Positions 1 through 64,000 of a stretch of DNA of 64,000 nucleotides are shown here, piece after piece. Both the position numbers and the translations under genes were made by a program. Source of the stretch: Thermalbibacter longus (GTDB taxonomy: Bacteria > Chloroflexota > Chloroflexia > Thermomicrobiales > Thermomicrobiaceae); the NCBI RefSeq assembly GCF_023806485.1, contig NZ_JAMSLR010000006.1, forward strand, positions 1 to 64,000, in the 5' to 3' direction. Under the pieces are notes generated by a model. That model had not been told where the DNA came from and made no database searches. It saw nothing but the letters and a program-made list of their open reading frames with translations. Positions within the stretch are counted from its first letter, which is position 1, and each line of letters opens with the position of its first letter.

Positions 1-477
1 CCCCCCGGGGTTTGTGCACGATTTGAGGTCGACGCAGCGCAGCGCGCCCGCCTCTCTGCCCGCCGTGGCCGCGACCTCTTGCCCAGCACGCCCGCGCGTC
101 GACCTTCCCCATGCGCTCAGCGCCACGTCCGCGCGGCAGCCAGCCCGGCGACGAGGCGGCACGGGCCACGGACTCTGGCTCCGCGCGGGTTCGCGCTGGA
201 TAGGGTACGCCTGGCCGCGCGTCGAGCGCGCCGGGAGCTCCTCTAAGCGAGATCGATGGCCACGCTCCCGCCCGGCCAGGCTCGGGTACGGGGAAAGGCG
301 GACTCGTCGCGCACAACGGGAGCCCGAACCCGACGCGTCCTCCCGCGGTGGAGCCGCGAGCCGAAGGACACCGCGCGGGCACCCGGACTGGCGGACGCGG
401 GCGGCAGCCGGCCCGTATCGGGCCCGGCCACAGGGTAGCGTGCCTCGCGAGTCGAGCTGGGCGACGGGCGTGATCGC
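1..477. other. intergenic stretch, nothing recognised
   Basis: GC-rich sequence downstream of the serS stop. Open frames run through it on both strands, but their translations are Arg/Ala/Pro/Gly-rich and have no ribosome-binding site or recognisable motif, so I treat them as chance frames in high-GC DNA. I see no tRNA, terminator or repeat. Confidence 0.4.
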
Positions 478-1785
478 TCAGGACACCGCGCGCGGGACGA
501 GCCCGTACGCCGGCTGCGGGCCGATCACTTCCTGGCCACCCATGTAGGGGCGCAAGACCTCGGGGACGACGAAGCTGCCGTCCGGCTGCTGGTAGTTCTC
601 CATGATCGCGATCAGCGTGCGCGGCAGGGCGAGCCCCGAGCCGTTCAGCGTGTGCACGTACTGCGGCCGCGCGCCTTCAGCCGGGCGGTAGCGGATGTTG
701 GCGCGGCGCGCCTGGAAGTCGCGGAAGTTGGAGCAGGAGGAGACCTCCAGCCACTCCTGGCTGCCCGGCGCCCAGACCTCGAGGTCGAACTTCTTGGCGG
801 CGGTGAAGGAGAGGTCGCCGGTACAGATCTGGACGACCCGGTACGGCAGCTCGAGGCGTTGGAGCACGTCCTCGGCGTTGCCGAGCAGCGACGTCAGCTC
901 GTCGTCCGAGGTCTCCGGCTCGACGAACTTCACCATCTCCACCTTCTCGAACTGGTGCACGCGCTTGATGCCGCGGACGTCCCGCCCAGCCGAGACGCGC
1001 TCCTTGCGGAAGCACGGCGTGTGGGCGACCAGGTAGATCGGCAGCACGCCCGGCGGCAGGATCTCGTCGCGGTAGAGGTTGGTCACCGGCACCTCGGCCG
1101 TCGGGATCAGCCAGAGGTCGGTCTCCTCGTCGTGGTAGAGGTTATCGCCGAACTTGGGCAGGTTGCCGGTGCCGACCATCGCCTCGCGCCGCACGAGGTC
1201 AGGCGGGTAGACCTCGAAATAGCCGTGCTCGCGGACGTGCAGGTCGATCATCCAGGTGATCAGCGCCCGCTGCAGCCGGGCCAGGTCGCCCCGCAGGACG
1301 TAGAAGCGCGAGCCGGAGACCTTGACCCCGCGCGCGAAGTCGATCAGCCGCAGCTCCTCGGCGATCTCCCAGTGGGGTCGCACCGGGAAGTCGAACGTCC
1401 GCGGCTCGCCCCAGTGGCGGACGACGACGTTGGCGCTGTCGTCGGGGCCGACCGGCACGTCGGGGTCGGGCAGGTTGGGCACCTCGAGCAAGAGCTCCTC
1501 GAGCCGGGCCTCCACCTGGGCCAGCTCGGCGTCGAGCTGCTCGATCCGGTCGCCGAGCGCCCGCATGGCCGCGATGGCCTGCTCGCGCTCCGGGCCAGCC
1601 GGCAGGCGACCGATGCGCTTCGACTCGGCGTTGCGCTCGGCCTTGAGCCGTTCCACTTCGGCGATGAGCTGGCGGCGCCGCTCGTCGAGCTCGAGGATAG
1701 CGTCAATGGGGGCCTCGGTGTTGAGCTTGACGAGCGCCTCGCGGACGAGGTCGGTCTGCTCGCGAATCAGCCGGAGATCAAGCAT
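478..1785 (-). CDS. serS: seryl-tRNA synthetase
   Basis: Class II aminoacyl-tRNA synthetase that charges tRNA-Ser with serine in the cytoplasm. The 435 residues match the usual length. The N-terminus ([10 protein letters not shown]) opens the tRNA-binding coiled-coil arm, visible as a Glu/Arg/Leu-rich stretch at about residues 30-100. The catalytic core follows, with the class II motif 2 region ([19 protein letters not shown], then HQFEKVE) and a C-terminal motif 3 segment ([18 protein letters not shown]). The ATG is preceded by a good ribosome-binding site (ctggaggg). It lies 63 bases downstream of the HNH gene on the same strand and may be co-transcribed with it. Confidence 0.97.
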
Positions 1786-1848
1786 GCGCTCCCTCCAGGT
1801 TCAGCCACCGGCCGGGACAGCGAGCCGCGCGGCCCGGCCGTCCCTCGT

Positions 1849-2481
1849 TTATCGACTGCTCAGGTGATGGATGTCAAGCTCGGGCAGGAACTTGAGCCAC
1901 GACTCGTGCACGCGCGCGTTCAGCGCCCGCTCGATGGTGTAGTAGCGCCCCGGCCGCGGCTCGAAGGGCTGGCGGAGGAGCCGCATGCGGGCCTCGGCCA
2001 GCGACTTGCCGCCCTTGCGGTGGTTGCAGGCGCGGCAGGCGCTGACGACGTTCTCCCAGGTGTGGGAACCGCCGCGGGAGCGCGGAACGACGTGGTCGAT
2101 CGTCAAGTCGGTCGTGCGCGTGCCGCAGTACTGGCAGGTGTAGTGATCGCGCGCGAAGACCTCGCGCCGGCAGAGCTTGACCCGCGGCTGGGGGCGACGA
2201 ATGAGGTAGATGAGGCGGATGACCGCGGGGGCCGGGAAGCGAGCCTGGGCCGAGGCGAGCTCGTGCTCGTACGCCTCCAAGAGCTCGGCCTTGCCGGTCA
2301 GGAGGAGCACGATAGCCCGGCGGACGCTGGAGACGTGGAGCGGCTCGTAGTTCTGGTTCAGCACGAGGACGGGGTAATGCCCGTTCAGGCGGTACCCGTT
2401 CTGGTGGCCGTTGTGCTGAGGTTGACCAGGTTCGGTCTCGTTCAACGCCATGCCCTGTCTGCGCGCCAGTCTCTCGTTCAC
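1849..2481 (-). CDS. HNH endonuclease
   Basis: Predicted HNH-family nuclease of 210 residues. The C-terminal half carries the zinc-type HNH fold: CQYCG, then LTIDHVVPRSRGG, then a CRACN...RKG segment, giving two CxxC knuckles around the catalytic His. The N-terminal half (LVLNQNYEPLHVSSVRRAIVLLLTGKAELLE, in two pieces) is typical of the stand-alone HNH proteins common in Actinobacteria and Chloroflexota, whose physiological role is not established. A GTG start at 2481 has GGAG upstream; an in-frame ATG at 2451 is an alternative. No restriction methylase or phage gene is nearby, so I infer a housekeeping or repair-type nuclease rather than part of a defence island. Confidence 0.9.
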   Translation of the reverse strand: MNERLARRQGMALNETEPGQPQHNGHQNGYRLNGHYPVLVLNQNYEPLHVSSVRRAIVLLLTGKAELLEAYEHELASAQARFPAPAVIRLIYLIRRPQPRVKLCRREVFARDHYTCQYCGTRTTDLTIDHVVPRSRGGSHTWENVVSACRACNHRKGGKSLAEARMRLLRQPFEPRPGRYYTIERALNARVHESWLKFLPELDIHHLSSR

Positions 2482-2740
2482 GCGTCGTGCTCCAGAGCAA
2501 TCATAGCAGCGGGCCGGCGCGCGCGGCTACCCGGCTGCGCCCGCGTGAGGAACCGCGCGCCGGCTGGCGAGCGGCGTCTCGTGGCCCGGCCAGCCTCTCG
2601 TACGGTAGGGCGCGCCCGGAGCACCAGCGATGGGAGATCCACTGGGCGGGCTCGCCCGAGGGACATCTGGTGAGTCGGTAGGGAAGCACCCGGCGCTGGC
2701 GGGGCAGTGACCTGATGGCGCGCGAGGCCGTGCTCCGGCG

Positions 2741-5635
<2,895 letters not shown>

Positions 5636-5662
5636 GCGGGCTCCGTTCCCCTACCCTCGCGG

Positions 5663-5672
5663 TGTCCGGACA
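5663..5672. promoter_or_regulatory. palindrome TGTCCGGACA upstream of uvrA
   Basis: Perfect 10-bp palindrome 27 bases before the uvrA start codon. The same 10-mer occurs at 55718-55727, also intergenic. It may be a regulator site; no binding protein can be named from the sequence. Confidence 0.3.
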
Positions 5673-5710
5673 GACACACGGCAATTCTAGCAGCGCCGTC
5701 CAGCCTCTGC

Positions 5711-5724
5711 CGAACACCTGTACG
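5711..5724 (-). promoter_or_regulatory. possible LexA (SOS) box upstream of uvrA
   Basis: CGAACACCTGTACG resembles the Gram-positive LexA box (CGAAC-N4-GTTCG) with one mismatch in the right half-site. It lies about 75 bases upstream of uvrA, a classic SOS gene, which is why I list it; the match alone is not strong. Confidence 0.3.
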
Positions 5725-5757
5725 AGTTTGACAGAATGGCACGCCCCTTACCTGCCA

Positions 5758-5787
5758 TTGACAGACCGCGCGGCGCTCGGCTAGAGT
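5758..5787 (+). promoter_or_regulatory. sigma70-type promoter for the glycosyltransferase gene
   Basis: Perfect -35 TTGACA (5758-5763), 18-base spacer, -10 TAGAGT (5782-5787), about 57 bases upstream of the chosen ATG at 5844. Its position within the longest open frame supports the internal start. Confidence 0.55.
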
Positions 5788-5843
5788 GCGGTCAGGTGGG
5801 CTCGCAACGAAAAGACGGTGGGGTACGCGGCGAGGAGGGACGG

Positions 5844-7157
5844 ATGGGAGCGGAGCGGCCTACGATTGTCTTCTTCCCGGAGGGCGCGCACGGCCCGACG
5901 AACAACTGCATCGGCATCGGCCGGATCCTCGCGCAGCGCGGCGCGCGCGTGGTCTTCGTGGTCGAGGAGTCCTTCGCCGGGACGCTAGAGGCGAAGGGCT
6001 TCGAGGAGCGGCTGATGCGCCTGCAGCCGCCGCCTGACAAGCCCGAAGAGCCCGGCCAGTTCTGGAAAGACTTCATCGCCAACACCGCACCGCACTTCCG
6101 GGAGAGCACCTTCCAGCAGATCCAGACGCTGATCCGCCCCATCTGGCAGTCGCTGATCGACGGGGCCGTCTACGTCGAGCCGCGGCTGCGCGAGATCTTC
6201 GCCGAGCTCCGCCCCGACGTCATCGTCGAGGACAACGTGGTCGCGTTCCCCGCCGTCGTGACCGCCGGCTGCCCCTGGGTGCGCATCGTCTCCTGCAACC
6301 CGCTGGAGATCCCCGACCCCGACCTACCGCCCGCGCTCTCCGGCCTGCCGACCGCCGACCGCTCGCAGTGGGAGGCCTGGCGCGAGGAGTACTGGCGGCA
6401 CCACGCGGATCTCCACGCCGGCTTCGACGAGTTCGTGCGATCGAGCGGCGCGCCGCCCCTACCGGAGCGGCAGTTCATCTGGGAGTCGCCCTACCTGAAC
6501 CTGTACCTGTACCCGGAGGAACTGGACTACCCGCGCAGCCGGCCGCTCGCCCCCACCTGGCACCGGATCGACTCCTCGGTGCGGGACACCGAGCCGCCCT
6601 TCGAGCTCCCCGAGCAGCTCCAGGGCGAGGGGAAGCTGGTCTACGTCAGCCTGGGCAGCCTGGGCTCGGCCGAGCCGGAGCTGATGAACCGCCTCGTCCG
6701 GCTCTTTGCCGCCACGCCGCATCGGGTCATCATCAGCCTCGGCCCGCAGAAAGGGCAGATGGCGCTGCCGGACAACGTCTGGGGCGACGAGTACTTGCCC
6801 CAGCCGTCGATCCTGCCGCTCGTCGACGCCGTGGTCACCCACGGCGGCAACAACACGACGACCGAGTGCATGCACTTCGGCAAGCCGATGCTCGCGCTGC
6901 CGCTGTTCTGGGATCAGCACGACAACGCCCAGCGGGTACAGGAGTGCGACTTCGGCTACCGGCTCGACTCGTACGCCTTCAGCGACGAGGAGTTCTACCA
7001 GGCCCTGGACGACCTCCTGGCGAACGAGGGGCGCCGGGAGCGCCTCCGCCGGGCCTCGGCCCGTATCCAGGCCGTCGACGGCCGGCGCAAGGCCGCCGAG
7101 CTGATCGAGCGGCTGGCCCGCGAGAAGCGGCCCATTACCCGCCCGGCGGCAAGCTGA
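5844..7157 (+). CDS. GT1-family glycosyltransferase (macrolide/UDP-glucuronosyl type)
   Basis: Transfers a sugar from a nucleotide-sugar donor to an acceptor that cannot be named from sequence. The 437 residues have the two-Rossmann GT-B shape. The N-terminus (PTIVFFPEGAHGPTNN) is the acceptor side. The C-terminal donor-binding signature VTHGGNNTTTECMHFGKP, followed by LPLFWDQHDNAQ, is at about residues 330-360, as in UGT/MGT enzymes. I chose the ATG at 5844 because gaggaggga precedes it and a good promoter lies just upstream; the open frame itself extends back to 5736. It stands alone, divergent from uvrA and convergent with copA, so the acceptor is not suggested by context. Confidence 0.88.
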   Translation: MGAERPTIVFFPEGAHGPTNNCIGIGRILAQRGARVVFVVEESFAGTLEAKGFEERLMRLQPPPDKPEEPGQFWKDFIANTAPHFRESTFQQIQTLIRPIWQSLIDGAVYVEPRLREIFAELRPDVIVEDNVVAFPAVVTAGCPWVRIVSCNPLEIPDPDLPPALSGLPTADRSQWEAWREEYWRHHADLHAGFDEFVRSSGAPPLPERQFIWESPYLNLYLYPEELDYPRSRPLAPTWHRIDSSVRDTEPPFELPEQLQGEGKLVYVSLGSLGSAEPELMNRLVRLFAATPHRVIISLGPQKGQMALPDNVWGDEYLPQPSILPLVDAVVTHGGNNTTTECMHFGKPMLALPLFWDQHDNAQRVQECDFGYRLDSYAFSDEEFYQALDDLLANEGRRERLRRASARIQAVDGRRKAAELIERLAREKRPITRPAAS

Positions 7158-7207
7158 TCGCCTCCGATCGGCACGGCCCCCAGCGCATCTGGCGATGCCG
7201 CAGCCGC

Positions 7208-7380
7208 CCCTCACCCTGCCCTGCGGGCGTCTCTCACCACCCTCACCCCCTTCCCCCTCTCCCGCAGGTGCGGGAGAGGGGGCGTACCCCGCACCCCAGA
7301 GCCCCTCTCCCGCTCGGCGGGAGAGGGGTGGCGAAGCCGGGGTGAGGGCCACTAGCGGGAAAAGGGGTAGGGGGTGAGAG
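7208..7380. repeat. palindromic GGGAGAGGGG repeat cluster
   Basis: Several inverted repeats of the form CCCTCTCCCGC-loop-GCGGGAGAGGG flanked by CCTCACCCC/GGGGTGAGG arms, filling the gap between two convergent genes. Related copies occur at about 10.45, 13.6-14.1, 17.2-17.4 and 54.5 kb. The hairpins could terminate transcription from both sides. Confidence 0.85.
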
Positions 7381-7389
7381 CAGCCATCC

Positions 7390-9981
7390 TCAGCGAGGCT
7401 CGGCCGCGCGCTCCGGCCGCCCCCCGGCCGTCGCCGGCTCCGGCGGGCCCAGCACCGGGGGAGCCGCGGGAGTGACAACCTCCACCGGCGGGCGGAAACG
7501 GCGCAGGCGCAGCGAGTTGGAGACGACGAAGACCGAGCTGAACGCCATCGCCACGCCAGCCAGCATCGGGTTGAGCAGCCCCAGCGCCGCCACTGGGATC
7601 AGCACGGTGTTGTAGGCGAAGGCCCAGAACAGGTTCCACTGGATCGTCCGTAGCGTGCGGCGCGAGAGGGCGAGCGCCGTCACCACGCCCCGGAGGTCGC
7701 CGCCGACCAGCACGATCTCCCCCGCCTCGATCGCGATGTCCGAGCCGGTGCCGATGGCGATGCCGAGGTCGGCCTGGGCCAACGCCGGCGCGTCGTTGAT
7801 CCCGTCGCCGACCATCGCCACCACCTCGCCGGCCGCTTGCAGATCCTGGACGACGCGCGCCTTCTGGTCGGGCAGCACCTCGGCCTCGACCCGCTCGATC
7901 CCCACCTGCCGGGCGATGGCCCACGCCGTGCGCCAGTTGTCGCCGGTGAGCAGTACCACCTGGAGCCCGAGGCGCTTCAGCGCGGCCACCGCCTCGGCAC
8001 TGCCGGGCTTGACCGTATCGGCCAGCGCCAGCACCCCGGCGAGCCGGCCATCGACCGCCACGTAGACCACGGTCTTGCCGGCTGCCTCCAGCCGCTCCGC
8101 CTCGGCCGCGAGCGGCTCGACCGGCACGCCCAGCGCCTCCATCAGCCGCCGCGTGCCGACCGCGACCGTCCGGCCAGCCACGACCGCCACCACTCCCTGC
8201 CCCGGCCGGGCCTCGAAGCGCTCCACCGGCTCGGCAAGCGCCAGCCCGGCCTCCTGCGCGCGGGCGACGATCGCGGCTCCCAGCGGGTGCTCGCTGCGCA
8301 GCTCGGCTAGCGCCGCCAGCCGCAGCAGCTCCAGGCCGGGGTCAGCGCCGCCGTCGAGCCCCGGGGCGGGGACGACGTCGGTCACCTCGGGCTTGCCGCG
8401 GGTCACCGTCCCGGTCTTGTCCAGTACCACCGTGGTGAGCTCGCGGATCCGCTCCAGCGCCTGGCCGCCCTTGATCAGCACGCCGTGCTCCGCCCCCACG
8501 CCGGTGCCGACCATGATCGCCGTCGGCGTGGCCAGGCCCATGGCGCAGGGGCAGGCGATCACCAGCACGGCGACCGCCGGCAGCAGCGCCCGGCCCACGT
8601 CGCCGGTCGCCAGCAGCCAGCCGGCGAAGGTCAGCGCGGCGACGACGATGACAGCCTGGACGAAGACGCCGGCCACCCGGTCGACCAGCGACTGGATCGG
8701 CGCCTTCGAGCCCTGGGCCTGCTGCACCAGCCGGACGATCTGGGCCAGCACGGTCTCGCGCCCCACCCGGCTGGCTCGCATGACGAACGCGCCGGTGGTG
8801 TTCACCGTGCCGCCGATGACCCGGTCGCCCGGCTCCTTGTCGACCGGGAAGCTCTCGCCGGTCAGCATGCTCTCGTCGACGGCCGAGCGGCCCTCGACGA
8901 CCACGCCGTCCACCGGGATGCGCTCGCCAGGCCGCACGACCACCAGGTCGCCTGGGCGCACCTCGCCGGCCGGGATCTCCTGCTCCTCCCCGCCGCGGAT
9001 CACCCGCGCCACCTTCGGCTGCAAGCCGATCAGCTTGCGCACGGCCGAGGAGGTCTGGCCGCGCGCCCGTAGCTCGAAGTAGCGGCCGAGCAGGATCGCG
9101 GTGATCACGACGGCGGCGACGTCGTAGTAGAGCGCGTGGCCGCCCGCCGCGGCATGGTCGGCGCTCGCGAAGGTGAAGTAGGCCGAGTAGAGGAAGGCCG
9201 CGCTGGTACCGAGGCTGACCAGCGTGTCCATCGTGAACTGCCAGTGGCGGAGGTTCTTCAGCGCCGCCAGGTGGAAACGGGCCCCGAAGTAGGCCCAGAC
9301 CGGCAGCGCCAGCGCGAAGAGCACCAGTCCTACATGCGGCAGGCCGGGGAAGAACATGCTCAGGACGACGACCGGCACGGTGAAGAGCGCGCTGAGCGCG
9401 ACGTCGGTGCACAGGTCGGCCAGCGCCCGCTGGCGGCGCCGGGCGTCCTCGTCTCCCTCCTCGGTCAGCTCGGCCGGCTCGGCCAGCACGCGCGCCCCGT
9501 AGCCGGCCGCGCGCACCGCCCGCAGCATGGCGTCCAGGCTGGCCCGCTCCGGGTCGTAGGCCACCGTCGCGCGCTCGGTCGCCAGGTTGACGGCCGCCGA
9601 CTCGACACCCTCGACCTTCGCCAGCGCCCGCTCGACGCGCCGCACGCAGGAGGCGCAAGTCATGCCCTCGATCGCCAGCTCGACGGTCGCGACGCCCTCG
9701 GGCCCGGAAGCGAGCGGCGACTCGACCGCCTCCACCGCCGCGCGGTAGCCGGCGCGCTCCACCTGCTCGACCAGCCGCTCCGGCGCGACCTGGCCGGGAT
9801 CGAAGCTGACGGTGGCGCGCTCGGTCGCCAGGTTGACCTGGGCCTCGGCCACGCCCGGCAAGCGCTCCAGCGCCCGCTCCACCCGGCGCACGCAGGAGGC
9901 GCAGGTCATCCCCTCGATCCGCAGGGTGGCAGCCCCCTTCTCCGGCGTGACCGCCTGTGTCGTCTCGCTCGCCCGCTCCAT
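7390..9981 (-). CDS. copA: copper-exporting P1B-type ATPase
   Basis: Membrane ATPase that pumps Cu(I) out of the cytoplasm. The 863 residues contain two N-terminal heavy-metal domains, each with GMTCASC (about residues 22-85 and 100-165), then the membrane core. Visible motifs: TGES in the actuator domain, ion-binding CPC in [13 protein letters not shown], phosphorylation site DKTGTVT, hinge [14 protein letters not shown], and a C-terminal [17 protein letters not shown] typical of the Cu(I) subgroup. It starts 42 bases after csoR on the same strand, so the two form an operon presumably derepressed by copper through the CsoR sites upstream. The Pro/Ala-rich tail after the last helix is probably disordered. 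Confidence 0.96.
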
Positions 9982-10023
9982 CGTCTCGTCCTTCGAGGCA
10001 GCCGTGAGGCCGCCCGCTCGCTC

Positions 10024-10344
10024 TCAGCTCACGCTGCGGGTGAACCGCTCGATCGCGTCGCTCAGCTCCTGGATGGCGGCCTCCTTGTCCTCGGCCTGGA
10101 GGACGCAGCCGCGGATGTGGTCTTCCAGGAGCAGCAGCCCGATGCTCCGGGCCGCCGCGATGATCGAGGAGAGCTGGGTGAGAATATCGACGCAGTAGCG
10201 ATCCTCCTCGACCATCCGCTGCACGCCGCGCACCTGGCCCTCCATCCGGCGGAGGCGGGCCAGGATCCGCTCCTTGTCGTGGCGGTAGGAGTCGACCCGC
10301 CTCACCGCAGGGTCACTGGCCCTGACGAGCTCTTCGATGTCCAC
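10024..10344 (-). CDS. csoR: CsoR-family copper-sensing repressor
   Basis: Small all-helical DNA-binding repressor of 106 residues that releases DNA on binding Cu(I). The metal-binding triad is visible: Cys51 (in RYCVDIL) and His76/Cys80 (in DHIRGC), the C-H-C fingerprint of copper CsoR as opposed to RcnR/FrmR. The DNA-binding helix RLRRMEGQVRGVQRM is conserved. I chose GTG at 10344 because GGGAGGT precedes it; the open frame continues to 10443, but that extension covers the operator palindromes and is unlikely to be translated. First gene of the csoR-copA operon, so probably autoregulated. Confidence 0.93.
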   Translation of the reverse strand: MDIEELVRASDPAVRRVDSYRHDKERILARLRRMEGQVRGVQRMVEEDRYCVDILTQLSSIIAAARSIGLLLLEDHIRGCVLQAEDKEAAIQELSDAIERFTRSVS

Positions 10345-10381
10345 CGCGGTACCTCCCGCTCCGCTCGCGACTGCCCGGAAG

Positions 10382-10434
10382 TATACCCCGTCGGGGTATA
10401 ACCGCTCGTGGCCCAGTATACCCCCAGCGGGTAT
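10382..10434 (-). promoter_or_regulatory. two CsoR-type operators upstream of csoR-copA
   Basis: Site 1, TATACCCCGTCGGGGTATA (10382-10400), is palindromic except for its centre base. Site 2 (10417-10434; TATACCC...GGGTAT) is a second, less perfect copy. The spacing is about 35 bases centre to centre. Both match the ATACCCC/GGGGTAT style of known CsoR operators and lie 38-90 bases before the csoR start. A dual site suggests tight repression. Confidence 0.8.
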
Positions 10435-10448
10435 CGTCGTCAACGAAT

Positions 10449-10513
10449 GCCCTCACCCCGCCCTTCGGGCACCCCTCTCCCGCGAGTGCGGGAGAGGGGA
10501 CGGGGGTGAGGGC
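10449..10513. repeat. palindromic GGGAGAGGGG repeat, single copy
   Basis: One complete unit: GCCCTCACCCC, then CCCCTCTCCCGC, a 5-base loop, GCGGGAGAGGGG and GGGGTGAGGGC. The outer and inner arms pair to give a long hairpin. It sits between the csoR operators and the divergent secreted-protein gene. Confidence 0.8.
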
Positions 10514-10832
10514 GGCGCAGGCCGGCGCGCGAGGCCACAGCGGAACCGGTCGACCTGATCGAGAGTCATTCATGATAGGAGCCCACCCGGGGAACCGGCA
10601 CGCCATCGCCGGCCCCGCCGGTTCCTCACCCGTGCGTGCGCTGGCGGGCCGGGTCGCTCCCGGGCTCTGGCCTGAGGACAAATGATTCGCTATAGTAGAG
10701 CTGGAAGCACGTCGCTCAAGAGAGGAGCCGGCTATGTGAGAGCACCTGCCGTGCGGGCCGCCTTCGGGCGAGTTCGGGGGATGGGGAGGAGGCAGTTTTC
10801 GACTCGCGATTCCAAGGGAAGAGAGGGAAGGT
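10514..10832. other. intergenic leader of the first secreted-protein gene
   Basis: No gene seen. A possible -10 box TATAGT lies at 10691-10696, without a convincing -35, about 140 bases before the ATG at 10833. The leader is otherwise unremarkable and ends in a purine-rich ribosome-binding site (gagggaagg). Confidence 0.35.
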
Positions 10833-12701
10833 ATGAGAGAACGCTCCGCGCAGGTATCGCGGCCCGCGAAGGGCTGGTCGCTGCGCTTCGCCACCGCCTC
10901 GCTGCTCGTCTCGGCGTTGCTGCTGGCCAGCACTGCCCTCTTCGTCGCCCGGCCGGGACTGGCCGGCGCCGTGCTGGGCCCGCAGCAGGGACAAGCCGAC
11001 CCACCGGCGCCCCAGTTCGCGCAGCCGCCCGCCTGGGCACTGGCGCCCGCGCAGCCGCGGCCTGGTTGCCGCTACTTCCCCGAGACCCAGCACAACCTCT
11101 GCTTCGGCTTCCGCGCCTACTGGGAGACCTACGGCGGCCTGCTCGAGTTCGGGTTCCCGCTCACCGAGGAGTATGTCGACCCGGTGCTGGGACTGACCGT
11201 GCAGTGGTTCGAGCGCGCCCGCTTCGAGTGGCACCCCGGCGTGATCCCCGAGCGCTTCGACGTGCTCGAAGGCCGCGTCGGCGCCGAGCTGCTCGGCATC
11301 GAGGGCCTACCGCCGGCACCTACCCCGACACCGACCCCGACGCCCACGCCGACCCTCACCATCGATCTGACCCCGGCCAGCGACACCAACGCGGTGGGGA
11401 CGAGCCACACCGTCACGGCAGTGGTTGAGCGGGACGGCGAGCCGGTCTCCGGCGAGCGCGTGCGCTTCCGGGTCACCGGCGGCGGCAGCCCCAGCCCGAG
11501 TAGCGGCAGCGACGTGACCGACAGTGACGGGGAGGCCACCTTCACCTTCACCAACAACCTGGCGGCCACCAACACCATCGAGGCCTGGGTCGATCTGGAC
11601 AACGACGGGACCCGCGACGCCGACGAGCCGATGGACACCGCCACCAAGACCTGGACGGGCGAGCTGACCATCGAGCTGAGCCAGCCACGTGACACCAACC
11701 CGGTTGGGATGCAGCACACGGTGACGGCCCTGGTGGAGCGCAACGGCACTCCTGTCTCTGGGGTGCGGGTGCGGTTCCAGGTGAGCACCGAGGGCGATCC
11801 CTCGCCCACCACCGGCAGCGACGTCACCGACACTGACGGCGAGGCGACGTTTACCTTCAGCAACGACGAGCCGGCCACCAACACGGTCACCGCCTGGATC
11901 GACCTCGACGGCAACACCACCCGCAACTCCAACGAGCCGCGCGCGACCGCGACCAAGGAGTGGGTGGCGCTGAACGTTACCATTGAGCCTTCAAACGCCT
12001 TCAACCTGATCAACACCACCCACCGGGTAGTGGCGGTCGTGACGGACGCGAATGACAACCCTGTCTCCGGGCAGGTAGTCCGCTTCCGGGTAACGGGTGG
12101 GGGTACCCCCAACCGAACCAGCGGCAGCGACACGACTGACAGCAACGGTCGGACAGAGTTTGAATTCCAGAACGGCACCGTTGGCACAGTGAACACCGTC
12201 ACTGCCTGGATCGACCTCGACGGCGATAATTCGCCCGACACCGGCGAGCCGCAGGATAGTCAAACGAAGCGGTGGCTGAGCGCATCGCTTCAGCTTAACC
12301 AAACAACAATTGGTGAAGGGAGTATTGGCGACACTACAGAGGACGCGACTGCTACAGTGACCGTTCAGAGCGGTGGAGCCCAGGTGCGAGTGTTCGTCCA
12401 GATCCAAGACACCGAACCGGCCAACGGGCAGGACAATCCGACAGGCAACGGCCAGGCTGATGCATCGTTTTCGGCTTGTCAGCAGAATGGGCCGGATACG
12501 GATGACCAGGATTCTGGCCAGACAACGGGCGCCGCTGTCAATTTTCCGATCTACGTCTGTGGCCACAATGACAGTGATGCCGGTCAGGACGATACGTTCA
12601 CTGTCCGGGCATACCTTGACTCTGACAACGACGGTGCGCTGAACACCTCGGCGGACGATCTCATCGGTTCCCAGCAGTTGACCATCACCGATAACCAGTG
12701 A
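10833..12701 (+). CDS. secreted protein with LGFP-like module and Ig-like repeats
   Basis: A 622-residue exported protein of unknown function. A basic N-terminus and hydrophobic stretch (about residues 17-45) form a signal peptide or membrane anchor. At about 76-155 lies an LGFP-like module: YFPETQHNLC, GFRAYWE, FGFPLTEEY, then QWFERARFEWHPG. A Thr-Pro linker (about 162-173) leads to three Ig-like domains of about 95 residues, each ending in an Asp-rich D-x-D-x-DG-x-x-D-x-x-EP strand, then a distinct C-terminal domain. The Asp clusters could bind calcium (inference). From about 11,970 onward base composition falls well below that of the neighbours. Followed by a strong hairpin. Probably a cell-surface or matrix protein. 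Confidence 0.8.
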   Translation: MRERSAQVSRPAKGWSLRFATASLLVSALLLASTALFVARPGLAGAVLGPQQGQADPPAPQFAQPPAWALAPAQPRPGCRYFPETQHNLCFGFRAYWETYGGLLEFGFPLTEEYVDPVLGLTVQWFERARFEWHPGVIPERFDVLEGRVGAELLGIEGLPPAPTPTPTPTPTPTLTIDLTPASDTNAVGTSHTVTAVVERDGEPVSGERVRFRVTGGGSPSPSSGSDVTDSDGEATFTFTNNLAATNTIEAWVDLDNDGTRDADEPMDTATKTWTGELTIELSQPRDTNPVGMQHTVTALVERNGTPVSGVRVRFQVSTEGDPSPTTGSDVTDTDGEATFTFSNDEPATNTVTAWIDLDGNTTRNSNEPRATATKEWVALNVTIEPSNAFNLINTTHRVVAVVTDANDNPVSGQVVRFRVTGGGTPNRTSGSDTTDSNGRTEFEFQNGTVGTVNTVTAWIDLDGDNSPDTGEPQDSQTKRWLSASLQLNQTTIGEGSIGDTTEDATATVTVQSGGAQVRVFVQIQDTEPANGQDNPTGNGQADASFSACQQNGPDTDDQDSGQTTGAAVNFPIYVCGHNDSDAGQDDTFTVRAYLDSDNDGALNTSADDLIGSQQLTITDNQ

Positions 12702-12740
12702 CGCCTGCCAGGTAAGCCAGTCAGGGATGCCGCGTGGAGC

Positions 12741-12764
12741 AGCCCCGGGGAGATCCCCGGGGCT
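12741..12764 (+). terminator. hairpin after the secreted-protein gene
   Basis: Inverted repeat AGCCCCGGGGA/TCCCCGGGGCT with a 2-base centre, 40 bases past the stop. There is no long T-run, so termination is likely but not canonical. Confidence 0.5.
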
Positions 12765-13564
12765 TCTCGACGCGGCGCTGAAGCACCGCGCTGATGTCCC
12801 AAAGCCGGCTGAAGCCGGCTGGCTCGATCTTTGCGAAGCCAGGCTCGGATCGGCGCGGTCGATCCGAGGCCGCTTGGCCGGGCCTCGGTGCCGAGCCTGG
12901 GGCCTCGAGCCCTGGGCACCCCGGCCCAGACGGCGCCGGGCCAACGCGGTCTACCGCGGTCTGATGCCGTCGTGAGCGTCCCGGAGCCGGGCTCGCGCAC
13001 GCCCTCGCTCTCATCCCCGCTCTGCCCCGGCGCCTGGCGGCAGAGAGGTACCCGAACGGGCTGGCATGCACCGCAGCCCCGTTCACGGGGCTTCCCGGCT
13101 GAGCCCGGGGCGTCGAACCCCGGGCGCTCCGGGCACGCTCTGACCGCGGGCGTCGCCCGGGCCAGACCCTCGCAACCACGGTTCCCAGGGGCCACGGCGT
13201 CGCAGCCACCGGACTCGTGCTAACACCGCCCGCTGCCGTGGCCCAGCCCCGTTCACGGGGCTTTTTGCCTGAGCCCGGGGCTTCAGCCCCGGGGCCGCTC
13301 CGGGGTGCTCTCAGCGCGCAGCAGGTGTCGCGGCCCCGAGCGCCTGATACAGTGCCCACGCCATACCGCCCGCCGCGCAGGCGTCACGGGAGGAGAGGCC
13401 GTTGCCGTACTGGCGTCTCTTCATCAGGAGAACGTGACCGCGATCGCCCGCTACGTCGAGGAGCAGGCAGCGGATCATGCCGCTCAGCGTCTCTGGCCTG
13501 CGCTCGAGCTCGACAGGCCACCGAGCCCGCAGCGAGGTGGCCGGTGATCTTCGCCCGTTACGCT
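12765..13564. repeat. noncoding region with GC-rich dispersed repeats
   Basis: No credible gene. It holds two copies (13075-13133 and 13245-13303) of a roughly 59-base element beginning AGCCCCGTTCACGGGGCTT and containing GAGCCCGGGGC...CCCCGGG. The second copy has a T5 run after its first hairpin (13245-13265) and looks like an intrinsic terminator. Short palindromes such as GCCGGCTGAAGCCGGC (from 12,801) are also present. Open frames here are artefacts of GC-rich repeats. Confidence 0.6.
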
Positions 13565-14080
13565 CCCCCCTGCCCCCTCTCCCGCGTCGTGCGGGAGAGG
13601 GGGGCAACCCTCCCCCCCTGCCCCCTCTCCCGCTTAGCGGGAGAGGGGTGGCCGAAGGCGGGGGGAGGGAGGAGAGGGGGTGCCGAAGGCGGGGTGAGGG
13701 AGGAAACGGTTGCAGCCCTCACCCCCTACCCCCTCTCCCGCGCCGTGCGGGAGAGGGGCCGCGGCCCCACGCGCGTGCTCGGGCGGTACTGCATCGCGCG
13801 ACCGGTGGCCCCTCTCCCGCTTAGCGGGAGAGGGGTGGCCGAAGGCGGGGTGAGGGAGGAAACGGTTGCAGCCCTCACCCCCTACCCCCTCTCCCGCGCC
13901 GTGCGGGAGAGGGGACGCGGCCCCACGCGCGTGCTCGGGCTGTACTGCATCGCGCGACCGGTGGCCCCTCTCCCGCTTAGCGGGAGAGGGGTGGCCGAAG
14001 GCCGGGGTGAGGGAGGAGAGGGGTGGCCGAAGGCGGGGTGAGGGAGGAGAGGGGTGGCCGAAGGCCGGGGTGAGGGCCAG
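13565..14080. repeat. palindromic repeat island with a 156-bp tandem duplication
   Basis: At least eight CCCCTCTCCCGC/GCGGGAGAGGGG arms packed into 0.5 kb. A unit of about 156 bases beginning AGGAAACGGTTGCAGCC is tandemly duplicated (13701-13856 and 13857-14013) with only a few differences. The translated frame through it (LTPYPLSRAVRERG repeated) is a well-known kind of false ORF. It ends just before the promoter of the next secreted-protein gene. Confidence 0.85.
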
Positions 14081-14160
14081 GGGCGCGGAACACTTCCGGC
14101 GGCTCGCTCGTCTTTACAACAGGAGAGCGCGCTCGTTCCGCGCTCGGGACGAGGTGTACG

Positions 14161-14189
14161 TTCACGGGCCGTCCGCGCGCTGCTATACT
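14161..14189 (+). promoter_or_regulatory. promoter of the interrupted secreted-protein gene
   Basis: -35 TTCACG (14161-14166), 17-base spacer, -10 TATACT (14184-14189), 57 bases before the ATG at 14246. An intact promoter and ribosome-binding site (aaggggga) argue that the gene is still expressed or was disrupted recently. Confidence 0.55.
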
Positions 14190-14245
14190 CTCGCGGTAGG
14201 CGAGCGAGAGGGGATCGGGTTCCGCATGAGCGAAGGGGGACGTCC

Positions 14246-14383
14246 ATGAGTCCGCAACGGGCTGGGGTGAGGCTGCTGCTGGCGCTGGCGCTCGCGCTGG
14301 GCACGCTCGCGAGCCTGCCGCTCGGGGCCGGCGCGGCCACACCCTACCTCGAGGCCGCGCAGGGACGCGTCTACCTGCCCTGA
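14246..14383 (+). CDS. signal-peptide fragment ending at an in-frame TGA
   Basis: Forty-five codons encode a clear signal peptide (Arg, then RLLLALALALGTLASLPLG and an AxA-type cleavage region) followed by the first mature residues, ending GRVYLP before TGA at 14381-14383. The reading frame continues uninterrupted beyond the TGA into the long secreted protein, and the next residues (VYNG) fit the 'YLP-x-VYNG' start common in such proteins. It is therefore the 5' end of the following gene, separated by a single stop codon: a nonsense mutation, a sequencing error or readthrough. Confidence 0.75.
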   Translation: MSPQRAGVRLLLALALALGTLASLPLGAGAATPYLEAAQGRVYLP

Positions 14384-14398
14384 GTCTACAACGGCGAG

Positions 14399-17104
14399 GT
14401 GCTGCCGGGCAACTTCGGCCCTCTCTACAGCGCCGTCACCGTCCAGAACCTGGAGCCGCTGCCGATCGAGATCCGGCTCACCCGGCCCGACGGCCGCCGG
14501 CTCGGCTCCGGCATCGCGCTCGGCCCGCGGGCCGCGCGCACCTTCACCGCCAGCGAGCTGCAGGCGCTCGGCCTCTTCGAGGGCGGGGCAACCGGCAGCG
14601 GCCTGGTCATCGAGGGCCGCTTCGCCGACGAGAGCCAGGACATCCTCGGCCAGCTCGGCCTCTGCGACACCGACTTCGACGGCTCCGACTGCCTCTACCC
14701 GGCCATCGCCGCCGTCGAGAAGCACGCCCGGCCCGCCGCGCTCGGCATGGACGCGCGCACCGGCCCGGCCCAGGAGTCGGTCAGCGGCCAGACGGCCGTC
14801 CGCGAGGAGACGCTGGCCCAGGCCGCGGACGGCACCCGCTGGGTCATCCCGGTCATCCAGACGAACAACGAGTGGCGCACGGCCATCAAAGTCACCAACG
14901 TCTCGCGGCGCGGCGACCTCAGCGTCACGCTCACCCTGCGCCGCAACCAGGGGCTGTCCGCCGGCCAGGCCGTCTACACGCTGAGTCAGACGCTGGGCAA
15001 CGGCCAGACCTGGACGATCGACCTCAACAGCGTCGCGCCGCCGGAGTGGGTCGGCTCGGCCTGGATCGACGCCGGTGACGAGGTGGTCGCGGTCGCCGAG
15101 CGCTACAAGCCCTCCTGGAAGATGGCGCTCACCACCGAGGCCGCCCCGCGCGACGGCGCGCCCACGACGCTCTACGGCGCGCTGATCTTCCGCGAGTACA
15201 ACGGCTGGAACACCGGGATCAACCTGGTGAACCTCGACCCGGTCAACGCCAACGCGGTCACGCTAGCCTACTACGCCGCCGACGGCTCGGTGCAGAGCGT
15301 GCCGCCGGAGGTCTCCCAGATCACGCTCGACCCTGGCGCCAGCGCCTTCATCTACCGGCCCGACATCAGCGCCGTGCCCAGCCTCGACCGCAGCCGGGTC
15401 AACGCGGTGGTGATCACCGGCAGCCGGCCGCTGGCGGTGGCGATCGACGAGGTGAAGTACCGCTCTGGCCCAGGCCAGGGGCAGGCGATGAGCTACCTGG
15501 CCCAGGGCCGGCCGCAGCAGGTGGGCAAGGAGGTCTACGACCGCCCGACGACCGAGGCGCGCACCTTCGGCCACGTGAGCGGCCGCTACTGGTACACCCA
15601 GACGCTGGCGCTGCCGCTGTTCCAGGTGGGCGATGCCAGCGGGCTGGGCGACGTCAGCGGGATCGAGCTGTTCAACCCCGGCGGGCAGGCCCAGCGGGCC
15701 TACGTGCAGTTCCTCCGCGCGAGCGGCGCGCCCGAAGCGCCGACCGCGTCCGGCTCGGCCGAGGCGCCGGCCGCGCTGAGCGTGCTGATCCCGGCCGGCG
15801 GCCACGCCATCATCTACCCGTACGACGCCGCCTGGAGCGGCGTGCCGCGCGGCTTCACCGGCACGGCGCTGGTGGGCGTGGACGACGAGGGCGGCGGCAG
15901 CGGCGGCTTCCTGGTCGGCATCTCGAACAACGTCAACTACGCGGTCAACGGTGACGGCTCGGCCGTCTACGCGCTGACCAGCAGCGTGCACGGCCCGCTG
16001 ACGCTGAGCGGCGTCACGCTGGAGCTGACCCCCGCGAGCGACAGCAACGCGGTCAACGCCGACCACACGCTGACCGCCGAGCTGCGGGCCGGCACCACCG
16101 CCCTGCGCGGGCGGTCGATCCTGTTCCGGGTCACCCGCGGCAATTCGGTGGTCGACAGCGACACCGTCACCACTGGGACGAACGGCCAAGCGGAGTTCGA
16201 GTACACGAACGACGAGGCGGGGACGGACACGATCACGGCCTGCTGGGACGTCGACGGCAGCGGCACCTGCGACCCCGGCGAGCCCTCGGACACGGCCAGC
16301 AAGGCCTGGTACAGCGCGACGCTGACGCTGGACGACCTCGGCGAGACGGTGACCGTCCGCACCACCCCAGCGCAGACCGGCTACTTCGTGCCCCAGGAGG
16401 CGCTGGCAAGTAGCGATTGGGACGTGCCGGTGATCTGCGACTTGTCGCCTGATCGCAGCGGCGTGCGCGTGCTGCTGCGGTTCACCACGACCGGCGGGGG
16501 TACCGTGACCGGTGAGTGGGCTGGCGGCTCTCCAGGGTCGAGCGGCGTCAAGCCCAAGACTACCGACTCCAACGGGAGAGTGACGGACACCCTGACTCTC
16601 CTGCAGGGCAGCAATGGAAACACGTTCGTCGTGAGCTGCTACCTGGACAAGGGCACCACCGGCAGCTTCGACGAGGACGAAGATCAGCTCCTGGCCAGCC
16701 AGACCATCTACATCGGCACGCTCAGCTTCGCCGTGGCGGACGACACGAGCAACACGGCAGGTGTAGGCGGTAGCGCCGACGGCACGGCCACGGTGACGGC
16801 GAAGTTCGGCACGAGCAACGTGCAGGGTGTGCGCGTGGCGCTGCGCATCGAGGGTGATAATGACACCGGGCCAACGAGCGACAACTGGAGTTTCCAGTCA
16901 GGCTCGAACGATGATGAGGAGCGCGACCGGACGACGAGCGCCGGCACCTTCCAGCAGTCGCTATACTGGCTAAACGACTGGACCAACAACGGCCTCGACC
17001 TGATCTCCGACGCCTTCCGGGGCGGCTGGGATCCGGATCAGAACGGCACGATAGAGGTCGACGCCGCAGGCTCCCCTGAGGACGCGCCTGGCGGCATCAG
17101 CTAA
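14399..17104 (+). CDS. body of a large secreted protein, cut from its signal peptide by one stop codon
   Basis: Open for 901 codons from GTG 14399, in frame with the signal peptide at 14246. Without the TGA the full protein would be about 950 residues. The first 540 or so residues form beta-rich domains about protein presentation ('VTVQNLEPLPIEIRL', 'NNEWRTAIKVTNVSRRG'), resembling adhesion-type scaffolds. One Ig-like repeat follows (LELTPASDSNAVNADHTLTA...DVDGSGTCDPGEP), closely related to those in the protein at 10833, then further beta domains with Asp-rich loops. No enzyme motif seen. GTG 14399 has no good ribosome-binding site, so it is probably not a natural start. A strong hairpin follows the stop. 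Confidence 0.75.
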   Translation: MLPGNFGPLYSAVTVQNLEPLPIEIRLTRPDGRRLGSGIALGPRAARTFTASELQALGLFEGGATGSGLVIEGRFADESQDILGQLGLCDTDFDGSDCLYPAIAAVEKHARPAALGMDARTGPAQESVSGQTAVREETLAQAADGTRWVIPVIQTNNEWRTAIKVTNVSRRGDLSVTLTLRRNQGLSAGQAVYTLSQTLGNGQTWTIDLNSVAPPEWVGSAWIDAGDEVVAVAERYKPSWKMALTTEAAPRDGAPTTLYGALIFREYNGWNTGINLVNLDPVNANAVTLAYYAADGSVQSVPPEVSQITLDPGASAFIYRPDISAVPSLDRSRVNAVVITGSRPLAVAIDEVKYRSGPGQGQAMSYLAQGRPQQVGKEVYDRPTTEARTFGHVSGRYWYTQTLALPLFQVGDASGLGDVSGIELFNPGGQAQRAYVQFLRASGAPEAPTASGSAEAPAALSVLIPAGGHAIIYPYDAAWSGVPRGFTGTALVGVDDEGGGSGGFLVGISNNVNYAVNGDGSAVYALTSSVHGPLTLSGVTLELTPASDSNAVNADHTLTAELRAGTTALRGRSILFRVTRGNSVVDSDTVTTGTNGQAEFEYTNDEAGTDTITACWDVDGSGTCDPGEPSDTASKAWYSATLTLDDLGETVTVRTTPAQTGYFVPQEALASSDWDVPVICDLSPDRSGVRVLLRFTTTGGGTVTGEWAGGSPGSSGVKPKTTDSNGRVTDTLTLLQGSNGNTFVVSCYLDKGTTGSFDEDEDQLLASQTIYIGTLSFAVADDTSNTAGVGGSADGTATVTAKFGTSNVQGVRVALRIEGDNDTGPTSDNWSFQSGSNDDEERDRTTSAGTFQQSLYWLNDWTNNGLDLISDAFRGGWDPDQNGTIEVDAAGSPEDAPGGIS

Positions 17105-17124
17105 GCCCAGTAGGCGTACCGTCG

Positions 17125-17158
17125 GAGCCGGCCCCGGGGGATCCCCGGGGGCCGGCTC
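17125..17158 (+). terminator. long GC hairpin after the secreted-protein gene
   Basis: GAGCCGGCCCCGGGG pairs with CCCCGGGGGCCGGCTC around a GATC centre (one bulged G), followed by TCTCT. It resembles the hairpin after the gene at 10833. Confidence 0.6.
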
Positions 17159-17228
17159 TCTCATGCCCGGCTCCCGCTCTCCCGCTGCCCGGGACGCCCC
17201 CCGCCGGCCGCCCCAGGGCCGGGGGCCG

Positions 17229-17440
17229 ACCCTCACCCCGGCTTCGCCACCCCTCTCCCGCACCTGCGGGAGAGGGGCCACGGGCCACCCAGGGGAGTCG
17301 TGCCCCGGCACGCGCGTGGGTGCGGGAGTAGGGGCGACCGGCCGGTCGCCCCTACCGCATATGAGGGCCAGTGCTCTTCCACTGCTCCGCGGGTAAGAGC
17401 CCCCTCTCCCGCACGCGTGGGAGAGGGGGCAGGGGGTGAG
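17229..17440. repeat. palindromic GGGAGAGGGG repeats, two copies
   Basis: Two hairpins of the dispersed family (17251-17277 and 17400-17428) with CCTCACCCC and GGGGTGAGG flanks, separated by unrelated sequence. Confidence 0.75.
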
Positions 17441-17502
17441 GGGTGCTAGAGGGGCCACGGGCCACCCAGGGGAGTCGTGCCCCGGCACGCGCGTGGGTGC
17501 GG
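17271..17502. repeat. 55-bp direct repeat pair
   Basis: AGAGGGGCCACGGGCCACCC and the bases after it recur almost exactly at 17271-17325 and 17448-17502, 177 bases apart. Each copy ends in CACGCGCGTGGGTGCGG. They bracket one of the palindromic repeats, so the array grew by segmental duplication. Confidence 0.7.
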
Positions 17503-17510
17503 TAGGGACG

Positions 17511-17610
17511 GGTAATCATTCGTCCCGACCACGTCATCGGGGCGGACAATCGTTCGCCTCGACCATGTGATAGCGACCGAGAGTAATCTGCCCCGACGAC
17601 ATCGACTGCT
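17511..17610. repeat. three degenerate ~35-bp direct repeats
   Basis: Units starting AATCATTCGTCCCGACCACG (17514), AATCGTTCGCCTCGACCATG (17548) and AATCTGCCCCGACGACATCG (17585), spaced 34 and 37 bases. A related fragment appears near 17660. The rest of the gap to 17886 contains no gene that I can see. Confidence 0.5.
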
Positions 17611-17886
17611 GGCCGTCGCCCAGCCAGTCCGGCCGCCCAGCCGGCGAACGTCGGGGCCGGGGATAGGGACGGCTCGATTGTCCCGCTCTCCCACGGCGCG
17701 CCGCGAGCCGGGACCCGCGCGAGGCCGGCGCCAGCACGCCGCGCGGCCGCTGGCTCCCGCCCGCTGGGCGATCGGCCGGCAGGGACTGGGACGAGGACAG
17801 GCGGGGCGCATCCCTCTGGACGGGCAGCCGTGCCCCGCGTAGGCTAGGGCCGACCGTGCCACGGTACGCGCGGCGAGGAGGGTGGG

Positions 17887-19113
17887 ATGTCCGGAGAAGC
17901 GCAGACCCTGCCTGACCAGGCCGAGGTGGTGGTGATCGGCGCGGGCCTGGTCGGCTGCTCGATCGCCTACCAGCTCGCGAAGCGCGGCAAGCGCGTGCTC
18001 GTGCTGGAGGCCCGCGGCATCTGCTCGGGCGCATCCGGCCGGAACGGCGGGATGACCGGGGCTGGCTCGGCGCTGCACTCTGCCGCCGGGCAGGCCGTCT
18101 ACGCGCTCACCCGCGAGAACCTGCGCATGCTGACCGACGAGCTGCCGCGCGAGCTGGGGGACGACTTCGCTCTCCGCCTCACCGGCACGCTCGACCTCGC
18201 GACCACCGAAGAGCAATACGAGCACATCGTCGCCAGCGTGCGGGCCCAGCAGGAGCATGGGCTGGCGGTGCGGCTGCTCGACGCGCACGAGGTGCGCGAG
18301 CTGGTGCCGGTCGCCTCCGACCGGATCCTAGGGGCGCGGCTCTCGGAAGAGGCCGGCCACCTGTGGCCGTTCCAGCTCGTGCACGCGCTCGCCAGAGGAG
18401 CGCGCTACCACGGCGCGGAGATCGTCACCTGGACGCCGGTCGTCCGGATCCTCAGCGAGAACGGCGCGGTCGCGGGGGTGGAGACCGAGCGCGGGAGAGT
18501 CGAGACCGGGACGGTTGTGGTGGCGACCAACGCCTGGGCGCCGCAGCTCCTGCCCGACCTGCCGCGAGGTGCGCTCGTCCCGGCCAGGGGGCAGATCCTG
18601 GTGACCGAGCCGGTGGTGCCGATCTTGCCTTACCCGTTCGGGACGAACTTCGACAAGGAGTATGGGCGGCAGACCGCGACCGGGCAGGTACTCTGCGGCG
18701 GCTGCCGGCGGTTCGACGAGGACGAGGGGCTGGGCCACTACGCGGAGAAGGTGACGCCGCGCGTGCTGAGCGGAATCGCGGGCACGCTGGCGGCGTTGTT
18801 CCCGCCGCTACGCCGGGTGCGGGTGGTGCGCGCCTGGGCCGGGATTATGGGCTTCACCGCCGACGGGCTGCCGCTGCTCGGCCCGTACGGCGGTATCGGC
18901 GGGCTCTACGTCGCGGCCGGCTTCAACGGCGGCGGCTTCTCCTGGGGAGCGGCTGTCGGCAAGGCAATCGCCCAGCTCATCTGCCTGGGACAGGCCGCGT
19001 TCGACCTGGAGCCGTTCGACCCCAACCGCTTCGCCCGGGGGGACGTCACCTGGGCCAACCCGTTCACGGCCGGCGAGCGGAATAACCCCCGCGCGGGGCA
19101 GGTCGCGCGGTGA
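17887..19113 (+). CDS. FAD-dependent amine/amino-acid oxidoreductase (DAO family)
   Basis: Flavoprotein of 408 residues, probably oxidising an amino acid or N-methylated amine. The N-terminal dinucleotide-binding fold is clear: VVVIGAGLVGCSIAYQLAKRG, in the GxGxxG form, ending in a ribose-binding acidic residue (VLEAR). The C-terminus has the DAO-type FAD contacts (AWAGIMGFTADGLPLLGP, then GLYVAAGFNGGGFSWG). ATG 17887 has gaggaggg upstream. The substrate (glycine, sarcosine, D-amino acid, putrescine) cannot be set from sequence. It is convergent with the metallo-hydrolase at 19123. Confidence 0.9.
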   Translation: MSGEAQTLPDQAEVVVIGAGLVGCSIAYQLAKRGKRVLVLEARGICSGASGRNGGMTGAGSALHSAAGQAVYALTRENLRMLTDELPRELGDDFALRLTGTLDLATTEEQYEHIVASVRAQQEHGLAVRLLDAHEVRELVPVASDRILGARLSEEAGHLWPFQLVHALARGARYHGAEIVTWTPVVRILSENGAVAGVETERGRVETGTVVVATNAWAPQLLPDLPRGALVPARGQILVTEPVVPILPYPFGTNFDKEYGRQTATGQVLCGGCRRFDEDEGLGHYAEKVTPRVLSGIAGTLAALFPPLRRVRVVRAWAGIMGFTADGLPLLGPYGGIGGLYVAAGFNGGGFSWGAAVGKAIAQLICLGQAAFDLEPFDPNRFARGDVTWANPFTAGERNNPRAGQVAR

Positions 19114-19122
19114 TCCCCGCGC

Positions 19123-19977
19123 CTAGAGGGCTTCCCAGGCGAACGCTCCGTCGCGGCGCGCGATCCGCCCCAGCCCGTGGGGAAGCAGGTGACAGCCGGC
19201 CAGCGGCATCCCCTCCGCCGCGGCCCACTCGACGATCCGTCGCCGGGTCTGGATCGCTGCCGGCGGATCCATGTCGAAGGCGATGCAGATCTCGTTGACC
19301 TGCACCTGCGCCGGGTGGTGGAAAACGTCGCCCAGGATCAGGGCCTGCTGGCTCCCCGAGGTGACGTGCAGGCTCATGTGGCCGGTCGTATGCCCTGGCG
19401 TCGGGAACGCCCGGACGCCGGGGAGGATCTCGGTCTCCCCCTCGATCAGGTCGAGGACGCCGAGCTGGGCGAGCGGGGTGACGTCGCGCTCGACGCAGCC
19501 CGGCACCAGGGACTCCATAAAGGCCTTGACCTCGGGGGTATGGAACACCTCCCAGTCGCTCCGGGAGGCGATGTAGCGCGCGTTGGGGAAGGACGGCTTC
19601 CCCTCGGTCAGGTTCCAGCCGACGTGATCGGGGTGGAGGTGCGTCAGGAAGACGAGGTGGATGTCTTCGGGCGCCACGCCGTGCCGCGCCAGCTCCTCCA
19701 TAAGCTGGCCCCGGCTGTGGCCGAAGAGCGCGACCGGCCCTGGCCCGATGCCGGTATCGACGAGCAGGGTGCGGTCGCCGACCCGGACGAGGACGCAGCC
19801 GACCCGGGTGACGACGCCGTCCTCGCCGCTGAAGCACTCGGGGTACTGCGCGCGGAACGGCTCCCAGGTCTCGCGCGGCGTCGCGGGGTACGCCCCGCTG
19901 TAGGTGAAGAACGGCCCAGCGGTGTCGGTCAAGGAGACGATCTCGATCTCGCCCACCTGGATGCGTCGTCCGGCCAT
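19123..19977 (-). CDS. metallo-beta-lactamase-fold hydrolase
   Basis: Predicted dinuclear-zinc hydrolase of 284 residues, quorum-quenching-lactonase/AttM-like in general shape. The metal motif is HLHPDHVGW (HxHxDH) at about residues 116-124. The later ligands are in GHTTGHMSLH and in the Asp of ILGDVFHHP. No signal peptide, so cytoplasmic. ATG 19977 has an excellent ribosome-binding site (aaggaggaggg). Substrate unknown: lactones, phosphoesters or thioesters are all possible for this superfamily. It is monocistronic between two convergent or tandem neighbours. Confidence 0.88.
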   Translation of the reverse strand: MAGRRIQVGEIEIVSLTDTAGPFFTYSGAYPATPRETWEPFRAQYPECFSGEDGVVTRVGCVLVRVGDRTLLVDTGIGPGPVALFGHSRGQLMEELARHGVAPEDIHLVFLTHLHPDHVGWNLTEGKPSFPNARYIASRSDWEVFHTPEVKAFMESLVPGCVERDVTPLAQLGVLDLIEGETEILPGVRAFPTPGHTTGHMSLHVTSGSQQALILGDVFHHPAQVQVNEICIAFDMDPPAAIQTRRRIVEWAAAEGMPLAGCHLLPHGLGRIARRDGAFAWEAL

Positions 19978-20196
19978 CGCTGCCCTCCTCCTTGCCCCGG
20001 CAGACTTCTCTCTCCGTCCTCTCCAGCGTCGTGAAGGACACCGCCGGCCCCGTCATCTCCTCCTCTTGCTCAGCATCCCCCGGCCAGCGCGCGCCGTCAA
20101 GGTCGCCGCGACTCCCGAGACCCGGGGCAGTGCTCGCGGGCGACCCGGCCCGCGGCACTGGCGCAGGGAAGCGTGGGCAGCATCCCCTCGATCGAC

Positions 20197-20227
20197 GAGG
20201 ACGGTAGTCTCCCCGTGAGACGTCCTC
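20197..20227 (-). terminator. possible terminator of the ABC exporter gene
   Basis: GAGGACG-gta-GTCTC pairs with GAGAC-GTCCTC around a 5-base loop with a 3-base bulge, 25 bases past the minus-strand stop. There is no strong T-run. The rest of 19978-20251 holds nothing recognisable. Confidence 0.4.
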
Positions 20228-20251
20228 CAGGCCGCGAGCTGCCTGCCTCCG

Positions 20252-22195
20252 CTATGCCTCGCCAGCGATGACCTGGCCGCTGGCCAGCACCAGGCCGTCC
20301 TGGCAGCGCGCCTCGATCAGCCCCTCGCCGAACTGCTGCCGGTAGAGCTGCGCATACAGCCCGCCGCGCTCCAGCAGCTCGCGGTGGGTGCCCCGCTCGA
20401 CGATGCGCCCGCGGTCGATCACGAAGATGACATCGGCGTTCAGGATGGTCGAGAGGCGGTGGGCGATGGCGATCGTCGTCCGGCCTGCCATCACCGGCTG
20501 CAGGGCCCGCTGCACCAGCCGCTCGCTGGCCGTGTCCAGCGACGAGGTCGCCTCGTCCAGGATCAGGATGCGCGGATCTTTCAGGATGACCCGCGCGATC
20601 GCCAGCCGCTGCTTCTCCCCGCCCGACATCCGGTAGCCGCGCTCGCCGACGACCGTGTCGTAGCCCTGGTCGAGCTCGAGGATGCGGTCGTGGATCAGCG
20701 CCAGCCTGGCGGCCTGCTCGATCTCCTCCTGGGTCGCGTCCGGCCTGGCATAGAGCAGGTTGTCCCGCACCGAGGCGTGGAACAGGTACGGCTCTTGCGT
20801 CACCATGCCGATGAGCCGGGTGAGCGAGGCGAGCTGGATGTTGCGCACGTCCACGCCGTCGATCTCGACCGCGCCCGCGGTGACGTCGTAGAGCCGGGGG
20901 ATCAGGTAGGAGATCGTCGTCTTGCCGGCGCCGCTCGGCCCCACCAGCGCGACGAGCTGGCCCGGCTCGATCTCGAAGTCGACGTCTTCCAGGATCCAGG
21001 GCCGCCCCGTCGCCTCGTCGTGGTGGCCGTCCGGCTCGGGCGACCGGCGACCATCTCCCACGGGCGCCACCAGCGACGGCGGCAGACGCGTCTCGCCGTA
21101 GGTGAAGTAGACGTGCCGGAAGCGGATCCGGCCACGCACCGACTCTGCCGGCAGCGCGACCGCGTCCGGCGCGTCCACGATCTCGGGCGTCAGGTCGAGG
21201 TAATCGAAGATCCGCCGGAACAGCGCCAGCGACGACTGCACCTCCACCGAGACGCGGAGCAACTGCCCGACCGGGAAGAAGAGCCGCGTCTGCAAGGTGG
21301 TAAACGCGACCAGCGTGCCGGCGCTGATCGCCGGGCCGCGCCCGCTCGCCAGCAAGTAGCCGGCCACCAGGTAGACCAGGGCCGGCATGATGGAGAAGAA
21401 AGCCTGGACGACGGCGAAGAATCCCTGCCCGATCATCTGCTGGCGCACCTGCAGCTCGGCCAGCCGCCGGTTCTCGCGCCGAAACCGCTCGATCTCGTCC
21501 TGCTGCCGGCCGAAGACCTTGGCCAGCAGCACGCCGGAGACCGAGAGCGTCTCCTGGGTGATCGCGCTCATCTCCGCTTTCGACTGCTGGGTGACCTCGA
21601 CCACCTGGCGTCGCGTCTTGCCTACGCGATAGGTGAGCCAGGCGAACAGCGGGGTGAGCAGCAGCGAGAGCACGGTGAGCGGCCAGGAGATCACGAACAT
21701 CGCGATCAGCGTGCTGGCCACGATGACCACGTTGGCTAGCACGGTCGCGGCGGTGTCGGTGACGACCGACTGCACGCCACCGACGTCGTTGGCCAGGCGC
21801 GACTGGATCTCGCCGGTGCGGGTAGCCGTGAAGAAGCGCAGCGACATCCGCTGGAGATGCGCGTAGAGGCGGTCGCGCAGGTCCTGCATCACCCGCTGGC
21901 CGACCCGGTTGGCCAGATAGGTCTGCCCCACACCGATGGCACCACCCACGATCGGTACGGCCGCCATCAGCGCGACGAGCCGCGCGAGCAGATCCAGGTC
22001 GGGACAGCCCGCGCCACAGAACAGCGCCTCGTCGAAGACCGTCCGGATCAGCAGCGGGTTGACGACCCCCAGCCCGGAGGTGACCAGGATAGCGAGCGCG
22101 ACGAGCAGAACCTGAACCCGGTAGGGCCGGAAGAGTTCGGCGATGCGGGGCAGGAGCCGAGCCTCCGCCTCTGGACGCACCGGTTGCCCATTCAT
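20252..22195 (-). CDS. ABC exporter half-transporter (fused membrane and ATPase domains)
   Basis: A 647-residue type IV ABC exporter for lipids, peptides or drugs; substrate unknown. About six membrane helices lie in residues 25-320. The nucleotide-binding domain follows with Walker A GPSGAGKTT, the signature in the slightly altered form MSGGEKQR, Walker B LILDEATSSLD and the switch His (AIAHRLST). An insertion of about 25 polar residues (from about LPPSLVAPVGDGRRSPE) lies between strands at the start of the ATPase domain. It probably works as a homodimer, since no partner gene adjoins it. The ATG has GAGGAGA upstream. A perfect inverted repeat at 22281-22298 may control it. Confidence 0.93.
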   Translation of the reverse strand: MNGQPVRPEAEARLLPRIAELFRPYRVQVLLVALAILVTSGLGVVNPLLIRTVFDEALFCGAGCPDLDLLARLVALMAAVPIVGGAIGVGQTYLANRVGQRVMQDLRDRLYAHLQRMSLRFFTATRTGEIQSRLANDVGGVQSVVTDTAATVLANVVIVASTLIAMFVISWPLTVLSLLLTPLFAWLTYRVGKTRRQVVEVTQQSKAEMSAITQETLSVSGVLLAKVFGRQQDEIERFRRENRRLAELQVRQQMIGQGFFAVVQAFFSIMPALVYLVAGYLLASGRGPAISAGTLVAFTTLQTRLFFPVGQLLRVSVEVQSSLALFRRIFDYLDLTPEIVDAPDAVALPAESVRGRIRFRHVYFTYGETRLPPSLVAPVGDGRRSPEPDGHHDEATGRPWILEDVDFEIEPGQLVALVGPSGAGKTTISYLIPRLYDVTAGAVEIDGVDVRNIQLASLTRLIGMVTQEPYLFHASVRDNLLYARPDATQEEIEQAARLALIHDRILELDQGYDTVVGERGYRMSGGEKQRLAIARVILKDPRILILDEATSSLDTASERLVQRALQPVMAGRTTIAIAHRLSTILNADVIFVIDRGRIVERGTHRELLERGGLYAQLYRQQFGEGLIEARCQDGLVLASGQVIAGEA

Positions 22196-22647
22196 GCTCT
22201 CGTCTCCTCGTGTCGTCTCCCGCCGTCATGCGCGGTGCAGGCCAGGCGACCTCGGCTCGCGACCGGCCAGGCATGATGCTGTGTAATGGAAATTACACCA
22301 CTAGCCAGTAGCGACGTTCAAGAGCGAGCTTGGGCGGCGCGATTCATCTACTGCGCCCACACGTTGGTCAAATGAGACTCCGGTGGCGTACGGCGCTAGG
22401 AGAGATGCCCTGCGCCCACGATGACGATCAGCCCATAGGACTGGTACTTTTCTCCCCCTAAAGGAGCCGGTGTGCACATGCGAATATTAGGGTAAGAGTC
22501 TCTGCGCTGGCCAAGCGATGTGCTATCGTTCCGCAAATCATTCGGCTGACGGCATGGAGAGCTGCTTGCCCTGCTCACCGGAGATGTGCCGGCAAGCGAC
22601 CGAGACGTTGCCGGTGACACGTACCTGTACGAGAAGAAGGTGACCCC
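22196..22647. other. divergent intergenic region between ABC exporter and HD-GYP gene
   Basis: No gene seen; open frames here run antisense through the GAF coding sequence. It contains the inverted repeat at 22281-22298 and a possible -10 TATCGT (22524-22529) for the plus-strand gene, without a clear -35. The section from 22300 to 22520 is less GC-rich than the surroundings. Confidence 0.4.
22281..22298 (-). promoter_or_regulatory. operator-like inverted repeat upstream of the ABC exporter
   Basis: GTGTAATGGAAATTACAC is a perfect 7-4-7 inverted repeat, AT-rich in a GC-rich region, 86 bases before the exporter start. The form (TGTAAT-N4-ATTACA) is typical of dimeric helix-turn-helix repressors. 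No regulator gene is adjacent, so the binding protein must be encoded elsewhere. Confidence 0.6.
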
Positions 22648-25600
22648 ATGCCGGACCGCTCCAAGCGACGCCGGCCTCCGCACGCCGGTCGCGCGAGTGC
22701 CCCCACGCCACCGCCTGAGCCTGCGCAGGCCGAGCTGTATGGATCCGTCCCGACATTGGATGCGCTCGGTCTGCCACCGATGGACTACGCACCGGCGACA
22801 GCCGCCGAGAACGACGAGAGGCCGACCGATGCATCGCACCGGAGCTTCTCGCCGGGCAGTGAGTCTGGTGAAGAGCCAGAGCCCGCTTTCGCTCCGCGTG
22901 ATGCGAAGGCGCTCCTGCAGACGTTGATCGATCAGCTTACCCGCTCGGTTCGAGCGGATCTGGGCACCTTCTTCGTCTACGACGAGCAGCAGCGAACCGT
23001 CGAGTTCGCTGCCCACACTCGCCAGGCGGAGGATATGCTCGCCGCGCAGGGCCAGATCCTGCGGCTGGCGCCCGAGGAGATCCCCGCCGAGGCCGAAGTC
23101 ATCCGCACCGGGAAGCCGCTGCACCTGACCTCGGTCGACGACTTCCGTCGCTTTCCCCCGGCGAACCCGGTGTTGCGCGAGCAGGGCCAGGCCGGGCGCC
23201 TCGTTGGCCTGGTAGTCCCGTTGCTCTGGGAACGCCAGGCCATCGGCGTGGCCTATCTCTGGCGTAGCCGACACCCGGTACCGTTCGAGACCTTCGAGAT
23301 CCGCCTGGCCGAAGAGCTGTGCGCCCTGGCGACCATCGCCATCCACGCGCACCGGCGCTACCTCGCGGAGCAGCAGCAGCGCCAGCTTCTCGAGACCCTG
23401 CTCGACGTGAGCCAGGCCGTCGCGAGCCTGCCGGATCTGGACCAGATCCTGGCAGTCGTCGTCCATACCGTCAGCCGCACGCTGCAGACCGATGCGACGA
23501 CGATCTATGTCTACACCGAGTCAGGCGAAGGCACGGCGGCGTTCTTCCATCACGGGCTGAGCGCCCACGAGCTGAACGTGGCACAGACTGCCGCGGCGTA
23601 CTCGAGCTCCGATATCCCCGTCGAACGCCGGGTGCGCGAGACGCTGAAGCCAGTGCTGGTGCCCGCGGCGGACTTCCCGACGGAGTTCGTCCCGCTCGGC
23701 CACGGCGGCTACTTGCCGACAGACCGCGAAGTTACGGAAGCCCTCGCCCTCCCGCTCGTCGACCGCGGGCGAATGGTCGGCGTCTGTTACACCTGGAGTC
23801 ATGACCCGAACCACCGGTTCGACCCCCAGGCCATCGACACCGCCGCCGCCCTGCTCAACGCGGCGGCCGGGGCGATCACGCGGGCGCGGCTGCAGGAGCA
23901 GACCGAGCGTCACCTGGAGGAGCTCCAGGCGCTCTGGCAGGTCGCGCGCACCGTCGGTCCCAGCCGGACACTGGACGAGGCGCTGGACCAGATCGCGAGC
24001 GCGCTCAGCCGGCTCATCGCGTTCGACACCGCGATCATCGCCGAGCCCGACGGGTACCAGCCAGGACGCCTCGTCATCCGCTGGGCCTGGGGCGACGAGG
24101 CCGCGCGCCGCGTTGGCCTGGCAGTACCGATCGATGGGAGCCTGGCCGGCCACGTCTTCAAGACCGGGAAGAGCGTGAACGTCGCCGACACGGCAAGCGA
24201 CCCCCGCACGTACCGTCCCGAAAACGGTCGCTTCGCGATCCGCTCGGTCTTGATCGAGCCGCTGGTGCATGAGGAGCGGCCGATCGGCGTCTTCGGGCTC
24301 GGGCGGCTCGCCGGACCAGGGTTCACTCAGGAGGAAGAGCGCCTCTTCGCCGTGCTGGCCCAGGAGGCCAGCACCGCCGTCGCGCTGATTCAGGCACGGG
24401 AGGCGCTCGAGCGCCGGGAGCGCGAGCAGGCGCTGCTGGCTGAGCTCGGCGACGCGCTGCTGAGCGCGCGTGATCCGGCCGAGATGATCGATATCGTGGC
24501 GAGGCATGGGCTGGGGGTGCTCGGCGAGGCCGTGGGGGTGACGTTCCACTGGTTCTCGCCGGACCAGGTCGAGGCGTATACGGCCTATCACGTCGACCCG
24601 GTGCGCAGCGAGCGGAGCCGCTCGCTGCTGCAGCACGGCCGTAGCCCTGCGCTGGTGACCTGGCTCGCCCAGGGAGAAGGGCCGCGCATCGTACGCCGTC
24701 CGGAGCTGGAGGGGATCTCCACAGAGACGGAAGCACGGCTCCGGGCACTGATGGACGTCGCTGCTATCCAGGCCATCGTGGCCCACGCCTGGCGAGTAGA
24801 GGAACGGGTCGCTGGTCTACTCATCGGCGGTTTGGAGAGAGACGACCCAGCGCGCGTGACGGCAACGATCGCGCTCATGCGGGCCATCGGCGAACGGCTC
24901 GCGGCCGCGGTCGAGCGCTGGCAGGCCGCGCAGGCCCGCGAGTCGCTGCTCCGCGTCACTCGCGAGTTCGCCCAGCAGCTCGAGCTGTCCGCCCTGCTCC
25001 GAGTCATCGTCAGGGAGCTCGCGATCGTGCTGCCGCACGACCGGTTCATCCTGTTCGAAGCCGACGAGACAGCGCGGCTGCTGCGCCCGCTGCTTCAGTC
25101 CGAGGCTTATCGGAATGTTCTTGGCGAGAGCTGGACGCTCCCGTACGGCCAGGGGCTGAGCGGAGCCGTCGCGGTCTCGCGCCAGGCAGAGCTGGTGCTC
25201 GATGCCCGGTCAGACGCCCGCGTGCTCTACGGGGATCATGAGGAACTGGGGAAGACCCACAGCCTGATGGCTGCACCGCTGATCGCGCAGAACCGGCTGC
25301 TCGGCGTGCTGCTGGTCGGGCGGGTCGGGGCCGACCGGTTCACCGCGCACGAGTTCCAGACCTTCCAGCTCTTCGCCAGCCAGGCAGCCGTCGCGCTCTG
25401 GCAGGCCCAACAGCGGGAACGCGAGCGGTCGCTCTACCGCGCCTCGGTCGAGGTATTGGCCGCGACGGTAGACGCGAAGGATCCGTATACACACCACCAC
25501 TCGCGCAATGTGGCGCGCTACGCCCGGCTGCTCGCCGAGGCGATGGGCTGCTCGCCGGAGGAGATCGAGCAGATCGAGCTCGCGGGGCTCCTCCACGACA

Positions 25601-26532
25601 TCGGGAAGATCGGCGTCCCCGACCACATCCTGCGCAAGCCCGGGCCGCTCACGCCGGAGGAGTGGGAGCGCATGAAGACCCACGCCGCGTTGGGAGCCGA
25701 TATCCTGGCGAGCCATCCGGCGCTCCAGCCGATCGTCCCGCTCGTCCGCCACCACCACGAGCGCTGGGATGGCCAGGGCTATCCCGACGGGCTTCACGGG
25801 CCCGAGATCCCGCTCGGGGCCGCGATCATCGGCCTGGCCGACGCCTTCGACACGATGACCTCCGACCGCCCGTACCGGCGGGCGATGCCGGTCGCGGCGG
25901 CCGTCGAGGAGCTGAGCCGCTGCAGTGGCACCCAGTTCCACCCAGACGTCGTCGCGGCCTTCCAACGGCTGCTCGAGAGTTCCCCGGAGCTGGCCGAACT
26001 GGTGGCCGCCTCGACGCTGCAACGCTTCCCGCCGACGGAGCTGACCGAGTTCGCCGTCCTGCACGAGCTGGGCGAGCGCCTCGGGCAAATCACGAGCTTC
26101 GAGACGCTGGCCGAGACGATCGACCTGGCGCTCACCGGCTCGCTCGGCGCGAGCGACCTCTCCGTCCTGCTGCTCGACGAGACGACCGGTGAGCTCGTCC
26201 TGCGCTACTCTCGCTGGTATCCGGAGGCGGTCGGCACGTTTCGCCTGTCGCCGGGCCAGGGGGCAAGCTGGGAAGCGATAGCCAGCGGAAGGCCGCTGAA
26301 CATCCCCGACGTCAACGAGCACCCTGCTGTCGCGCGGATCGGGCCGCGCCCGATCAAGCCGATGCTCGTCGCCCCGCTGATGATCGACGAAAAGGCCATC
26401 GGCTCGATCACGGTCTCGAAGACCAGCCCGGAACCCTTCAGCGACCGGGACGCGCGCATTCTGGCAGCCATCGCTCGCCAGATCGGGCCGCTGGTCCGCC
26501 TGCTGGCCCAGGTTACCCTCTCGTCAGACTAG
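22648..26532 (+). CDS. six-GAF HD-GYP signalling protein
   Basis: A 1294-residue soluble protein, predicted cyclic-di-GMP phosphodiesterase. After a Pro-rich N-terminal tail come five GAF sensor domains (about residues 87-234, 247-411, 419-585, 590-755, 767-925). The HD-GYP domain (about 931-1115) has HHSRNVARYARLL, LLHDIGKIGVPD, a K-x-H (MKTHAALGAD), HHHERWDGQGYP (the GYP motif) and DAFDTMTSDRPYR. A sixth GAF occupies 1134-1290. All HD metal residues look intact, so it is probably active. No transmembrane helix or receiver domain. GAFs may bind small ligands, haem or a tetrapyrrole. ATG 22648 has gaaggtga upstream. Ends at a clear intrinsic terminator, so it is monocistronic. Confidence 0.93.
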   Translation: MPDRSKRRRPPHAGRASAPTPPPEPAQAELYGSVPTLDALGLPPMDYAPATAAENDERPTDASHRSFSPGSESGEEPEPAFAPRDAKALLQTLIDQLTRSVRADLGTFFVYDEQQRTVEFAAHTRQAEDMLAAQGQILRLAPEEIPAEAEVIRTGKPLHLTSVDDFRRFPPANPVLREQGQAGRLVGLVVPLLWERQAIGVAYLWRSRHPVPFETFEIRLAEELCALATIAIHAHRRYLAEQQQRQLLETLLDVSQAVASLPDLDQILAVVVHTVSRTLQTDATTIYVYTESGEGTAAFFHHGLSAHELNVAQTAAAYSSSDIPVERRVRETLKPVLVPAADFPTEFVPLGHGGYLPTDREVTEALALPLVDRGRMVGVCYTWSHDPNHRFDPQAIDTAAALLNAAAGAITRARLQEQTERHLEELQALWQVARTVGPSRTLDEALDQIASALSRLIAFDTAIIAEPDGYQPGRLVIRWAWGDEAARRVGLAVPIDGSLAGHVFKTGKSVNVADTASDPRTYRPENGRFAIRSVLIEPLVHEERPIGVFGLGRLAGPGFTQEEERLFAVLAQEASTAVALIQAREALERREREQALLAELGDALLSARDPAEMIDIVARHGLGVLGEAVGVTFHWFSPDQVEAYTAYHVDPVRSERSRSLLQHGRSPALVTWLAQGEGPRIVRRPELEGISTETEARLRALMDVAAIQAIVAHAWRVEERVAGLLIGGLERDDPARVTATIALMRAIGERLAAAVERWQAAQARESLLRVTREFAQQLELSALLRVIVRELAIVLPHDRFILFEADETARLLRPLLQSEAYRNVLGESWTLPYGQGLSGAVAVSRQAELVLDARSDARVLYGDHEELGKTHSLMAAPLIAQNRLLGVLLVGRVGADRFTAHEFQTFQLFASQAAVALWQAQQRERERSLYRASVEVLAATVDAKDPYTHHHSRNVARYARLLAEAMGCSPEEIEQIELAGLLHDIGKIGVPDHILRKPGPLTPEEWERMKTHAALGADILASHPALQPIVPLVRHHHERWDGQGYPDGLHGPEIPLGAAIIGLADAFDTMTSDRPYRRAMPVAAAVEELSRCSGTQFHPDVVAAFQRLLESSPELAELVAASTLQRFPPTELTEFAVLHELGERLGQITSFETLAETIDLALTGSLGASDLSVLLLDETTGELVLRYSRWYPEAVGTFRLSPGQGASWEAIASGRPLNIPDVNEHPAVARIGPRPIKPMLVAPLMIDEKAIGSITVSKTSPEPFSDRDARILAAIARQIGPLVRLLAQVTLSSD

Positions 26533-26600
26533 CAGCTTCGAGAGCCCCGCGTGCCGGCGCGCCCGAACGACGAATGCCCCACGGAAAGTCCTGTTTATTA

Positions 26601-26634
26601 TGCAGGGTCGCAAGATTATGCGATCCTGCATTTT
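26601..26634 (+). terminator. intrinsic terminator of the HD-GYP gene
   Basis: TGCAGGGTCGCA pairs with TGCGATCCTGCA (12 bp with one G-T pair) around AGATTA, followed directly by TTTT. It is the best rho-independent terminator in the window. Confidence 0.8.
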
Positions 26635-26682
26635 GGCAGGCTAACAGTGACTGTTACTGGTCTCATGCCGCCGCCCGCGCCG

Positions 26683-27498
26683 CTATGCCAGCCCGAGCGC
26701 CTCGAGCGGGACGATTCCCAGCAGAACCAGGAGCGCGATCATGACCGGCTGGTGGAGCAGATAGAGCACCAGCGCATGGCGACCGATCCAGACGAGCAGC
26801 CGCACCGGCAGGAGCGCTGACCAGTCGGGCAGCGGCACCGCTGGCCGGCCGCCAGGGTAGAGCAGGTTGCCGAGAGCAATGCCCCAGAGAGCCACGCCGA
26901 ACCAGGGGAGCAACGGGCGGTAGTCGAAGGAGCGAAACCCAGCCGGCGGCAGGCCGAGCCAAAGCAGCCAGGGGAAGCCGGCTGGCAGCACCACGCCGTC
27001 GATCACGACGCCGAGGGCGACCAGGACGGCTCCGAGCAGCAGGTTCGAGACCAGGCCGCTCAGAAACGGCCCGGACAGGAGGATCGAGACGCCGATCAGG
27101 TGCAGGATGCCGAACAGGACGACTTGTCGGGGATCGACCAGCCAGGTGGCAACGGTGACCAGGAACCCGTAGCCCAGGATCCGGAACCCGCGTCGTACCA
27201 GGTGTGGCCAATACGGGCCGGATCGGTGCGCCTGCCAGCGCGCGCGGCTCAGCGTGAGCGACACGCCGACCAGCAACACGAAAAGGCTCGCGGTCGCGTC
27301 GGCGAAGGAGCGCCAGAACCCACGGTCGACGGCGATCGGCCAGCCGGCGAAGGAGCGCAGGTCGAACAGGAGGTGGTAGAGCGCCATCATGCAGAAGGCC
27401 ACTCCACGCAGCGCATCGACCTCCCAGAAGCGACCCGAACCGGCCCGCGCGGCGGGCCGGGCCAGCGGGGATCGAACGGGGATAGCCGGGCGAGCCAT
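26683..27498 (-). CDS. DUF1624-type acyltransferase-like membrane protein
   Basis: Polytopic membrane protein of 271 residues. The N-terminal signature WEVDALRGVAFCMMALYHLLFDL (quoted in two parts: WEVDALRG and MALYHLLFDLR) is that of the heparan-alpha-glucosaminide N-acetyltransferase-like/DUF1624 family, with about seven hydrophobic helices to the end (LVLYLLHQPVMIALLVLLG). The family moves acyl groups across a membrane; the acceptor here is unknown. I chose ATG 27498, preceded by GAGGGAG, over the longest frame to 27714, whose extra residues are Arg/Gly/Ser-rich and overlap the upstream gene. Last gene of a probable three-gene operon. Confidence 0.82.
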   Translation of the reverse strand: MARPAIPVRSPLARPAARAGSGRFWEVDALRGVAFCMMALYHLLFDLRSFAGWPIAVDRGFWRSFADATASLFVLLVGVSLTLSRARWQAHRSGPYWPHLVRRGFRILGYGFLVTVATWLVDPRQVVLFGILHLIGVSILLSGPFLSGLVSNLLLGAVLVALGVVIDGVVLPAGFPWLLWLGLPPAGFRSFDYRPLLPWFGVALWGIALGNLLYPGGRPAVPLPDWSALLPVRLLVWIGRHALVLYLLHQPVMIALLVLLGIVPLEALGLA

Positions 27499-27566
27499 GG
27501 TGCGCTCCCTCTTCGTCTTCGGCCTGAGCGCTGGGTACAGCGTAGCAGACTGGGCCACCGCCTGCC

Positions 27567-28481
27567 TCAGCCGCTCGCCAGCGCCGCCCGCGCTGCCGGA
27601 ACCACCTCGGCGGCAAAGACTGCTGCCTGGTCGAGCGGCCGGCGACCGAGCGGCCAGAAGATCATCGTATCGATCCGTCGCTCGCGGTAGAGGCGGACGA
27701 GCTCGGCTGCCCACTCCTCGGCGCTCAGCACCGGCGCGCCGGGGCGGATCTCGGCGGTCACCGGATCCGGCCCAGCCAACTTCACCACGCCCATCAGGTT
27801 ATAGCCGCGCCGGATCGCCCCCGGCGGCCGCCCGGCCTCGGCCGCTCCCGCATCGACCGCCGCGTGTACCTGCTCGAGCTGGTGCTCAGGCACGTAGGTG
27901 TTCGAGACGAGCAGGCCGTCCGCCAGGCGACCGACCAGCCGCAGCATGCGTGGCCGGGTCGCCCCCACCCAGATCCGTGGCCGGTGCTCCGGCCGCGGCC
28001 CGAAGCGCAGCCCCCGCACCTGGACGTAGCGGCCTGCCCAGGTCACAGGCCGGTCGCTCTCCCACAGCGCGCGGATCAGCGTGATCGCCTCCTCGAACAT
28101 ACGCACGCGCTCCGCGGGCTCCTCCGGTGTCCATCCTCCCATCGCCAGGATGCCCTGCAGGAACGCGCCGGCTCCGATGCCGAGCTCGATCCGCCCGCCG
28201 CTCATCAGGTCGAGCGAAGCGGCCAGCTTTGCCAGCATGGCCGGAGGTCGTAGCGGCACCGGGGAGACGTTGGTGCCGAGCCGCACCCGCGTCGTGCGCG
28301 CGGCTAGGAAGGCGAGGAGCGCCCAGGTGTCGAAGAAGTCAGCAATGTAGGGGTGATCCTGGATCGTCAGCAGGTCGATCTCGTGCGTCTCGGCGAGCTG
28401 AGCGAGCTTGAGCGCCGCGTCGAGATCGGCGACACCGGGGTGGACGTTGAGCCCGAAGCGCACCGGCGATCCGGCGGTCAT
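27567..28481 (-). CDS. luciferase-like monooxygenase (LLM class, flavin/F420 dependent)
   Basis: A 304-residue TIM-barrel oxidoreductase of the bacterial-luciferase superfamily. Typical features: FGLNVHPG at the N-terminus, LTIQDHPY, RLGTNVSPVPLRPPAMLAK, and the MSGGRIELGIGAGAF segment that is the family hallmark. Cofactor is reduced FMN or F420; sequence alone does not decide. It lies between an MFS carrier and the acyltransferase-like protein, with gaps of about 70 bases, so the three probably form one transcript. ATG 28481 has GGAAGGAG upstream. Substrate unknown. Confidence 0.9.
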   Translation of the reverse strand: MTAGSPVRFGLNVHPGVADLDAALKLAQLAETHEIDLLTIQDHPYIADFFDTWALLAFLAARTTRVRLGTNVSPVPLRPPAMLAKLAASLDLMSGGRIELGIGAGAFLQGILAMGGWTPEEPAERVRMFEEAITLIRALWESDRPVTWAGRYVQVRGLRFGPRPEHRPRIWVGATRPRMLRLVGRLADGLLVSNTYVPEHQLEQVHAAVDAGAAEAGRPPGAIRRGYNLMGVVKLAGPDPVTAEIRPGAPVLSAEEWAAELVRLYRERRIDTMIFWPLGRRPLDQAAVFAAEVVPAARAALASG

Positions 28482-28551
28482 CGCATGCTCCTTCCCAGCT
28501 CGAGCAGAAGAGCGGCGTCCTTCGCGAGGCCAACGGGCAGGGAGACGCGCG

Positions 28552-29817
28552 TCAGTCGGCCATCGTCGTCGCGACCGGCCGGGCGGCGGAAGTCGAGGCG
28601 GGCCGGAAACGCGGTGTCACCCGGATGGGGAGCACGACGAGCGCCGCGAGCAGGCCAGCGACCAGGTTGAGGAGCAGCGAAGGCTGGTAGGCCCCCATGA
28701 AATCGTAGAGCAGGCCGCTGAGCGACGCGCCGGCCGCCGATCCGACCGGCATGATCGCGAAGAGCAGGCCGAAGATCGTGCCCAGGTTCCGGCGCCCATA
28801 GAGGGCGACGCACAGCGAGGACGTCAGGGGCGTCGTCGCGCTCCAGGAGAGGCCGATCACCGCAACGGCCAGCAGGATCGCCGGCATCCACGATCCGGCC
28901 AGGAGCAAGAGCCCGAAGCCGATCCCGCGCAGCGCGTAGACGACCGAGAGGGGCAGCGTCGTGCCGGCCCGATCCTGCCACCAGCCCGTGGCGAGCGCGC
29001 CGGCCAGGCTCATCCAGCCCATTAGCGAGAGGCCGGTCGCCGCCAGGCCACGCCCCAGGCCGTGCTGCAGCGCGTAGTCGACGAAGAAGGTCATGACCCA
29101 GGCCATGGTGAAACCGCAGACGAAGAAGCCGAACGCGAGTTGCCACCAGGCCCGGCTCGCCACCGCCTGGCGCACGCCGCAGCCGGTGAACCCCTCCGCC
29201 GTGGTGGCGATGCGCCGCTGCTCGCGGAGCAAGACGAAGATCAGCGGCGCGCCGACTGCCGCAACCAGCAGCCCGAGGAGGAAGTAGCCGTCCTGCCAAC
29301 CAGTCGCCGCCACGAGCAGTGCCAGCGCCGGCACGACCAGCGATTGGCCCATCGGATTCGCGGCGCTGATGATCGAGAGCGCGGTCGTCCGCCGGCGCTC
29401 GAACCAGGCAGCCACGACCGGCGTCATCACCGTCGGCGTCAGGGTGGCCAGCCCCAGCCCGGTCAGCACGCCGTAGCCGAGCACTAACCCCAGCCCGCTC
29501 CCTGCCTGGCTGACGACGATTAGCCCGGTGCCGAGCAGGAGTAGCCCCCCAGCCGCGACGACGCGCGCCGAGAAGCGATCCACCAGCCAGCCGACCAGTG
29601 GCTGCCCCAACCCGACCATCAGGACGCTGATCGAGACGACCGATCCGAGCCCGCCGTGCGTCATGTGGAAGTGTTGCTGCATCTCGTCGAAGACGAGGCC
29701 GACCAGGAAGCGACCACCGGCAGCGATGGCCAGGATCGTCGTCGCGACGGCGAGGATGGCCCATTGTACCCATGCGGCACTCGAGGAGTGTTGCTCGGGT
29801 TGCTCCATGGTGGCCAT
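28552..29817 (-). CDS. major facilitator superfamily transporter
   Basis: Inner-membrane carrier of 421 residues with about twelve hydrophobic helices. The loop 2-3 signature appears as GQPLVGWLVDRFSARVV (the G-x3-D-R-x-(G/S)-x-R-(R/K)-like motif). The pattern resembles MFS members related to oxalate/formate or monocarboxylate carriers ('LIVVSQAGSGLGLVLGYGVLTGLGLA', quoted for its Gly-rich helices 4-5), but the substrate is not determined. ATG 29817 has GAGGAGAC upstream. First gene of the operon with the luciferase-like enzyme. Confidence 0.9.
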   Translation of the reverse strand: MATMEQPEQHSSSAAWVQWAILAVATTILAIAAGGRFLVGLVFDEMQQHFHMTHGGLGSVVSISVLMVGLGQPLVGWLVDRFSARVVAAGGLLLLGTGLIVVSQAGSGLGLVLGYGVLTGLGLATLTPTVMTPVVAAWFERRRTTALSIISAANPMGQSLVVPALALLVAATGWQDGYFLLGLLVAAVGAPLIFVLLREQRRIATTAEGFTGCGVRQAVASRAWWQLAFGFFVCGFTMAWVMTFFVDYALQHGLGRGLAATGLSLMGWMSLAGALATGWWQDRAGTTLPLSVVYALRGIGFGLLLLAGSWMPAILLAVAVIGLSWSATTPLTSSLCVALYGRRNLGTIFGLLFAIMPVGSAAGASLSGLLYDFMGAYQPSLLLNLVAGLLAALVVLPIRVTPRFRPASTSAARPVATTMAD

Positions 29818-30042
29818 GGCGATGTCTCCTCACTCCCCTGCTCAGCGGGCCAGGGGTACATCCTAGCCTACGCCCCGACGGAGAACGCGTCAACGGATGC
29901 CCGAGCTGAGGATCGACCGCGCCTGTCTCCTCGCCCGCGGCCAGCTCGCTGGGCAACTCCTTGTCCAGGCGGGGATCGAACCCGGTGCGCGAGCGCCGGG
30001 CGGCGCCGGGGGGCAGAGAGGGGGTTATCGCGCCACGCTGGA

Positions 30043-30330
30043 TTACGGCATCTGTAGCCGTACGTAGACCAGGTACTCGTTCGGCCCGGCGCGCAGGAGC
30101 TGCCGGATCACGTAGCGGCGACCGGCAATCGTTACGGTCTGCCCGGGTGCCAGCCCCTGGGCACGAACTTCGCGGGGCGAGCGACTGAGAATCTCATAGG
30201 TGACGCACCCGCACTGCTGGCAGCGAAGATACTGGTCTCGCTCGTCAGTCGGACCGATGAACCCGCGCCGGACGAGAGTCGTCTCGATACTGCCACAGAT
30301 CGGGCACTGGCGCTGCTCGCTCGCCGCCAC
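30043..30330 (-). CDS. small zinc-ribbon protein
   Basis: About 95 residues. The N-terminal half is a zinc ribbon: CPICGS, then about 22 residues, then CQQCGCVTYE. The C-terminal half is a small beta-rich segment (PGQTVTIAGRRYVIRQLLRAG). GTG at 30330 fits best, with AGGAG 8 bases before it; another in-frame GTG lies at 30339. I do not recognise a family with a known function; the ribbon could bind RNA, DNA or protein. It stands apart from the MFS operon by about 225 bases. Confidence 0.7.
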   Translation of the reverse strand: MAASEQRQCPICGSIETTLVRRGFIGPTDERDQYLRCQQCGCVTYEILSRSPREVRAQGLAPGQTVTIAGRRYVIRQLLRAGPNEYLVYVRLQMP

Positions 30331-30728
30331 CCCCTGCACTCCTGGATCCTGCTACTGCTGGCGCTGGCATCTGCTCTTAGCGAAGCATAGGGCTTCGCAT
30401 TGCTCGGGTCAATACATCGCTGCAGGAAAGGCAGACGAATCCCCTGGCTTGCGATAGGCGGGCGTTGATAGAGGAGGCGGACCCGAGCTGAGACCTGTGG
30501 TACGATGTCCCTGAGCCCAGGGTCGGCGGCGCCCCTTCTGCCAGAACAGGACAGGGTTCGACAGCCGCAGTCCTGACGCGAGCTCGGATCGAGCGAGCAT
30601 TGGACCAGCTCAGGGGCTGATATCCTCGCGCATCACGCTGCAAGCGCCGAGTACGAGCACGATGAGTGCCCGGAAGCCGCTGCCTTGCGAGACGGCGCGG
30701 GCAAATTGACCGACGATTGGAGGACGAG
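30331..30728. other. divergent intergenic region upstream of trehalose-6-phosphate synthase
   Basis: No gene found. A perfect inverted repeat GCGAAGC-ATAGG-GCTTCGC lies at 30380-30398; its role is unknown. A weak -10-like TACGAT is at 30501-30506. The ribosome-binding site GGAGG (30719-30723) precedes the next gene. Confidence 0.35.
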
Positions 30729-32303
30729 GTGCAGAATCAGAGTCCATTGTCGGGAAAGCCCGCCCAGTCCTACGATCACGACTTGCCTGAACATGCCCGA
30801 GAGCTGCTCGACCGCGCGACGCTGATCATCGCGTCGAACCGCGGTCCCGTCGAGTTCCACCTGGCATCTGACGGAACGTTCATCACCAAGCGAGGCACCG
30901 GCGGAGTCGTCACCGCGATGAGCGCAGCCAGCCGGTACACCGAAGCGATCTGGGTCGCCTGCGCGATGACGGAGGGTGATCGCCTACGTGCCGAGATGGC
31001 GCGGGAAGCCGGAGAGGCCGTCATCACGCCACCCGACGGCGACTTCCGTCTCCGCTTCGTGCTCCCCGACCCGGACGCCTACTTCGGCTACTACAACCGC
31101 ATCGCGAACCCGCTACTCTGGTTTCTCCAGCACTACCTCTGGGACACGCCGCGAGCACCGGATGTCGACCACCTGACGTGGGACGCCTGGCATCACGGCT
31201 ACGTGACCGTTAACCGCATGTTTGCCGAGGAGATCCTCGCCGCCGTATCCGCGGCGCACCGCGAGCCGCTCGTCATGCTGCAGGACTACCACCTGTACCT
31301 GGCCCCCGGCTTCCTCCGAGAGCGAAGGCCGGAGATCGTGCTGCAGCAGTTCATCCACATCCCCTGGCCCGACCAGGACTACTGGCGACTGGTACCGCGC
31401 GCCATGCGCCAGGCGATCTGTCGCAGCCTCCTGGCCAACGACATCGTCGGGTTCCAGACCCCGCAGCACGCCCGGAGCTTTCTCAACACCGTCGAGGCGA
31501 ACCTGGACGACGTGGAGATCGACCGTCGCCAGCGCGAGATCGTCTCTCGGGGACACACCACGCGCGTTCGGGTCTACCCGATCTCGATCGACCCGGCGCA
31601 CGTGCTCGAAGTCGCCGAGAGCGAGGATGCGAAGCGGCACGAGGAGCACCTGCGCAGCTTCCTCAACGAGTACACCATCATCCGGGTCGACCGGGCCGAG
31701 CCGAGCAAGAACGTGGTGCGCGGCTTCCTGGCCTATGACCGCCTGCTGGAGGCGCACCCCGAGCTGCTCGGCCGGGTCAACTTCCTGGCGTTCCTGGTGC
31801 CCTCTCGCCTCGAGGTCGCCGAGTACATCGACTATCTGGACGACATCAACGCCGTTGTGGGCCGGATCAATGCCAAGTACGCCAACGTCGCCGAGCACCA
31901 GGGGATCAACTGGCAACCAGTGCACCTCTTCATCGGCGACGATTACCCGCGGGCGCTGGCCGCCATGAAGCACTACGACGTGCTGCTGGTGAACGCCATC
32001 TTCGATGGCATGAACCTCGTGGCCAAAGAGGGGGCGCTGCTCAACCAGCGCAACGGCGTGATCGTCCTCTCGGAGGGCGCTGGCGCCTATCAGGAACTGG
32101 GCCGGTGGGCACTGACCGTCTCCCCGACTGATATCGAGGGCACGGCCCAGGCGCTCTACGAGGGACTGACGATGCCCGAGAGCGAGCGGGCGCTACGCGC
32201 CCGGCAACTCCGCGAGCTGGTCATCGAGCACGACCTGCGTCGCTGGATCGCTGATCAGCTCAGCGATCTGGCCCAACTGCGGGCCGAGCGCCACGCGCGC
32301 TGA
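30729..32303 (+). CDS. otsA: trehalose-6-phosphate synthase (GT20)
   Basis: Transfers glucose from a nucleotide sugar to glucose-6-phosphate, giving trehalose-6-phosphate, an osmo- and thermoprotectant precursor. The 524 residues carry GT20 landmarks: IIASNRGPVEFH near the N-terminus, LQDYHLYLAPGFLRE, FIHIPWPDQDYWR, NDIVGFQT, and the donor-site DGMNLVAKEG. The usual RxxxxK phosphate-binding strand reads DRAEPSKNVVRG, a variant seen in some bacterial members. GTG 30729 is chosen because GGAGG lies 5 bases upstream; the frame extends back to 30666. No trehalose-6-phosphate phosphatase gene is adjacent, so otsB must be elsewhere or the product is used otherwise. Confidence 0.88.
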   Translation: MQNQSPLSGKPAQSYDHDLPEHARELLDRATLIIASNRGPVEFHLASDGTFITKRGTGGVVTAMSAASRYTEAIWVACAMTEGDRLRAEMAREAGEAVITPPDGDFRLRFVLPDPDAYFGYYNRIANPLLWFLQHYLWDTPRAPDVDHLTWDAWHHGYVTVNRMFAEEILAAVSAAHREPLVMLQDYHLYLAPGFLRERRPEIVLQQFIHIPWPDQDYWRLVPRAMRQAICRSLLANDIVGFQTPQHARSFLNTVEANLDDVEIDRRQREIVSRGHTTRVRVYPISIDPAHVLEVAESEDAKRHEEHLRSFLNEYTIIRVDRAEPSKNVVRGFLAYDRLLEAHPELLGRVNFLAFLVPSRLEVAEYIDYLDDINAVVGRINAKYANVAEHQGINWQPVHLFIGDDYPRALAAMKHYDVLLVNAIFDGMNLVAKEGALLNQRNGVIVLSEGAGAYQELGRWALTVSPTDIEGTAQALYEGLTMPESERALRARQLRELVIEHDLRRWIADQLSDLAQLRAERHAR

Positions 32304-32307
32304 GCTG

Positions 32308-33426
32308 CTACAGCCGGCCGGCCCGGCGTAGCAGCCCCAGCGTCTCCTCCAGCGGCAACGCGTGCGCAGTGTGGCCGTCGCGCCCCACTATCGTCCCGGC
32401 CCGGAACAGCGCGTTCACCACGGCCTCCTCGGTCGCCTCGACCGCGGCCTGGAAGAGCAGGTCGATCAGCCGGCCGCTCTCGACCAGGTACGGGAGCTGG
32501 AGCACCGGCTCGGGCGGCTCGTGCGGGATCCGGATTGCGTTCGAGAACGCCAGCACGAAGTCGCCGCTGCCGTGACCGGCGATCGAGCCCGTACGGGCCA
32601 GACCGAGCGCGCCCCGGCGGGCGAGCCGGCGCAGCGCGCGGTCGAGCAGTGGGGCATCGGTCGCCAGCACGACGATCACCGAGCCTCGTTCCTCTCCCGA
32701 GCCGGTGGGCCGCCAGTCGCGCAGCAGCCGGCCGACCGGTACCCCGGCGATGGTGAGCTGTTCGCGCCGGCCGAAGTTGCCGAGCACCAGGGCACCGACG
32801 GTGTACCCACCCAGCTCCGACGGCAGCCGGCGCGAGGCTGTTCCGATCCCTCCCTTGAAACCGAAGAGCAGCATGCCGGTGCCGGCGCCGACGTTTCCCT
32901 CCTCGACCGCGCCGGAGCTCGCCTGCCGGATCGCCTCCAGCGCGTGCTCAGCCCGCGCGTGCCGGCCCTGCATGTCGTTCAGCCACGCATCCGAGCACTC
33001 GAACACCAGCGGGTTGACGGTACTGGTAGTGATGCCGATGTCCGGGTTGGTCTGGATGGCGTGCTCGAGCAGCCCATCGGCCACCCGCGGCACAGAGAGC
33101 GTACTGGTGAGCGCGATCGGCGTCTCGATGACGCCGAGCTCGTCGAGCTGGGCGACCCCGGTCGGTTTGCCGAAACCGTTGAGCACGAAGAGCGCGCCGG
33201 GCACCTTCTGGCGAAACAGGTTGTCGCCGTGCGGCAGGATCACCGTGACGCCAGTCCGGATCGGCCCGCGACCGGGCACCAGTCGCCCCTCTCCCCCCAC
33301 GAGCGTGACGTGCCCCACCCGCACGTCCGGAACGTCGGTAATCGCGTTCCGCGGCCCTGGAGGCAGCTCGCCGAGCACCAGCCCGATCTCGCGCGCTCGC
33401 GGACGTCGAACCGCCTCACTGTCCAT
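32308..33426 (-). CDS. P1-family (DmpA-type) aminopeptidase
   Basis: N-terminal-nucleophile hydrolase of 372 residues related to L-aminopeptidase/D-Ala-esterase DmpA. Expected autocleavage before Ser249, in ERG-SVIVVLATDAPL, almost the same position as Gly249-Ser250 in DmpA. Other conserved parts: VRVGHVTL near the start, GNVGAGTGM and FKGGIGTASR before the cleavage point, and GHGSGDFVLAFSNA after it. Acts on small peptides or amides; no signal peptide. ATG 33426 has GGGGGAGAGG upstream; the longer frame to 33555 overlaps the divergent protease gene. Only 4 bases separate its stop from that of the convergent trehalose gene. Confidence 0.92.
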   Translation of the reverse strand: MDSEAVRRPRAREIGLVLGELPPGPRNAITDVPDVRVGHVTLVGGEGRLVPGRGPIRTGVTVILPHGDNLFRQKVPGALFVLNGFGKPTGVAQLDELGVIETPIALTSTLSVPRVADGLLEHAIQTNPDIGITTSTVNPLVFECSDAWLNDMQGRHARAEHALEAIRQASSGAVEEGNVGAGTGMLLFGFKGGIGTASRRLPSELGGYTVGALVLGNFGRREQLTIAGVPVGRLLRDWRPTGSGEERGSVIVVLATDAPLLDRALRRLARRGALGLARTGSIAGHGSGDFVLAFSNAIRIPHEPPEPVLQLPYLVESGRLIDLLFQAAVEATEEAVVNALFRAGTIVGRDGHTAHALPLEETLGLLRRAGRL

Positions 33427-33543
33427 GCCTCTCCCCCGTTCCTCGGTCACCGCCAGGTTCCTGCCCAGCATAGCAGGCAGCCGGCGGTGAATAATCCAGG
33501 CGCGAGCGAGCGCCACGCCACTGGCGGGAGGGAGCGAGGGCAC

Positions 33544-34737
33544 ATGACCGGGCAAGCTCGACTGCCTGGAGAGGATATTGACGCAGCGGCCTCGCCGCTC
33601 GACGACCCGGAATGGCTGGCGCGAGCGCGGAGCTACCGCCGCGACCGGCTACGCTGGCTGCTGGCCGACCTCGCGTTCGACGTGGCCGCTGGCGGGCTGG
33701 CGCTCGCGCTGCGCCTGCCGGTAATCGTCCAGGAGCGCCTCGCCCGGCGGCTACCGGCCGGACTGCCGGCGGAAGCATGCACCATCGCGTCGTACGGGGC
33801 GGGCGCCTGGCTGCTCGGGCTGCCGTCGCGCGCCTGGCGCGACCTGGTTCTGGAGCACCGCTATGACCTGAGCACCCAGCGCGGGCGAGACTGGATCGTC
33901 GACCAGCTCAAGGCCCTCGCGCTCGGCCTACCGGTCGAGACGCTCATCGGGCAGGGGGTGCTGGCAGCTCTCCGGCGCTGGCCCCGCCGCTGGTGGCTGG
34001 CGCTCAGCCTGGCGGCCGCCCCGCTGGCGGCGCTCTTCAGCTTCCTTTTCCCAGTCGTCATCGCGCCACGGTTCAACCGCTACCGCCCGCTGGAAGACGA
34101 GGCGCTGGCCGCCCGCCTGCGCGACCAGGCTGCGGCTGCCGGCATCCAGGTGAGCGAGATCCTGGTGACCGATCTCAGCCGCCGGACGCGCAAGGCGAAC
34201 GCCTTCTTCGCCGGACTGGGACGCACGCGCCGCATCGTGCTCGGCGACACGCTGCTCGATGAGTTCGCGCCGGACGAGATCGCGGTCATCCTGGCTCACG
34301 AGCTGGGCCATCAAGCCCATCGCGACCTCTGGCGCCTGATCCTGGCCTCGACCGCACAGGTGACGCTGACCACCTGGCTGGCGCAGCGCCTGGCCGAGCG
34401 CGCGACGCGCCGGTACGGGCGCCAGCTCGGGCTCGGGAGGCTCGACCAGCCGGCCGCGCTGCCACTGATCGCCTGGCTCGCTGCCCTAGCCGGCCTGATC
34501 CTGGCGCCAGCCGTCAGCGCGTTCTCCCGCCGGATCGAGCGGCAGGCCGACCGCTTCGCGCTGGAGCTGACCGGTGACGCCTCTGCGTTCATCCGCGCGA
34601 TGCAGCGCCTGGCGGTGCAGAACCTGAGCGATCCCGACCCGCCCCGGCTAGAGCGCTGGCTCTTCGGCAGTCACCCCTCCATCGCCGAGCGGGTAGCAGC
34701 CGCACGGCAGTTCGCCCGGCAGCGCCACACGCCTTGA
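33544..34737 (+). CDS. M48-family (Ste24-type) membrane metalloprotease
   Basis: Membrane-embedded zinc protease of 397 residues. The zinc motif AHELGHQAHR is at 252-256 (HExxH), with the third ligand in IERQADRFAL (Glu332). About six hydrophobic segments surround the site, as in Ste24/CAAX-processing proteases. In bacteria such enzymes take part in membrane-protein quality control; no substrate can be named. ATG 33544 follows gggagggagcg; the open frame runs far upstream (to 32362) only because it is antisense to the P1 peptidase gene. Divergent from that gene. Confidence 0.92.
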   Translation: MTGQARLPGEDIDAAASPLDDPEWLARARSYRRDRLRWLLADLAFDVAAGGLALALRLPVIVQERLARRLPAGLPAEACTIASYGAGAWLLGLPSRAWRDLVLEHRYDLSTQRGRDWIVDQLKALALGLPVETLIGQGVLAALRRWPRRWWLALSLAAAPLAALFSFLFPVVIAPRFNRYRPLEDEALAARLRDQAAAAGIQVSEILVTDLSRRTRKANAFFAGLGRTRRIVLGDTLLDEFAPDEIAVILAHELGHQAHRDLWRLILASTAQVTLTTWLAQRLAERATRRYGRQLGLGRLDQPAALPLIAWLAALAGLILAPAVSAFSRRIERQADRFALELTGDASAFIRAMQRLAVQNLSDPDPPRLERWLFGSHPSIAERVAAARQFARQRHTP

Positions 34738-34825
34738 CGCCGAACGCCAGTGCCACCGACCCGCGCTCTCCAGGCTGGCAGGTCACACCAGGCGACGCTC
34801 TCCAGGCCCGGCACCGGGCTCGACC

Positions 34826-36025
34826 CTAGCCCACGACCTCGCGGAAGACGCGCAGGAAGTTGAGGCCCAGCAGCTTGCGCAGCTCCTCCTCGGTGAACCC
34901 CGCCTGCGCCAGCGCCACCGTCAGGTTCGGCCAGTCGGCAAACGTCTCGTACCCCGCGATCCGGTAGTCCGGCGTCAGCCGGTGCTCCTCCAGCCGGAAC
35001 CCCGCCCAGTCGAACGCCCCCGGCGGGTTGACCGGCATCGCGGGCGGATACTCGATCAGCGAGCCCGTCCGGGAGCTGGGCGGCCCCATCTTGTCGGTCC
35101 CGATCCCCACGTGGTCGATCCCGCACACGTCCACCAGGTGCTCCACGTGCCGCACGAAGTCCTCCAGCGTGGCCTCCGGCCGCTCGCTGATGAACCCCGG
35201 CACCACCACCACCCCGAAGTAGCCGCCCCGCTCCGCCACCGCCCGCGCCAGCTCGTCCGACTTCCCCCGGTCGTGCCGCGCCACCGCCTTGCTGGCCGAG
35301 TGCGACACCACCACCGGCGCCGTCGACACCTCCAGCGCATCCCAGCCTACCTGCTCGCTGCAGTGGCTGATGTCGACCAGGATTCCCAGCTCGTTCAGCC
35401 GCCGCACCACCTCCCGCCCGAAGTAGGTGAGCCCACCTTGGTAGCGCTCGGTGCAGCCGTCCCCCACCAGGTTCTGCAGGTTGTAGGTGAGCTGCACCAT
35501 CCGCAGCCCCAGGTGGTAGAAGCACTCGATCCGCTCCAGGTCGTCGCCGAAGGCGATGGTGTCCTGGAAGTCGATGACGATCCCGTGTTTGCCCTCGGCG
35601 TGCGCCCGCTCGATGTCGGCCGCCCGGCGCACCAGCACCAGCTTGTCGCGGAGGGCGTCGACGATCGCTTGCGCCTGGGCGATCCGGCGCACGGCCCGCT
35701 CGAAGGCCTCCCCCAACCGCCCCGCTCCCGAGTAGGTGCCGCAGGCGACCGTCACTCCCGAGCGCTCCCACATGGCGAGGTAGGCCTGCCGCGCCTCGGG
35801 CGAGGTCTGGATCTCCCGGGCCGCCATCGCCTCCAGCACCGGCGCCACCTCGGCGCGCGAGCGCCCCTGGCGGGCGTACTCCTCGACCACCCGTCGCATC
35901 CGCTCGGTGAAGAGCATGCCGGTGGTGATCGGCGGCTGCTGGGTGTCGATCACCAGCGCCTCGTAATGCAGCGCCCGGGCCTCCTCCGGCGTCAGTGACG
36001 GTCTCCGCCTCCGCTCTGCCACCAT
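34826..36025 (-). CDS. M19 (membrane dipeptidase)-like protein with altered metal site
   Basis: A 399-residue TIM-barrel protein clearly of the renal-dipeptidase family: ERAHAEGKHGIVIDFQDT, GGLTYFGREVVRRLNELG, VDISHCS, VVVSHSASKAV, HVGIGTDKMG and a final GLNFLRVF. The zinc site is changed. The usual HxD near the N-terminus is replaced by IDTQQP, the bridging Glu region by IDFQDT, and the substrate His of LTH by Tyr (LTYN). The two later His residues (DISH, VSHS) and the catalytic Asp (GTDK) remain. It may bind one metal, use another chemistry or be inactive. No signal peptide, so cytoplasmic. ATG 36025 has GGAGGGTGA upstream. Confidence 0.88.
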   Translation of the reverse strand: MVAERRRRPSLTPEEARALHYEALVIDTQQPPITTGMLFTERMRRVVEEYARQGRSRAEVAPVLEAMAAREIQTSPEARQAYLAMWERSGVTVACGTYSGAGRLGEAFERAVRRIAQAQAIVDALRDKLVLVRRAADIERAHAEGKHGIVIDFQDTIAFGDDLERIECFYHLGLRMVQLTYNLQNLVGDGCTERYQGGLTYFGREVVRRLNELGILVDISHCSEQVGWDALEVSTAPVVVSHSASKAVARHDRGKSDELARAVAERGGYFGVVVVPGFISERPEATLEDFVRHVEHLVDVCGIDHVGIGTDKMGPPSSRTGSLIEYPPAMPVNPPGAFDWAGFRLEEHRLTPDYRIAGYETFADWPNLTVALAQAGFTEEELRKLLGLNFLRVFREVVG

Positions 36026-36182
36026 CGCTCACCCTCCGAACCGCGATCCTGCGCCGATCTGACCGACCGCAGGCTACGGCGGCTGCGTCGCGAGTGTCAA
36101 TGGGCAGGCGCAAGTCCACCACCCCTCTGGTCGCCGTCGACTCGACATCTCGTTATCCCTACCCTGGGGCACCGGCGATGGG

Positions 36183-36188
36183 TATACT
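36183..36188 (+). promoter_or_regulatory. -10 element of the MFS transporter gene
   Basis: Consensus-like TATACT 89 bases before the chosen ATG; no convincing -35 at 17 bases. The site lies in the divergent gap with the M19 gene. Confidence 0.35.
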
Positions 36189-36276
36189 GTGCAAAGAGTT
36201 GATCGGCCATCGCCAGTGGGGAAGAGGACACACTCCGGGACAAACCTGGAGCGCAACGTGGGGGATCGGGGGACGG

Positions 36277-37548
36277 ATGAGGCTCCAGGGCAAGCCGTTT
36301 GCCCTGCTCATCGGCAATCGCAACTTCGCAGCGCTCTGGTCATCGGACCTTATTGTTACCCTGGGTGACCGGATTCACCGGGTTGCGCTCGCCGCGTTGA
36401 TCTGGCACCTGACCGGCTCGCTGATGGACGCGGGCGTAGCGTTCATCGCCTCGTCGTTGCCCGATCTCGCGCTCGGGCCGCTAGCCGGCGTGGCCGTCGA
36501 CCGCTGGGATCGCCGCAAGATCATGATCGCCTCGGACTTGGCCCGCATCGTTCCGGTGCTCCTCATCCCGATCCTGGCTCCGATCTCGCTCTGGTCGGTC
36601 TATGTCCTGCTCTTCCTGCTCAACACCGCGTCGATCCTGCACCGGCCGGCAAAGGTCGCGTCCATCCCCTCGGTCGTGCCCTCGTCCCAGCTCACTGCCG
36701 CCAACTCGTTCTCTTCGATGGTCGAGAGTGTCGGCGACCTCGCCGGCTACCCCCTCGCCGGCGTTGGTGTCGGGCTCCTGAGTGGCTGGCTGGGGACGGA
36801 GACCGGCCTCACCGCCGCCTTCGGCGGCACTGCGCTCTGCTACGCGCTCTCGGCGCTGATCTTGCTCGCTCTGCGCCTGCCACTGGTCGAGCGAGCGGAG
36901 GAGAGCTCGCTCCGGCAGGTCTGGGAGGAACTGGTAACAGGTCTGCGCTTCCTGGCCCAGCATCCGATCGTCCGAGCTAACACGGCGGTACTGCTCCTCG
37001 GGCCGTTCGCGGCCGGGATCGCGATGCCGCTGCTGATCGGCTATGCCTATGAGGTGATTGGGGACGACGAGCTGGCCTATGCGATGCTGAACTTCGGCAT
37101 CGGCCTCGGAAGCGTGGTCGGCGCGGCTGGGCTGGCCCTCTTCGGAGCTCGCCGGCTCGGCACGCTGGTGATCGCCGGGCTCGCTCTCATGGGCGCGGCC
37201 ATTCTGGGTCTGGCCAGCACGACCATGCTCTGGACCGCTGTGCTGCTCATGGCCGTGACCGGCGTCGGCAACATGATGGTGCTGATCCCCAGCGTGACGA
37301 TCGTGCATCGCTGCACGCCGACGCACTTGCTCGGGCGTGTCTTCAGCTTCCGTTCGACACTCATCTTCACGGCATTGATCGTGGCGAACGGGATCGGCGG
37401 GTGGGCCGGCGATGTCTTCGGCGTGCTGCCGGTACTGGCCGTCACCGGCGCTGGCCTGCTCGCCGGTGCCGTTCTGGCGGCGATGGTGCCGGCCAGCCGG
37501 CAGGCCGACGCGCTGGAAATAGCGGCCAACCCCATTCCCGGCGACTGA
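36277..37548 (+). CDS. MFS transporter (DHA3/EntS-like)
   Basis: Inner-membrane exporter-type carrier of 423 residues. The first helix region FALLIGNRNFAALWSSDLIVTLGDRI (in part: NRNFAALWSS) is the hallmark of the DHA3 group that contains enterobactin and macrolide exporters. The loop motif GVAVDRWDRRKIMI is present, with twelve hydrophobic segments. ATG 36277 begins MRLQGKPFAL, the expected N-terminus; the frame runs back to 35995 over promoter-like sequence. Substrate unknown. Single gene, divergent from the M19 protein. Confidence 0.88.
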   Translation: MRLQGKPFALLIGNRNFAALWSSDLIVTLGDRIHRVALAALIWHLTGSLMDAGVAFIASSLPDLALGPLAGVAVDRWDRRKIMIASDLARIVPVLLIPILAPISLWSVYVLLFLLNTASILHRPAKVASIPSVVPSSQLTAANSFSSMVESVGDLAGYPLAGVGVGLLSGWLGTETGLTAAFGGTALCYALSALILLALRLPLVERAEESSLRQVWEELVTGLRFLAQHPIVRANTAVLLLGPFAAGIAMPLLIGYAYEVIGDDELAYAMLNFGIGLGSVVGAAGLALFGARRLGTLVIAGLALMGAAILGLASTTMLWTAVLLMAVTGVGNMMVLIPSVTIVHRCTPTHLLGRVFSFRSTLIFTALIVANGIGGWAGDVFGVLPVLAVTGAGLLAGAVLAAMVPASRQADALEIAANPIPGD

Positions 37549-37578
37549 CCGGTAGCCACTAGAAAATCTCTTCGATAG

Positions 37579-37607
37579 TTGACAGAATCCTCTCACCAAG
37601 CTAGTTT
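37579..37607 (+). promoter_or_regulatory. strong promoter for the secreted Asp-box protein
   Basis: TTGACA (37579-37584), 17-base spacer, TAGTTT (37602-37607). It implies a leader of about 175 bases before ATG 37788. A perfect palindrome GGAACGCGCGTTCC (37630-37643) lies just downstream of the likely transcription start. Confidence 0.6.
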
Positions 37608-37787
37608 GAGGGCGAACCCCAGCAGTGAGGGAACGCGCGTTCCGGCTTCACGCGTGGTCGAGACTGAGCAATCGCCGGACGAGAGGGGAGGTGCGACGAG
37701 GGAGAGTTCCGGCCTCCTGGTTCTACCCCATCTGCTTCATGAGAGGACGTTCACCCAACGGCGCCACGGGATGGGAGGGAATGAGGG

Positions 37788-39749
37788 ATGACACGGAGAC
37801 CTGGCCTACCGGCTCGGTTGTTCATCGCCCTCAGTCTGGTCCTCGCCCTGCTCAGCGTCTCTACCTGGTCGTCGGCCGCGGTCAGCCGCTTCCAGCGCGG
37901 CTTCAATCCTGGAGAACGCTTGCTCCCCTTCAAGCTCCTGCCCTCGCCGCTCGAGCTGGACACCGACGTACAGCCAGGCATGACCGGCCCTGACGGCCAG
38001 TTCAGCAAGGAGCAGATCGAACGGTTCCGCTGCGAGAGTTCCGGCGACCCGAGCACAGCAGTTGACATCAGTTGCAACGTCAATGACTTTGGCCAGGACT
38101 TCGCGCCGGATAACGAGATCGCGATCGCCGTGAACCCTGACGATCCGAATCACCTCGTTGCCGGCTCGAACGACTACTACTACCGCTTCAACAACGCCAC
38201 CGGCGCCCGCCAGGCGATCGTGCCAACCGGTTTCTTCACCTCGTTCGACGGCGGCCAGACCTGGGTCGACGGCCAGATCCCGCTCAAGAGCGGCAACGGT
38301 GGCGGCGACCCGGTGCCGGCGTTCGACCGCAAGCACGGTGTCGTGCTGATGGCCCAGCTCGAGAACGTGAGCGGACGCGGCGGCCCGTTCGTCGCCCAGG
38401 GAGACGTAGCGGTCAGCCGCTCGACGGACGGTGGCCTTACCTGGAGCGAGCCGATCACGGTGATGAAGGGGCGGGGCACCGGCATCGGCCCGGCAAATCG
38501 AGCGACCTTCTTCGACAAGGAATGGCTGACGGTCGACAATGACCCGCACTCGCCCTTCTACGGCCGGGCCTACCTCACGGCCACGCTCTTCGTCAACGGG
38601 CGGCAGGGAGCTTACACGCGCTCGCCGATCGTCCTCAGCTACTCAGACGATGGCGGGCTGACCTGGACCCCGCCGGTCGAGATCTCGGGATTCCACCAGA
38701 GCTGCTCGTTCCAGACCACCGGCCCTGAGGGCGAGTGCGACGAGGACCAGTTCTCGATCCCGGTGGTCGCTCCCGGCGGCACGGTCTACGTCCACTTCCA
38801 CAACTACCAGAACGAGAACTCCTGGGAAGTGCCGTTCGACTTCGATGCCCAGATCATGGTCGTCAAGTCCACCGACGGTGGGGCCACCTGGAGCGAGCCG
38901 GTGCCGGCGGTGCAGCTCGAGGACGGGCTGAGCGACATGCCCTGGTCGGTGATCTCGCGCCAGACGGTCTGGGGCCACCAGATCCGCTGGAACGCCTCCG
39001 GCAACATCGTGGTCAACCCGGCCAATGCCAGCGAGATCACGATCGTCTTCGCCGACCGCGGCACGCCGAACCCGGCGGCGACCCCATTCTGCTTCGTCAC
39101 CCCGGAGGGTGGGCTCAACATCGGCGGGCCGCCAAACTACGACCCCTGCGACGCCAAGACCGAATTCGATACCGACGTCTTCAAGGTCGTCTCGACTGGC
39201 GGCGGTGAGACCTGGTCAGACCGCACGCTCATCGATCGCGGCAACGGTGCTCCGCAGTGGTTCCCCTGGGCCGGCTACCTTTCGGACGGCAGGCTAGTGG
39301 TTGCCTGGGACGAGGACACCGAGCCGGCTCCGGCTGACAGCTTCGTTCACGTGCTGTGGATCGAGGGCGCGGGCAAGGAGGTGCTGGGGCCCGTGGAGTT
39401 CCCGGACGTCTCAGTCACGCACTGGACCGGCCAGTACGTGCCACAGGATCGCTGGCCGGCGGCCTGTGGTCCGGCCGGCTACACCGACCCGCCGGTCGAG
39501 AACGCCGTGGGGAAGGACTGCAACGTCTTCCACGGCGACTACACCGGGCTGGCAGTCGGCCCAGACGACAGCATCAACGTCGTCTGGACGGGTCTGAACG
39601 CGCTGGCGACCTCGCCGCAGCTCGATCCCTACACTGGCGCTGAGCACGATGGCTATCGCCAGGACGCGATGTTCGCCCGCCGGACGGCAAACGAGGTCAC
39701 GTCGAACTCGAACGGGGGACCAGCACAGAAGGGCAAGCGGCAACACTGA
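37788..39749 (+). CDS. secreted Asp-box (BNR/sialidase-fold) protein
   Basis: A 653-residue exported protein with an N-terminal signal peptide (RLFIALSLVLALLSVSTWSSA). At least five Asp-box motifs are visible: SFDGGQTW, STDGGLTW, SDDGGLTW, STDGGATW and STGGGETW, which mark a sialidase-like beta-propeller. The family includes true glycosidases as well as non-enzymatic proteins. I cannot see the Arg triad or nucleophile Tyr of sialidases with confidence, so enzymatic activity is not claimed. Conserved Cys pairs may form disulfides outside the cell. ATG 37788 lies just after gggagggaatgaggg. Transcription probably starts about 175 bases upstream. Confidence 0.82.
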   Translation: MTRRPGLPARLFIALSLVLALLSVSTWSSAAVSRFQRGFNPGERLLPFKLLPSPLELDTDVQPGMTGPDGQFSKEQIERFRCESSGDPSTAVDISCNVNDFGQDFAPDNEIAIAVNPDDPNHLVAGSNDYYYRFNNATGARQAIVPTGFFTSFDGGQTWVDGQIPLKSGNGGGDPVPAFDRKHGVVLMAQLENVSGRGGPFVAQGDVAVSRSTDGGLTWSEPITVMKGRGTGIGPANRATFFDKEWLTVDNDPHSPFYGRAYLTATLFVNGRQGAYTRSPIVLSYSDDGGLTWTPPVEISGFHQSCSFQTTGPEGECDEDQFSIPVVAPGGTVYVHFHNYQNENSWEVPFDFDAQIMVVKSTDGGATWSEPVPAVQLEDGLSDMPWSVISRQTVWGHQIRWNASGNIVVNPANASEITIVFADRGTPNPAATPFCFVTPEGGLNIGGPPNYDPCDAKTEFDTDVFKVVSTGGGETWSDRTLIDRGNGAPQWFPWAGYLSDGRLVVAWDEDTEPAPADSFVHVLWIEGAGKEVLGPVEFPDVSVTHWTGQYVPQDRWPAACGPAGYTDPPVENAVGKDCNVFHGDYTGLAVGPDDSINVVWTGLNALATSPQLDPYTGAEHDGYRQDAMFARRTANEVTSNSNGGPAQKGKRQH

Positions 39750-39798
39750 TATACTTCTGCACCGGTGTCGGAGAGAAGGCGGCGCGGGAGCGTACGGG

Positions 39799-40299
39799 AT
39801 GCCGGACCTGCCGCCTCTAGAGCGGCAGCTCTATGACCTGCTGACCGGTCGCCGGCTCACGCTGGCGACGGCCGAGTCGTGCACCGGCGGGCTCGTCGGC
39901 CACCTGATCACGACCGTCTCGGGGAGCTCGGCCTACTATCTGGGCGGGGTCATCGCCTACAGCAATGAGCTCAAGCAGGCCTTGCTGGGCGTGCCGGCGA
40001 GCATCCTCGAGACACACGGCGCGGTCAGCCGGGAGTGCGCCGAGGCGATGGCGCGAGGCATCCGCGAGCGGACCGGGGCCGATATCGGTATCTCGACGAC
40101 CGGGATCGCCGGCCCGACCGGTGCCACGCCGACCAAGCCGGTCGGGCTGGTCTATGTTGCCTGCGCGACCCCTCATGGCGTCACCTGCGAGGAGCACCGC
40201 TTCCAGGGCGACCGGCTGACCAATATCCGGCTCGCGGCCGAGGCCGCGCTGCGGCTGGTCCTCCACGAGGCCGCGGCGCTCCCGGAGCCGGGATCGTAG
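39799..40299 (+). CDS. CinA C-terminal domain protein (nicotinamide-nucleotide amidase type)
   Basis: A 166-residue stand-alone CinA-C domain, equivalent to PncC, which deamidates nicotinamide mononucleotide to nicotinate mononucleotide in NAD salvage. The motif TAESCTGG is at 24-31, followed by the family strands SSAYYLGGVIAYSNELK and TGIAGPTGATPTKPVGLVY. The N-terminal molybdopterin-like domain of full CinA is absent, which is common. ATG 39799 fits the family start, although the ribosome-binding site (gcgggag) is modest. It lies 49 bases after the secreted protein and 72 before the M16 peptidase. Confidence 0.93.
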   Translation: MPDLPPLERQLYDLLTGRRLTLATAESCTGGLVGHLITTVSGSSAYYLGGVIAYSNELKQALLGVPASILETHGAVSRECAEAMARGIRERTGADIGISTTGIAGPTGATPTKPVGLVYVACATPHGVTCEEHRFQGDRLTNIRLAAEAALRLVLHEAAALPEPGS

Positions 40300-40371
40300 A
40301 AGAGCGCGAACAGTCGCGTCATATGAGTGGTGAGGGCAAAACACCGTTCGCCCCACAGTTGCGAGGAGTCG

Positions 40372-41640
40372 ATGGAGTACTCGAAGACCACGCTGCCGAA
40401 CGGTATTCGCGTCGTGACCAGCCGGATGGACCACGTCCGCTCGGCCAGCTTGATCCTCTACTTCGGCGTGGGCTCGCGGCACGAGCCCGACGCCAAGGCC
40501 GGCATTTCGCACTTCCTCGAGCACATGCTCTTCAAGGGCACCGAGCATCGCCCTGACCCGGTGCAGATCACCGAGGCGATCGAGGGCGTCGGCGGGCTCA
40601 TCAACGCCGCGACGAACCGCGAGAGCACCAACTACTGGGTGAAGGTGCCCAGCGAGCACCTCCCGCTCGCCTTCGAGGTGCTGGCCGACATGGTGCGCCA
40701 CTCGCTGTTCGCCCCCGAGGAGCTGGAGAAGGAGCGGCGGGTCATCATCGAGGAGATCCACGGCATCTACGACACGCCGGACGACTACATCCACGACGTG
40801 ATCGACCAAGCCGTCTGGAACGGCCAGCCGCTCGGCCGCCCGATCATCGGCAGCGTGGAGACGGTACAGGCGATCACTCGCGATGACCTCGTCGCCTACG
40901 TGCGCCAGCACTACCAGGCCAACCGGCTCGTCATCGCGGCTGCTGGCGACCTCTGGCACGAGCAGGTGGTGGAGCTGGCCGATCGCTACTTCGGTGAGCT
41001 GCCGGCCGGGCCAGAACCACAATTGGAGCCAGCCCGGATCCGCGATGGGTTGCCCGATGTCCTCGTGGTCAGCCGGTCCACCGAGCAGGCGCACCTCTGC
41101 GTCGGCCTGCCGGCGCTGCCCTACACCGACGAGCGGCGGTTCACCCAAGGGATGATCGACGCCGTGCTCAGCTCCGGCATGAGCTCGCGCCTGTTCAAAG
41201 AGATCCGCGAGCGCCAGGGGCTGGCCTACGAGGTCTACGGCTACTTCCGCGAGTATATGGACGTCGGCGAGGCAGTCGTCTACGCCGGCACCGACGTCGA
41301 GCAGGTGGGCCGCGCTATCCAGGCCATCCTGCGCGAGCTGGACAAGCTGCGCCGGGAGCCGGTGCCGCCCGACGAGCTGGAGCGCACTAAGGAGCTGCGC
41401 AAGGGGCGGATCGTGATGGGGTTGGAGGACAGCCGGGCAGTCGCGAGCTGGATCGGCGGGCAAGAGCTGGTCTACGGCGAGATCCTGACGCCGGACGAGG
41501 TGATCGCACGCATCCAGGCGGTCACCAGCGACGATATCCAGGCGCTGGCCGGGGAGCTGTTCCAGGTGCAGCGCTACGCCCTGGCCCTGCTCGGTCCCTT
41601 CGACGACCCCGAGCCATTCCGCCGGCTGCTCCAGGCGTAG
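40372..41640 (+). CDS. M16-family zinc peptidase
   Basis: Processing-peptidase-like zinc protease of 422 residues (YmxG/PqqL group). The inverted zinc motif HFLEH is at 47-51, with the downstream Glu ligand in IIEEIHG (127-128). The second, non-catalytic homologous half contains RLFKEIRERQGLAYEVYGYF. Such proteins degrade short peptides. No signal peptide. ATG 40372 is preceded by GAGGAG; the open frame begins earlier at 40327. The chosen start begins MEYSKTTLPNGIRVV, the usual family N-terminus. Convergent with the secreted protein at 41674. Confidence 0.94.
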   Translation: MEYSKTTLPNGIRVVTSRMDHVRSASLILYFGVGSRHEPDAKAGISHFLEHMLFKGTEHRPDPVQITEAIEGVGGLINAATNRESTNYWVKVPSEHLPLAFEVLADMVRHSLFAPEELEKERRVIIEEIHGIYDTPDDYIHDVIDQAVWNGQPLGRPIIGSVETVQAITRDDLVAYVRQHYQANRLVIAAAGDLWHEQVVELADRYFGELPAGPEPQLEPARIRDGLPDVLVVSRSTEQAHLCVGLPALPYTDERRFTQGMIDAVLSSGMSSRLFKEIRERQGLAYEVYGYFREYMDVGEAVVYAGTDVEQVGRAIQAILRELDKLRREPVPPDELERTKELRKGRIVMGLEDSRAVASWIGGQELVYGEILTPDEVIARIQAVTSDDIQALAGELFQVQRYALALLGPFDDPEPFRRLLQA

Positions 41641-41673
41641 CAGCCGGCTCGTCCCCTAGCGGGGGGTGACGGC

Positions 41674-43611
41674 TCACCCGGTGAGCGTCACCTCCCGCTC
41701 GAGGAGCAGGTCGTCCCCGTCCGGGAAGAGCCAGCCGCTCGCGTCGCTGTCGAGCCAGACGCGCACGCGCAACCGATCGCCCGGCCCGCCGTGCAGCACG
41801 AAGATGTCCAGGGGCACGCCGCTGAACCAGCGCACCACCTGCTCGCCGCCGGCCACCCGGGCCGAGGCCGTGTCGTCGACCAGCTCGATGAACAGGCGCG
41901 GAGCAACCGCGGCCGGATCCAGGGCCGGCTCCAGGGTTGCGGTGGCCTGGAACGCTGGGCTGGCATTCCCTGGCTGCCAACCAGTGGCGGCGTCGCCGTC
42001 CACGGCCGGCCCGGCGAGGCTGAGCTGCGCGCCGGTGACCCAGTGGTGCGCCAGCGGACCGGCGATCGGCTCGTTCGCGTCGCAGGCATCGTTCCGGTTG
42101 AGGTCGACGCAGGCCGTGATCAGGTCTGTCCCTCCACGCTCGCCGCGGTAGCGCAGCTCGACGGTTCCGAAGGAATCCGTGACGGCTGTCCGAGCCTGCG
42201 CGTTGGCGCCGGTCACGACCAGGCGCACGGGCAACCCGGCGACTCCGGATACCGAGAAGGACGCTGCATACTCGCCTCCGACCACATCAGCGGTGCCGGA
42301 AGGGAGCCAGGTGCCGATCTGCACCTCCGAGACCCACAAGAGCTGCCGAGGTTCTAGAGCGAGATCGCATTCGACATCCCGATTCCAGTCGAGGCAGAGC
42401 ACGATCACGCGCGAGGAGCCGATCGGCGGATGTGCCGGGCTCGGCGCACGCAAGGTTACGTGCCCGCTCGTGTCGGTCGTGACCACAGTGGGAGGAGTAG
42501 GTTCTGGATCGAGGCCATTCACGAGCAATTGGACGCCAGCGAAGGGTTTGCCTCCAAGGACGAGCCGCACCGTTACCGTCGCATCCTGACCCAGCAGCAA
42601 CGTCCAGCCGGGCTGAGCCGCCCATTCCACCTCTAGCCCAAGCCAGACCTCGGCGCTGGCACGCGGCTCGCCGGCGTCACAGCGCCCGTTGCGATCCACG
42701 TCGACGCACGCTTCGACCCGATCGAGGCCGGCTCGCGCTCCGGTGTACTGGAGCCACAAGCCACCCCAGTCATCAGTGCGGCCGGCCAGCCGCCAGGCGA
42801 GATGCTGGTTCGGCCCCTCGACGATGCGGAAGAGCACGTCCGCCTGCGGGATCGGGAAGGGACCGCGCCGCACAACGACCTGCAGTCCCGCAGTAAGCGT
42901 GGACGTCCAGAAGGGCGAGGTCTCAAAGCTGATCGCTGGCTCTGCCGTCCGTGCCTCGAGCAGTGTGTGCCCCAGCCGGCCCAGCAGGACGTCGTACCGC
43001 TCCGGCCACGCCCCTGGGTGCCACTCGAAGCGGGCGCGCTCGAAGTACTGGACTACGTACTCCTGCCCGTCGTCCAAGTTCACCTCGCGGAACTCCTCGC
43101 TGATGGGGTAGCCGAACACCGCCAGCCCCCCGAACCGCTCCCAGTAGGCCCGAAAGCCCCCGCACAGGTTATGGCCCGTCTCGGCGAAGTGCAGGCAGCC
43201 GGGATCGGGCCCGACAGGTATAAAGGGCCCGCTCGGGAAGCTGGGATCGGTGCTCTCCCACGCTGCGACCAGTTCGCGGCCGAGCAGCCCGAGGAGGACA
43301 TCGTGCCGCTCAGGATAGCCTCCCGGATGCCACTCGAAGCGGGCACGCTCGAACCACTGGGTAACGATCCTTGTCTCGGGATCGACGAACTCGTCGGTCA
43401 GCGGGTAGCCGAATAGAGCGAGCCCACCGAACTGCTCCCAATAGGCGCGGAAGCCGTGGCACACCCGATGACCTGTCTCGGGGAAGTGAATACACGGCTC
43501 CTGTGCGGCCGCACGGCGTGCGGTATATCCCGACGGGGCGATGAGGGATACGCCCGAGAGGACAAACCCGAGAGCCAACGCGAGCGCGAGGCGCCCGAGG
43601 ACGAGGAACAC
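41674..43611 (-). CDS. secreted protein with two LGFP-like modules and Ig-like domains
   Basis: A 645-residue exported protein; the signal peptide is at about residues 5-37. Two consecutive LGFP-like modules follow: HFPETGHRVC...FGYPLTDEF...QWFERARFEWHPG and HFAETGHNLC...FGYPISEEF...QYFERARFEWHPG, each ending in PER-x-DVLLG-x-LG. The remaining two thirds is beta-rich with three or four Ig-like domains ending in Asp-rich strands (CVDVDRNGRCDAGEP; CVDLNRNDACDANEP). It shares both module types with the protein at 10833 and the Ig type with that at 14399. Function unknown; probably attached to the cell surface. A good minus-strand promoter lies at 43722-43751. Confidence 0.8.
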   Translation of the reverse strand: MFLVLGRLALALALGFVLSGVSLIAPSGYTARRAAAQEPCIHFPETGHRVCHGFRAYWEQFGGLALFGYPLTDEFVDPETRIVTQWFERARFEWHPGGYPERHDVLLGLLGRELVAAWESTDPSFPSGPFIPVGPDPGCLHFAETGHNLCGGFRAYWERFGGLAVFGYPISEEFREVNLDDGQEYVVQYFERARFEWHPGAWPERYDVLLGRLGHTLLEARTAEPAISFETSPFWTSTLTAGLQVVVRRGPFPIPQADVLFRIVEGPNQHLAWRLAGRTDDWGGLWLQYTGARAGLDRVEACVDVDRNGRCDAGEPRASAEVWLGLEVEWAAQPGWTLLLGQDATVTVRLVLGGKPFAGVQLLVNGLDPEPTPPTVVTTDTSGHVTLRAPSPAHPPIGSSRVIVLCLDWNRDVECDLALEPRQLLWVSEVQIGTWLPSGTADVVGGEYAASFSVSGVAGLPVRLVVTGANAQARTAVTDSFGTVELRYRGERGGTDLITACVDLNRNDACDANEPIAGPLAHHWVTGAQLSLAGPAVDGDAATGWQPGNASPAFQATATLEPALDPAAVAPRLFIELVDDTASARVAGGEQVVRWFSGVPLDIFVLHGGPGDRLRVRVWLDSDASGWLFPDGDDLLLEREVTLTG

Positions 43612-43721
43612 TCCTACCCCTCCTCTGTCAGGCAGCGAACAAGAACGAGTACCTTCGGCGGGGAGCGCTCGGCTGGTGACCTGATCAGGCAGGTCTCTCG
43701 ACCGAGCCGGAACCCTACTGT

Positions 43722-43751
43722 AGAATAGCTATTTGACCAGAGGTGTGTCAA
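43722..43751 (-). promoter_or_regulatory. promoter of the two-module secreted protein gene
   Basis: On the minus strand: TTGACA (43751-43746), 18-base spacer, TATTCT (43727-43722), about 110 bases before the ATG. The -10 context GCTATTCTACAG is repeated exactly before pyrF at 55538-55527. Confidence 0.6.
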
Positions 43752-43833
43752 GGAGCGTACGATGCTGTGGACACGAACCAGAACTCTGCTGCGTCGCGAT
43801 TCCCCGCCCTGCACAGCGCCGGCGGCTCGGGTC

Positions 43834-44478
43834 TTAGGCTGGCGACGATGACGCGATCTGCACCATCCAGGGGCGCTCCCGGCCGATGGTCGTCGCCTGG
43901 CCGTGGCCAGGGTAGACCACCACTTCGTCCGGCAGCTCGAGCAGTCGCCGCATGGTTGCGACCGTTTGCTCCACGCTGGCTCCGGGAAGGTCGACACGCC
44001 CGTAGCCACCGGCAAACAGCGTATCGCCACCGAAGAGGACGCCGGCCTCCGGCTCGTAGAGAGAGATCTGCTCGCTCGCGTGCCCGGGCGTGTGGATCAC
44101 CCGGAAGCGCCAGCGTCCCAGCTCGACCTCGTCACCGTCTCCGAGCAGGCGGTCCGGCGAGACCGGCTCGATCGCGAGCGACGGATCGCTGAACGGCGGC
44201 CGAGGGTTCTCCAGCCGGGACACGGCGAGCGGATGCGCAGCCAGCGGCGCGCCCGTCTCTCGTCGCAGCCGCGCCGCATCGAGGACATGATCCCAGTGGG
44301 TGTGCGTGATCACGATGAGGGCGATCTGCGCTCCTCGATCCCGAGCACCTTCCTGCAGCGCATCGGCTGACTCGGGCGGCGCGTCGACGACCAGTGCCTG
44401 CCGGGTCTCGGGATCGATGACCAGGTACGCGTTCGTCGCGATCGGCCCGCTGGGAAACGTCTGAATCTCCAGGTCCAC
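43834..44478 (-). CDS. glyoxalase-II-like metallo-hydrolase
   Basis: Metallo-beta-lactamase-fold protein of 214 residues, YcbL/hydroxyacylglutathione-hydrolase type. Metal ligands: THTHWDHVLDA (HxHxDH), the His in HTPGHASEQ, the Asp in LFGGDTLFAGGYGR and the final His in VVYPGHGQAT. These compact proteins hydrolyse thioesters or related small esters. GTG 44478 is the likely start, giving MDLEIQTFPSGPIATNAYLV, the family N-terminus. It lies 21 bases after the ABC permease gene on the same strand, so it is probably the last gene of that operon. Confidence 0.92.
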   Translation of the reverse strand: MDLEIQTFPSGPIATNAYLVIDPETRQALVVDAPPESADALQEGARDRGAQIALIVITHTHWDHVLDAARLRRETGAPLAAHPLAVSRLENPRPPFSDPSLAIEPVSPDRLLGDGDEVELGRWRFRVIHTPGHASEQISLYEPEAGVLFGGDTLFAGGYGRVDLPGASVEQTVATMRRLLELPDEVVVYPGHGQATTIGRERPWMVQIASSSPA

Positions 44479-44499
44479 GCTCGTTGACCTTTCGCTCAG

Positions 44500-45357
44500 C
44501 TAGAGATCTCGCTTCCGGAAGACGAGCATCGCGGCCAGCAGGAGGACGAAGGCGTAGGCCACTGCATACTGTACCGCGAAGGCGCTCGGCGGCGTGGTGG
44601 TGCCGAAGGGGTTCGGCCCCAGGAAGTTGACCGCCAGCCTCGGCTGGAAGAGGTAGCTAGCGAGTCGCCACATGCTATCGCTCGGCACGACGATCGAGCT
44701 GATAACCCCGATGCGGATCAGCAGGTCGTTATCCAGCGCGGTGCCGACCTGCTCCACCAGCCCACCGGTGATGGCCATGCCGTAGAGCATGAAGACCACG
44801 ACACCGTTGGTGACCGTGCTCAGAAACGTGCTCCCGAAGACAGTCAGGCTGAGCAGGATCAGGCTCACCAGGAGGATGAGCAACGTGCCCTGCACAACGT
44901 TCGGCGGCGTGTAGTCTCCGACAACACGCGCGGTCAGGATCACCGACGCGACCATAGCGACGATGTAGAGCGCCAGCATGCCCGCGAAGCCCAGATACTT
45001 GCCGAGCACGATCTCCCATCGACGGATCGGCTTGGGGACAATCGCCTGGAGCGTCCCCGCGTCGATCTCGCTGGCGATCGTGCCGACCGAGGCGAAGATC
45101 GTCATCACCCCGCTGAGGAAGTTCACCGTCCAGAGCCCAAGCAAGACCATCGCGCTGGCGAAGATCTCGTACGTCCCGGCTGGCGGCACCCCGCGCTCGG
45201 CCCGGCGCGCCTCCATCTGGCGCCAGTCCTCGACGAAGAGGTGAAACCCCCAGACATAGAGGACGACGAAGAGCACGCTGAGCAGCAGCACGCCCCAGAC
45301 CAGCTTCTTGCGCAGGCCCTCCCGAAAGGTGAGCTGGGCGATGACCAGGGACTTCAT
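44500..45357 (-). CDS. ABC-2-type transporter permease
   Basis: Membrane component of an ABC-2 exporter: 285 residues with about six hydrophobic helices, the first after SLVIAQLTFREGLRKK. The ATG overlaps the stop of the ATPase gene (ATGA at 45357-45354), showing translational coupling. The partner ATPase is at 45354-46328. NosY/GldA-like permeases of this type move lipids, drugs or metals or help assemble surface structures; the substrate is unknown. Ends just before the glyoxalase-II-like gene. Confidence 0.88.
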   Translation of the reverse strand: MKSLVIAQLTFREGLRKKLVWGVLLLSVLFVVLYVWGFHLFVEDWRQMEARRAERGVPPAGTYEIFASAMVLLGLWTVNFLSGVMTIFASVGTIASEIDAGTLQAIVPKPIRRWEIVLGKYLGFAGMLALYIVAMVASVILTARVVGDYTPPNVVQGTLLILLVSLILLSLTVFGSTFLSTVTNGVVVFMLYGMAITGGLVEQVGTALDNDLLIRIGVISSIVVPSDSMWRLASYLFQPRLAVNFLGPNPFGTTTPPSAFAVQYAVAYAFVLLLAAMLVFRKRDL

Positions 45358-46328
45358 CGCGGCTCCGCGCCCTCGCGGCTGACGATGTCCACGAACACCT
45401 CTTCCAGCGTGCGGCGCTCCGGTACCACACCGTAGACCGGCGCGCCGGCTCGCACCAGGTAGTCGACCGCCCGGGCGATCGCGGTCTCATCGGCAGCGCG
45501 AGCGACGACGACTGGCCGAGGGCCGTCGGCGACCGTCTCGACCTGGACATAGGCGGCCAGCCCGCCGACGACGCCGTCCGGCAACGCGCCCAGACGGAAC
45601 TCGACGGTCAGCTCCCGGCTGAGAAGCTCGCTCATCGGCCCGGTGGCGACCACCCGGCCGTGGTTGACGATCGCCACCCGGTCGCAGACGCTCTCGACCT
45701 CGCTGAGCAGGTGCGAGTTGAGGAAGATCGTCACGCCCTCCGACTTCAGCCGCAGGATCAGCTCGCGCACGTCCCGGCGGCCCAGTGGGTCGAGCGCGGA
45801 GGTCGGCTCGTCGAGGAAGACGACGCGCGGGTTGTTCAGCAGCGCCTGCGCGATGCCGATGCGCTGCTGCATCCCCTTGGAGTAGGTGCGCACGCGCAGG
45901 TGACCCACGCCGGCCAGCCCAACCAGTTCCAGCACCTCGGGGATGCGGCGGCGACGCTCTTCACGGCTCATCCCGTAGAGCTTGCCGTGCAGGTCGAGCA
46001 GCTCTTCGCCGCGCAGCCAGTCATGGAAACGGAACAGCTCGGGGAGGAAGCCGATCCGGCGGCGAGCCTCGAGGTCGCCCAGCGGCCGGCCGAGGATGCG
46101 CGCCGTGCCGGCCGTCGGCTGGATCAACCCCACCAGCATCTTGACCGACGTCGTCTTGCCTGCGCCATTCGGGCCGAGGAAGCCGAAGACCTCGCCCTCG
46201 TACACCTCGAGGCTCAAGTCCTCGACCGCGACCCGGTCACCGTAGACCTTGCGCAGGCCGAAGGATTCGATGACAGGCACGACAGAGACCGGGCGGGCCT
46301 GGCTCGGTGCGGAACCGGTGGCGGTCAT
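45354..46328 (-). CDS. ABC transporter ATP-binding protein
   Basis: Cytoplasmic ATPase of 324 residues that powers the adjacent permease. Walker A GPNGAGKTTS, signature in the form YSKGMQQRIGIAQ, Walker B VVFLDEPTSALDPLG, and the switch NSHLLSEVE. The C-terminal extension of about 90 residues is usual for the ABC-2 (CcmA/DrrA) group. ATG 46328 has GGAGAA upstream. Upstream, a terminator hairpin (46415-46444) separates it from the anti-sigma gene, so this three-gene unit has its own promoter, which I could not identify. Confidence 0.94.
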   Translation of the reverse strand: MTATGSAPSQARPVSVVPVIESFGLRKVYGDRVAVEDLSLEVYEGEVFGFLGPNGAGKTTSVKMLVGLIQPTAGTARILGRPLGDLEARRRIGFLPELFRFHDWLRGEELLDLHGKLYGMSREERRRRIPEVLELVGLAGVGHLRVRTYSKGMQQRIGIAQALLNNPRVVFLDEPTSALDPLGRRDVRELILRLKSEGVTIFLNSHLLSEVESVCDRVAIVNHGRVVATGPMSELLSRELTVEFRLGALPDGVVGGLAAYVQVETVADGPRPVVVARAADETAIARAVDYLVRAGAPVYGVVPERRTLEEVFVDIVSREGAEPR

Positions 46329-46414
46329 CGCGGATTCTCCAGGGCGATCCCAGCGAGCCGTAATCCGGGTCGATCATAGCACGAGGGCTGCTGCCGGCCG
46401 GCATAGCAGGAGAC

Positions 46415-46444
46415 GCAGTGGCCGGAGCTGGCTCCGGCCACTGC
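46415..46444 (-). terminator. perfect hairpin after the anti-sigma gene
   Basis: GCAGTGGCCGGAGC and its exact complement around a TG centre, 14-bp stem, about 80 bases past the minus-strand anti-sigma stop. There is no T-run, but the stem is very stable. Confidence 0.5.
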
Positions 46445-46524
46445 GGGATCTGGAGTTGGGGAGGAAATGGGCGGATGCGAGAGTTGTTGTCCCATCATCG
46501 CTGCGGCGAGCCCGGCGAGCGCCA

Positions 46525-47700
46525 TCAACGCACGGACTCAGCCACCGAGAGGACAGTCTCACCGTCCATCGTGCCGCCCACCGCGTGCAGCACGCCATCC
46601 TTCTGCCAGAGAACGGCCGAGCCCTCCGGAGCCTCGATCAGCAGCCCGGACGCACCGTGAAGGGTGACCTGCCGGGTCGACGCGTCGGCCGGGACCGGAA
46701 TGATCAGCGTCTCCCGCCAATCGCGCACCGCGCGGATCTGCGCGACCAGCTCCGGTGGCAAGCCAGGCAGCGAGAGGAGGTCTTCTCGCAGCAGCTCGGG
46801 GTCGATCGTCTCGGGCAGGATCAGCTCGGGACTGCCCATCTCGGCCACGACCAGCATCTGATCGCCGCTCTCGTAGACCTGCGCTGCCGAGGCGGGCACG
46901 TTGAGCGTGACCGTCACCGTCGGCGCTACCGCCGGATCGGGCAGCGAGGCGAACTGGACGCCCAGGCGAGCCAGCATCTCGCGGGCGCGGGCCACGTCGA
47001 TCGTCACCGAGGCCGTGCCCGCCTCGCCGACGAAGTAGCGCGGCGAGGCCCCGCTCACGGCTGCCGGAAGCTCGCCCGGCGCGGCCGGCTCCCGGCCGAG
47101 CAGGGTAGCCGCTTCATCGAGCGAGCCGACCTCGCGCATGCTCTCTTCCTCGAAGGTGGTGGTGAACTGAGCGATCTGCTCCAGCTCCTGGTGCATCGCC
47201 TCGCGCTGCTCGGGCGGCAGCATCTCGGTCTGTGCCGTCATGGCCGCCACGGCCTCCATCGGAACCGTGATGGCGGCGAACTGCTGCACCCGGAAGCGGT
47301 TGACGAACTCGTCGGCCAGTGCGCCGAACGGCGTGAGCGTGACCACGAGAGCCAGCACCGCAACGGCGGCTATGCCAGCCGCGGCGAACCGCACCGGGGC
47401 CGATCTTCGATATCCCATCGGGATTCCTCCTTCTCGCCTGGCATCGCTTCTCGCGCGCCGTCCCCGCGCATGCTGCTGCCAGCGACGGTACGCTAAGGCC
47501 GGATCGGGGAGCGTTCCCGGCGTGGCGGCGTCGACCACCCGGCGAGCGATCTCGGCCGACTCCGAGAGCTCGCGGACGAGCCGCTGGCAAGCCGGGCAGT
47601 GGCGGACATGCTCGCGCTGGGCGGGCGGGAGCGCGCCGTCGCCGCGGTCGAGCAGTATCCGCAGCTCGCCAGCACCAGGACACGACCGTCGTCGAAGCAT
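46525..47700 (-). CDS. zinc-finger anti-sigma factor with extracytoplasmic domain
   Basis: Membrane anti-sigma protein of 391 residues. The N-terminal ZAS/zf-HC2 motif HVRHCPACQRL (H-x3-C-x2-C) is at about residues 33-43. One membrane helix follows at about 110-130 (FAAAGIAAVAVLALVVTL), then about 260 residues outside, ending in a DUF4367-like segment (GSAVLWQKDG, TVLSVAESVR). It holds the sigma factor until an envelope signal arrives. ATG 47700 is 4 bases after the sigma stop, so the pair is translationally coupled; the longer frame to 47829 overlaps the sigma gene. Confidence 0.88.
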   Translation of the reverse strand: MLRRRSCPGAGELRILLDRGDGALPPAQREHVRHCPACQRLVRELSESAEIARRVVDAATPGTLPDPALAYRRWQQHARGRRARSDARREGGIPMGYRRSAPVRFAAAGIAAVAVLALVVTLTPFGALADEFVNRFRVQQFAAITVPMEAVAAMTAQTEMLPPEQREAMHQELEQIAQFTTTFEEESMREVGSLDEAATLLGREPAAPGELPAAVSGASPRYFVGEAGTASVTIDVARAREMLARLGVQFASLPDPAVAPTVTVTLNVPASAAQVYESGDQMLVVAEMGSPELILPETIDPELLREDLLSLPGLPPELVAQIRAVRDWRETLIIPVPADASTRQVTLHGASGLLIEAPEGSAVLWQKDGVLHAVGGTMDGETVLSVAESVR

Positions 47701-47704
47701 CGGC

Positions 47705-48286
47705 TCAGTGCTCCTCTGTACCGGCCGGGTAGAGTGCCCGGTACCGATCTCGTACTCGTCGCTCGGCCCTGGCCAGCAGCGTCCCGACGGAGCTGGGCTG
47801 CACGCCCAGAGCCGAAGCGATCTCCTCATAGCTGAGCCCGCTGTGACGCATCACCAGGATTGCCCGATCACGCTCCGGCAACGCCGCAAGAAGCTCGCGC
47901 GCCAGCTCGGACGCCTCGCGCTGCTCGAGCTCCCGTGCCGCCGCACCCCGGTTCAGCGGCCACTCCAAGCGAAACCAGCGGAGCAGCCGGTCGTGATGGC
48001 GGCGGCGACCACGGATGGCGTTCAGCCCGAGGTTCGCGGTGACACGATAGAGCCATGGCTGCACGCTCTCCCCGTCCGCGAGCGCCGGTGGGCGCTGGTA
48101 CAGGCGGATAAACACCTCCTGCGCCAGATCTTCCGCCTCCTCGGCGGAGCCGGCCAGCTTGAACGCGAGCCGGTAGACCGGGCCGTAGTACCGCCGGAAG
48201 AGCTCGGCGAACGCCGTCTCGTCGCCTGCTCGCGCTGCCTGCACCAGTGCCTGGTCATCGAGGAGGCTCGCCTGGGCAATGGCCAT
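47705..48286 (-). CDS. ECF-family RNA polymerase sigma factor
   Basis: Extracytoplasmic-function sigma factor of about 193 residues. Region 2: DQALVQAARAGDETAFAELFRRYYGPVYRL, then EEAEDLAQEVFIRLYQ. Region 4: LPERDRAILVMRHSGLSYEEIASALGVQPSSVGTLLARAERRVRD (quoted in parts: LPERDRAILV, LSYEEIASALG). The linker between regions 2 and 4 is short. The start is uncertain: the frame opens at GTG 48349, and ATG 48286 (MAIAQASLLDDQ) fits family length best. Coupled to the membrane anti-sigma downstream. Confidence 0.9.
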   Translation of the reverse strand: MAIAQASLLDDQALVQAARAGDETAFAELFRRYYGPVYRLAFKLAGSAEEAEDLAQEVFIRLYQRPPALADGESVQPWLYRVTANLGLNAIRGRRRHHDRLLRWFRLEWPLNRGAAARELEQREASELARELLAALPERDRAILVMRHSGLSYEEIASALGVQPSSVGTLLARAERRVRDRYRALYPAGTEEH

Positions 48287-48499
48287 CGCGCCCGTCCACC
48301 CGCCCTGCATCCACTCCATACAACACCGCCGGCGCTCCAAGTGTGACACGCAGGCTACCCCTCTCTCCAGCCGAGAACGCTGGAGATGCGCTCAGGGCCC
48401 CTGCGTCCCGCGCATCAGGTGGCCCTGAGGGAGAGCCTGCGCCGGCCATCGATCCTCGCACGTGCTCCCAGCGATCGAGCAGCACGCGAGGCGCGCTGG

Positions 48500-49174
48500 C
48501 TAAGACACTGCGATGAAGAAGGAATACTCGGCTGTCGGCTTACGCCCGGGGACTGGGTTCCTCGACGGTTCGGGCCACTCGACCCGGAGACGGACGAAGT
48601 AGTTCCCGGCGGGGACGTCGGTAACCCAGGAGTAACGCCCATCCGATCCGCTGAGCTCAGCCGAGGCAGCCGGTTCCGTCCTGGGGATGAACGCCACGAT
48701 CGCTCCCGCCTGCGGCCCGATCCGATCCTTGTTCCCCTCTTCCGGGAAGACGTCGAGCGCGACCTTCTCCGGGGCCGGGCCGCCGCGCAGCTCGATCTGC
48801 ACCGTCTCGCCCGCCTGCACCGCCAGCGGCTCGGGCTGGATCTCGAAGCCGCGCGAGGTCACCTCGGCGGCGTAGCCGGTCTCGTGGACCCAGTAGAAAG
48901 CCCCGAAGGATGCCTTCTGCTCCCCGCTCTGCGTCACCAGGTACGCATCCGGCGGCTGGACGAGGATGCTGCCCGGCGGGGGGGTGCTCGATGGGTTTGG
49001 GGTCTGCTCCACCGGTGACGCCGGTGCTGTGGCCGCGACCGTCGGTGTCGCTACCGGCCTGGTCGGCGTGACACCGGCCGTAGGTCTGGGAGTTCCACTC
49101 TCGCCGCCGAGCCGGCAACCGGCCCCGAGCAGAAGGACCACTGCCAGCAAGACGATCCAACGCTTCAACTCCAT
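48500..49174 (-). CDS. lipoprotein of unknown function
   Basis: A 224-residue lipoprotein. The signal peptide WIVLLAVVLLLGAGC ends in a lipobox (LGAGC, Cys20). A Thr/Pro-rich spacer (about 25-70) follows, then a beta-rich domain (LVQPPDAYLVTQSGEQ...FEIQPEPLAVQAGETVQIELRGG, in pieces) that looks like an Ig/fibronectin-type fold ending VPAGNYFVRLRVEW. No enzyme motif. ATG 49174. It lies between the surface protein with SWDG repeats and the sigma operon; a role in envelope structure or sensing is only inference. Confidence 0.75.
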   Translation of the reverse strand: MELKRWIVLLAVVLLLGAGCRLGGESGTPRPTAGVTPTRPVATPTVAATAPASPVEQTPNPSSTPPPGSILVQPPDAYLVTQSGEQKASFGAFYWVHETGYAAEVTSRGFEIQPEPLAVQAGETVQIELRGGPAPEKVALDVFPEEGNKDRIGPQAGAIVAFIPRTEPAASAELSGSDGRYSWVTDVPAGNYFVRLRVEWPEPSRNPVPGRKPTAEYSFFIAVS

Positions 49175-49215
49175 GCGCGTCGTTCACCCTCTCTCATGAC
49201 TGTGCCGTGCGCCGA

Positions 49216-49249
49216 TCCCCTCCTGCCCCGGCGCTGGAGCAGGAGGGGA
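49216..49249 (-). terminator. hairpin after the SWDG-repeat surface protein gene
   Basis: TCCCCTCCTGC pairs exactly with GCAGGAGGGGA around a 12-base loop, 38 bases past the minus-strand stop at 49287. Confidence 0.55.
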
Positions 49250-49286
49250 CACTGAAGGGTATACGAGAGCTGAGCTGCGCGCTCGC

Positions 49287-51095
49287 TCACTCGGCGTGGG
49301 TGGGAATATCGGTGGAATGCTGCTGCCCGTCCCAGCTATAGCCCCAGAAGTGCCAGCGGAACGCCTCCACCAGGCTGCGCAGCGTCGCCGAGATGTTCTG
49401 CGGGATCGGCCGGCCGTCGGCCGAGAACCAGGGATCGATCGGCTGCGGGCCGGTGACGACCGTGGCATGAGTCGGCAGCTCGGGATGAGGCCGGCCGTCC
49501 CAGGACTGGCCGTAGAAGTGCCAGCGGAAGGCTTCGACGAGCGCCTTGAGCGAGCGAGAGACGGTGTCTGCCTTCATTCGCCCATCGGCGGTGAACCAGT
49601 GACCCTCGGCGGCCAGCGGCGAGACGACGAAGCCCCAGGTCACCGTCAGCGCCTCGCCGCGCGCGTTCTGCACCCGCGCGCTCACGGCGTAGCTCCCAGC
49701 GGCCAGCGTGCGCTCGGTGAAGGCGGTCTGGTCGGTATCGCTCGGCCCGCCGACCTCGGTGTCGAGCGGCTGGCCGTTCAGCCAGAGCTGGAAGCTCGTG
49801 ATCGGAGCGCCGGAGGTCACGTGCGCTGCGATCCGCACTGGGCCCGGCGAGAGCGTCGCGTAGCGGGAAGGAGCGAGGGCGTCGAAGCGGATCGAGCCAG
49901 CCGAGACCTGGGCATGGGTCGGCATCTCGCCGTGGTAGAAGCCATCCCACGACTCACCGTACAGGTGCCAGCGGAACGCCTCCACCAGGCTGCGCAGCGT
50001 CGCCTCGACTTCGGCTCGTCGGGGAGTACCGTCGGCCAGGAACCACCAGCTATCGTTCGGGTTGTTGGAGACGACGAACTGCCACATGGTCCGGAAGGTT
50101 TGGCCGGACCGATCCTCGGCGGTCGCCAGCACCTGGTACAGCCCTGGCTGGAGCCGGATCCCAGTAAAGGCGCTGAGCTGGAAGGCGTTGGGGCCGGCGA
50201 TCTCCGGCGCCAGCTCCTGGCCATTGAGCGTCATCGTGACCCGCGTGATCGGGCTGCTGCTGCGGACGTTGACCGCAACCGTCACCTCGCCCGGCGCCAC
50301 CGTGCTCCAGGGAGCGGGGGTAAGGTTCGTAAAGGTAAGCGGCCCGCCAGGAATCCCTCTTCGGCTGGTCACTACCCCGGTCGACTCGAAATCCCAGGCG
50401 ATCGTCGTCGTGCTGTAGGCAATGCTGAGCGCGTCGACGGCACCCTGCCAGGACGACCAGGAGACGCCGCTGAGACAGCCCGCTGCCACGACCAGCGCGC
50501 CGGTGTCGTCGTTGGCCAGCGTCGCGTTGGGATAGGCGTCCAGGTAGACGCTCAGCGGCTGCGGGTTCGCCTGCGTCATGCCGGCGCGCCCGTTCAGCGA
50601 CCACCAGACGCCCTCGAGCGCGTCCCAGGTCTGCCACTCGATCGGGACGACGGTGTCGTTGAGGTGCGGCAGGTACACGAGCTGGTCATCCGGTAGGCCG
50701 TCGTCGTTCAGGTCGACCTGGAGCATGAGGTACGGAGCCGCCTGCGTACCACCGGTGACGACGAAGGTGGAGTAGGTCAGGTTGTGCAGGCTGGCGAGCG
50801 GAACGCCGTCGAGCCCGCCCTGGTGGAGTTGCAGCCAGGCGAGCCCATCGCTCGCCGTGCTGAAGACAAAGCTCCCACTTCCGTTCAGGGGCACGCCGGG
50901 GCCGTTCTCGAAACCGCCTGTCCCGTATCCACCGCCGGCCGGGCACGCCAGGAGCGTGAACTCCCACCCGTCGCTCGACACCTGGGCCAACGCGCTCCGC
51001 GGTGCCCAAGCGGCGCCCATCGCCAACCCCAGCACAAGCGCTACAACGCAGGCCAAGCCGGCGCGGCCTGCGTTCCCCCGAGCCCCGATCCCCAT
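49287..51095 (-). CDS. secreted protein with three unrecognised SWDG repeats
   Basis: A 602-residue exported protein with signal peptide (LACVVALVLGLAMGAAWA). The first 270 or so residues are a beta-rich domain resembling a substrate- or carbohydrate-binding fold. Two Ig-like segments follow (APGEVTVAVNV...ITRVTMTLNGQELAPEIAG and its partner SPGPVRIAAHV...FQLWLNGQPL). Interleaved are three copies of a roughly 45-residue unit: WF-x-ADG, an L-x-x-LVEAFRWH helix, then G-x-SWDG-x-x-H-x-x-x-PTHA, the last at the C-terminus. I do not recognise this unit. ATG 51095 has GGGAGG upstream. A surface or matrix protein is likely. Confidence 0.78.
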   Translation of the reverse strand: MGIGARGNAGRAGLACVVALVLGLAMGAAWAPRSALAQVSSDGWEFTLLACPAGGGYGTGGFENGPGVPLNGSGSFVFSTASDGLAWLQLHQGGLDGVPLASLHNLTYSTFVVTGGTQAAPYLMLQVDLNDDGLPDDQLVYLPHLNDTVVPIEWQTWDALEGVWWSLNGRAGMTQANPQPLSVYLDAYPNATLANDDTGALVVAAGCLSGVSWSSWQGAVDALSIAYSTTTIAWDFESTGVVTSRRGIPGGPLTFTNLTPAPWSTVAPGEVTVAVNVRSSSPITRVTMTLNGQELAPEIAGPNAFQLSAFTGIRLQPGLYQVLATAEDRSGQTFRTMWQFVVSNNPNDSWWFLADGTPRRAEVEATLRSLVEAFRWHLYGESWDGFYHGEMPTHAQVSAGSIRFDALAPSRYATLSPGPVRIAAHVTSGAPITSFQLWLNGQPLDTEVGGPSDTDQTAFTERTLAAGSYAVSARVQNARGEALTVTWGFVVSPLAAEGHWFTADGRMKADTVSRSLKALVEAFRWHFYGQSWDGRPHPELPTHATVVTGPQPIDPWFSADGRPIPQNISATLRSLVEAFRWHFWGYSWDGQQHSTDIPTHAE

Positions 51096-51342
51096 GGCCG
51101 CCTCCCTTCCCTGACCAGCCCGGTACCAAGAGAAAAGCAGGTTATCTACACGGTACACTGCCAGGCGCTGCTGTACGTACCCACCATAGCAGCCAGGTGC
51201 CTGAGAGGCAAGGCCAGGAGCAGTTATGGTCACTCACCGGACGACACCCCGCACTCCCCGGCGCCATGTTCCAGAGCACGCCGTCCGCTTCGCGGAGGAA
51301 GAGGTTTGCGTTCTCGGCGCGCTCGTGGTACTCTATGACCAG

Positions 51343-51360
51343 ATGAGTAGATTTAGTCAT
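51343..51360 (+). promoter_or_regulatory. TetR-type operator overlapping the tetR translation start region
   Basis: ATGAGTAGATTTAGTCAT is an imperfect palindrome (14 of 18 positions), ending one base before the ribosome-binding GGAG and 11 bases before the ATG at 51371. Position and form suggest autorepression of the tetR-ABC operon. Confidence 0.6.
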
Positions 51361-51370
51361 GGAGTCACAA

Positions 51371-52090
51371 ATGCCCCCTGTCGATCGCGAGCAACGCGCC
51401 CAACGGATCCTCGACGCCGCCGCCCGGCTGTTCGCGCACTACGGGTACGACAAGACCACGGTCGACGAGATCGCCCGCGAGGCCGGCGTCTCCAAAGGCG
51501 CCATCTACCTCCACTGGCCCGGCAAAGAGGCACTGGCCGAAGCCCTGCTCTACCGTGAAGTCCGGTGCGTGATCGAGGATTTTCTCCAGCGTCTCGAAGC
51601 CGATCCGGAGGGCGGTACGATTGGCTCGATCTACCGGCATGGCCTCCAGGCTACCTTCGCCAACCCGCTCGTGCGCGCTGTCCTCTCCTCCGACAACCGG
51701 GTACTCGGCGACTACCTGCATCGCCTGGGCCCGGACTTCTACCGCATGCGTTTCGAGGCCGCACGAGCGCTCATCGAGCGCATGCAGGCGGCTGACCTCA
51801 TTCGCCGCGACCTCAGCCCGGAGGTCGTCACCTACCTGCTCACGATGCTCGGCCTCGGCCTCTCGACCGCGAGCGGCCTGCTCCCAGCGGAGGTCAGGCC
51901 TCCGCCCGGCGAGGTCGCGGAGGCTCTGGCCGACGTCGTGCAGCGCGCGCTGGCTCCGGAGGGGGGTGGAGATCGAGAAGCCGGCAAGCGCCTGGTACGC
52001 GCGTATGTGGCGGAGGTCACCCAGCGATACGAAGAACTCCGTGGACTGCGGAGGGACGTGGACGATGGACAGCCTTCCGATTCAGGTTAA
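51371..52090 (+). CDS. TetR-family transcriptional regulator
   Basis: Repressor of 239 residues. The N-terminal helix-turn-helix is typical: RILDAAARLFAHYGYDKTTVDEIAREAGVSKGAIYLHW (quoted in halves: RILDAAARLFAHYGYDKTTV and AGVSKGAIYLHW). The C-terminal all-helical ligand domain is unspecific. ATG 51371 (MPPVDREQ) has GGAG 6 bases upstream; an ATG at 51359 would overlap the operator. It heads an operon with an ABC ATPase (overlap 26 bases) and permease, so it probably senses an exported drug or lipid and represses its own pump. Confidence 0.93.
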   Translation: MPPVDREQRAQRILDAAARLFAHYGYDKTTVDEIAREAGVSKGAIYLHWPGKEALAEALLYREVRCVIEDFLQRLEADPEGGTIGSIYRHGLQATFANPLVRAVLSSDNRVLGDYLHRLGPDFYRMRFEAARALIERMQAADLIRRDLSPEVVTYLLTMLGLGLSTASGLLPAEVRPPPGEVAEALADVVQRALAPEGGGDREAGKRLVRAYVAEVTQRYEELRGLRRDVDDGQPSDSG

Positions 52091-52988
52091 CGGGCTCACC
52101 CGGTTCTACGGGAAGACCCGCGGTGTCGATGACCTAGCCTTCACCGTGGAGCGCGGCGAGATCTTCGGCTTCCTGGGGCCGAACGGCGCCGGCAAGACGA
52201 CCACGATCCGCCTGCTGATGGGCCTGATCCAACCCACGCGTGGCAGTGCGAGGATCTTCGGCCTCGACTGCTGGCGCGACGCGACCGCCGTCAAGTCGCA
52301 CGTCGGCTACGTGCCCGGCGACGCGCGGCTTTACGAGGCGATGACCGGCGCCCAGTTCCTCGATTTCCTGGCCGGCTTCCGGCCTGGGATCGATCCGGCC
52401 CGGCGCCGGATGCTGGTGGAGCGGTTCGACGTGGATCTCAGCCGCACGATCAAGCATCTCTCCAAGGGCAACCGGCAGAAGCTCGCGCTGGTTCAGGCGT
52501 TCATGCACGACCCGCCACTCCTGATCCTGGACGAGCCGTCGAGCGGGCTCGACCCGTTGATGCAGCGCGAGCTCTTGACATTCCTGAGGGAGGAGCAGGC
52601 GCGCGGCAAGACCATCTTCCTGTCCTCGCACCTGCTGTACGAGGTGGAGCAGGTTGCCGATCGGGTCGGGATCATCCGCGATGGCCGGCTGGTCGCGGTC
52701 GCGACGATCGAGGAGCTGAAGCGCCAGCGCACCCGGCGCATGGAGGTCGCGTTCTCCATGCCGATCGATTTGGCACAACTCGCCAGCGTCGACGGTGTCC
52801 AGGTGCTCCAGGTCCGCGAGGGAGGCCGCTGGGTCGAGCTCGGCGTCTCGGACGGGCTCCCGGTGCTGCTGCGCCGGCTGAGCGAGCTCCCGGTGGTCGA
52901 CCTGGTCTATGCCCCACCCGACCTGGACAGCGTGTTCATGGGCTACTACCAGCGGCAGGAGGCAATAACAGGGGAGCGCGCGCGATGA
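52065..52988 (+). CDS. ABC exporter ATP-binding protein, tetR operon
   Basis: Cytoplasmic ATPase of 307 residues. Walker A GPNGAGKTTT, signature in the form LSKGNRQKLALVQ, Walker B LLILDEPSSGLDPLM and switch SSHLLYEVE. The C-terminal extension is like DrrA. It starts inside the 3' end of tetR (26-base overlap) and ends overlapping the permease start (ATGA at 52985), which indicates tight coupling. Partner: the permease at 52985-53797. The pair fits the daunorubicin-resistance class, but the actual substrate is unknown. Confidence 0.93.
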   Translation: MDSLPIQVNGLTRFYGKTRGVDDLAFTVERGEIFGFLGPNGAGKTTTIRLLMGLIQPTRGSARIFGLDCWRDATAVKSHVGYVPGDARLYEAMTGAQFLDFLAGFRPGIDPARRRMLVERFDVDLSRTIKHLSKGNRQKLALVQAFMHDPPLLILDEPSSGLDPLMQRELLTFLREEQARGKTIFLSSHLLYEVEQVADRVGIIRDGRLVAVATIEELKRQRTRRMEVAFSMPIDLAQLASVDGVQVLQVREGGRWVELGVSDGLPVLLRRLSELPVVDLVYAPPDLDSVFMGYYQRQEAITGERAR

Positions 52989-53797
52989 GCTGGACGATGA
53001 CGCGCAAGGCGCTGTGGGATCTCCGCTGGACGACCTTCTGGTACGCGCTGGGGCTCGCCCTCTATACCCTGCTGATCGCCTTCGTCTATCCCACTTTCCG
53101 CGAGCAGAGCGCGCAGTTCGAGGAGATCGTCCGCAACTACCCAGAGGCACTGCTGCGTGCCTTCGGGATCGAGCCAGGGCAGGGACTGTCGAGCAGCTTC
53201 GGCGCGTTCATGCACGCCGAGGCCTACGGCTTCGTCTGGCCACTGGTAGCGGCAATCTTCGTCATCATGTCCGGTGCCGCGGCCGTCGCCCAGGAAGTCG
53301 AGCGGGGCACCGCCGAGCTGTGGCTCTCGGTGCCGGAGAGCCGTCCCCGGCTGCTGGCCGGCAAGCTGGTCGCCCTCCTGGTAGGCATGCTCGCCGTCGT
53401 CGGGGTGTCCGTGCTTAGTCTCCTCGTCGCCGCGCCGCTGGTCGATGCCGAACTCCCGGCGGATGCCGCCGCGCAGCTCGGGGTCGTGCTCCTCGACTTC
53501 CTCATCGCGGTCGCGGGGATTTCGGTGCTGTTCTCCTCGATCTTCAGCGAGCGGGGGAAGGCGGCCGCCCTGGCGGCCGCGGTCGTGCTGGCGATGTACC
53601 TGGCCTGGGTGATCGCCGGGCTCAGCGAGCGGTTCGAGTGGCTGCGCTACCTGAGCATCTTCACCGCCTACCGGCCCCGCGAGGCGCTGGAGGGCAGCAG
53701 CGTGAGCTGGGCCGGCCTGCTGGCACTCCTGGCGATCGGGCTCGGCAGCATGCTGGCCTCGCTCGCGATCTTCCGGCGGCGCGACATCCTGGTCTGA
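52985..53797 (+). CDS. ABC-2-type exporter permease, tetR operon
   Basis: Membrane partner of the preceding ATPase: 270 residues with about six hydrophobic helices (first at WTTFWYALGLALYTLLIAF). The loop AAAVAQEVERGTAELWLSVP after helix 2 is the amphipathic coupling region typical of ABC-2 permeases. The ATG overlaps the ATPase stop. Expression is expected to be controlled by the TetR operator at 51343. A separate gene follows after 119 bases. Confidence 0.88.
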   Translation: MSWTMTRKALWDLRWTTFWYALGLALYTLLIAFVYPTFREQSAQFEEIVRNYPEALLRAFGIEPGQGLSSSFGAFMHAEAYGFVWPLVAAIFVIMSGAAAVAQEVERGTAELWLSVPESRPRLLAGKLVALLVGMLAVVGVSVLSLLVAAPLVDAELPADAAAQLGVVLLDFLIAVAGISVLFSSIFSERGKAAALAAAVVLAMYLAWVIAGLSERFEWLRYLSIFTAYRPREALEGSSVSWAGLLALLAIGLGSMLASLAIFRRRDILV

Positions 53798-53916
53798 CCC
53801 TGCCCCGCCCGGAGGCTGGAGCAGGTCGATCGAGTTGCCGCGCGTCGACTAGCAGTGGCATCCTGAGAGCGCGCCGAACGCTCCGAACGACTACGCTCGA
53901 CGGGAGGGTGACACAG

Positions 53917-54456
53917 ATGGCTGAGTTGAGCGGCAAGCGAGTGGCGATGCTCCTCGCGAACAACTTCGAGGACGTCGAGGCGACCGACCCCAAGCGCTAC
54001 CTGGAGGAGCGGGGTGCCGAGGTGGTCGTGATCGGCCTCAACCGCGAGCCGATCACCGGCAAGAAAGGGACGACGATCCAGCCGGACAAGACCGTCGACG
54101 AGGTCACGGTCGATGAATTCGATATGCTGGTGATCCCCGGTGGCGGCTCACCGGAGAACCTGCGGATCGACGACCGGGCGGTGGAGTTCACCCGCCGCTT
54201 CGTCGAGAGCGGCAAGCCGGTAGCGGCGATCTGCCACGGCCCGCAGCTCCTGATCTCGGCGAACGTGCTGCGCGGCCGCACGGTGACCTGCGTCAACAAG
54301 ATCCGCGATGACGTCAAGAACGCTGGCGCCAACTACGTCGACGAGCCGTTGGTGATCGACGGCAACCTGATCACGTCGCGGGTGCCGGCCGATCTCCCGC
54401 AGTTCGACGAGGCGATCGCTAAGGCGCTGGCGGGCGTGCCAGTCCACGGCGACTAG
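53917..54456 (+). CDS. DJ-1/PfpI-family protein
   Basis: A 179-residue class-I glutamine-amidotransferase-like protein. The nucleophile elbow AICHGPQLL places Cys106 before His107, with Glu18 in FEDVEA nearby, the Glu-Cys pair found in DJ-1 and PfpI. Members act as deglycases, chaperones or peptidases; the exact activity is debated and cannot be read from sequence. No signal peptide. ATG 53917 has GGGAGG 9 bases upstream. The open frame continues back to 53638 but overlaps the permease. Probably a stress protein. Confidence 0.93.
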   Translation: MAELSGKRVAMLLANNFEDVEATDPKRYLEERGAEVVVIGLNREPITGKKGTTIQPDKTVDEVTVDEFDMLVIPGGGSPENLRIDDRAVEFTRRFVESGKPVAAICHGPQLLISANVLRGRTVTCVNKIRDDVKNAGANYVDEPLVIDGNLITSRVPADLPQFDEAIAKALAGVPVHGD

Positions 54457-54493
54457 CTCCTGCCCTTACGACGTCCTTGCCCCGTCCGTATGC

Positions 54494-54660
54494 CAGCCGT
54501 CTCCCCTCACCCCGCCCTGCGGGCACCCCTCTCCCTCCAGGGAGAGGGGCCAGGGGTGAGGGCAGCAACCTCCACCCTCACCCCGGCTTCGCCACCCCTC
54601 TCCCCAGGGAGGGAGAGGGGCCGGGGGGTGAGGGCGGCTGAGAGGGGCCGGGGTGAGGGC
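54494..54660. repeat. palindromic GGGAGAGGGG repeat cluster between convergent genes
   Basis: Two or three family units (CCTCACCCCG, CCCCTCTCCC...GGGAGAGGGG, GGGGTGAGGG) lie between the DJ-1 gene and the minus-strand pyrF, whose stop is a few bases beyond. The placement suggests two-way termination. Confidence 0.8.
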
Positions 54661-54664
54661 GAAT

Positions 54665-55495
54665 TTAGCGCGTGGGCCGCGCCCGGTTGATGGCGTCGCG
54701 CAGCGCCAGGGCGGCGGCGCGGGCAGCCGCGGCGAAGTCCGGCCCCTGGCTCGCGTAGATCACCGAGCGCGTCGCATTGACGACGATCGGGGCTGCAGCG
54801 CCGGCCAGGCCACTGGGTACCGCGGCCTCCAGGTCGCCGGCTTGAGCGCCGACGCCGGGGACCAGGATCGGCAGGTCAGGGTGTTGGCGACGCACCGCGG
54901 CCAGCTCGGCCGGGTATGTCGCGCCGACGACCAGCCCGCAGGAGCCGTAGCGCTCGTTCCAGCGGGCGACGCGCCGGGCGACATGGAGATAGAGTGGCTC
55001 CTCGCTTCCATCTGCCCGGACAGGCACGTCCTGGAGCTCGCCGGCCCCAGGGTTCGAGGTCTTGACCAGCACGAAGACACCCCGGCCGGGCGCGCGCAAG
55101 AATGGGGCCAGCCCGTCCTCCCCCAGATAGGGGTGAACGGTGACCGCGTCGAAGCCCCAGCGGTCGAAGAAGGCCTGGGCGTAGGCAGCCGACGTGCTGG
55201 CGATATCGCCGGCCTTGGCGTCCAGGATGACCGGGATCTGCGGCGGGATCAGCCGGCGCGTCTCGACGAGCGCTCGAAGGCCAGCCTCGCCGTGGACGAG
55301 ATAGAAAGCCAGGTTGGGCTTGTAGGCACAGACGAGATCGGCAGTCGCCTCGATGATGGCCCGGTTGAACGCGAGGATCGACGAGGGGTCACGCGGCAGA
55401 TGAGCCGGGAACCGCTCGAGGTCGGGGTCGAGCCCGATGCAGAGCATCGAGTCGTTAGCGCGGATCGCCTGGTTCAGCCGTTCCAAAAATTGCAT
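54665..55495 (-). CDS. pyrF: orotidine 5'-phosphate decarboxylase (type 2)
   Basis: Last step of UMP synthesis: decarboxylates OMP. The 276 residues fit the longer type 2 enzymes of Actinobacteria and Chloroflexota. CIGLDPDLERFP is the N-terminal phosphate-side strand. The catalytic Asp-Lys-x-x-Asp network is in ILDAKAGDIAST. The late LVPGVGAQAGDLEAAV strand binds phosphate. ATG 55495. No other pyr gene adjoins it. A -10-like TATTCT (55536-55531) lies 36 bases upstream, within the same 12-mer found before the gene at 43611. Confidence 0.94.
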   Translation of the reverse strand: MQFLERLNQAIRANDSMLCIGLDPDLERFPAHLPRDPSSILAFNRAIIEATADLVCAYKPNLAFYLVHGEAGLRALVETRRLIPPQIPVILDAKAGDIASTSAAYAQAFFDRWGFDAVTVHPYLGEDGLAPFLRAPGRGVFVLVKTSNPGAGELQDVPVRADGSEEPLYLHVARRVARWNERYGSCGLVVGATYPAELAAVRRQHPDLPILVPGVGAQAGDLEAAVPSGLAGAAAPIVVNATRSVIYASQGPDFAAAARAAALALRDAINRARPTR

Positions 55496-55857
55496 CGTGC
55501 ACCTCGTTCACACATCGCCTGGCTAGCTGTAGAATAGCAGGGCAAGAACGTTCCCGCAGCCGATCCAGAATCCGGTGCCGGTCGGTACGCGCGCAACGGG
55601 ATGGGTCGTGACCGCTGACTTTCTTTGCACGACGCGGACCGTGAGAGCGGCAGGACGGCGCTCCAGGGCGCGAGCGCGCCGGGTGACCGGCGTGAGGTGG
55701 CCTGGCGAAGCGCGTATTGTCCGGACAGGTGCGTCTTCGCGCATGCCGATGGGGAATGCTTGGGTATAGCCAGAGGAGTTCATGGACAACCCAGCGCGAT
55801 CGTCGTACCCTCACCAGTGCCACCGCAGCGGGTTGGGGGCCGCCTGGGAGGCTGGAC
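55496..55857. other. divergent intergenic region, pyrF / dehydratase
   Basis: No gene found; short frames have no ribosome-binding sites. It contains the pyrF -10 candidate (55531-55536) and the palindrome TGTCCGGACA (55718-55727) also seen before uvrA. I could not identify a promoter for the dehydratase. Confidence 0.4.
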
Positions 55858-56859
55858 ATGAGACTCGAGCCGCCGACGTTTCAAGATATCTTGCGGGCAC
55901 GCGCCGTCGTGCACCGCTATCTGCCGCCGACGCCGCTCGTGCAGCCGGCAGCCCTCAGCGAGCGGCTCGGTTTCGAGGTGTACCTGAAGTGCGAGAGCCT
56001 CCAGCCGATCGGCGCGTTCAAGGTGCGCGGCGGGGTCTACCTGATGAGCCGTCTCTCGCCGGAAGAGCGCGCCCGCGGCGTGGTCACGGCGTCGACCGGC
56101 AATCACGGCCAGTCGATCGCCTACGCGGCGCGGCTGTTCGGCGTGCGAGCAATCATCTACGCTCCCGAGGACGCCAACCCGTTCAAGCTCGCGGCCATGC
56201 GGCGACTGGGTGCTGAGGTCGTCCTGACCGGTCGGGACTTCGACGAGGCGCGCCTGGCGTGTGAGGAGCGTGCCGCCCGTGACGGGTTTCGCTATATCCA
56301 CTCCGCGAACGAGCCAGACCTCATCGCTGGCGTCGGTACCTACGCGCTGGAGCTGATCGAAGCGGTACCGGACCTTGACGCCGTGATCGTCCCGGTCGGG
56401 GCCGGGAGCGGCGTCTGCGGGACCGGGATCGTGATGAAGACGGTCAACCCCGGGATCGAGGTGATCGGGGTGCAGGCGGCCGGCATGCCGGTCGTCTACG
56501 AGTCCTGGCGGCAGGGCCGGCTGCTGGAGCTGGACGGGGGTTCGACCTTCGCCGAGGGGTTGGCCACGCGAGTGGCGTTCGAGCTACCGCTGCGGATCAT
56601 CCGCGAGCGGGTGGACGAGCTGGTGCTGGTGAGCGACGAGGAGATGTGCGCGGCGATCGTCGAGCTGATGGAGACGGCACACCTGGTCGCCGAGGGTGCC
56701 GGCGCGGCGGCGCTGGCCGCCGCTCACCGGCTACGCGAACGCCTGGCGGGGAAGAAGGTCGCGCTGATCGTCAGCGGTGGCAACATCACGCTCGAGACGC
56801 TGCGTTGGGCCCTGGCGACGGCCGGATATCCACCGGCTGTTGCTGGGCCGGCCAGCTAG
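55858..56859 (+). CDS. PLP-dependent threonine/serine dehydratase
   Basis: Fold-type II PLP enzyme of 333 residues that likely deaminates threonine or serine to a 2-oxo acid. The PLP lysine is in QPIGAFKVRGG, followed by STGNHGQSIAYAA (Asn contact to PLP). The phosphate loop reads GAGSGVCGTG, and the C-terminal Ser of SGGNIT contacts the pyridine ring. There is no C-terminal ACT regulatory domain, so it is the short catabolic-type dehydratase rather than feedback-regulated IlvA; related serine racemases are not excluded. ATG 55858 has gggaggctgg upstream. The TPR gene follows after 19 bases. Confidence 0.9.
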   Translation: MRLEPPTFQDILRARAVVHRYLPPTPLVQPAALSERLGFEVYLKCESLQPIGAFKVRGGVYLMSRLSPEERARGVVTASTGNHGQSIAYAARLFGVRAIIYAPEDANPFKLAAMRRLGAEVVLTGRDFDEARLACEERAARDGFRYIHSANEPDLIAGVGTYALELIEAVPDLDAVIVPVGAGSGVCGTGIVMKTVNPGIEVIGVQAAGMPVVYESWRQGRLLELDGGSTFAEGLATRVAFELPLRIIRERVDELVLVSDEEMCAAIVELMETAHLVAEGAGAAALAAAHRLRERLAGKKVALIVSGGNITLETLRWALATAGYPPAVAGPAS

Positions 56860-56878
56860 CGCGACGGTGAGGGGGACA

Positions 56879-58987
56879 ATGTTCGAGCAGTTCGGCCGCT
56901 GGCTTCGTCGCCGGCAGGGGATCGAGCGGAACCCGCTGTACCGGATCGCTGCCGAAGTCGCGGCTGGCCGGCTCACGCCGGAGCAGGCATACCTGGCCGC
57001 CGAGCAACCTGACTTGCTAGCCCGCATCGCCGATGGCGACCTGTGGGAGCTCCAGGCAGAAGCTTCCCGGATCGCCGTCGACGAGCCTGAACAGGCGCTG
57101 CTGCTGACCCGGCTCGCGATCCTGGCAGCCCGGCAGAAGAGCTTCGACCGCGTGTTGATGGAGGCCAACCTGCGCGCGGCCGACCTGCTGGCTGAGATGG
57201 GTGAGACCTCCGAGCAGGAGCTCCACCTGCGCGAGGCGCTGCGCGCTGCCCAGCGAATCGCCAACGTGGTCGGGCAACGCCGGGCGCTGGCGAGGCTGGC
57301 CCGGCTGGCGTTCGACCGCGGCGAGCGGGAGCGGGCCCGGGAGCTCCTGACCCGGCAGCTCGAGTCTGGACGGGAAGACACCGATACGCTGGAAGACGTG
57401 GAGACAGCGCTGATGCTCGGCGACCTGGCCCGCCAGGACGGCGACCTGGCCGCGGCCCGCGAGTTCTACCACCGCGCCGGGCGCAGCGCCCGCCGGGTCA
57501 CGCACTATGCCGGCCTAGTCGATGCCCTGCTCCGCCAGGTCGCGATCCTACGCGATGAAGACCCGGACACGGCCTACGTGCTGTTGCAGGAGGCGCAGGA
57601 GGCGGCCGAGCGAACCATCGACCATCGCTTGCAGGCCGAGATCGCGATCCAGATCGGCGCGCTGCTGGCCCAGCGGGGCCGCCTCACCCAGGCACGCTCG
57701 GCACTCCTCGGCGCGCTGGAGCGAGCGCGGGCCAGCAGCGATCTGACGATGGAGAGCCGCTGTCTCATGGGGCTGACCAAACTCGAGCGGCGGATGGGCA
57801 AGCTCGTCGAATCTGCCGAGCACTACCACCAGCTCGCCAACCTGGAACAGCGCCTGGGGAGCCGCGGGACTGCTGTCCGGGCATTGCTCGACGCGGCCGA
57901 GCTCTACCTCGAAGCGCGCCAGCCAGGCCGTGCCCTGCAGATGCTCCAGCTTGCCCAGCAGAATGCCGAGGGTATCGAAGACCAGGCAGTCCGCCAGCGG
58001 CTCCTCGGGTTGCTCGGGCTGGCGCACGGGGCGCTCGACCACCGGGGCGAGGCGCTGGATTACCTGGGCGATGCGCTCCAGCTTGCTCAGTACTCCGGCT
58101 CGGCTGAGGACGAGGCGCGCTGGTTGCTCGGCACTGGGGAGATCCTGCTCCAGTTCGGAGAGCTGGGCAATGCGCTCGATGCGGCCGACCGCGCGATCAC
58201 GCTGGCTCAGCAAGTCGGTGCGGTTCACCTGGAAGCGCAGGGGCTGGCGCTGCTCGGCTCGGTCTGCCTGGCGCGCAACCTGACACGAGAGGCGAGGAGC
58301 TATCTCGATCAGGCGGTGGAGCTCGCCGCTGAGGCGGGGGATGTCGCCGGCCAGCAACGCTACCTGCTGATGCTGGCCGAGCTCGCGCGGCGGGTCACCG
58401 ACCCGCACGGCGCCATCGGCTATCTGCGGCAGGCCCTCGACCTGGCGATTGCGACCGGCAATACGGAGATGCGCGCCCGGCTACATGGCCAAATCGCCCG
58501 GCTCTACCAGGCGTTGAACTTTTTCCAGGAGGCGGAGGAGCATTACCGGGCCGCGCTGGCCGCAGCCCACGAGATCAACGATGTCTCGCTGCTCGCCCGG
58601 GCGCTCCGCGGGCTGGCGACGGTGCTCGATACCACCGGTCAGGCCGAGGACGCGGCCGCTGCCTACCGGCAGGCGATCACGCTCTCGGAGCAGCTCAACG
58701 ATCGCCGCTCGGCGATGGCGCTGCACTATAACCTCGGCGTGCTGCTGATCGACCAGGGCAACGAGGCCGATGCCCGCTACCACCTGCGCTGTGCCTACGA
58801 CCTCGCGACCCATCTCGGGGAGCGGGAGATCGTCGAGGCGACTCTCGAACTGCTCGGTGAGCCCTTCGTCGAGCGACCAGCCCCCGCTCCGGCGTCGATC
58901 CCGCCGGACTACGGCGAGGATCTCCTGCTGAGCGAGACCGCGCTGCACGAGGGAGCCGAGCAGCACCGCGACGTGCTGCGGGATTGA
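56879..58987 (+). CDS. tetratricopeptide-repeat protein
   Basis: A 702-residue soluble protein built almost wholly of helical TPR-like repeats (for example REFYHRAGRSARRVTHYAGL, AEEHYRAALAAAHEINDVSL, AAAYRQAITLSEQLNDRRSA). The first 100 residues are a distinct helical region with ARQKSF. No signal peptide, membrane segment or enzyme domain. Such proteins are scaffolds. ATG 56879 has gtgagggggac upstream; the frame opens earlier inside the dehydratase gene. It may be co-transcribed with the dehydratase. Followed after about 245 bases by the pseudophosphatase-propeller gene, perhaps a functional partner (inference). Confidence 0.82.
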   Translation: MFEQFGRWLRRRQGIERNPLYRIAAEVAAGRLTPEQAYLAAEQPDLLARIADGDLWELQAEASRIAVDEPEQALLLTRLAILAARQKSFDRVLMEANLRAADLLAEMGETSEQELHLREALRAAQRIANVVGQRRALARLARLAFDRGERERARELLTRQLESGREDTDTLEDVETALMLGDLARQDGDLAAAREFYHRAGRSARRVTHYAGLVDALLRQVAILRDEDPDTAYVLLQEAQEAAERTIDHRLQAEIAIQIGALLAQRGRLTQARSALLGALERARASSDLTMESRCLMGLTKLERRMGKLVESAEHYHQLANLEQRLGSRGTAVRALLDAAELYLEARQPGRALQMLQLAQQNAEGIEDQAVRQRLLGLLGLAHGALDHRGEALDYLGDALQLAQYSGSAEDEARWLLGTGEILLQFGELGNALDAADRAITLAQQVGAVHLEAQGLALLGSVCLARNLTREARSYLDQAVELAAEAGDVAGQQRYLLMLAELARRVTDPHGAIGYLRQALDLAIATGNTEMRARLHGQIARLYQALNFFQEAEEHYRAALAAAHEINDVSLLARALRGLATVLDTTGQAEDAAAAYRQAITLSEQLNDRRSAMALHYNLGVLLIDQGNEADARYHLRCAYDLATHLGEREIVEATLELLGEPFVERPAPAPASIPPDYGEDLLLSETALHEGAEQHRDVLRD

Positions 58988-59082
58988 CAGCCCGGCCACG
59001 GGCGCTCGCTGGCCGTTGCCCCTGCCCTATCCCTGCTCGAATAGAACACGCGTACGAACGCGCTATTTCTCTTTTATCCCTC

Positions 59083-59111
59083 TAGACGTACGTACACATC
59101 TGTGCTAGACT
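59083..59111 (+). promoter_or_regulatory. promoter of the pseudophosphatase-propeller gene
   Basis: -35 TAGACG (59083-59088), 17-base spacer, -10 TAGACT (59106-59111), about 120 bases before ATG 59233. The DNA upstream (59041-59100) is markedly AT-richer than its surroundings. Confidence 0.5.
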
Positions 59112-59232
59112 GGCGGTGTCAGAAAGTCACGACCGCGCCGCCGGGAGATCCGTCCGGGCGCAGGGCTCCCTGCGCCCGCGGGGGACTGTGCGCCTGCGCG
59201 GAGCGCGCGACAGCGAGAAGGAAGCGAGAAGC

Positions 59233-61611
59233 ATGCCGCGAACCACCTGGGCAACAACGCATTTCGCGCCGGGGATCGCCGCGACAGGAGAGTCCCCATA
59301 CATCGGCCTGCTCATGGATGGGGATCTCGGGAGTGCCGGGGGCCACGGGGTAGCGGTGATCCTGGAGCCACTGGGCGAAGGGCCAGGCGTAGCCGAGGCT
59401 GCTCGGCAGGTGCTGGCGCTGCTCCAGCACGCCGCCTGGCAGATCAACGGGCAGACCTCGCTCGAAGAGCTGGGCGACACGCTGGGACAGGCCTTCGGGG
59501 CCGCGAACCAGTGGCTCTTCAGCCTGAATGCCGGCCGCTCGCTGGGTGAGTGGTACCGCTTCGGCGCGACCTGTGCCCTCTTTCGCGGGCCTGATCTCCT
59601 GATCGCCCAGGTGCTGCCGGGCCAGGTGCTGGTGGGTCAGGAGCAGGAGATCTATGCCTTTCCCGGAGAGGACGCCGAGCGACAGGACAGCAGCTATCCC
59701 CTCGGGCAATACCGGCAGGTCCAGCCAGCGTTGTACTACACCCGGCTGGCACCAGGCGACACCGTCGTGCTCTGCCACCAGGAGCTCGGGGCCGCTCTCG
59801 CTGCCCGCTTTCCGGAAGCCATCCTGAGCCCAGACTCGCACCGCATTATCAGGCTCCTGGAGGAGCTGGCCTGGGAGAGCGGGCGCCCGGACGCCCACGC
59901 GATCGCGATCGCCATCGGCTCCGAGCGCAGCGCGCCCGCACGCCCTCTGCGCCGGCTGGCGGATGTGCTGCTCCACTTGCTCCCCGAGGAGACAGCGCGG
60001 CGACTCGACTCGCGGGCTAGGACGAATTGGCCGGGGGAAGCGGTTGACCCCACGATCGAGGCGGTGCAGACTAATCATGGGGCCACCGGCGGCGTTGACG
60101 CGCACGCCGAGGCGCGGGGGGATTGGGACGACGAGCCACCTCGACGCAGCGACGACTCTGCTACACCGGATCGATCCTGGCGCGACGAGGAGTCGACCGC
60201 CGAGGAGCGCTGGGAGCCCTCCGCCAGTTCGGACGATGACGCCGTCGCAGGCGACTTCGAGCACCGGGCAGGGAGGAGTCGTACCCTGGTCGAGCTGCTG
60301 GCCGGTTTCGCCATTGCGCTCGTCGCGGCCGCGCTAGGCGTTTGGCAGCTCATCAGCCGGCGTCGCCACCGCCTTTCCCCACCGGCGGACGACGGGACGT
60401 TCGGGCTCCCGCGCCTGCAACGCTTCAACGACGCCATCCAGTTCCCCGACTTCGGCCCCGTGCGCCGCCAGCTTCCCCGATTGCCGGTGAGCCGGATGAC
60501 CGGGCTGGTGGCAATCAGCCTGATCGGCATTCTCACTACGGCACTGGCGTTCTCTATCCACAACGATCGCGAGCGTGCCCGCCAGGAACGGTTCGACATG
60601 CTCGTGCAGACGGCGGTACAGGAGCGCATGCTGGCCGAGCAGTCGAGCGACCCGACCATCGCCCGAGCATATCTGTCGACGGCCAGCGCCCGGCTGGACG
60701 CGGCCGCCGAGCTCGGGCTCGACCCCGCGCGGATCCAGCAGGAGCGGGCCGCTGTCCAGGCGGCCACCGACCGCGTGCTCAAGATCCAGCGCCTGGAGAG
60801 CATCCAGGTGCTCGGCGGCGTGCCGCCAGCGCCTGAGGGGGTGACCCCGCGGCTCTTCTTCGGCAACGGCCAGCTCTACATCCTGACCGACGCGCTCTAT
60901 CGCCTCGACAGCGGCGGCACCAAGCTAATCAAGCTGCTCGAGCCTGGGGCCCAGGTCGGCGGCGCGCCGGTCGGCACGTTGCTCGGCGCGGCCTGGGGCG
61001 AGGGCACACCGGTCGCCTTCGATGGGGCCAATGCGTATATTCTCGACCCGGCGACGGCGCAGTGGAACCGACTACCGGTCGGCACCTTCGGCGCGCCGTA
61101 CTCCGGCGTTGCGACGGTGAACGGCTTCGCCGGCAACTTGTACCTCCTGCTCCCCGAGCCGGGGCAGATCCTGAAGTTTCTCGCTGGCTCCTACCAGAAC
61201 CAGCCTGAGGACTGGACCGGCGGCCAGTTCACCGAACACCTATCCGGCGCGGTAGACATGGAGATCGATGGGCGCATCTACGTGCTCAAGCCGGACGGCA
61301 CGGTGGTGACGTTCTATCGCGGCGCGCTGGAGGGCGAGGCAACGCCGCAGGTGGATCCGCCGGTGGCGAACGCGGTCGCGCTCTCGATGCAGCCGGATCG
61401 GCCTTTCCGCTACGTGGCAGACCGGGATGGTCGCATCCTCCGGCTCTCGCAGGACGGAACCCTGGTACAGCAATTCCTCCCGGCCGAGGGGGCGCCGCCG
61501 CTGGGGCCGATCCGGGATATCGCGGTGGACGACATCCTCGGCGTGGCCTATGTGCTGACCGACCAGGCGCTGCTCTCGATCCGGCTGCCTGCCCCGCCGG
61601 CCGGACAGTAA
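59233..61611 (+). CDS. membrane protein: inactive PP2C-like domain, two helices, beta-propeller
   Basis: A 792-residue protein of an architecture I do not recognise. Residues about 1-240 follow the PP2C phosphatase pattern (FGATCALFRGPDLLIAQVLPG; LAPGDTVVLCHQELGAAL), but the metal-binding acids are gone: the usual GDSR reads LPGQ and the SDG of LLCSDGL reads HQE. An acidic, Asp/Glu/Ser-rich linker (about 270-345) precedes two helices (about 351-373 and 422-443), a coiled coil (446-522) and a C-terminal beta-propeller (525-792) with repeated VxG-x-x-Y-x-L-type blades. Probably an envelope sensor with a cytoplasmic pseudophosphatase. ATG 59233 begins MPRTTWATTHF; its ribosome-binding site (gaaggaagcgag) is acceptable. 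Confidence 0.78.
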   Translation: MPRTTWATTHFAPGIAATGESPYIGLLMDGDLGSAGGHGVAVILEPLGEGPGVAEAARQVLALLQHAAWQINGQTSLEELGDTLGQAFGAANQWLFSLNAGRSLGEWYRFGATCALFRGPDLLIAQVLPGQVLVGQEQEIYAFPGEDAERQDSSYPLGQYRQVQPALYYTRLAPGDTVVLCHQELGAALAARFPEAILSPDSHRIIRLLEELAWESGRPDAHAIAIAIGSERSAPARPLRRLADVLLHLLPEETARRLDSRARTNWPGEAVDPTIEAVQTNHGATGGVDAHAEARGDWDDEPPRRSDDSATPDRSWRDEESTAEERWEPSASSDDDAVAGDFEHRAGRSRTLVELLAGFAIALVAAALGVWQLISRRRHRLSPPADDGTFGLPRLQRFNDAIQFPDFGPVRRQLPRLPVSRMTGLVAISLIGILTTALAFSIHNDRERARQERFDMLVQTAVQERMLAEQSSDPTIARAYLSTASARLDAAAELGLDPARIQQERAAVQAATDRVLKIQRLESIQVLGGVPPAPEGVTPRLFFGNGQLYILTDALYRLDSGGTKLIKLLEPGAQVGGAPVGTLLGAAWGEGTPVAFDGANAYILDPATAQWNRLPVGTFGAPYSGVATVNGFAGNLYLLLPEPGQILKFLAGSYQNQPEDWTGGQFTEHLSGAVDMEIDGRIYVLKPDGTVVTFYRGALEGEATPQVDPPVANAVALSMQPDRPFRYVADRDGRILRLSQDGTLVQQFLPAEGAPPLGPIRDIAVDDILGVAYVLTDQALLSIRLPAPPAGQ

Positions 61612-61615
61612 CTGC

Positions 61616-62368
61616 TCACTCGCTAGCAGGCGTCACCTGCTCGAGCGGCACCTCGTGGCGAGTGCCGTCCTCGAGCTCGATCGTCACCACGCGATGCCTG
61701 GTCGAGACAGAGCGAACGATTCCCTTGCCCGCAGGCGTGATGACCGTGCTTGCCAGCCGCGGGTAACCACCGGGGGCCGGCGCTGGCGGCTCGCCCAGCG
61801 GCACACCCAGCCGCAGCCGGGCTAATTCGCCGAGTTCCAGCCCGGCGCCGGCGATCCGGCCGAGGCTGCCGGCAAGCGCTCGCGGCGGTCCGCCAGGGCG
61901 CGTGGCAAGGTGTACCGGCCGGCCGAGCCGCTCGGCGAGCCGGGCGGCGATCTCGACAACCGGCGGGCCGGCCCCACCCTCCCAGTACTCGACCACTACG
62001 GCCCCTCCGAGCGCGACTCGCAGTCCCAGCAGAGGCGAACTATCCTTCGCCCACTCGGCTGACTCCGCGATCTGGCCGAGCGTCTCCGCAGCCTGCTGCG
62101 CAAGGTCGCGGGCCAGCGCGGCGAGTTCGGGCAGGCGGGCACGCTCGCCCTCGCTCAACCACCGTACCGGGAGTTCAGGCACCTCGCCCTCGATGTGGAA
62201 CACCTGCTCCGGCGCGATGACGACGAGCGCCGGCTCCTCGCCGACCGGGCCAGGCACCGCGACCCACTCGCCCGTGCGGAGCAGCTCGGCAACCCGGCCG
62301 ATCTCGACCCGCGCGGAGCCTAGCCTGCGTACACCAGCGATCAGCGCGTGCGCTCGGGGGACGGCCAT
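61616..62368 (-). CDS. PSP1/YaaT-like protein without the cysteine cluster
   Basis: A 250-residue protein in the position that PSP1 (YaaT/RicT) genes occupy after holB. The C-terminus (STVITPAGKGIVRSV, then VTIELEDGTRHEVPLEQV) matches the end of that family, and the N-terminus has IAGVRRLGSARVEIG. The central Cys-rich metal-binding region typical of RicT is absent, so an Fe-S role is not expected. Function unknown; family members support RNA maturation and chromosome/sporulation processes. ATG 62368 overlaps the end of holB by 28 bases; the open frame to 62437 is longer but lies wholly in holB. Confidence 0.68.
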   Translation of the reverse strand: MAVPRAHALIAGVRRLGSARVEIGRVAELLRTGEWVAVPGPVGEEPALVVIAPEQVFHIEGEVPELPVRWLSEGERARLPELAALARDLAQQAAETLGQIAESAEWAKDSSPLLGLRVALGGAVVVEYWEGGAGPPVVEIAARLAERLGRPVHLATRPGGPPRALAGSLGRIAGAGLELGELARLRLGVPLGEPPAPAPGGYPRLASTVITPAGKGIVRSVSTRHRVVTIELEDGTRHEVPLEQVTPASE

Positions 62369-63405
62369 TGCGTCACCAGCGCGTCGAGTGCCAGCCGAAC
62401 CTGCACGTTGGTCTCCAGATCGACCATTGCCTGGCACGTTGCGCGCAGGCCCTGCACGATCTCGTCAGGCGACCAGCGTCGGGCCAACCGCTCCAACCGC
62501 TCGCGCAGGCCGGCATAGCTCACCCGGTCATCCAAACCGTAGCGGAGCAGTAGCAGGTCACGCCAGAGCATCGCCAGCACGGCGAGCTGGGCCTCGACCT
62601 GTGCCCGGCGGCCGCGCCGGTAGGACTCGGCGAGCTGCCGCGCCCGGCCTAGCGCGACGAGTGGATCGGACAGCATCTGGAGCCCGGCCTCGGCCAGTTC
62701 CTGGTGCCTGGCCAGCTCCTCCGGGTCAGCCGCCATCCGGAACGCCTCCCCGATCCGGCCCCGGGTCAGGCTGGCAATCAGAGCCGCCTGCGGTGCCCCG
62801 ACCCCGCGGGACTCCAGCGCCGCCCGGACGGTGGCGACCGGAACCGGCCCCAGCCGGATCTGCTGGCAGCGGGAGCGGATGGTCTCGGCCACGCTGGCGA
62901 TATCCTCGACGATGAGGATCAGCACGGCGAAGGGGGGCGGCTCCTCGAGTGTCTTCAAAAGCGCATCGGCCGCGTCCCGCGAGAGCCAGTCGGCATCGTC
63001 GATGACGACGACGCGCCAGTCGCTCTCCAGCGGCCGAAGGGCGAGCGTGGCACGAAGCTCGCGGATGGCATCGATCGAGATCCGGGTCGGCCGGGCCTCG
63101 CGCTCGCCCCCGACCGCCTGCAAGCTGAGGACGGTGAGGTCCGGGTGCATGGCTCGTTCGACCCGGTGACAGCTCGGACAGCTCCCGCAGGGACGCCAGT
63201 GTGGCGCTGCCTGGCAGAGCAGCGCTCGAGCGAAGGCGAGCGCCAGCGCGCGGCGTCCAACACCCGCCGGGCCGCTGATGAGGTAGGCATGACTGACCTG
63301 GCCTCGCCGCACTGCCCGGTCAAGCGCTGCCACCGCAGCCTCGTGGCCGATGACCGGCCAGAGGGCCGGCCCTTCACGTTCGGTCTCGTGCAGGGGCTCA
63401 CGCAA
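62341..63405 (-). CDS. holB: DNA polymerase III delta' subunit
   Basis: Clamp-loader subunit of 354 residues that loads the sliding clamp in replication. AAA+ landmarks: IGHEAAVAALDRAVRRGQVSHAYLISGPAGVGRRALA (the P-loop region GPAGVGRR lacks the usual Lys, as is common in delta'), zinc knuckle CGSCPSCHR, then a sensor strand VVIDDADWLSRDAADALLKTLEEP. No ATP hydrolysis is expected of this subunit. The start is TTG 63405, overlapping the stop of the upstream NERD gene by 8 bases, with aagaagg upstream. Second gene of a three-gene operon. Confidence 0.93.
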   Translation of the reverse strand: MREPLHETEREGPALWPVIGHEAAVAALDRAVRRGQVSHAYLISGPAGVGRRALALAFARALLCQAAPHWRPCGSCPSCHRVERAMHPDLTVLSLQAVGGEREARPTRISIDAIRELRATLALRPLESDWRVVVIDDADWLSRDAADALLKTLEEPPPFAVLILIVEDIASVAETIRSRCQQIRLGPVPVATVRAALESRGVGAPQAALIASLTRGRIGEAFRMAADPEELARHQELAEAGLQMLSDPLVALGRARQLAESYRRGRRAQVEAQLAVLAMLWRDLLLLRYGLDDRVSYAGLRERLERLARRWSPDEIVQGLRATCQAMVDLETNVQVRLALDALVTQWPSPERTR

Positions 63406-64000
63406 CCCTGGCCTTCTTCCTTCCCGGCTCGCGCGCCGGCAGGGCCACCGGCCCCTCGACCTCGTCTCCCGCGGAGAGGGCCGCGACGACCTCGTCGCAC
63501 TCCCTAGCGCTGAGCCGCCGCTCGGTACCGTAGGCGCGGATCGCCTCCGCCAGCTCCCGGCGCGTCACGACGGTGATGCTCGACTCGATGACCTGGAGGT
63601 TCACCCGGTCATTCAGGAACACGACCAACCCATCGATCGCGTCGACTCCCGGCAGGTCGCGCTGGCTCAGGAACTCGCGCAGCGCCTCCTGCTGGCGCTG
63701 GCACTCGATGGTCGGGTTGCCCAGCGGGGGGCCACCGAAGGTGAAGATCCGGATCAGCCGGCTATCGAGCCGGCGCCAGCGGGTACCCTGCACCTGGATA
63801 TGGCCGGCCATCTCTCGGGTGGTGATGACTAGCAGCCCGCCGGGCCAGATCAGCACGTGCTCGGGGCGCCACCCTTGGGAAACGTCCGGATAGTGGACGA
63901 GCGTATAGCGGTCGTTGAGACGGCGCAACGTCGCGTCGAGCAGCTCATCGGGGCGCGGGCTCCGGTTCCATTTGGCCCACTGCTGCATGCCGGCGTTGAA
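63398..64000 (-). CDS. NERD-domain protein, N-terminus cut by window edge
   Basis: At least 200 residues of a NERD (nuclease-related) domain protein. DELLDATLRRLNDRYTLVHYP, then EHVLIWPGGLLVITTREMAG carry the hydrophobic-Asp/Glu-type core. A Gln/Glu-rich helix (ECQRQQEALREF) and DGLVVFLNDRVNLQVIE follow. The domain is related to type II restriction nucleases, though most members are uncharacterised. An ATG at 63988 is in frame, but the coding sequence continues to the window edge (FNAG before it), and homologs often carry membrane segments there, so the true start is probably outside. Coupled to holB by an 8-base overlap. Confidence 0.82.
   Translation of the reverse strand, partial: FNAGMQQWAKWNRSPRPDELLDATLRRLNDRYTLVHYPDVSQGWRPEHVLIWPGGLLVITTREMAGHIQVQGTRWRRLDSRLIRIFTFGGPPLGNPTIECQRQQEALREFLSQRDLPGVDAIDGLVVFLNDRVNLQVIESSITVVTRRELAEAIRAYGTERRLSARECDEVVAALSAGDEVEGPVALPAREPGRKKARVA

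Follow-up and report, generated by a model that had tools for sequence, protein, structure and literature searches.

The SWDG unit, a repeat that occurs three times in a secreted-looking protein of Thermalbibacter longus, is a real, unnamed and lineage-specific domain family without known relatives in the libraries used. The three copies form a cassette common to several kinds of secreted protein, a feature that is not visible from a single window (the window being the whole stretch of 64,000 nucleotides that was analysed). The general kind, repeated surface-attachment modules, is already known, and we put about even chances on the triplet being a retention module by which secreted proteins stay attached to the wall or surface layer.

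The repeats and their host protein

The host gene (P0001) starts with an ATG at 51095, preceded by a good ribosome-binding sequence, GGGAGG, and stops at 49287. The first-pass annotation had given the range 49287-51095 for the repeats; this is the gene that holds them, and the units themselves occupy only the segments A, B and C in the following list:

49287..51095, reverse strand: open reading frame P0001, 602 amino acids, secreted-looking
50985..51095, reverse strand: signal peptide, residues 1-37, a hydrophobic stretch then ALA-Q, read by eye
50355..50984, reverse strand: N-terminal region, some 210 residues long and modelled mainly as beta strands
50067..50348, reverse strand: Ig-like domain 1 (Big_7), from Pfam and the model; in structure it best matches the Ig-like domain of sulfite oxidases
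49908..50054, reverse strand: SWDG repeat A, from alignment and profile
49620..49895, reverse strand: Ig-like domain 2, between A and B, from the model, a structural match and the 100-residue gap
49461..49607, reverse strand: SWDG repeat B, from alignment and profile
49290..49442, reverse strand: SWDG repeat C, from alignment and profile, ending at the last residue of P0001
48500..49174, reverse strand: putative lipoprotein gene (by eye), directly downstream of P0001, with no Pfam family

The copies align over 52 columns, 24 of them invariant among A, B and C. Identity to copy 1 in this alignment is 55% for copy 2 and 61% for copy 3, and the genome search gives 60% and 63% for B and A against C; over a 63-nucleotide core, the DNA identity of the copies to the reference copy is 65% and 83%. 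The pairwise copy alignment score is 158, compared with at most 49 in shuffles (1000 per pair). A profile of the repeat scores the three copies at 90.7, 92.1 and 97.2 bits, values that are high partly by construction because the profile contains these copies; nowhere else in the six-frame window does the score exceed 6.4 bits, and 50 shuffled windows reach 10.9 at most. The observation of three repeats is thereby confirmed, with a likeness between copies far beyond chance, and the unit, at first estimated at about 45 residues, measures about 48-49. The alternation with Ig-like segments holds for the order Ig-A-Ig-B but not beyond it: B and C are separated by 6 residues, and only A and B have an Ig-like domain between them. 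The first Ig-like domain exceeds the Pfam cut-off for Big_7 (PF17957; 32.5 bits against 24.1), as do its counterparts in two other proteins (35.9 in L039 and 29.1 in L037); the cut-off is unmet in L043 and L014, and Big_7 is not listed by Pfam for L002, L044 or L048. The second Ig-like domain has a sub-cut-off Pfam match only (PKD). No Pfam family was found for the N-terminal region in the search of P0001, and model confidence is low over its first 50 residues. This region holds a WQTWDAL..WWS stretch that, by eye, is common to Sphaerobacter and Thermomicrobium-type proteins of the P0001 kind.

The unit had been described as unrecognised, and the searches bear this out. Pfam was run on P0001, the protease described below, six further proteins and 37 repeat copies; the copies gave scattered weak matches only, to 10 families (best E 0.0055, at most three copies each). 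NCBIfam returned one match for the whole of P0001, at E 0.42. Among PDB sequences there was none for P0001, and one for the repeat profile (E 1.7, a 13-residue stretch of LRC5). None of these searches of Pfam, NCBIfam and PDB sequences gave the repeat a credible family. Viral contigs and plasmids were likewise without a relative of the repeat, and a mobile origin was set aside on these grounds. A whole-word search for 'SWDG' in the PMC literature led to unrelated papers only; within the PMC literature searched the repeat was not found in print, the matches dealing with envelope, taxonomy or unrelated topics.

The predicted structure comes mainly from a relative. AlphaFold2 modelled the contiguous ABC array of L046, a protease whose array lies at 3983-4480, from a 14-row alignment with a pLDDT of 91.0 and a pTM of 0.85, a confident prediction of a compact fold with one 20-residue helix per repeat (at 16-35, 72-91 and 128-147) and with SWDG..H...PTHA located in long loops. 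Foldseek compared this model with 350,542 PDB chains (best E 0.79), VIA-align with 44 chains (none with Z of at least 2), and a search of a viral fold library gave a best E of 4.2; if the model holds, the array is possibly a fold without a solved relative. The full-length P0001 model has a pLDDT of 75.4 and a pTM of 0.55, with helices at the same places and a poor N-terminus. Because of this pTM and of the Ig-like domain between A and B, the compact triplet rests on the array of the relative and not on P0001. The Ig-like domains of P0001 are well modelled, the best match being the sulfite oxidase Ig-like domain (Z 11.9, rmsd 2.3, 95 residues); the structural matches listed are to the Ig-like domains (model residues 213-456), a result that covers neither the N-terminal region nor the repeats.

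A three-copy array shared by unrelated catalytic domains

The source genome encodes one more three-copy protein, a trypsin-like protease of 583 amino acids on contig C23 (Trypsin, E 3.8e-13). In a profile search of 61 genomes (the source and 60 relatives), the repeat turned up in 14 of 21 family genomes, the source included. The seven family genomes without it include all five of one genus, two of those five being 98% complete; two other genomes among the 61 gave weak single matches that were counted as chance. A search of 158 genomes of the class added one further carrier, G149 (Chloroflexota), besides a weak match in G042. In the phylum, a sample of 400 genomes drawn from a larger group contained eight carriers, all in the same family. 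Finally, a scan of genome contigs with one peptide pattern returned 15 loci, named Thermomicrobium, Sphaerobacter, Thermomicrobiaceae, HRbin27, HRbin28 and, in one case, 'Chloroflexi bacterium'; since a single pattern was used, distant relatives outside Chloroflexota may be missed.

The match in G042 (L022 and L067, one genome; E 0.001 and 0.0007) scores 20-21 bits. Although this exceeds the best shuffled window (10.9) by a wide margin, with 158 genomes searched the match is probably due to chance. In L022 (G042:C11:10764-10901), the sequence SWQGMQHPDMATHTA resembles the loop of the repeat and the protein is glycoside-hydrolase-like by eye; this, too, is probably chance. Three other matches were dropped: one in G038 (19 residues with an internal stop), one in G008:C6 (E 0.008) and L007 (E 0.75).

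Three copies are present in 24 of 25 distinct arrays, and in 24 of 25 just 0-4 residues separate the last copy from the C-terminus. The two-copy exception (L013/L051) is titled Thermomicrobium; by eye its second copy has the start of B and the end of C, as if a deletion had joined the two. Gaps between copies are 6-10 residues, save in eight window-type proteins that have 100-101 residues between A and B; the A-B spacer of the window protein is its second Ig-like domain, and an Ig-like A-B spacer was counted in 8 of the 25 arrays. An Ig-like segment before A aligns in 15 of 15 rows of the array protein alignment.

The same array is attached to unrelated catalytic domains. The 25 arrays belong to 13 trypsin-like proteases, one Amidase_3 protein and 11 Ig/beta-rich proteins, the last being those without a protease or amidase motif. 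Twelve of the protease calls are by sequence motif, and L013, which the motif missed, was called by eye; three proteins were confirmed by Pfam. In L044 the array is internal and is followed by 227 residues holding an N-acetylmuramoyl-L-alanine amidase domain (Amidase_3, PF01520; E 2.4e-37, 129.1 bits against a curated cut-off of 27). The amidase fusion is known from one genome, L044 and G149 carrying the same array.

Selection on the repeats and inheritance of the triplet

The repeats are under purifying selection. Between the window protein and L037, dS/dN is 0.588/0.017 for A, 0.331/0.017 for B, 0.226/0.044 for C and 0.281/0.054 for the intervening Ig-like domain, that is, dN/dS of about 0.03, about 0.05, 0.19 and 0.19, respectively. 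Between the window protein and L038, the values are 0.580/0.025 (A), 0.420/0.034 (B), 0.343/0.044 (C) and 0.309/0.046 (Ig), and between L037 and L038, 0.128/0.008, 0.086/0.034, 0.245/0.016 and 0.150/0.019, with B less constrained in this last pair (dN/dS about 0.40). The protease array of the source genome gives 0.548/0.063 against L046 and 0.421/0.039 against L047. Throughout, dN/dS is below 0.5; A is always tighter than the Ig-like domain, B and C not always.

In a comparison of the copies of 24 triplets, the division into positions A, B and C appears to predate the species. Within one protein type, copies average 71% identity at the same position and 57% at different positions; between protein types the values are 58% and 54%, a small difference, and copies within one protein share 56%, in a comparison that includes near relatives. 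The greater likeness of same-position copies suggests that all three were inherited together, as a unit.

In two Sphaerobacter-type genomes the arrays of adjacent protease genes are nearly identical. Adjoining protease genes of Sphaerobacter sp. HOG56 (L042; 2213-4141 and 4347-6149) have arrays identical at 493 of 495 nucleotides, and beyond the array the two proteases are identical at 185 of 368 aligned residues (50%; first 100 and 60 residues excluded), identity being lost within about 100 nucleotides upstream of the array. Near-identical arrays in otherwise divergent proteases mark the array as a separate cassette. In the protease-gene pair of G004 the arrays are identical at 474 of 486 nucleotides, a figure that covers the array only. 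Array pairs within a genome (474/486, 485/486) are more alike than arrays compared between L042 and G004 (455/486, in four of four pairs). Gene conversion limited to the array, acting independently in the two genomes, is a likely explanation that would give such identities; recent copying of the array also fits.

Wall retention and its alternatives

In the mechanism that we favour, SWDG proteins would be exported, as the signal peptide suggests, and the three repeats would fold into a single compact unit with one long helix each. The exposed SWDGxxHxxxPTHA loops would then attach non-covalently to some component of the wall or surface layer, keeping at the cell surface whatever domain is joined to them, whether trypsin-like protease, N-acetylmuramoyl-L-alanine amidase or, in the window, the beta-rich/Ig protein. 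The main functional pointer to the wall is the amidase fusion, because the wall is the substrate of the amidase, and for a module that terminates proteases and is fused to an amidase, holding secreted proteins on the wall is the simplest reading. Largely the same observations would be expected from substrate binding or self-assembly.

Several known systems offer a comparison. SLH repeats are helical, about 50 residues long and present in three copies that end secreted proteins with varied catalytic domains, and they form a three-pronged spindle. The SWDG repeats resemble those of SLH (PF00395) in length, number, terminal place, varied catalytic domains and helical content; they differ in that the model gives each repeat a single long helix, where SLH has more, and in lacking, by eye, the TRAE motif. 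Homology, an idea that arose from comparing G-x-SWDG..PTHAE with the SLH motif, is rejected on sequence, which leaves an analogy: SLH is not among the Pfam matches of the 37 copies, and with hhalign, against a small, home-made profile of ten SLH copies from relatives, the repeat gave 0.4% probability over 5 columns and the ABC array 0.2% over 18. SLH entries account for none of Foldseek's 15 PDB matches to the array model, all at E >0.7, with which a shared fold is still compatible. CWB2, GW and choline-binding repeats are non-covalent wall-binding modules on amidases and proteases; the likeness of CWB2 (PF04122) and the other two lies in repeated modules beside amidase or protease domains, and none of these families is among the 10 weak Pfam families matched by the 37 copies. 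LysM (PF01476), which binds glycan chains, is also a small wall-binding module and is found in the same genomes, but it is absent from those Pfam matches. By analogy with SLH or CWB2 triplets, we infer that the SWDG triplet would work in a similar way, with no sequence relationship detected.

The known chemistry of related walls gives this some context. According to parts of PMC2615216, T. roseum has little peptidoglycan, galactosamine replacing glucosamine and a protein-dominated wall, and parts of PMC3035262 describe the wall of Sphaerobacter thermophilus as unusually protein-rich; the type strains with studied walls are not among the named repeat loci. SLH was found in one of 13 family genomes searched. 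Sortase genes and LysM genes are each present in 13 of the 13 family genomes examined, so other attachment routes exist. A bolder proposal strikes us as possible but doubtful: that the triplet has a new fold and, as an attachment module, defines a separate surface-display system of Thermomicrobium/Sphaerobacter-type Chloroflexota, suited to a protein-rich wall and filling the role of SLH triplets, its array having spread between secreted enzymes by gene conversion.

The first-pass annotation had suggested a carbohydrate-, metal- or hydroxyproline-type binding module. The general idea of a binding module suits the conservation of Trp, His and Asp and the domain company (protease, amidase). A metal site is possible, though the His of SWDGxxH is missing from some copies (B of L043 and C of L048-L050); all 37 aligned copies, by comparison, keep the His of RWH. 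Nothing in the analysis speaks for hydroxyproline. Trp-rich loops bearing Asp and His are typical of sugar contacts, and with loops of this composition and a variety of attached enzymes the triplet could be a substrate-targeting carbohydrate-binding module, bringing its enzyme to an external polysaccharide or glycoprotein. We consider this unlikely: a glycoside hydrolase is present in none of the eight Pfam-scanned proteins, and the strict three-copy layout and near-confinement to one family better suit a ligand in the cell's own envelope.

Alternatively, the triplet could be a structural or self-assembly module that pairs with other copies, or with a lipoprotein partner, to form a protein layer, in keeping with the protein-rich walls reported for related bacteria in parts of PMC2615216 and PMC3035262. 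Downstream of P0001, on the same strand, lie in order the putative lipoprotein gene, an ECF sigma factor gene (Pfam), a probable anti-sigma gene (called by eye, without a Pfam match) and an ABC transporter ATPase gene (Pfam). The lipoprotein gene adjoins the window-type gene in seven of seven loci from three genera (the window, L037, L038, L040, L043=L101, L100 and L092), making the lipoprotein a possible partner of the window-type SWDG protein. Its profile, however, found nothing in six Thermomicrobium-type loci (L093-L098, L098 with only 1.2 kb downstream) or beside the protease, Ig-only (L039) and amidase (L044) genes searched; among the Thermomicrobium-type loci listed, the next gene is, by eye, an IMP dehydrogenase-like one on the opposite strand. 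Proteases also carry the array, a point against this reading, as is composition: Glu does not rank among the nine most frequent residues of the window protein in its mature form, in contrast to the major wall protein of T. roseum, which parts of PMC2615216 describe as rich in Gly, Pro, Glu and Ala. Self-assembly thus seems to us a rather poor prospect.

Finally, the triplet could be a C-terminal signal for sorting or processing that the machinery of export or attachment recognises and cuts off, like type IX C-terminal domains or sortase signals. This would suit the terminal place of 24 of 25 arrays and the presence of sortase genes, but it is very improbable given the internal array of L044, with its amidase still to follow, and a contiguous array of about 165 residues that has three well-kept copies and, by eye, no LPXTG or hydrophobic tail.

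Returning to retention at the wall, the unnamed domain would be added to family databases, perhaps with a fold that has no solved relative if the model holds, and the array could find use both as a wall-polymer probe and for display, as a tag that withstands heat. The envelope of these thermophiles has long been puzzling: the accounts given in parts of PMC2615216 and PMC3035262 describe peptidoglycan that is scarce or atypical and a wall dominated by protein. A well-kept module shared by secreted enzymes offers a handle on how proteins are retained there.

Follow-up and report, generated by a model that had tools for sequence, protein, structure and literature searches.

A single gene in the window, which is the whole 64,000-nucleotide stretch of DNA analysed here, encodes a membrane protein that joins a PP2C-fold domain with an altered metal site to a six-bladed beta-propeller. 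Judged from its sequence and modelled fold, the PP2C domain is a pseudophosphatase: it has a phosphatase fold that has lost its catalytic residues, it is under selection, and it is predicted to be inactive. The protein belongs to an old family that is present across most of the Chloroflexota, and its domain order, which has been kept phylum-wide under purifying selection, is far from chance. The best explanation for this architecture is a receptor-type PP2C pseudophosphatase, in which the propeller would lie outside the cell and a Ser/Thr phospho-signalling partner would be bound inside, a functional reading to which we give an even chance of being right. The individual parts are already known; on the open literature, their combination in a putative receptor pseudophosphatase family with a propeller appears to be new.

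The protein, from a Thermomicrobiaceae genome, is specified by a single open frame of 792 amino acids with an ATG start. An alternative, longer frame opens at GTG 59116, and ATG 59233 is taken as the right start because the frame of a relative (L003; 792 aa, 80% identical) begins exactly at the homologous ATG and a likely ribosome-binding site lies 10 nt upstream. Homologues within the family are 41-81% identical over the full length. The nearest named relatives, from a contig scan with a close-relative profile that gave matches in Thermomicrobiales only, are Thermomicrobiaceae MAGs (80-81%), followed by Thermomicrobium and Sphaerobacter. Single-sequence searches of Pfam, NCBIfam and the PDB returned nothing meaningful for the 792-residue protein, which is recognised by profiles only. 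The features referred to below are as follows.

56777..58987, + strand: upstream TPR gene (MalT-like TPR; Pfam, synteny), not counted in the system
59216..59222, + strand: likely ribosome-binding site AGAAGGA, 10 nt before the ATG (putative, by reading of the sequence)
59233..61611, + strand: gene for the putative receptor-type PP2C pseudophosphatase (open frame, homologues, start as in L003)
59233..59943, + strand: PP2C/PPM-fold domain without a canonical metal centre, residues 1-237 (profile, AlphaFold2, Foldseek)
59365..59367, + strand: E45 at the tPphA D34 position (alignment; conservation rank 8 of 237)
59617..59619, + strand: P129 at the tPphA D119 position (Pro in 64/66 members; conservation rank 2 of 237)
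59779..59781, + strand: Q183 at the tPphA D193 position (alignment)
59890..59892, + strand: D220 at the tPphA D231 position, kept in the window protein and not family-conserved (alignment)
59944..60285, + strand: acidic low-complexity linker, residues 238-351 (28 Asp/Glu versus 14 Lys/Arg)
60286..60342, + strand: hydrophobic segment 1, residues 352-370, a local addition (hydropathy 2.39)
60343..60501, + strand: juxtamembrane loop with 10 Lys/Arg and 4 Asp/Glu and an LPRLP motif (sequence)
60502..60558, + strand: conserved transmembrane helix, residues 424-442 (hydropathy, AlphaFold2 helix)
60559..60777, + strand: helical hairpin or coiled coil, residues 443-515 (AlphaFold2 helices, pLDDT mostly above 90)
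60784..61584, + strand: six-bladed NHL-type beta-propeller, residues 518-784, 24 strands (AlphaFold2, structure match, profile)

The PP2C fold and its rebuilt metal site

Both the PP2C fold and the homology of residues 1-237 can be taken as settled from profile comparison and modelling. A profile of this domain (A1), built from 49 relatives, matches tPphA with an E-value of 4.6e-19, which gives clear homology over residues 10-233, and matches Stp1 and PstP with E-values of about 1e-11 to 1e-10. The AlphaFold2 model of the domain has a pLDDT of 90.4, and its top structural matches in Foldseek are PP2C structures only; the match with tPphA covers 204 residues at 3.2 A with a Z-score of 20.8. The beta-sandwich fold and the sequence homology by which the PP2C/PPM superfamily is recognised are therefore both found in this segment. 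The initial annotation had seen a PP2C pattern in the N-terminal third and had suggested structure prediction against PP2C as a check, and the profile, the model and its similarity to tPphA bear this out. A segment that it gave as PGD-x-x-L-C was misread, and is actually PGDTVVLC, with three residues between PGD and LC. The fold is also that of SpoIIE, RsbU and RsbX; 5ucg, 3w40 and 3zt9 are among the structural matches of the domain, and Pfam SpoIIE is matched weakly by 8 N-domains. These proteins differ, however, in being active partner-switching phosphatases with no propeller.

In PP2C phosphatases, the binuclear centre is held by motifs 2, 8, and 11 and a third metal by motif 5 (PMC12088040). 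The corresponding positions were read from the profile alignment with tPphA and compared in 66 pseudo members of the family. Where catalytic PP2Cs have D34, D193 and D231, together with D119 for the third metal, the window protein has E, Q, D, and P, respectively. The D34 position is Glu in 54 of the 66 members, and the tPphA residue G35 has become P46 in the window protein. A Pro-x-Gln run, ending in Q131, stands at the place of D119-Ser-Arg. The D193 position, Gln in the window protein, is Ser or Thr in most members, and 33 members keep an acid, Asp or Glu, at the D231 position. The full ligand set occurs in none of the 66, whereas three active-type proteins recovered by the same profile have all of the motifs; the conserved metal site that would speak against a pseudo-enzyme is thus missing in its canonical form from every pseudo member compared. 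The family therefore shares fold and homology over residues 10-233 with tPphA and bacterial PP2C/PPM phosphatases such as PstP, Stp1, and PppA, but is distinguished from them by the loss of D34, D119, D193, and the DGMGGH, GDSR, and SDG motifs, as well as by the fusion to a transmembrane helix and propeller.

The altered positions are themselves strongly conserved. P129, E45, and Q131 rank 2, 8, and 11 of 237 in the domain, which argues for a selected new pocket rather than decay, and the alignment indicates that the metal site has been rebuilt under selection. Selection on the N-domain is purifying, with a dN/dS of about 0.17-0.28 against same-genus copies. The N-domain tree separates the pseudo domains, as a single group, from every active PP2C, with a support of 100/99. 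The statement that every metal-binding acid is replaced was a slight overstatement: it holds for D119 and D193, now P129 and Q183, but E45 and D220 stay acidic, so that some metal binding by the window protein is possible. Canonical catalysis is still not expected.

Membrane segments, hairpin and propeller

The linker that follows the PP2C domain is acidic by direct count, as had been noted at the outset, and is the fastest-evolving part of the protein (dN/dS about 0.3). Beyond it, the coiled coil and propeller that had been proposed are both recovered in the AlphaFold2 model of the C-terminal half, which has a pLDDT of 93.6. The model consists of a 50-residue helix that includes the membrane segment, two further helices, and 24 strands arranged in six blades. 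The closest propeller structures are the NHL domains of Mei-P26 (Z 23.6) and Brat (Z 23.4) and the PknD sensor (1rwi; Z 20.8), and the C-terminal profile also matches PknD with an E-value of 1.1e-9. The six four-stranded blades, with Z-scores of 20-24 to NHL domains, are those of an NHL-type propeller. NHL propellers are common, and the match therefore gives the fold and not the ligand. Within the genus, the half that comprises the membrane-proximal region and the propeller has changed less than the N-domain (pN 0.07 versus 0.16-0.18).

The two membrane helices described in the initial annotation are indeed present in the window protein, at residues 352-370 and 424-442, but they are typical only of its own family and a few others. 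By hydropathy, a single hydrophobic segment, immediately preceding the hairpin, is seen in 53 of 76 members, and two segments in 22; the second segment is found in the window protein and in all full-length members of family f1 that were examined. The 15 residues on the N-terminal side of the conserved helix are richer in Lys and Arg than those on its C-terminal side (287 versus 165 in 75 members). Together with the single conserved transmembrane helix and the existence of a version of the same chassis with an intact PP2C, this bias underlies the assignment of a propeller-out topology to the family, since an intact PP2C would need cytosolic phosphoproteins as substrates and so should face the cytosol. 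A topology with the N-terminus inside and the propeller outside is accordingly supported at the level of the family, and hydropathy and charge suggest for most members a PknD-like arrangement with a single transmembrane helix and an outside propeller.

The proposal that the propeller lies outside and the pseudo-enzyme in the cytoplasm is supported for the family; for the window protein itself, the second hydrophobic segment makes it less certain. Two spanning helices would place the propeller and the PP2C domain on the same side of the membrane, a consequence that the initial annotation had left out of account. The strongly positive charge of the loop between the segments (10 Lys/Arg versus 4 Asp/Glu) would suit a loop that lies inside, with the propeller outside, provided that segment 1, which contains a conserved Glu, does not fully span.

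Distribution and the intact-motif counterpart

The protein is matched in 91 of 101 relatives, and in 60 of the 62 good-quality genomes among them. With the full-length profile, both domains are found in one gene in about 82 of 161 near-complete Chloroflexota genomes, counting profile rows that start at position 57 or before and end at position 636 or beyond. The search for the same domain order across the phylum, suggested from the start, thus finds it recurring at full length in about half of these genomes. In about 18 further genomes the propeller half is encoded within a frame of some 700-840 aa. In four of these families that were checked (L114-L117), the N-domain is recognisable only at an E-value of about 1e-6, with GPxHA or a similar run at the place of GDSR. 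The propeller half has been retained in these f17 and f50 genomes, while the N-domain is now barely recognisable. The protein is absent from small genomes, such as those of family f19, and the plasmids searched gave no match. The family offers a lead on the function of a widespread, unannotated Chloroflexota membrane protein.

A related receptor is found in larger genomes of the phylum. Family f28 and one other, with genomes of 4-14 Mb, encode proteins of 750-873 aa with an N-terminal PP2C (L085, L086, L091, L120, L139-L143). They have the same domain order as the pseudo family and a homologous C-terminal half: in hhalign, the C-terminal halves of the nine proteins align with the family alignment (A2) over 335 columns with a probability of 99 and an E-value of 3e-18, and the homology begins at the membrane helix and continues through the final blade. 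Unlike the pseudo family, those checked (L085, L086, and L091) have DGMGGH, GDSR, SDG, and DN all intact, and their N-domains match Pfam PP2C_2 with E-values of 1e-18 to 1e-20. As the transmembrane helix, hairpin, and propeller are homologous, one receptor body carries either type of PP2C. No published description of these large-genome receptor PP2Cs was found in the open literature.

The intact-motif receptors were considered as the direct ancestor of the pseudo domain, and the N-domain tree gives this no support. There the PP2C domains of the intact receptors are placed within the ordinary PP2Cs that their own genomes encode, and a clade uniting them with the pseudo domains is disfavoured at a p-AU of 0.031, a borderline value from a comparison with long branches. 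Either the PP2C module has been exchanged or ordinary PP2Cs arose from the receptor, and the possibility of exchange makes a shared function of the intact and pseudo receptors less certain. A broader proposal, which we hold tentatively and put at somewhat under an even chance, is that of a phylum-wide receptor class, in which one sensor chassis would carry either an intact-motif PP2C or a dead PP2C serving as a conserved binding pocket. The catalytic module would have been lost or swapped during the radiation of the Chloroflexota, and the class would represent a bacterial receptor-pseudophosphatase counterpart with a phosphoprotein- or kinase-binding output.

Known systems, competing readings and genomic context

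The closest known plan is that of Mycobacterium tuberculosis PknD, whose sensor has been described (PMC3322341), and in which a cytosolic phospho-signalling domain is linked through a transmembrane helix to an outside six-bladed NHL-type propeller. In the window family, however, the inside domain is a pseudophosphatase and not a Ser/Thr kinase, a hairpin lies between helix and propeller, and the window protein carries its second hydrophobic segment. Among eukaryotic PP2C pseudophosphatases, PHLPP2 and TAB1 similarly keep the PP2C fold without catalysis, with a proposed role as membrane scaffold, and still bind one metal (PMC12002173). They differ in their LRR/PH context, in the residues replaced, in being eukaryotic, and in having no propeller receptor. 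PTPRU and the D2 domains of RPTPs are likewise receptors with an inactive phosphatase domain inside, but have a tyrosine phosphatase fold and belong to animals (PMC7320164). A 2025 survey of bacterial PP2Cs mentions neither propellers nor inactive members (PMC12088040). Neither a bacterial PP2C pseudophosphatase family nor a propeller-fused receptor PP2C was found described in open papers, a search whose coverage leaves out most subscription journals, and the statement that no described system has this order agrees with that result. The pseudophosphatases found in the literature are eukaryotic; the present family retains a dead phosphatase domain across a bacterial phylum. Its lost metal site is now among the most conserved features of the domain, and an intact-motif version on the same body allows direct comparison, so that the role of a pseudophosphatase that does not catalyse becomes testable by domain swaps in bacteria.

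In the preferred mechanism, the propeller would bind a ligand or envelope component outside the cell, and the hairpin and membrane helix would relay a change in orientation or clustering. The cytosolic pseudo-domain may then capture a kinase or a phosphoprotein, leaving the phosphate in place, and so serve Ser/Thr phospho-signalling as a decoy or a regulated scaffold; in the intact-motif branch, genuine phosphatase activity would come under the control of this receptor body. That the pseudo-domain binds a phosphoprotein or a kinase is a plausible prediction. Such phospho-partners exist, as the window's genome encodes three Ser/Thr kinases and one ordinary PP2C. The main rival is an envelope scaffold. 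On this view the propeller and hairpin would do their work outside, by binding polymers of the wall or surface, while the PP2C fold would have nothing to do with phosphorylation and would serve only to anchor or oligomerise the protein in the cytosol. The better conservation of the propeller half and the absence of kinase neighbours are in keeping with this, and the drifted N-domains of f17 and f50 add some weight. We consider it unlikely nevertheless, as in most members few positions of the N-domain are better conserved than those of the former active site and the same chassis bears an intact-motif PP2C in another branch.

That the protein remains catalytic, through a metal site reorganised around E45, D220, and other acids, is very unlikely: these two residues are acidic at the D34 and D231 places, and PHLPP2 and TAB1 retain one metal, but the D193 and D119 positions have lost their acids, the D231 position is acidic in only about half of members, and PHLPP2 has no activity with a site that is only partly changed (PMC12002173). 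A cytosolic propeller, which would make the window protein and its family relatives membrane-anchored cytosolic scaffolds with two spanning helices and not receptors of an outside signal, would account for the strongly hydrophobic segment 1 in all full-length f1 members examined. It is rendered quite improbable by the single helix of most members, the positive charge of the inter-segment loop, and the conserved Glu of a segment that may not span. There is also little probability that the pseudophosphatase and the upstream TPR protein act together as partners, a possibility that the initial annotation had raised. The TPR gene is adjacent and on the same strand in 29 order-level loci, but the synteny examined shows no TPR gene beside the pseudophosphatase gene in other classes or in the remaining families of this class, and in the window 245 nt separate its stop from the pseudophosphatase start. 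The suggested check of whether the two genes always adjoin thus fails beyond the window's order. What stands of the idea of a signal-transducing pseudo-enzyme receptor is the PP2C pseudo-enzyme with its propeller, through fold, profile, and phylum-wide conservation; the TPR protein as a general partner is not supported.

No conserved adjacent partner gene and no kinase neighbours were found in the synteny examined across families. As no gene neighbour is conserved, there is no genetic tie to kinases, and a partner should be sought biochemically. Outside the window's order the neighbours include tsaD, tgt, ychF, obgE, and zwf, recognised by eye, which we take to be unrelated housekeeping genes. 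A downstream lipoprotein, whose gene overlaps the stop codon in some Chloroflexia, seemed a candidate partner but was rejected because it is missing elsewhere. In five loci (L039, L041, L050, L054, L055) the start of a lipoprotein gene lies 4 bp within the pseudophosphatase gene's end, an overlap that suggests translational coupling in this part of the Chloroflexia. In four others (L043-L045, L066) a gene for an exported protein of 279-318 aa directly follows; in L043 this is succeeded by a lipoprotein and then by a response regulator and a histidine kinase. The ordinary PP2C of the window's genome (L126; G000:C12) has DGMGG, GDSR, and DN intact and a hydrophobic, probably transmembrane, C-terminal end. 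Upstream in the window, pyrF, a PALP enzyme, and the TPR gene occupy 54665-58987, an order repeated in several order-level relatives. Towards the far end, a gene for a NERD nuclease-related domain protein (63398-63988, - strand) lies beside the DNA polymerase III delta' gene (62341-63405).
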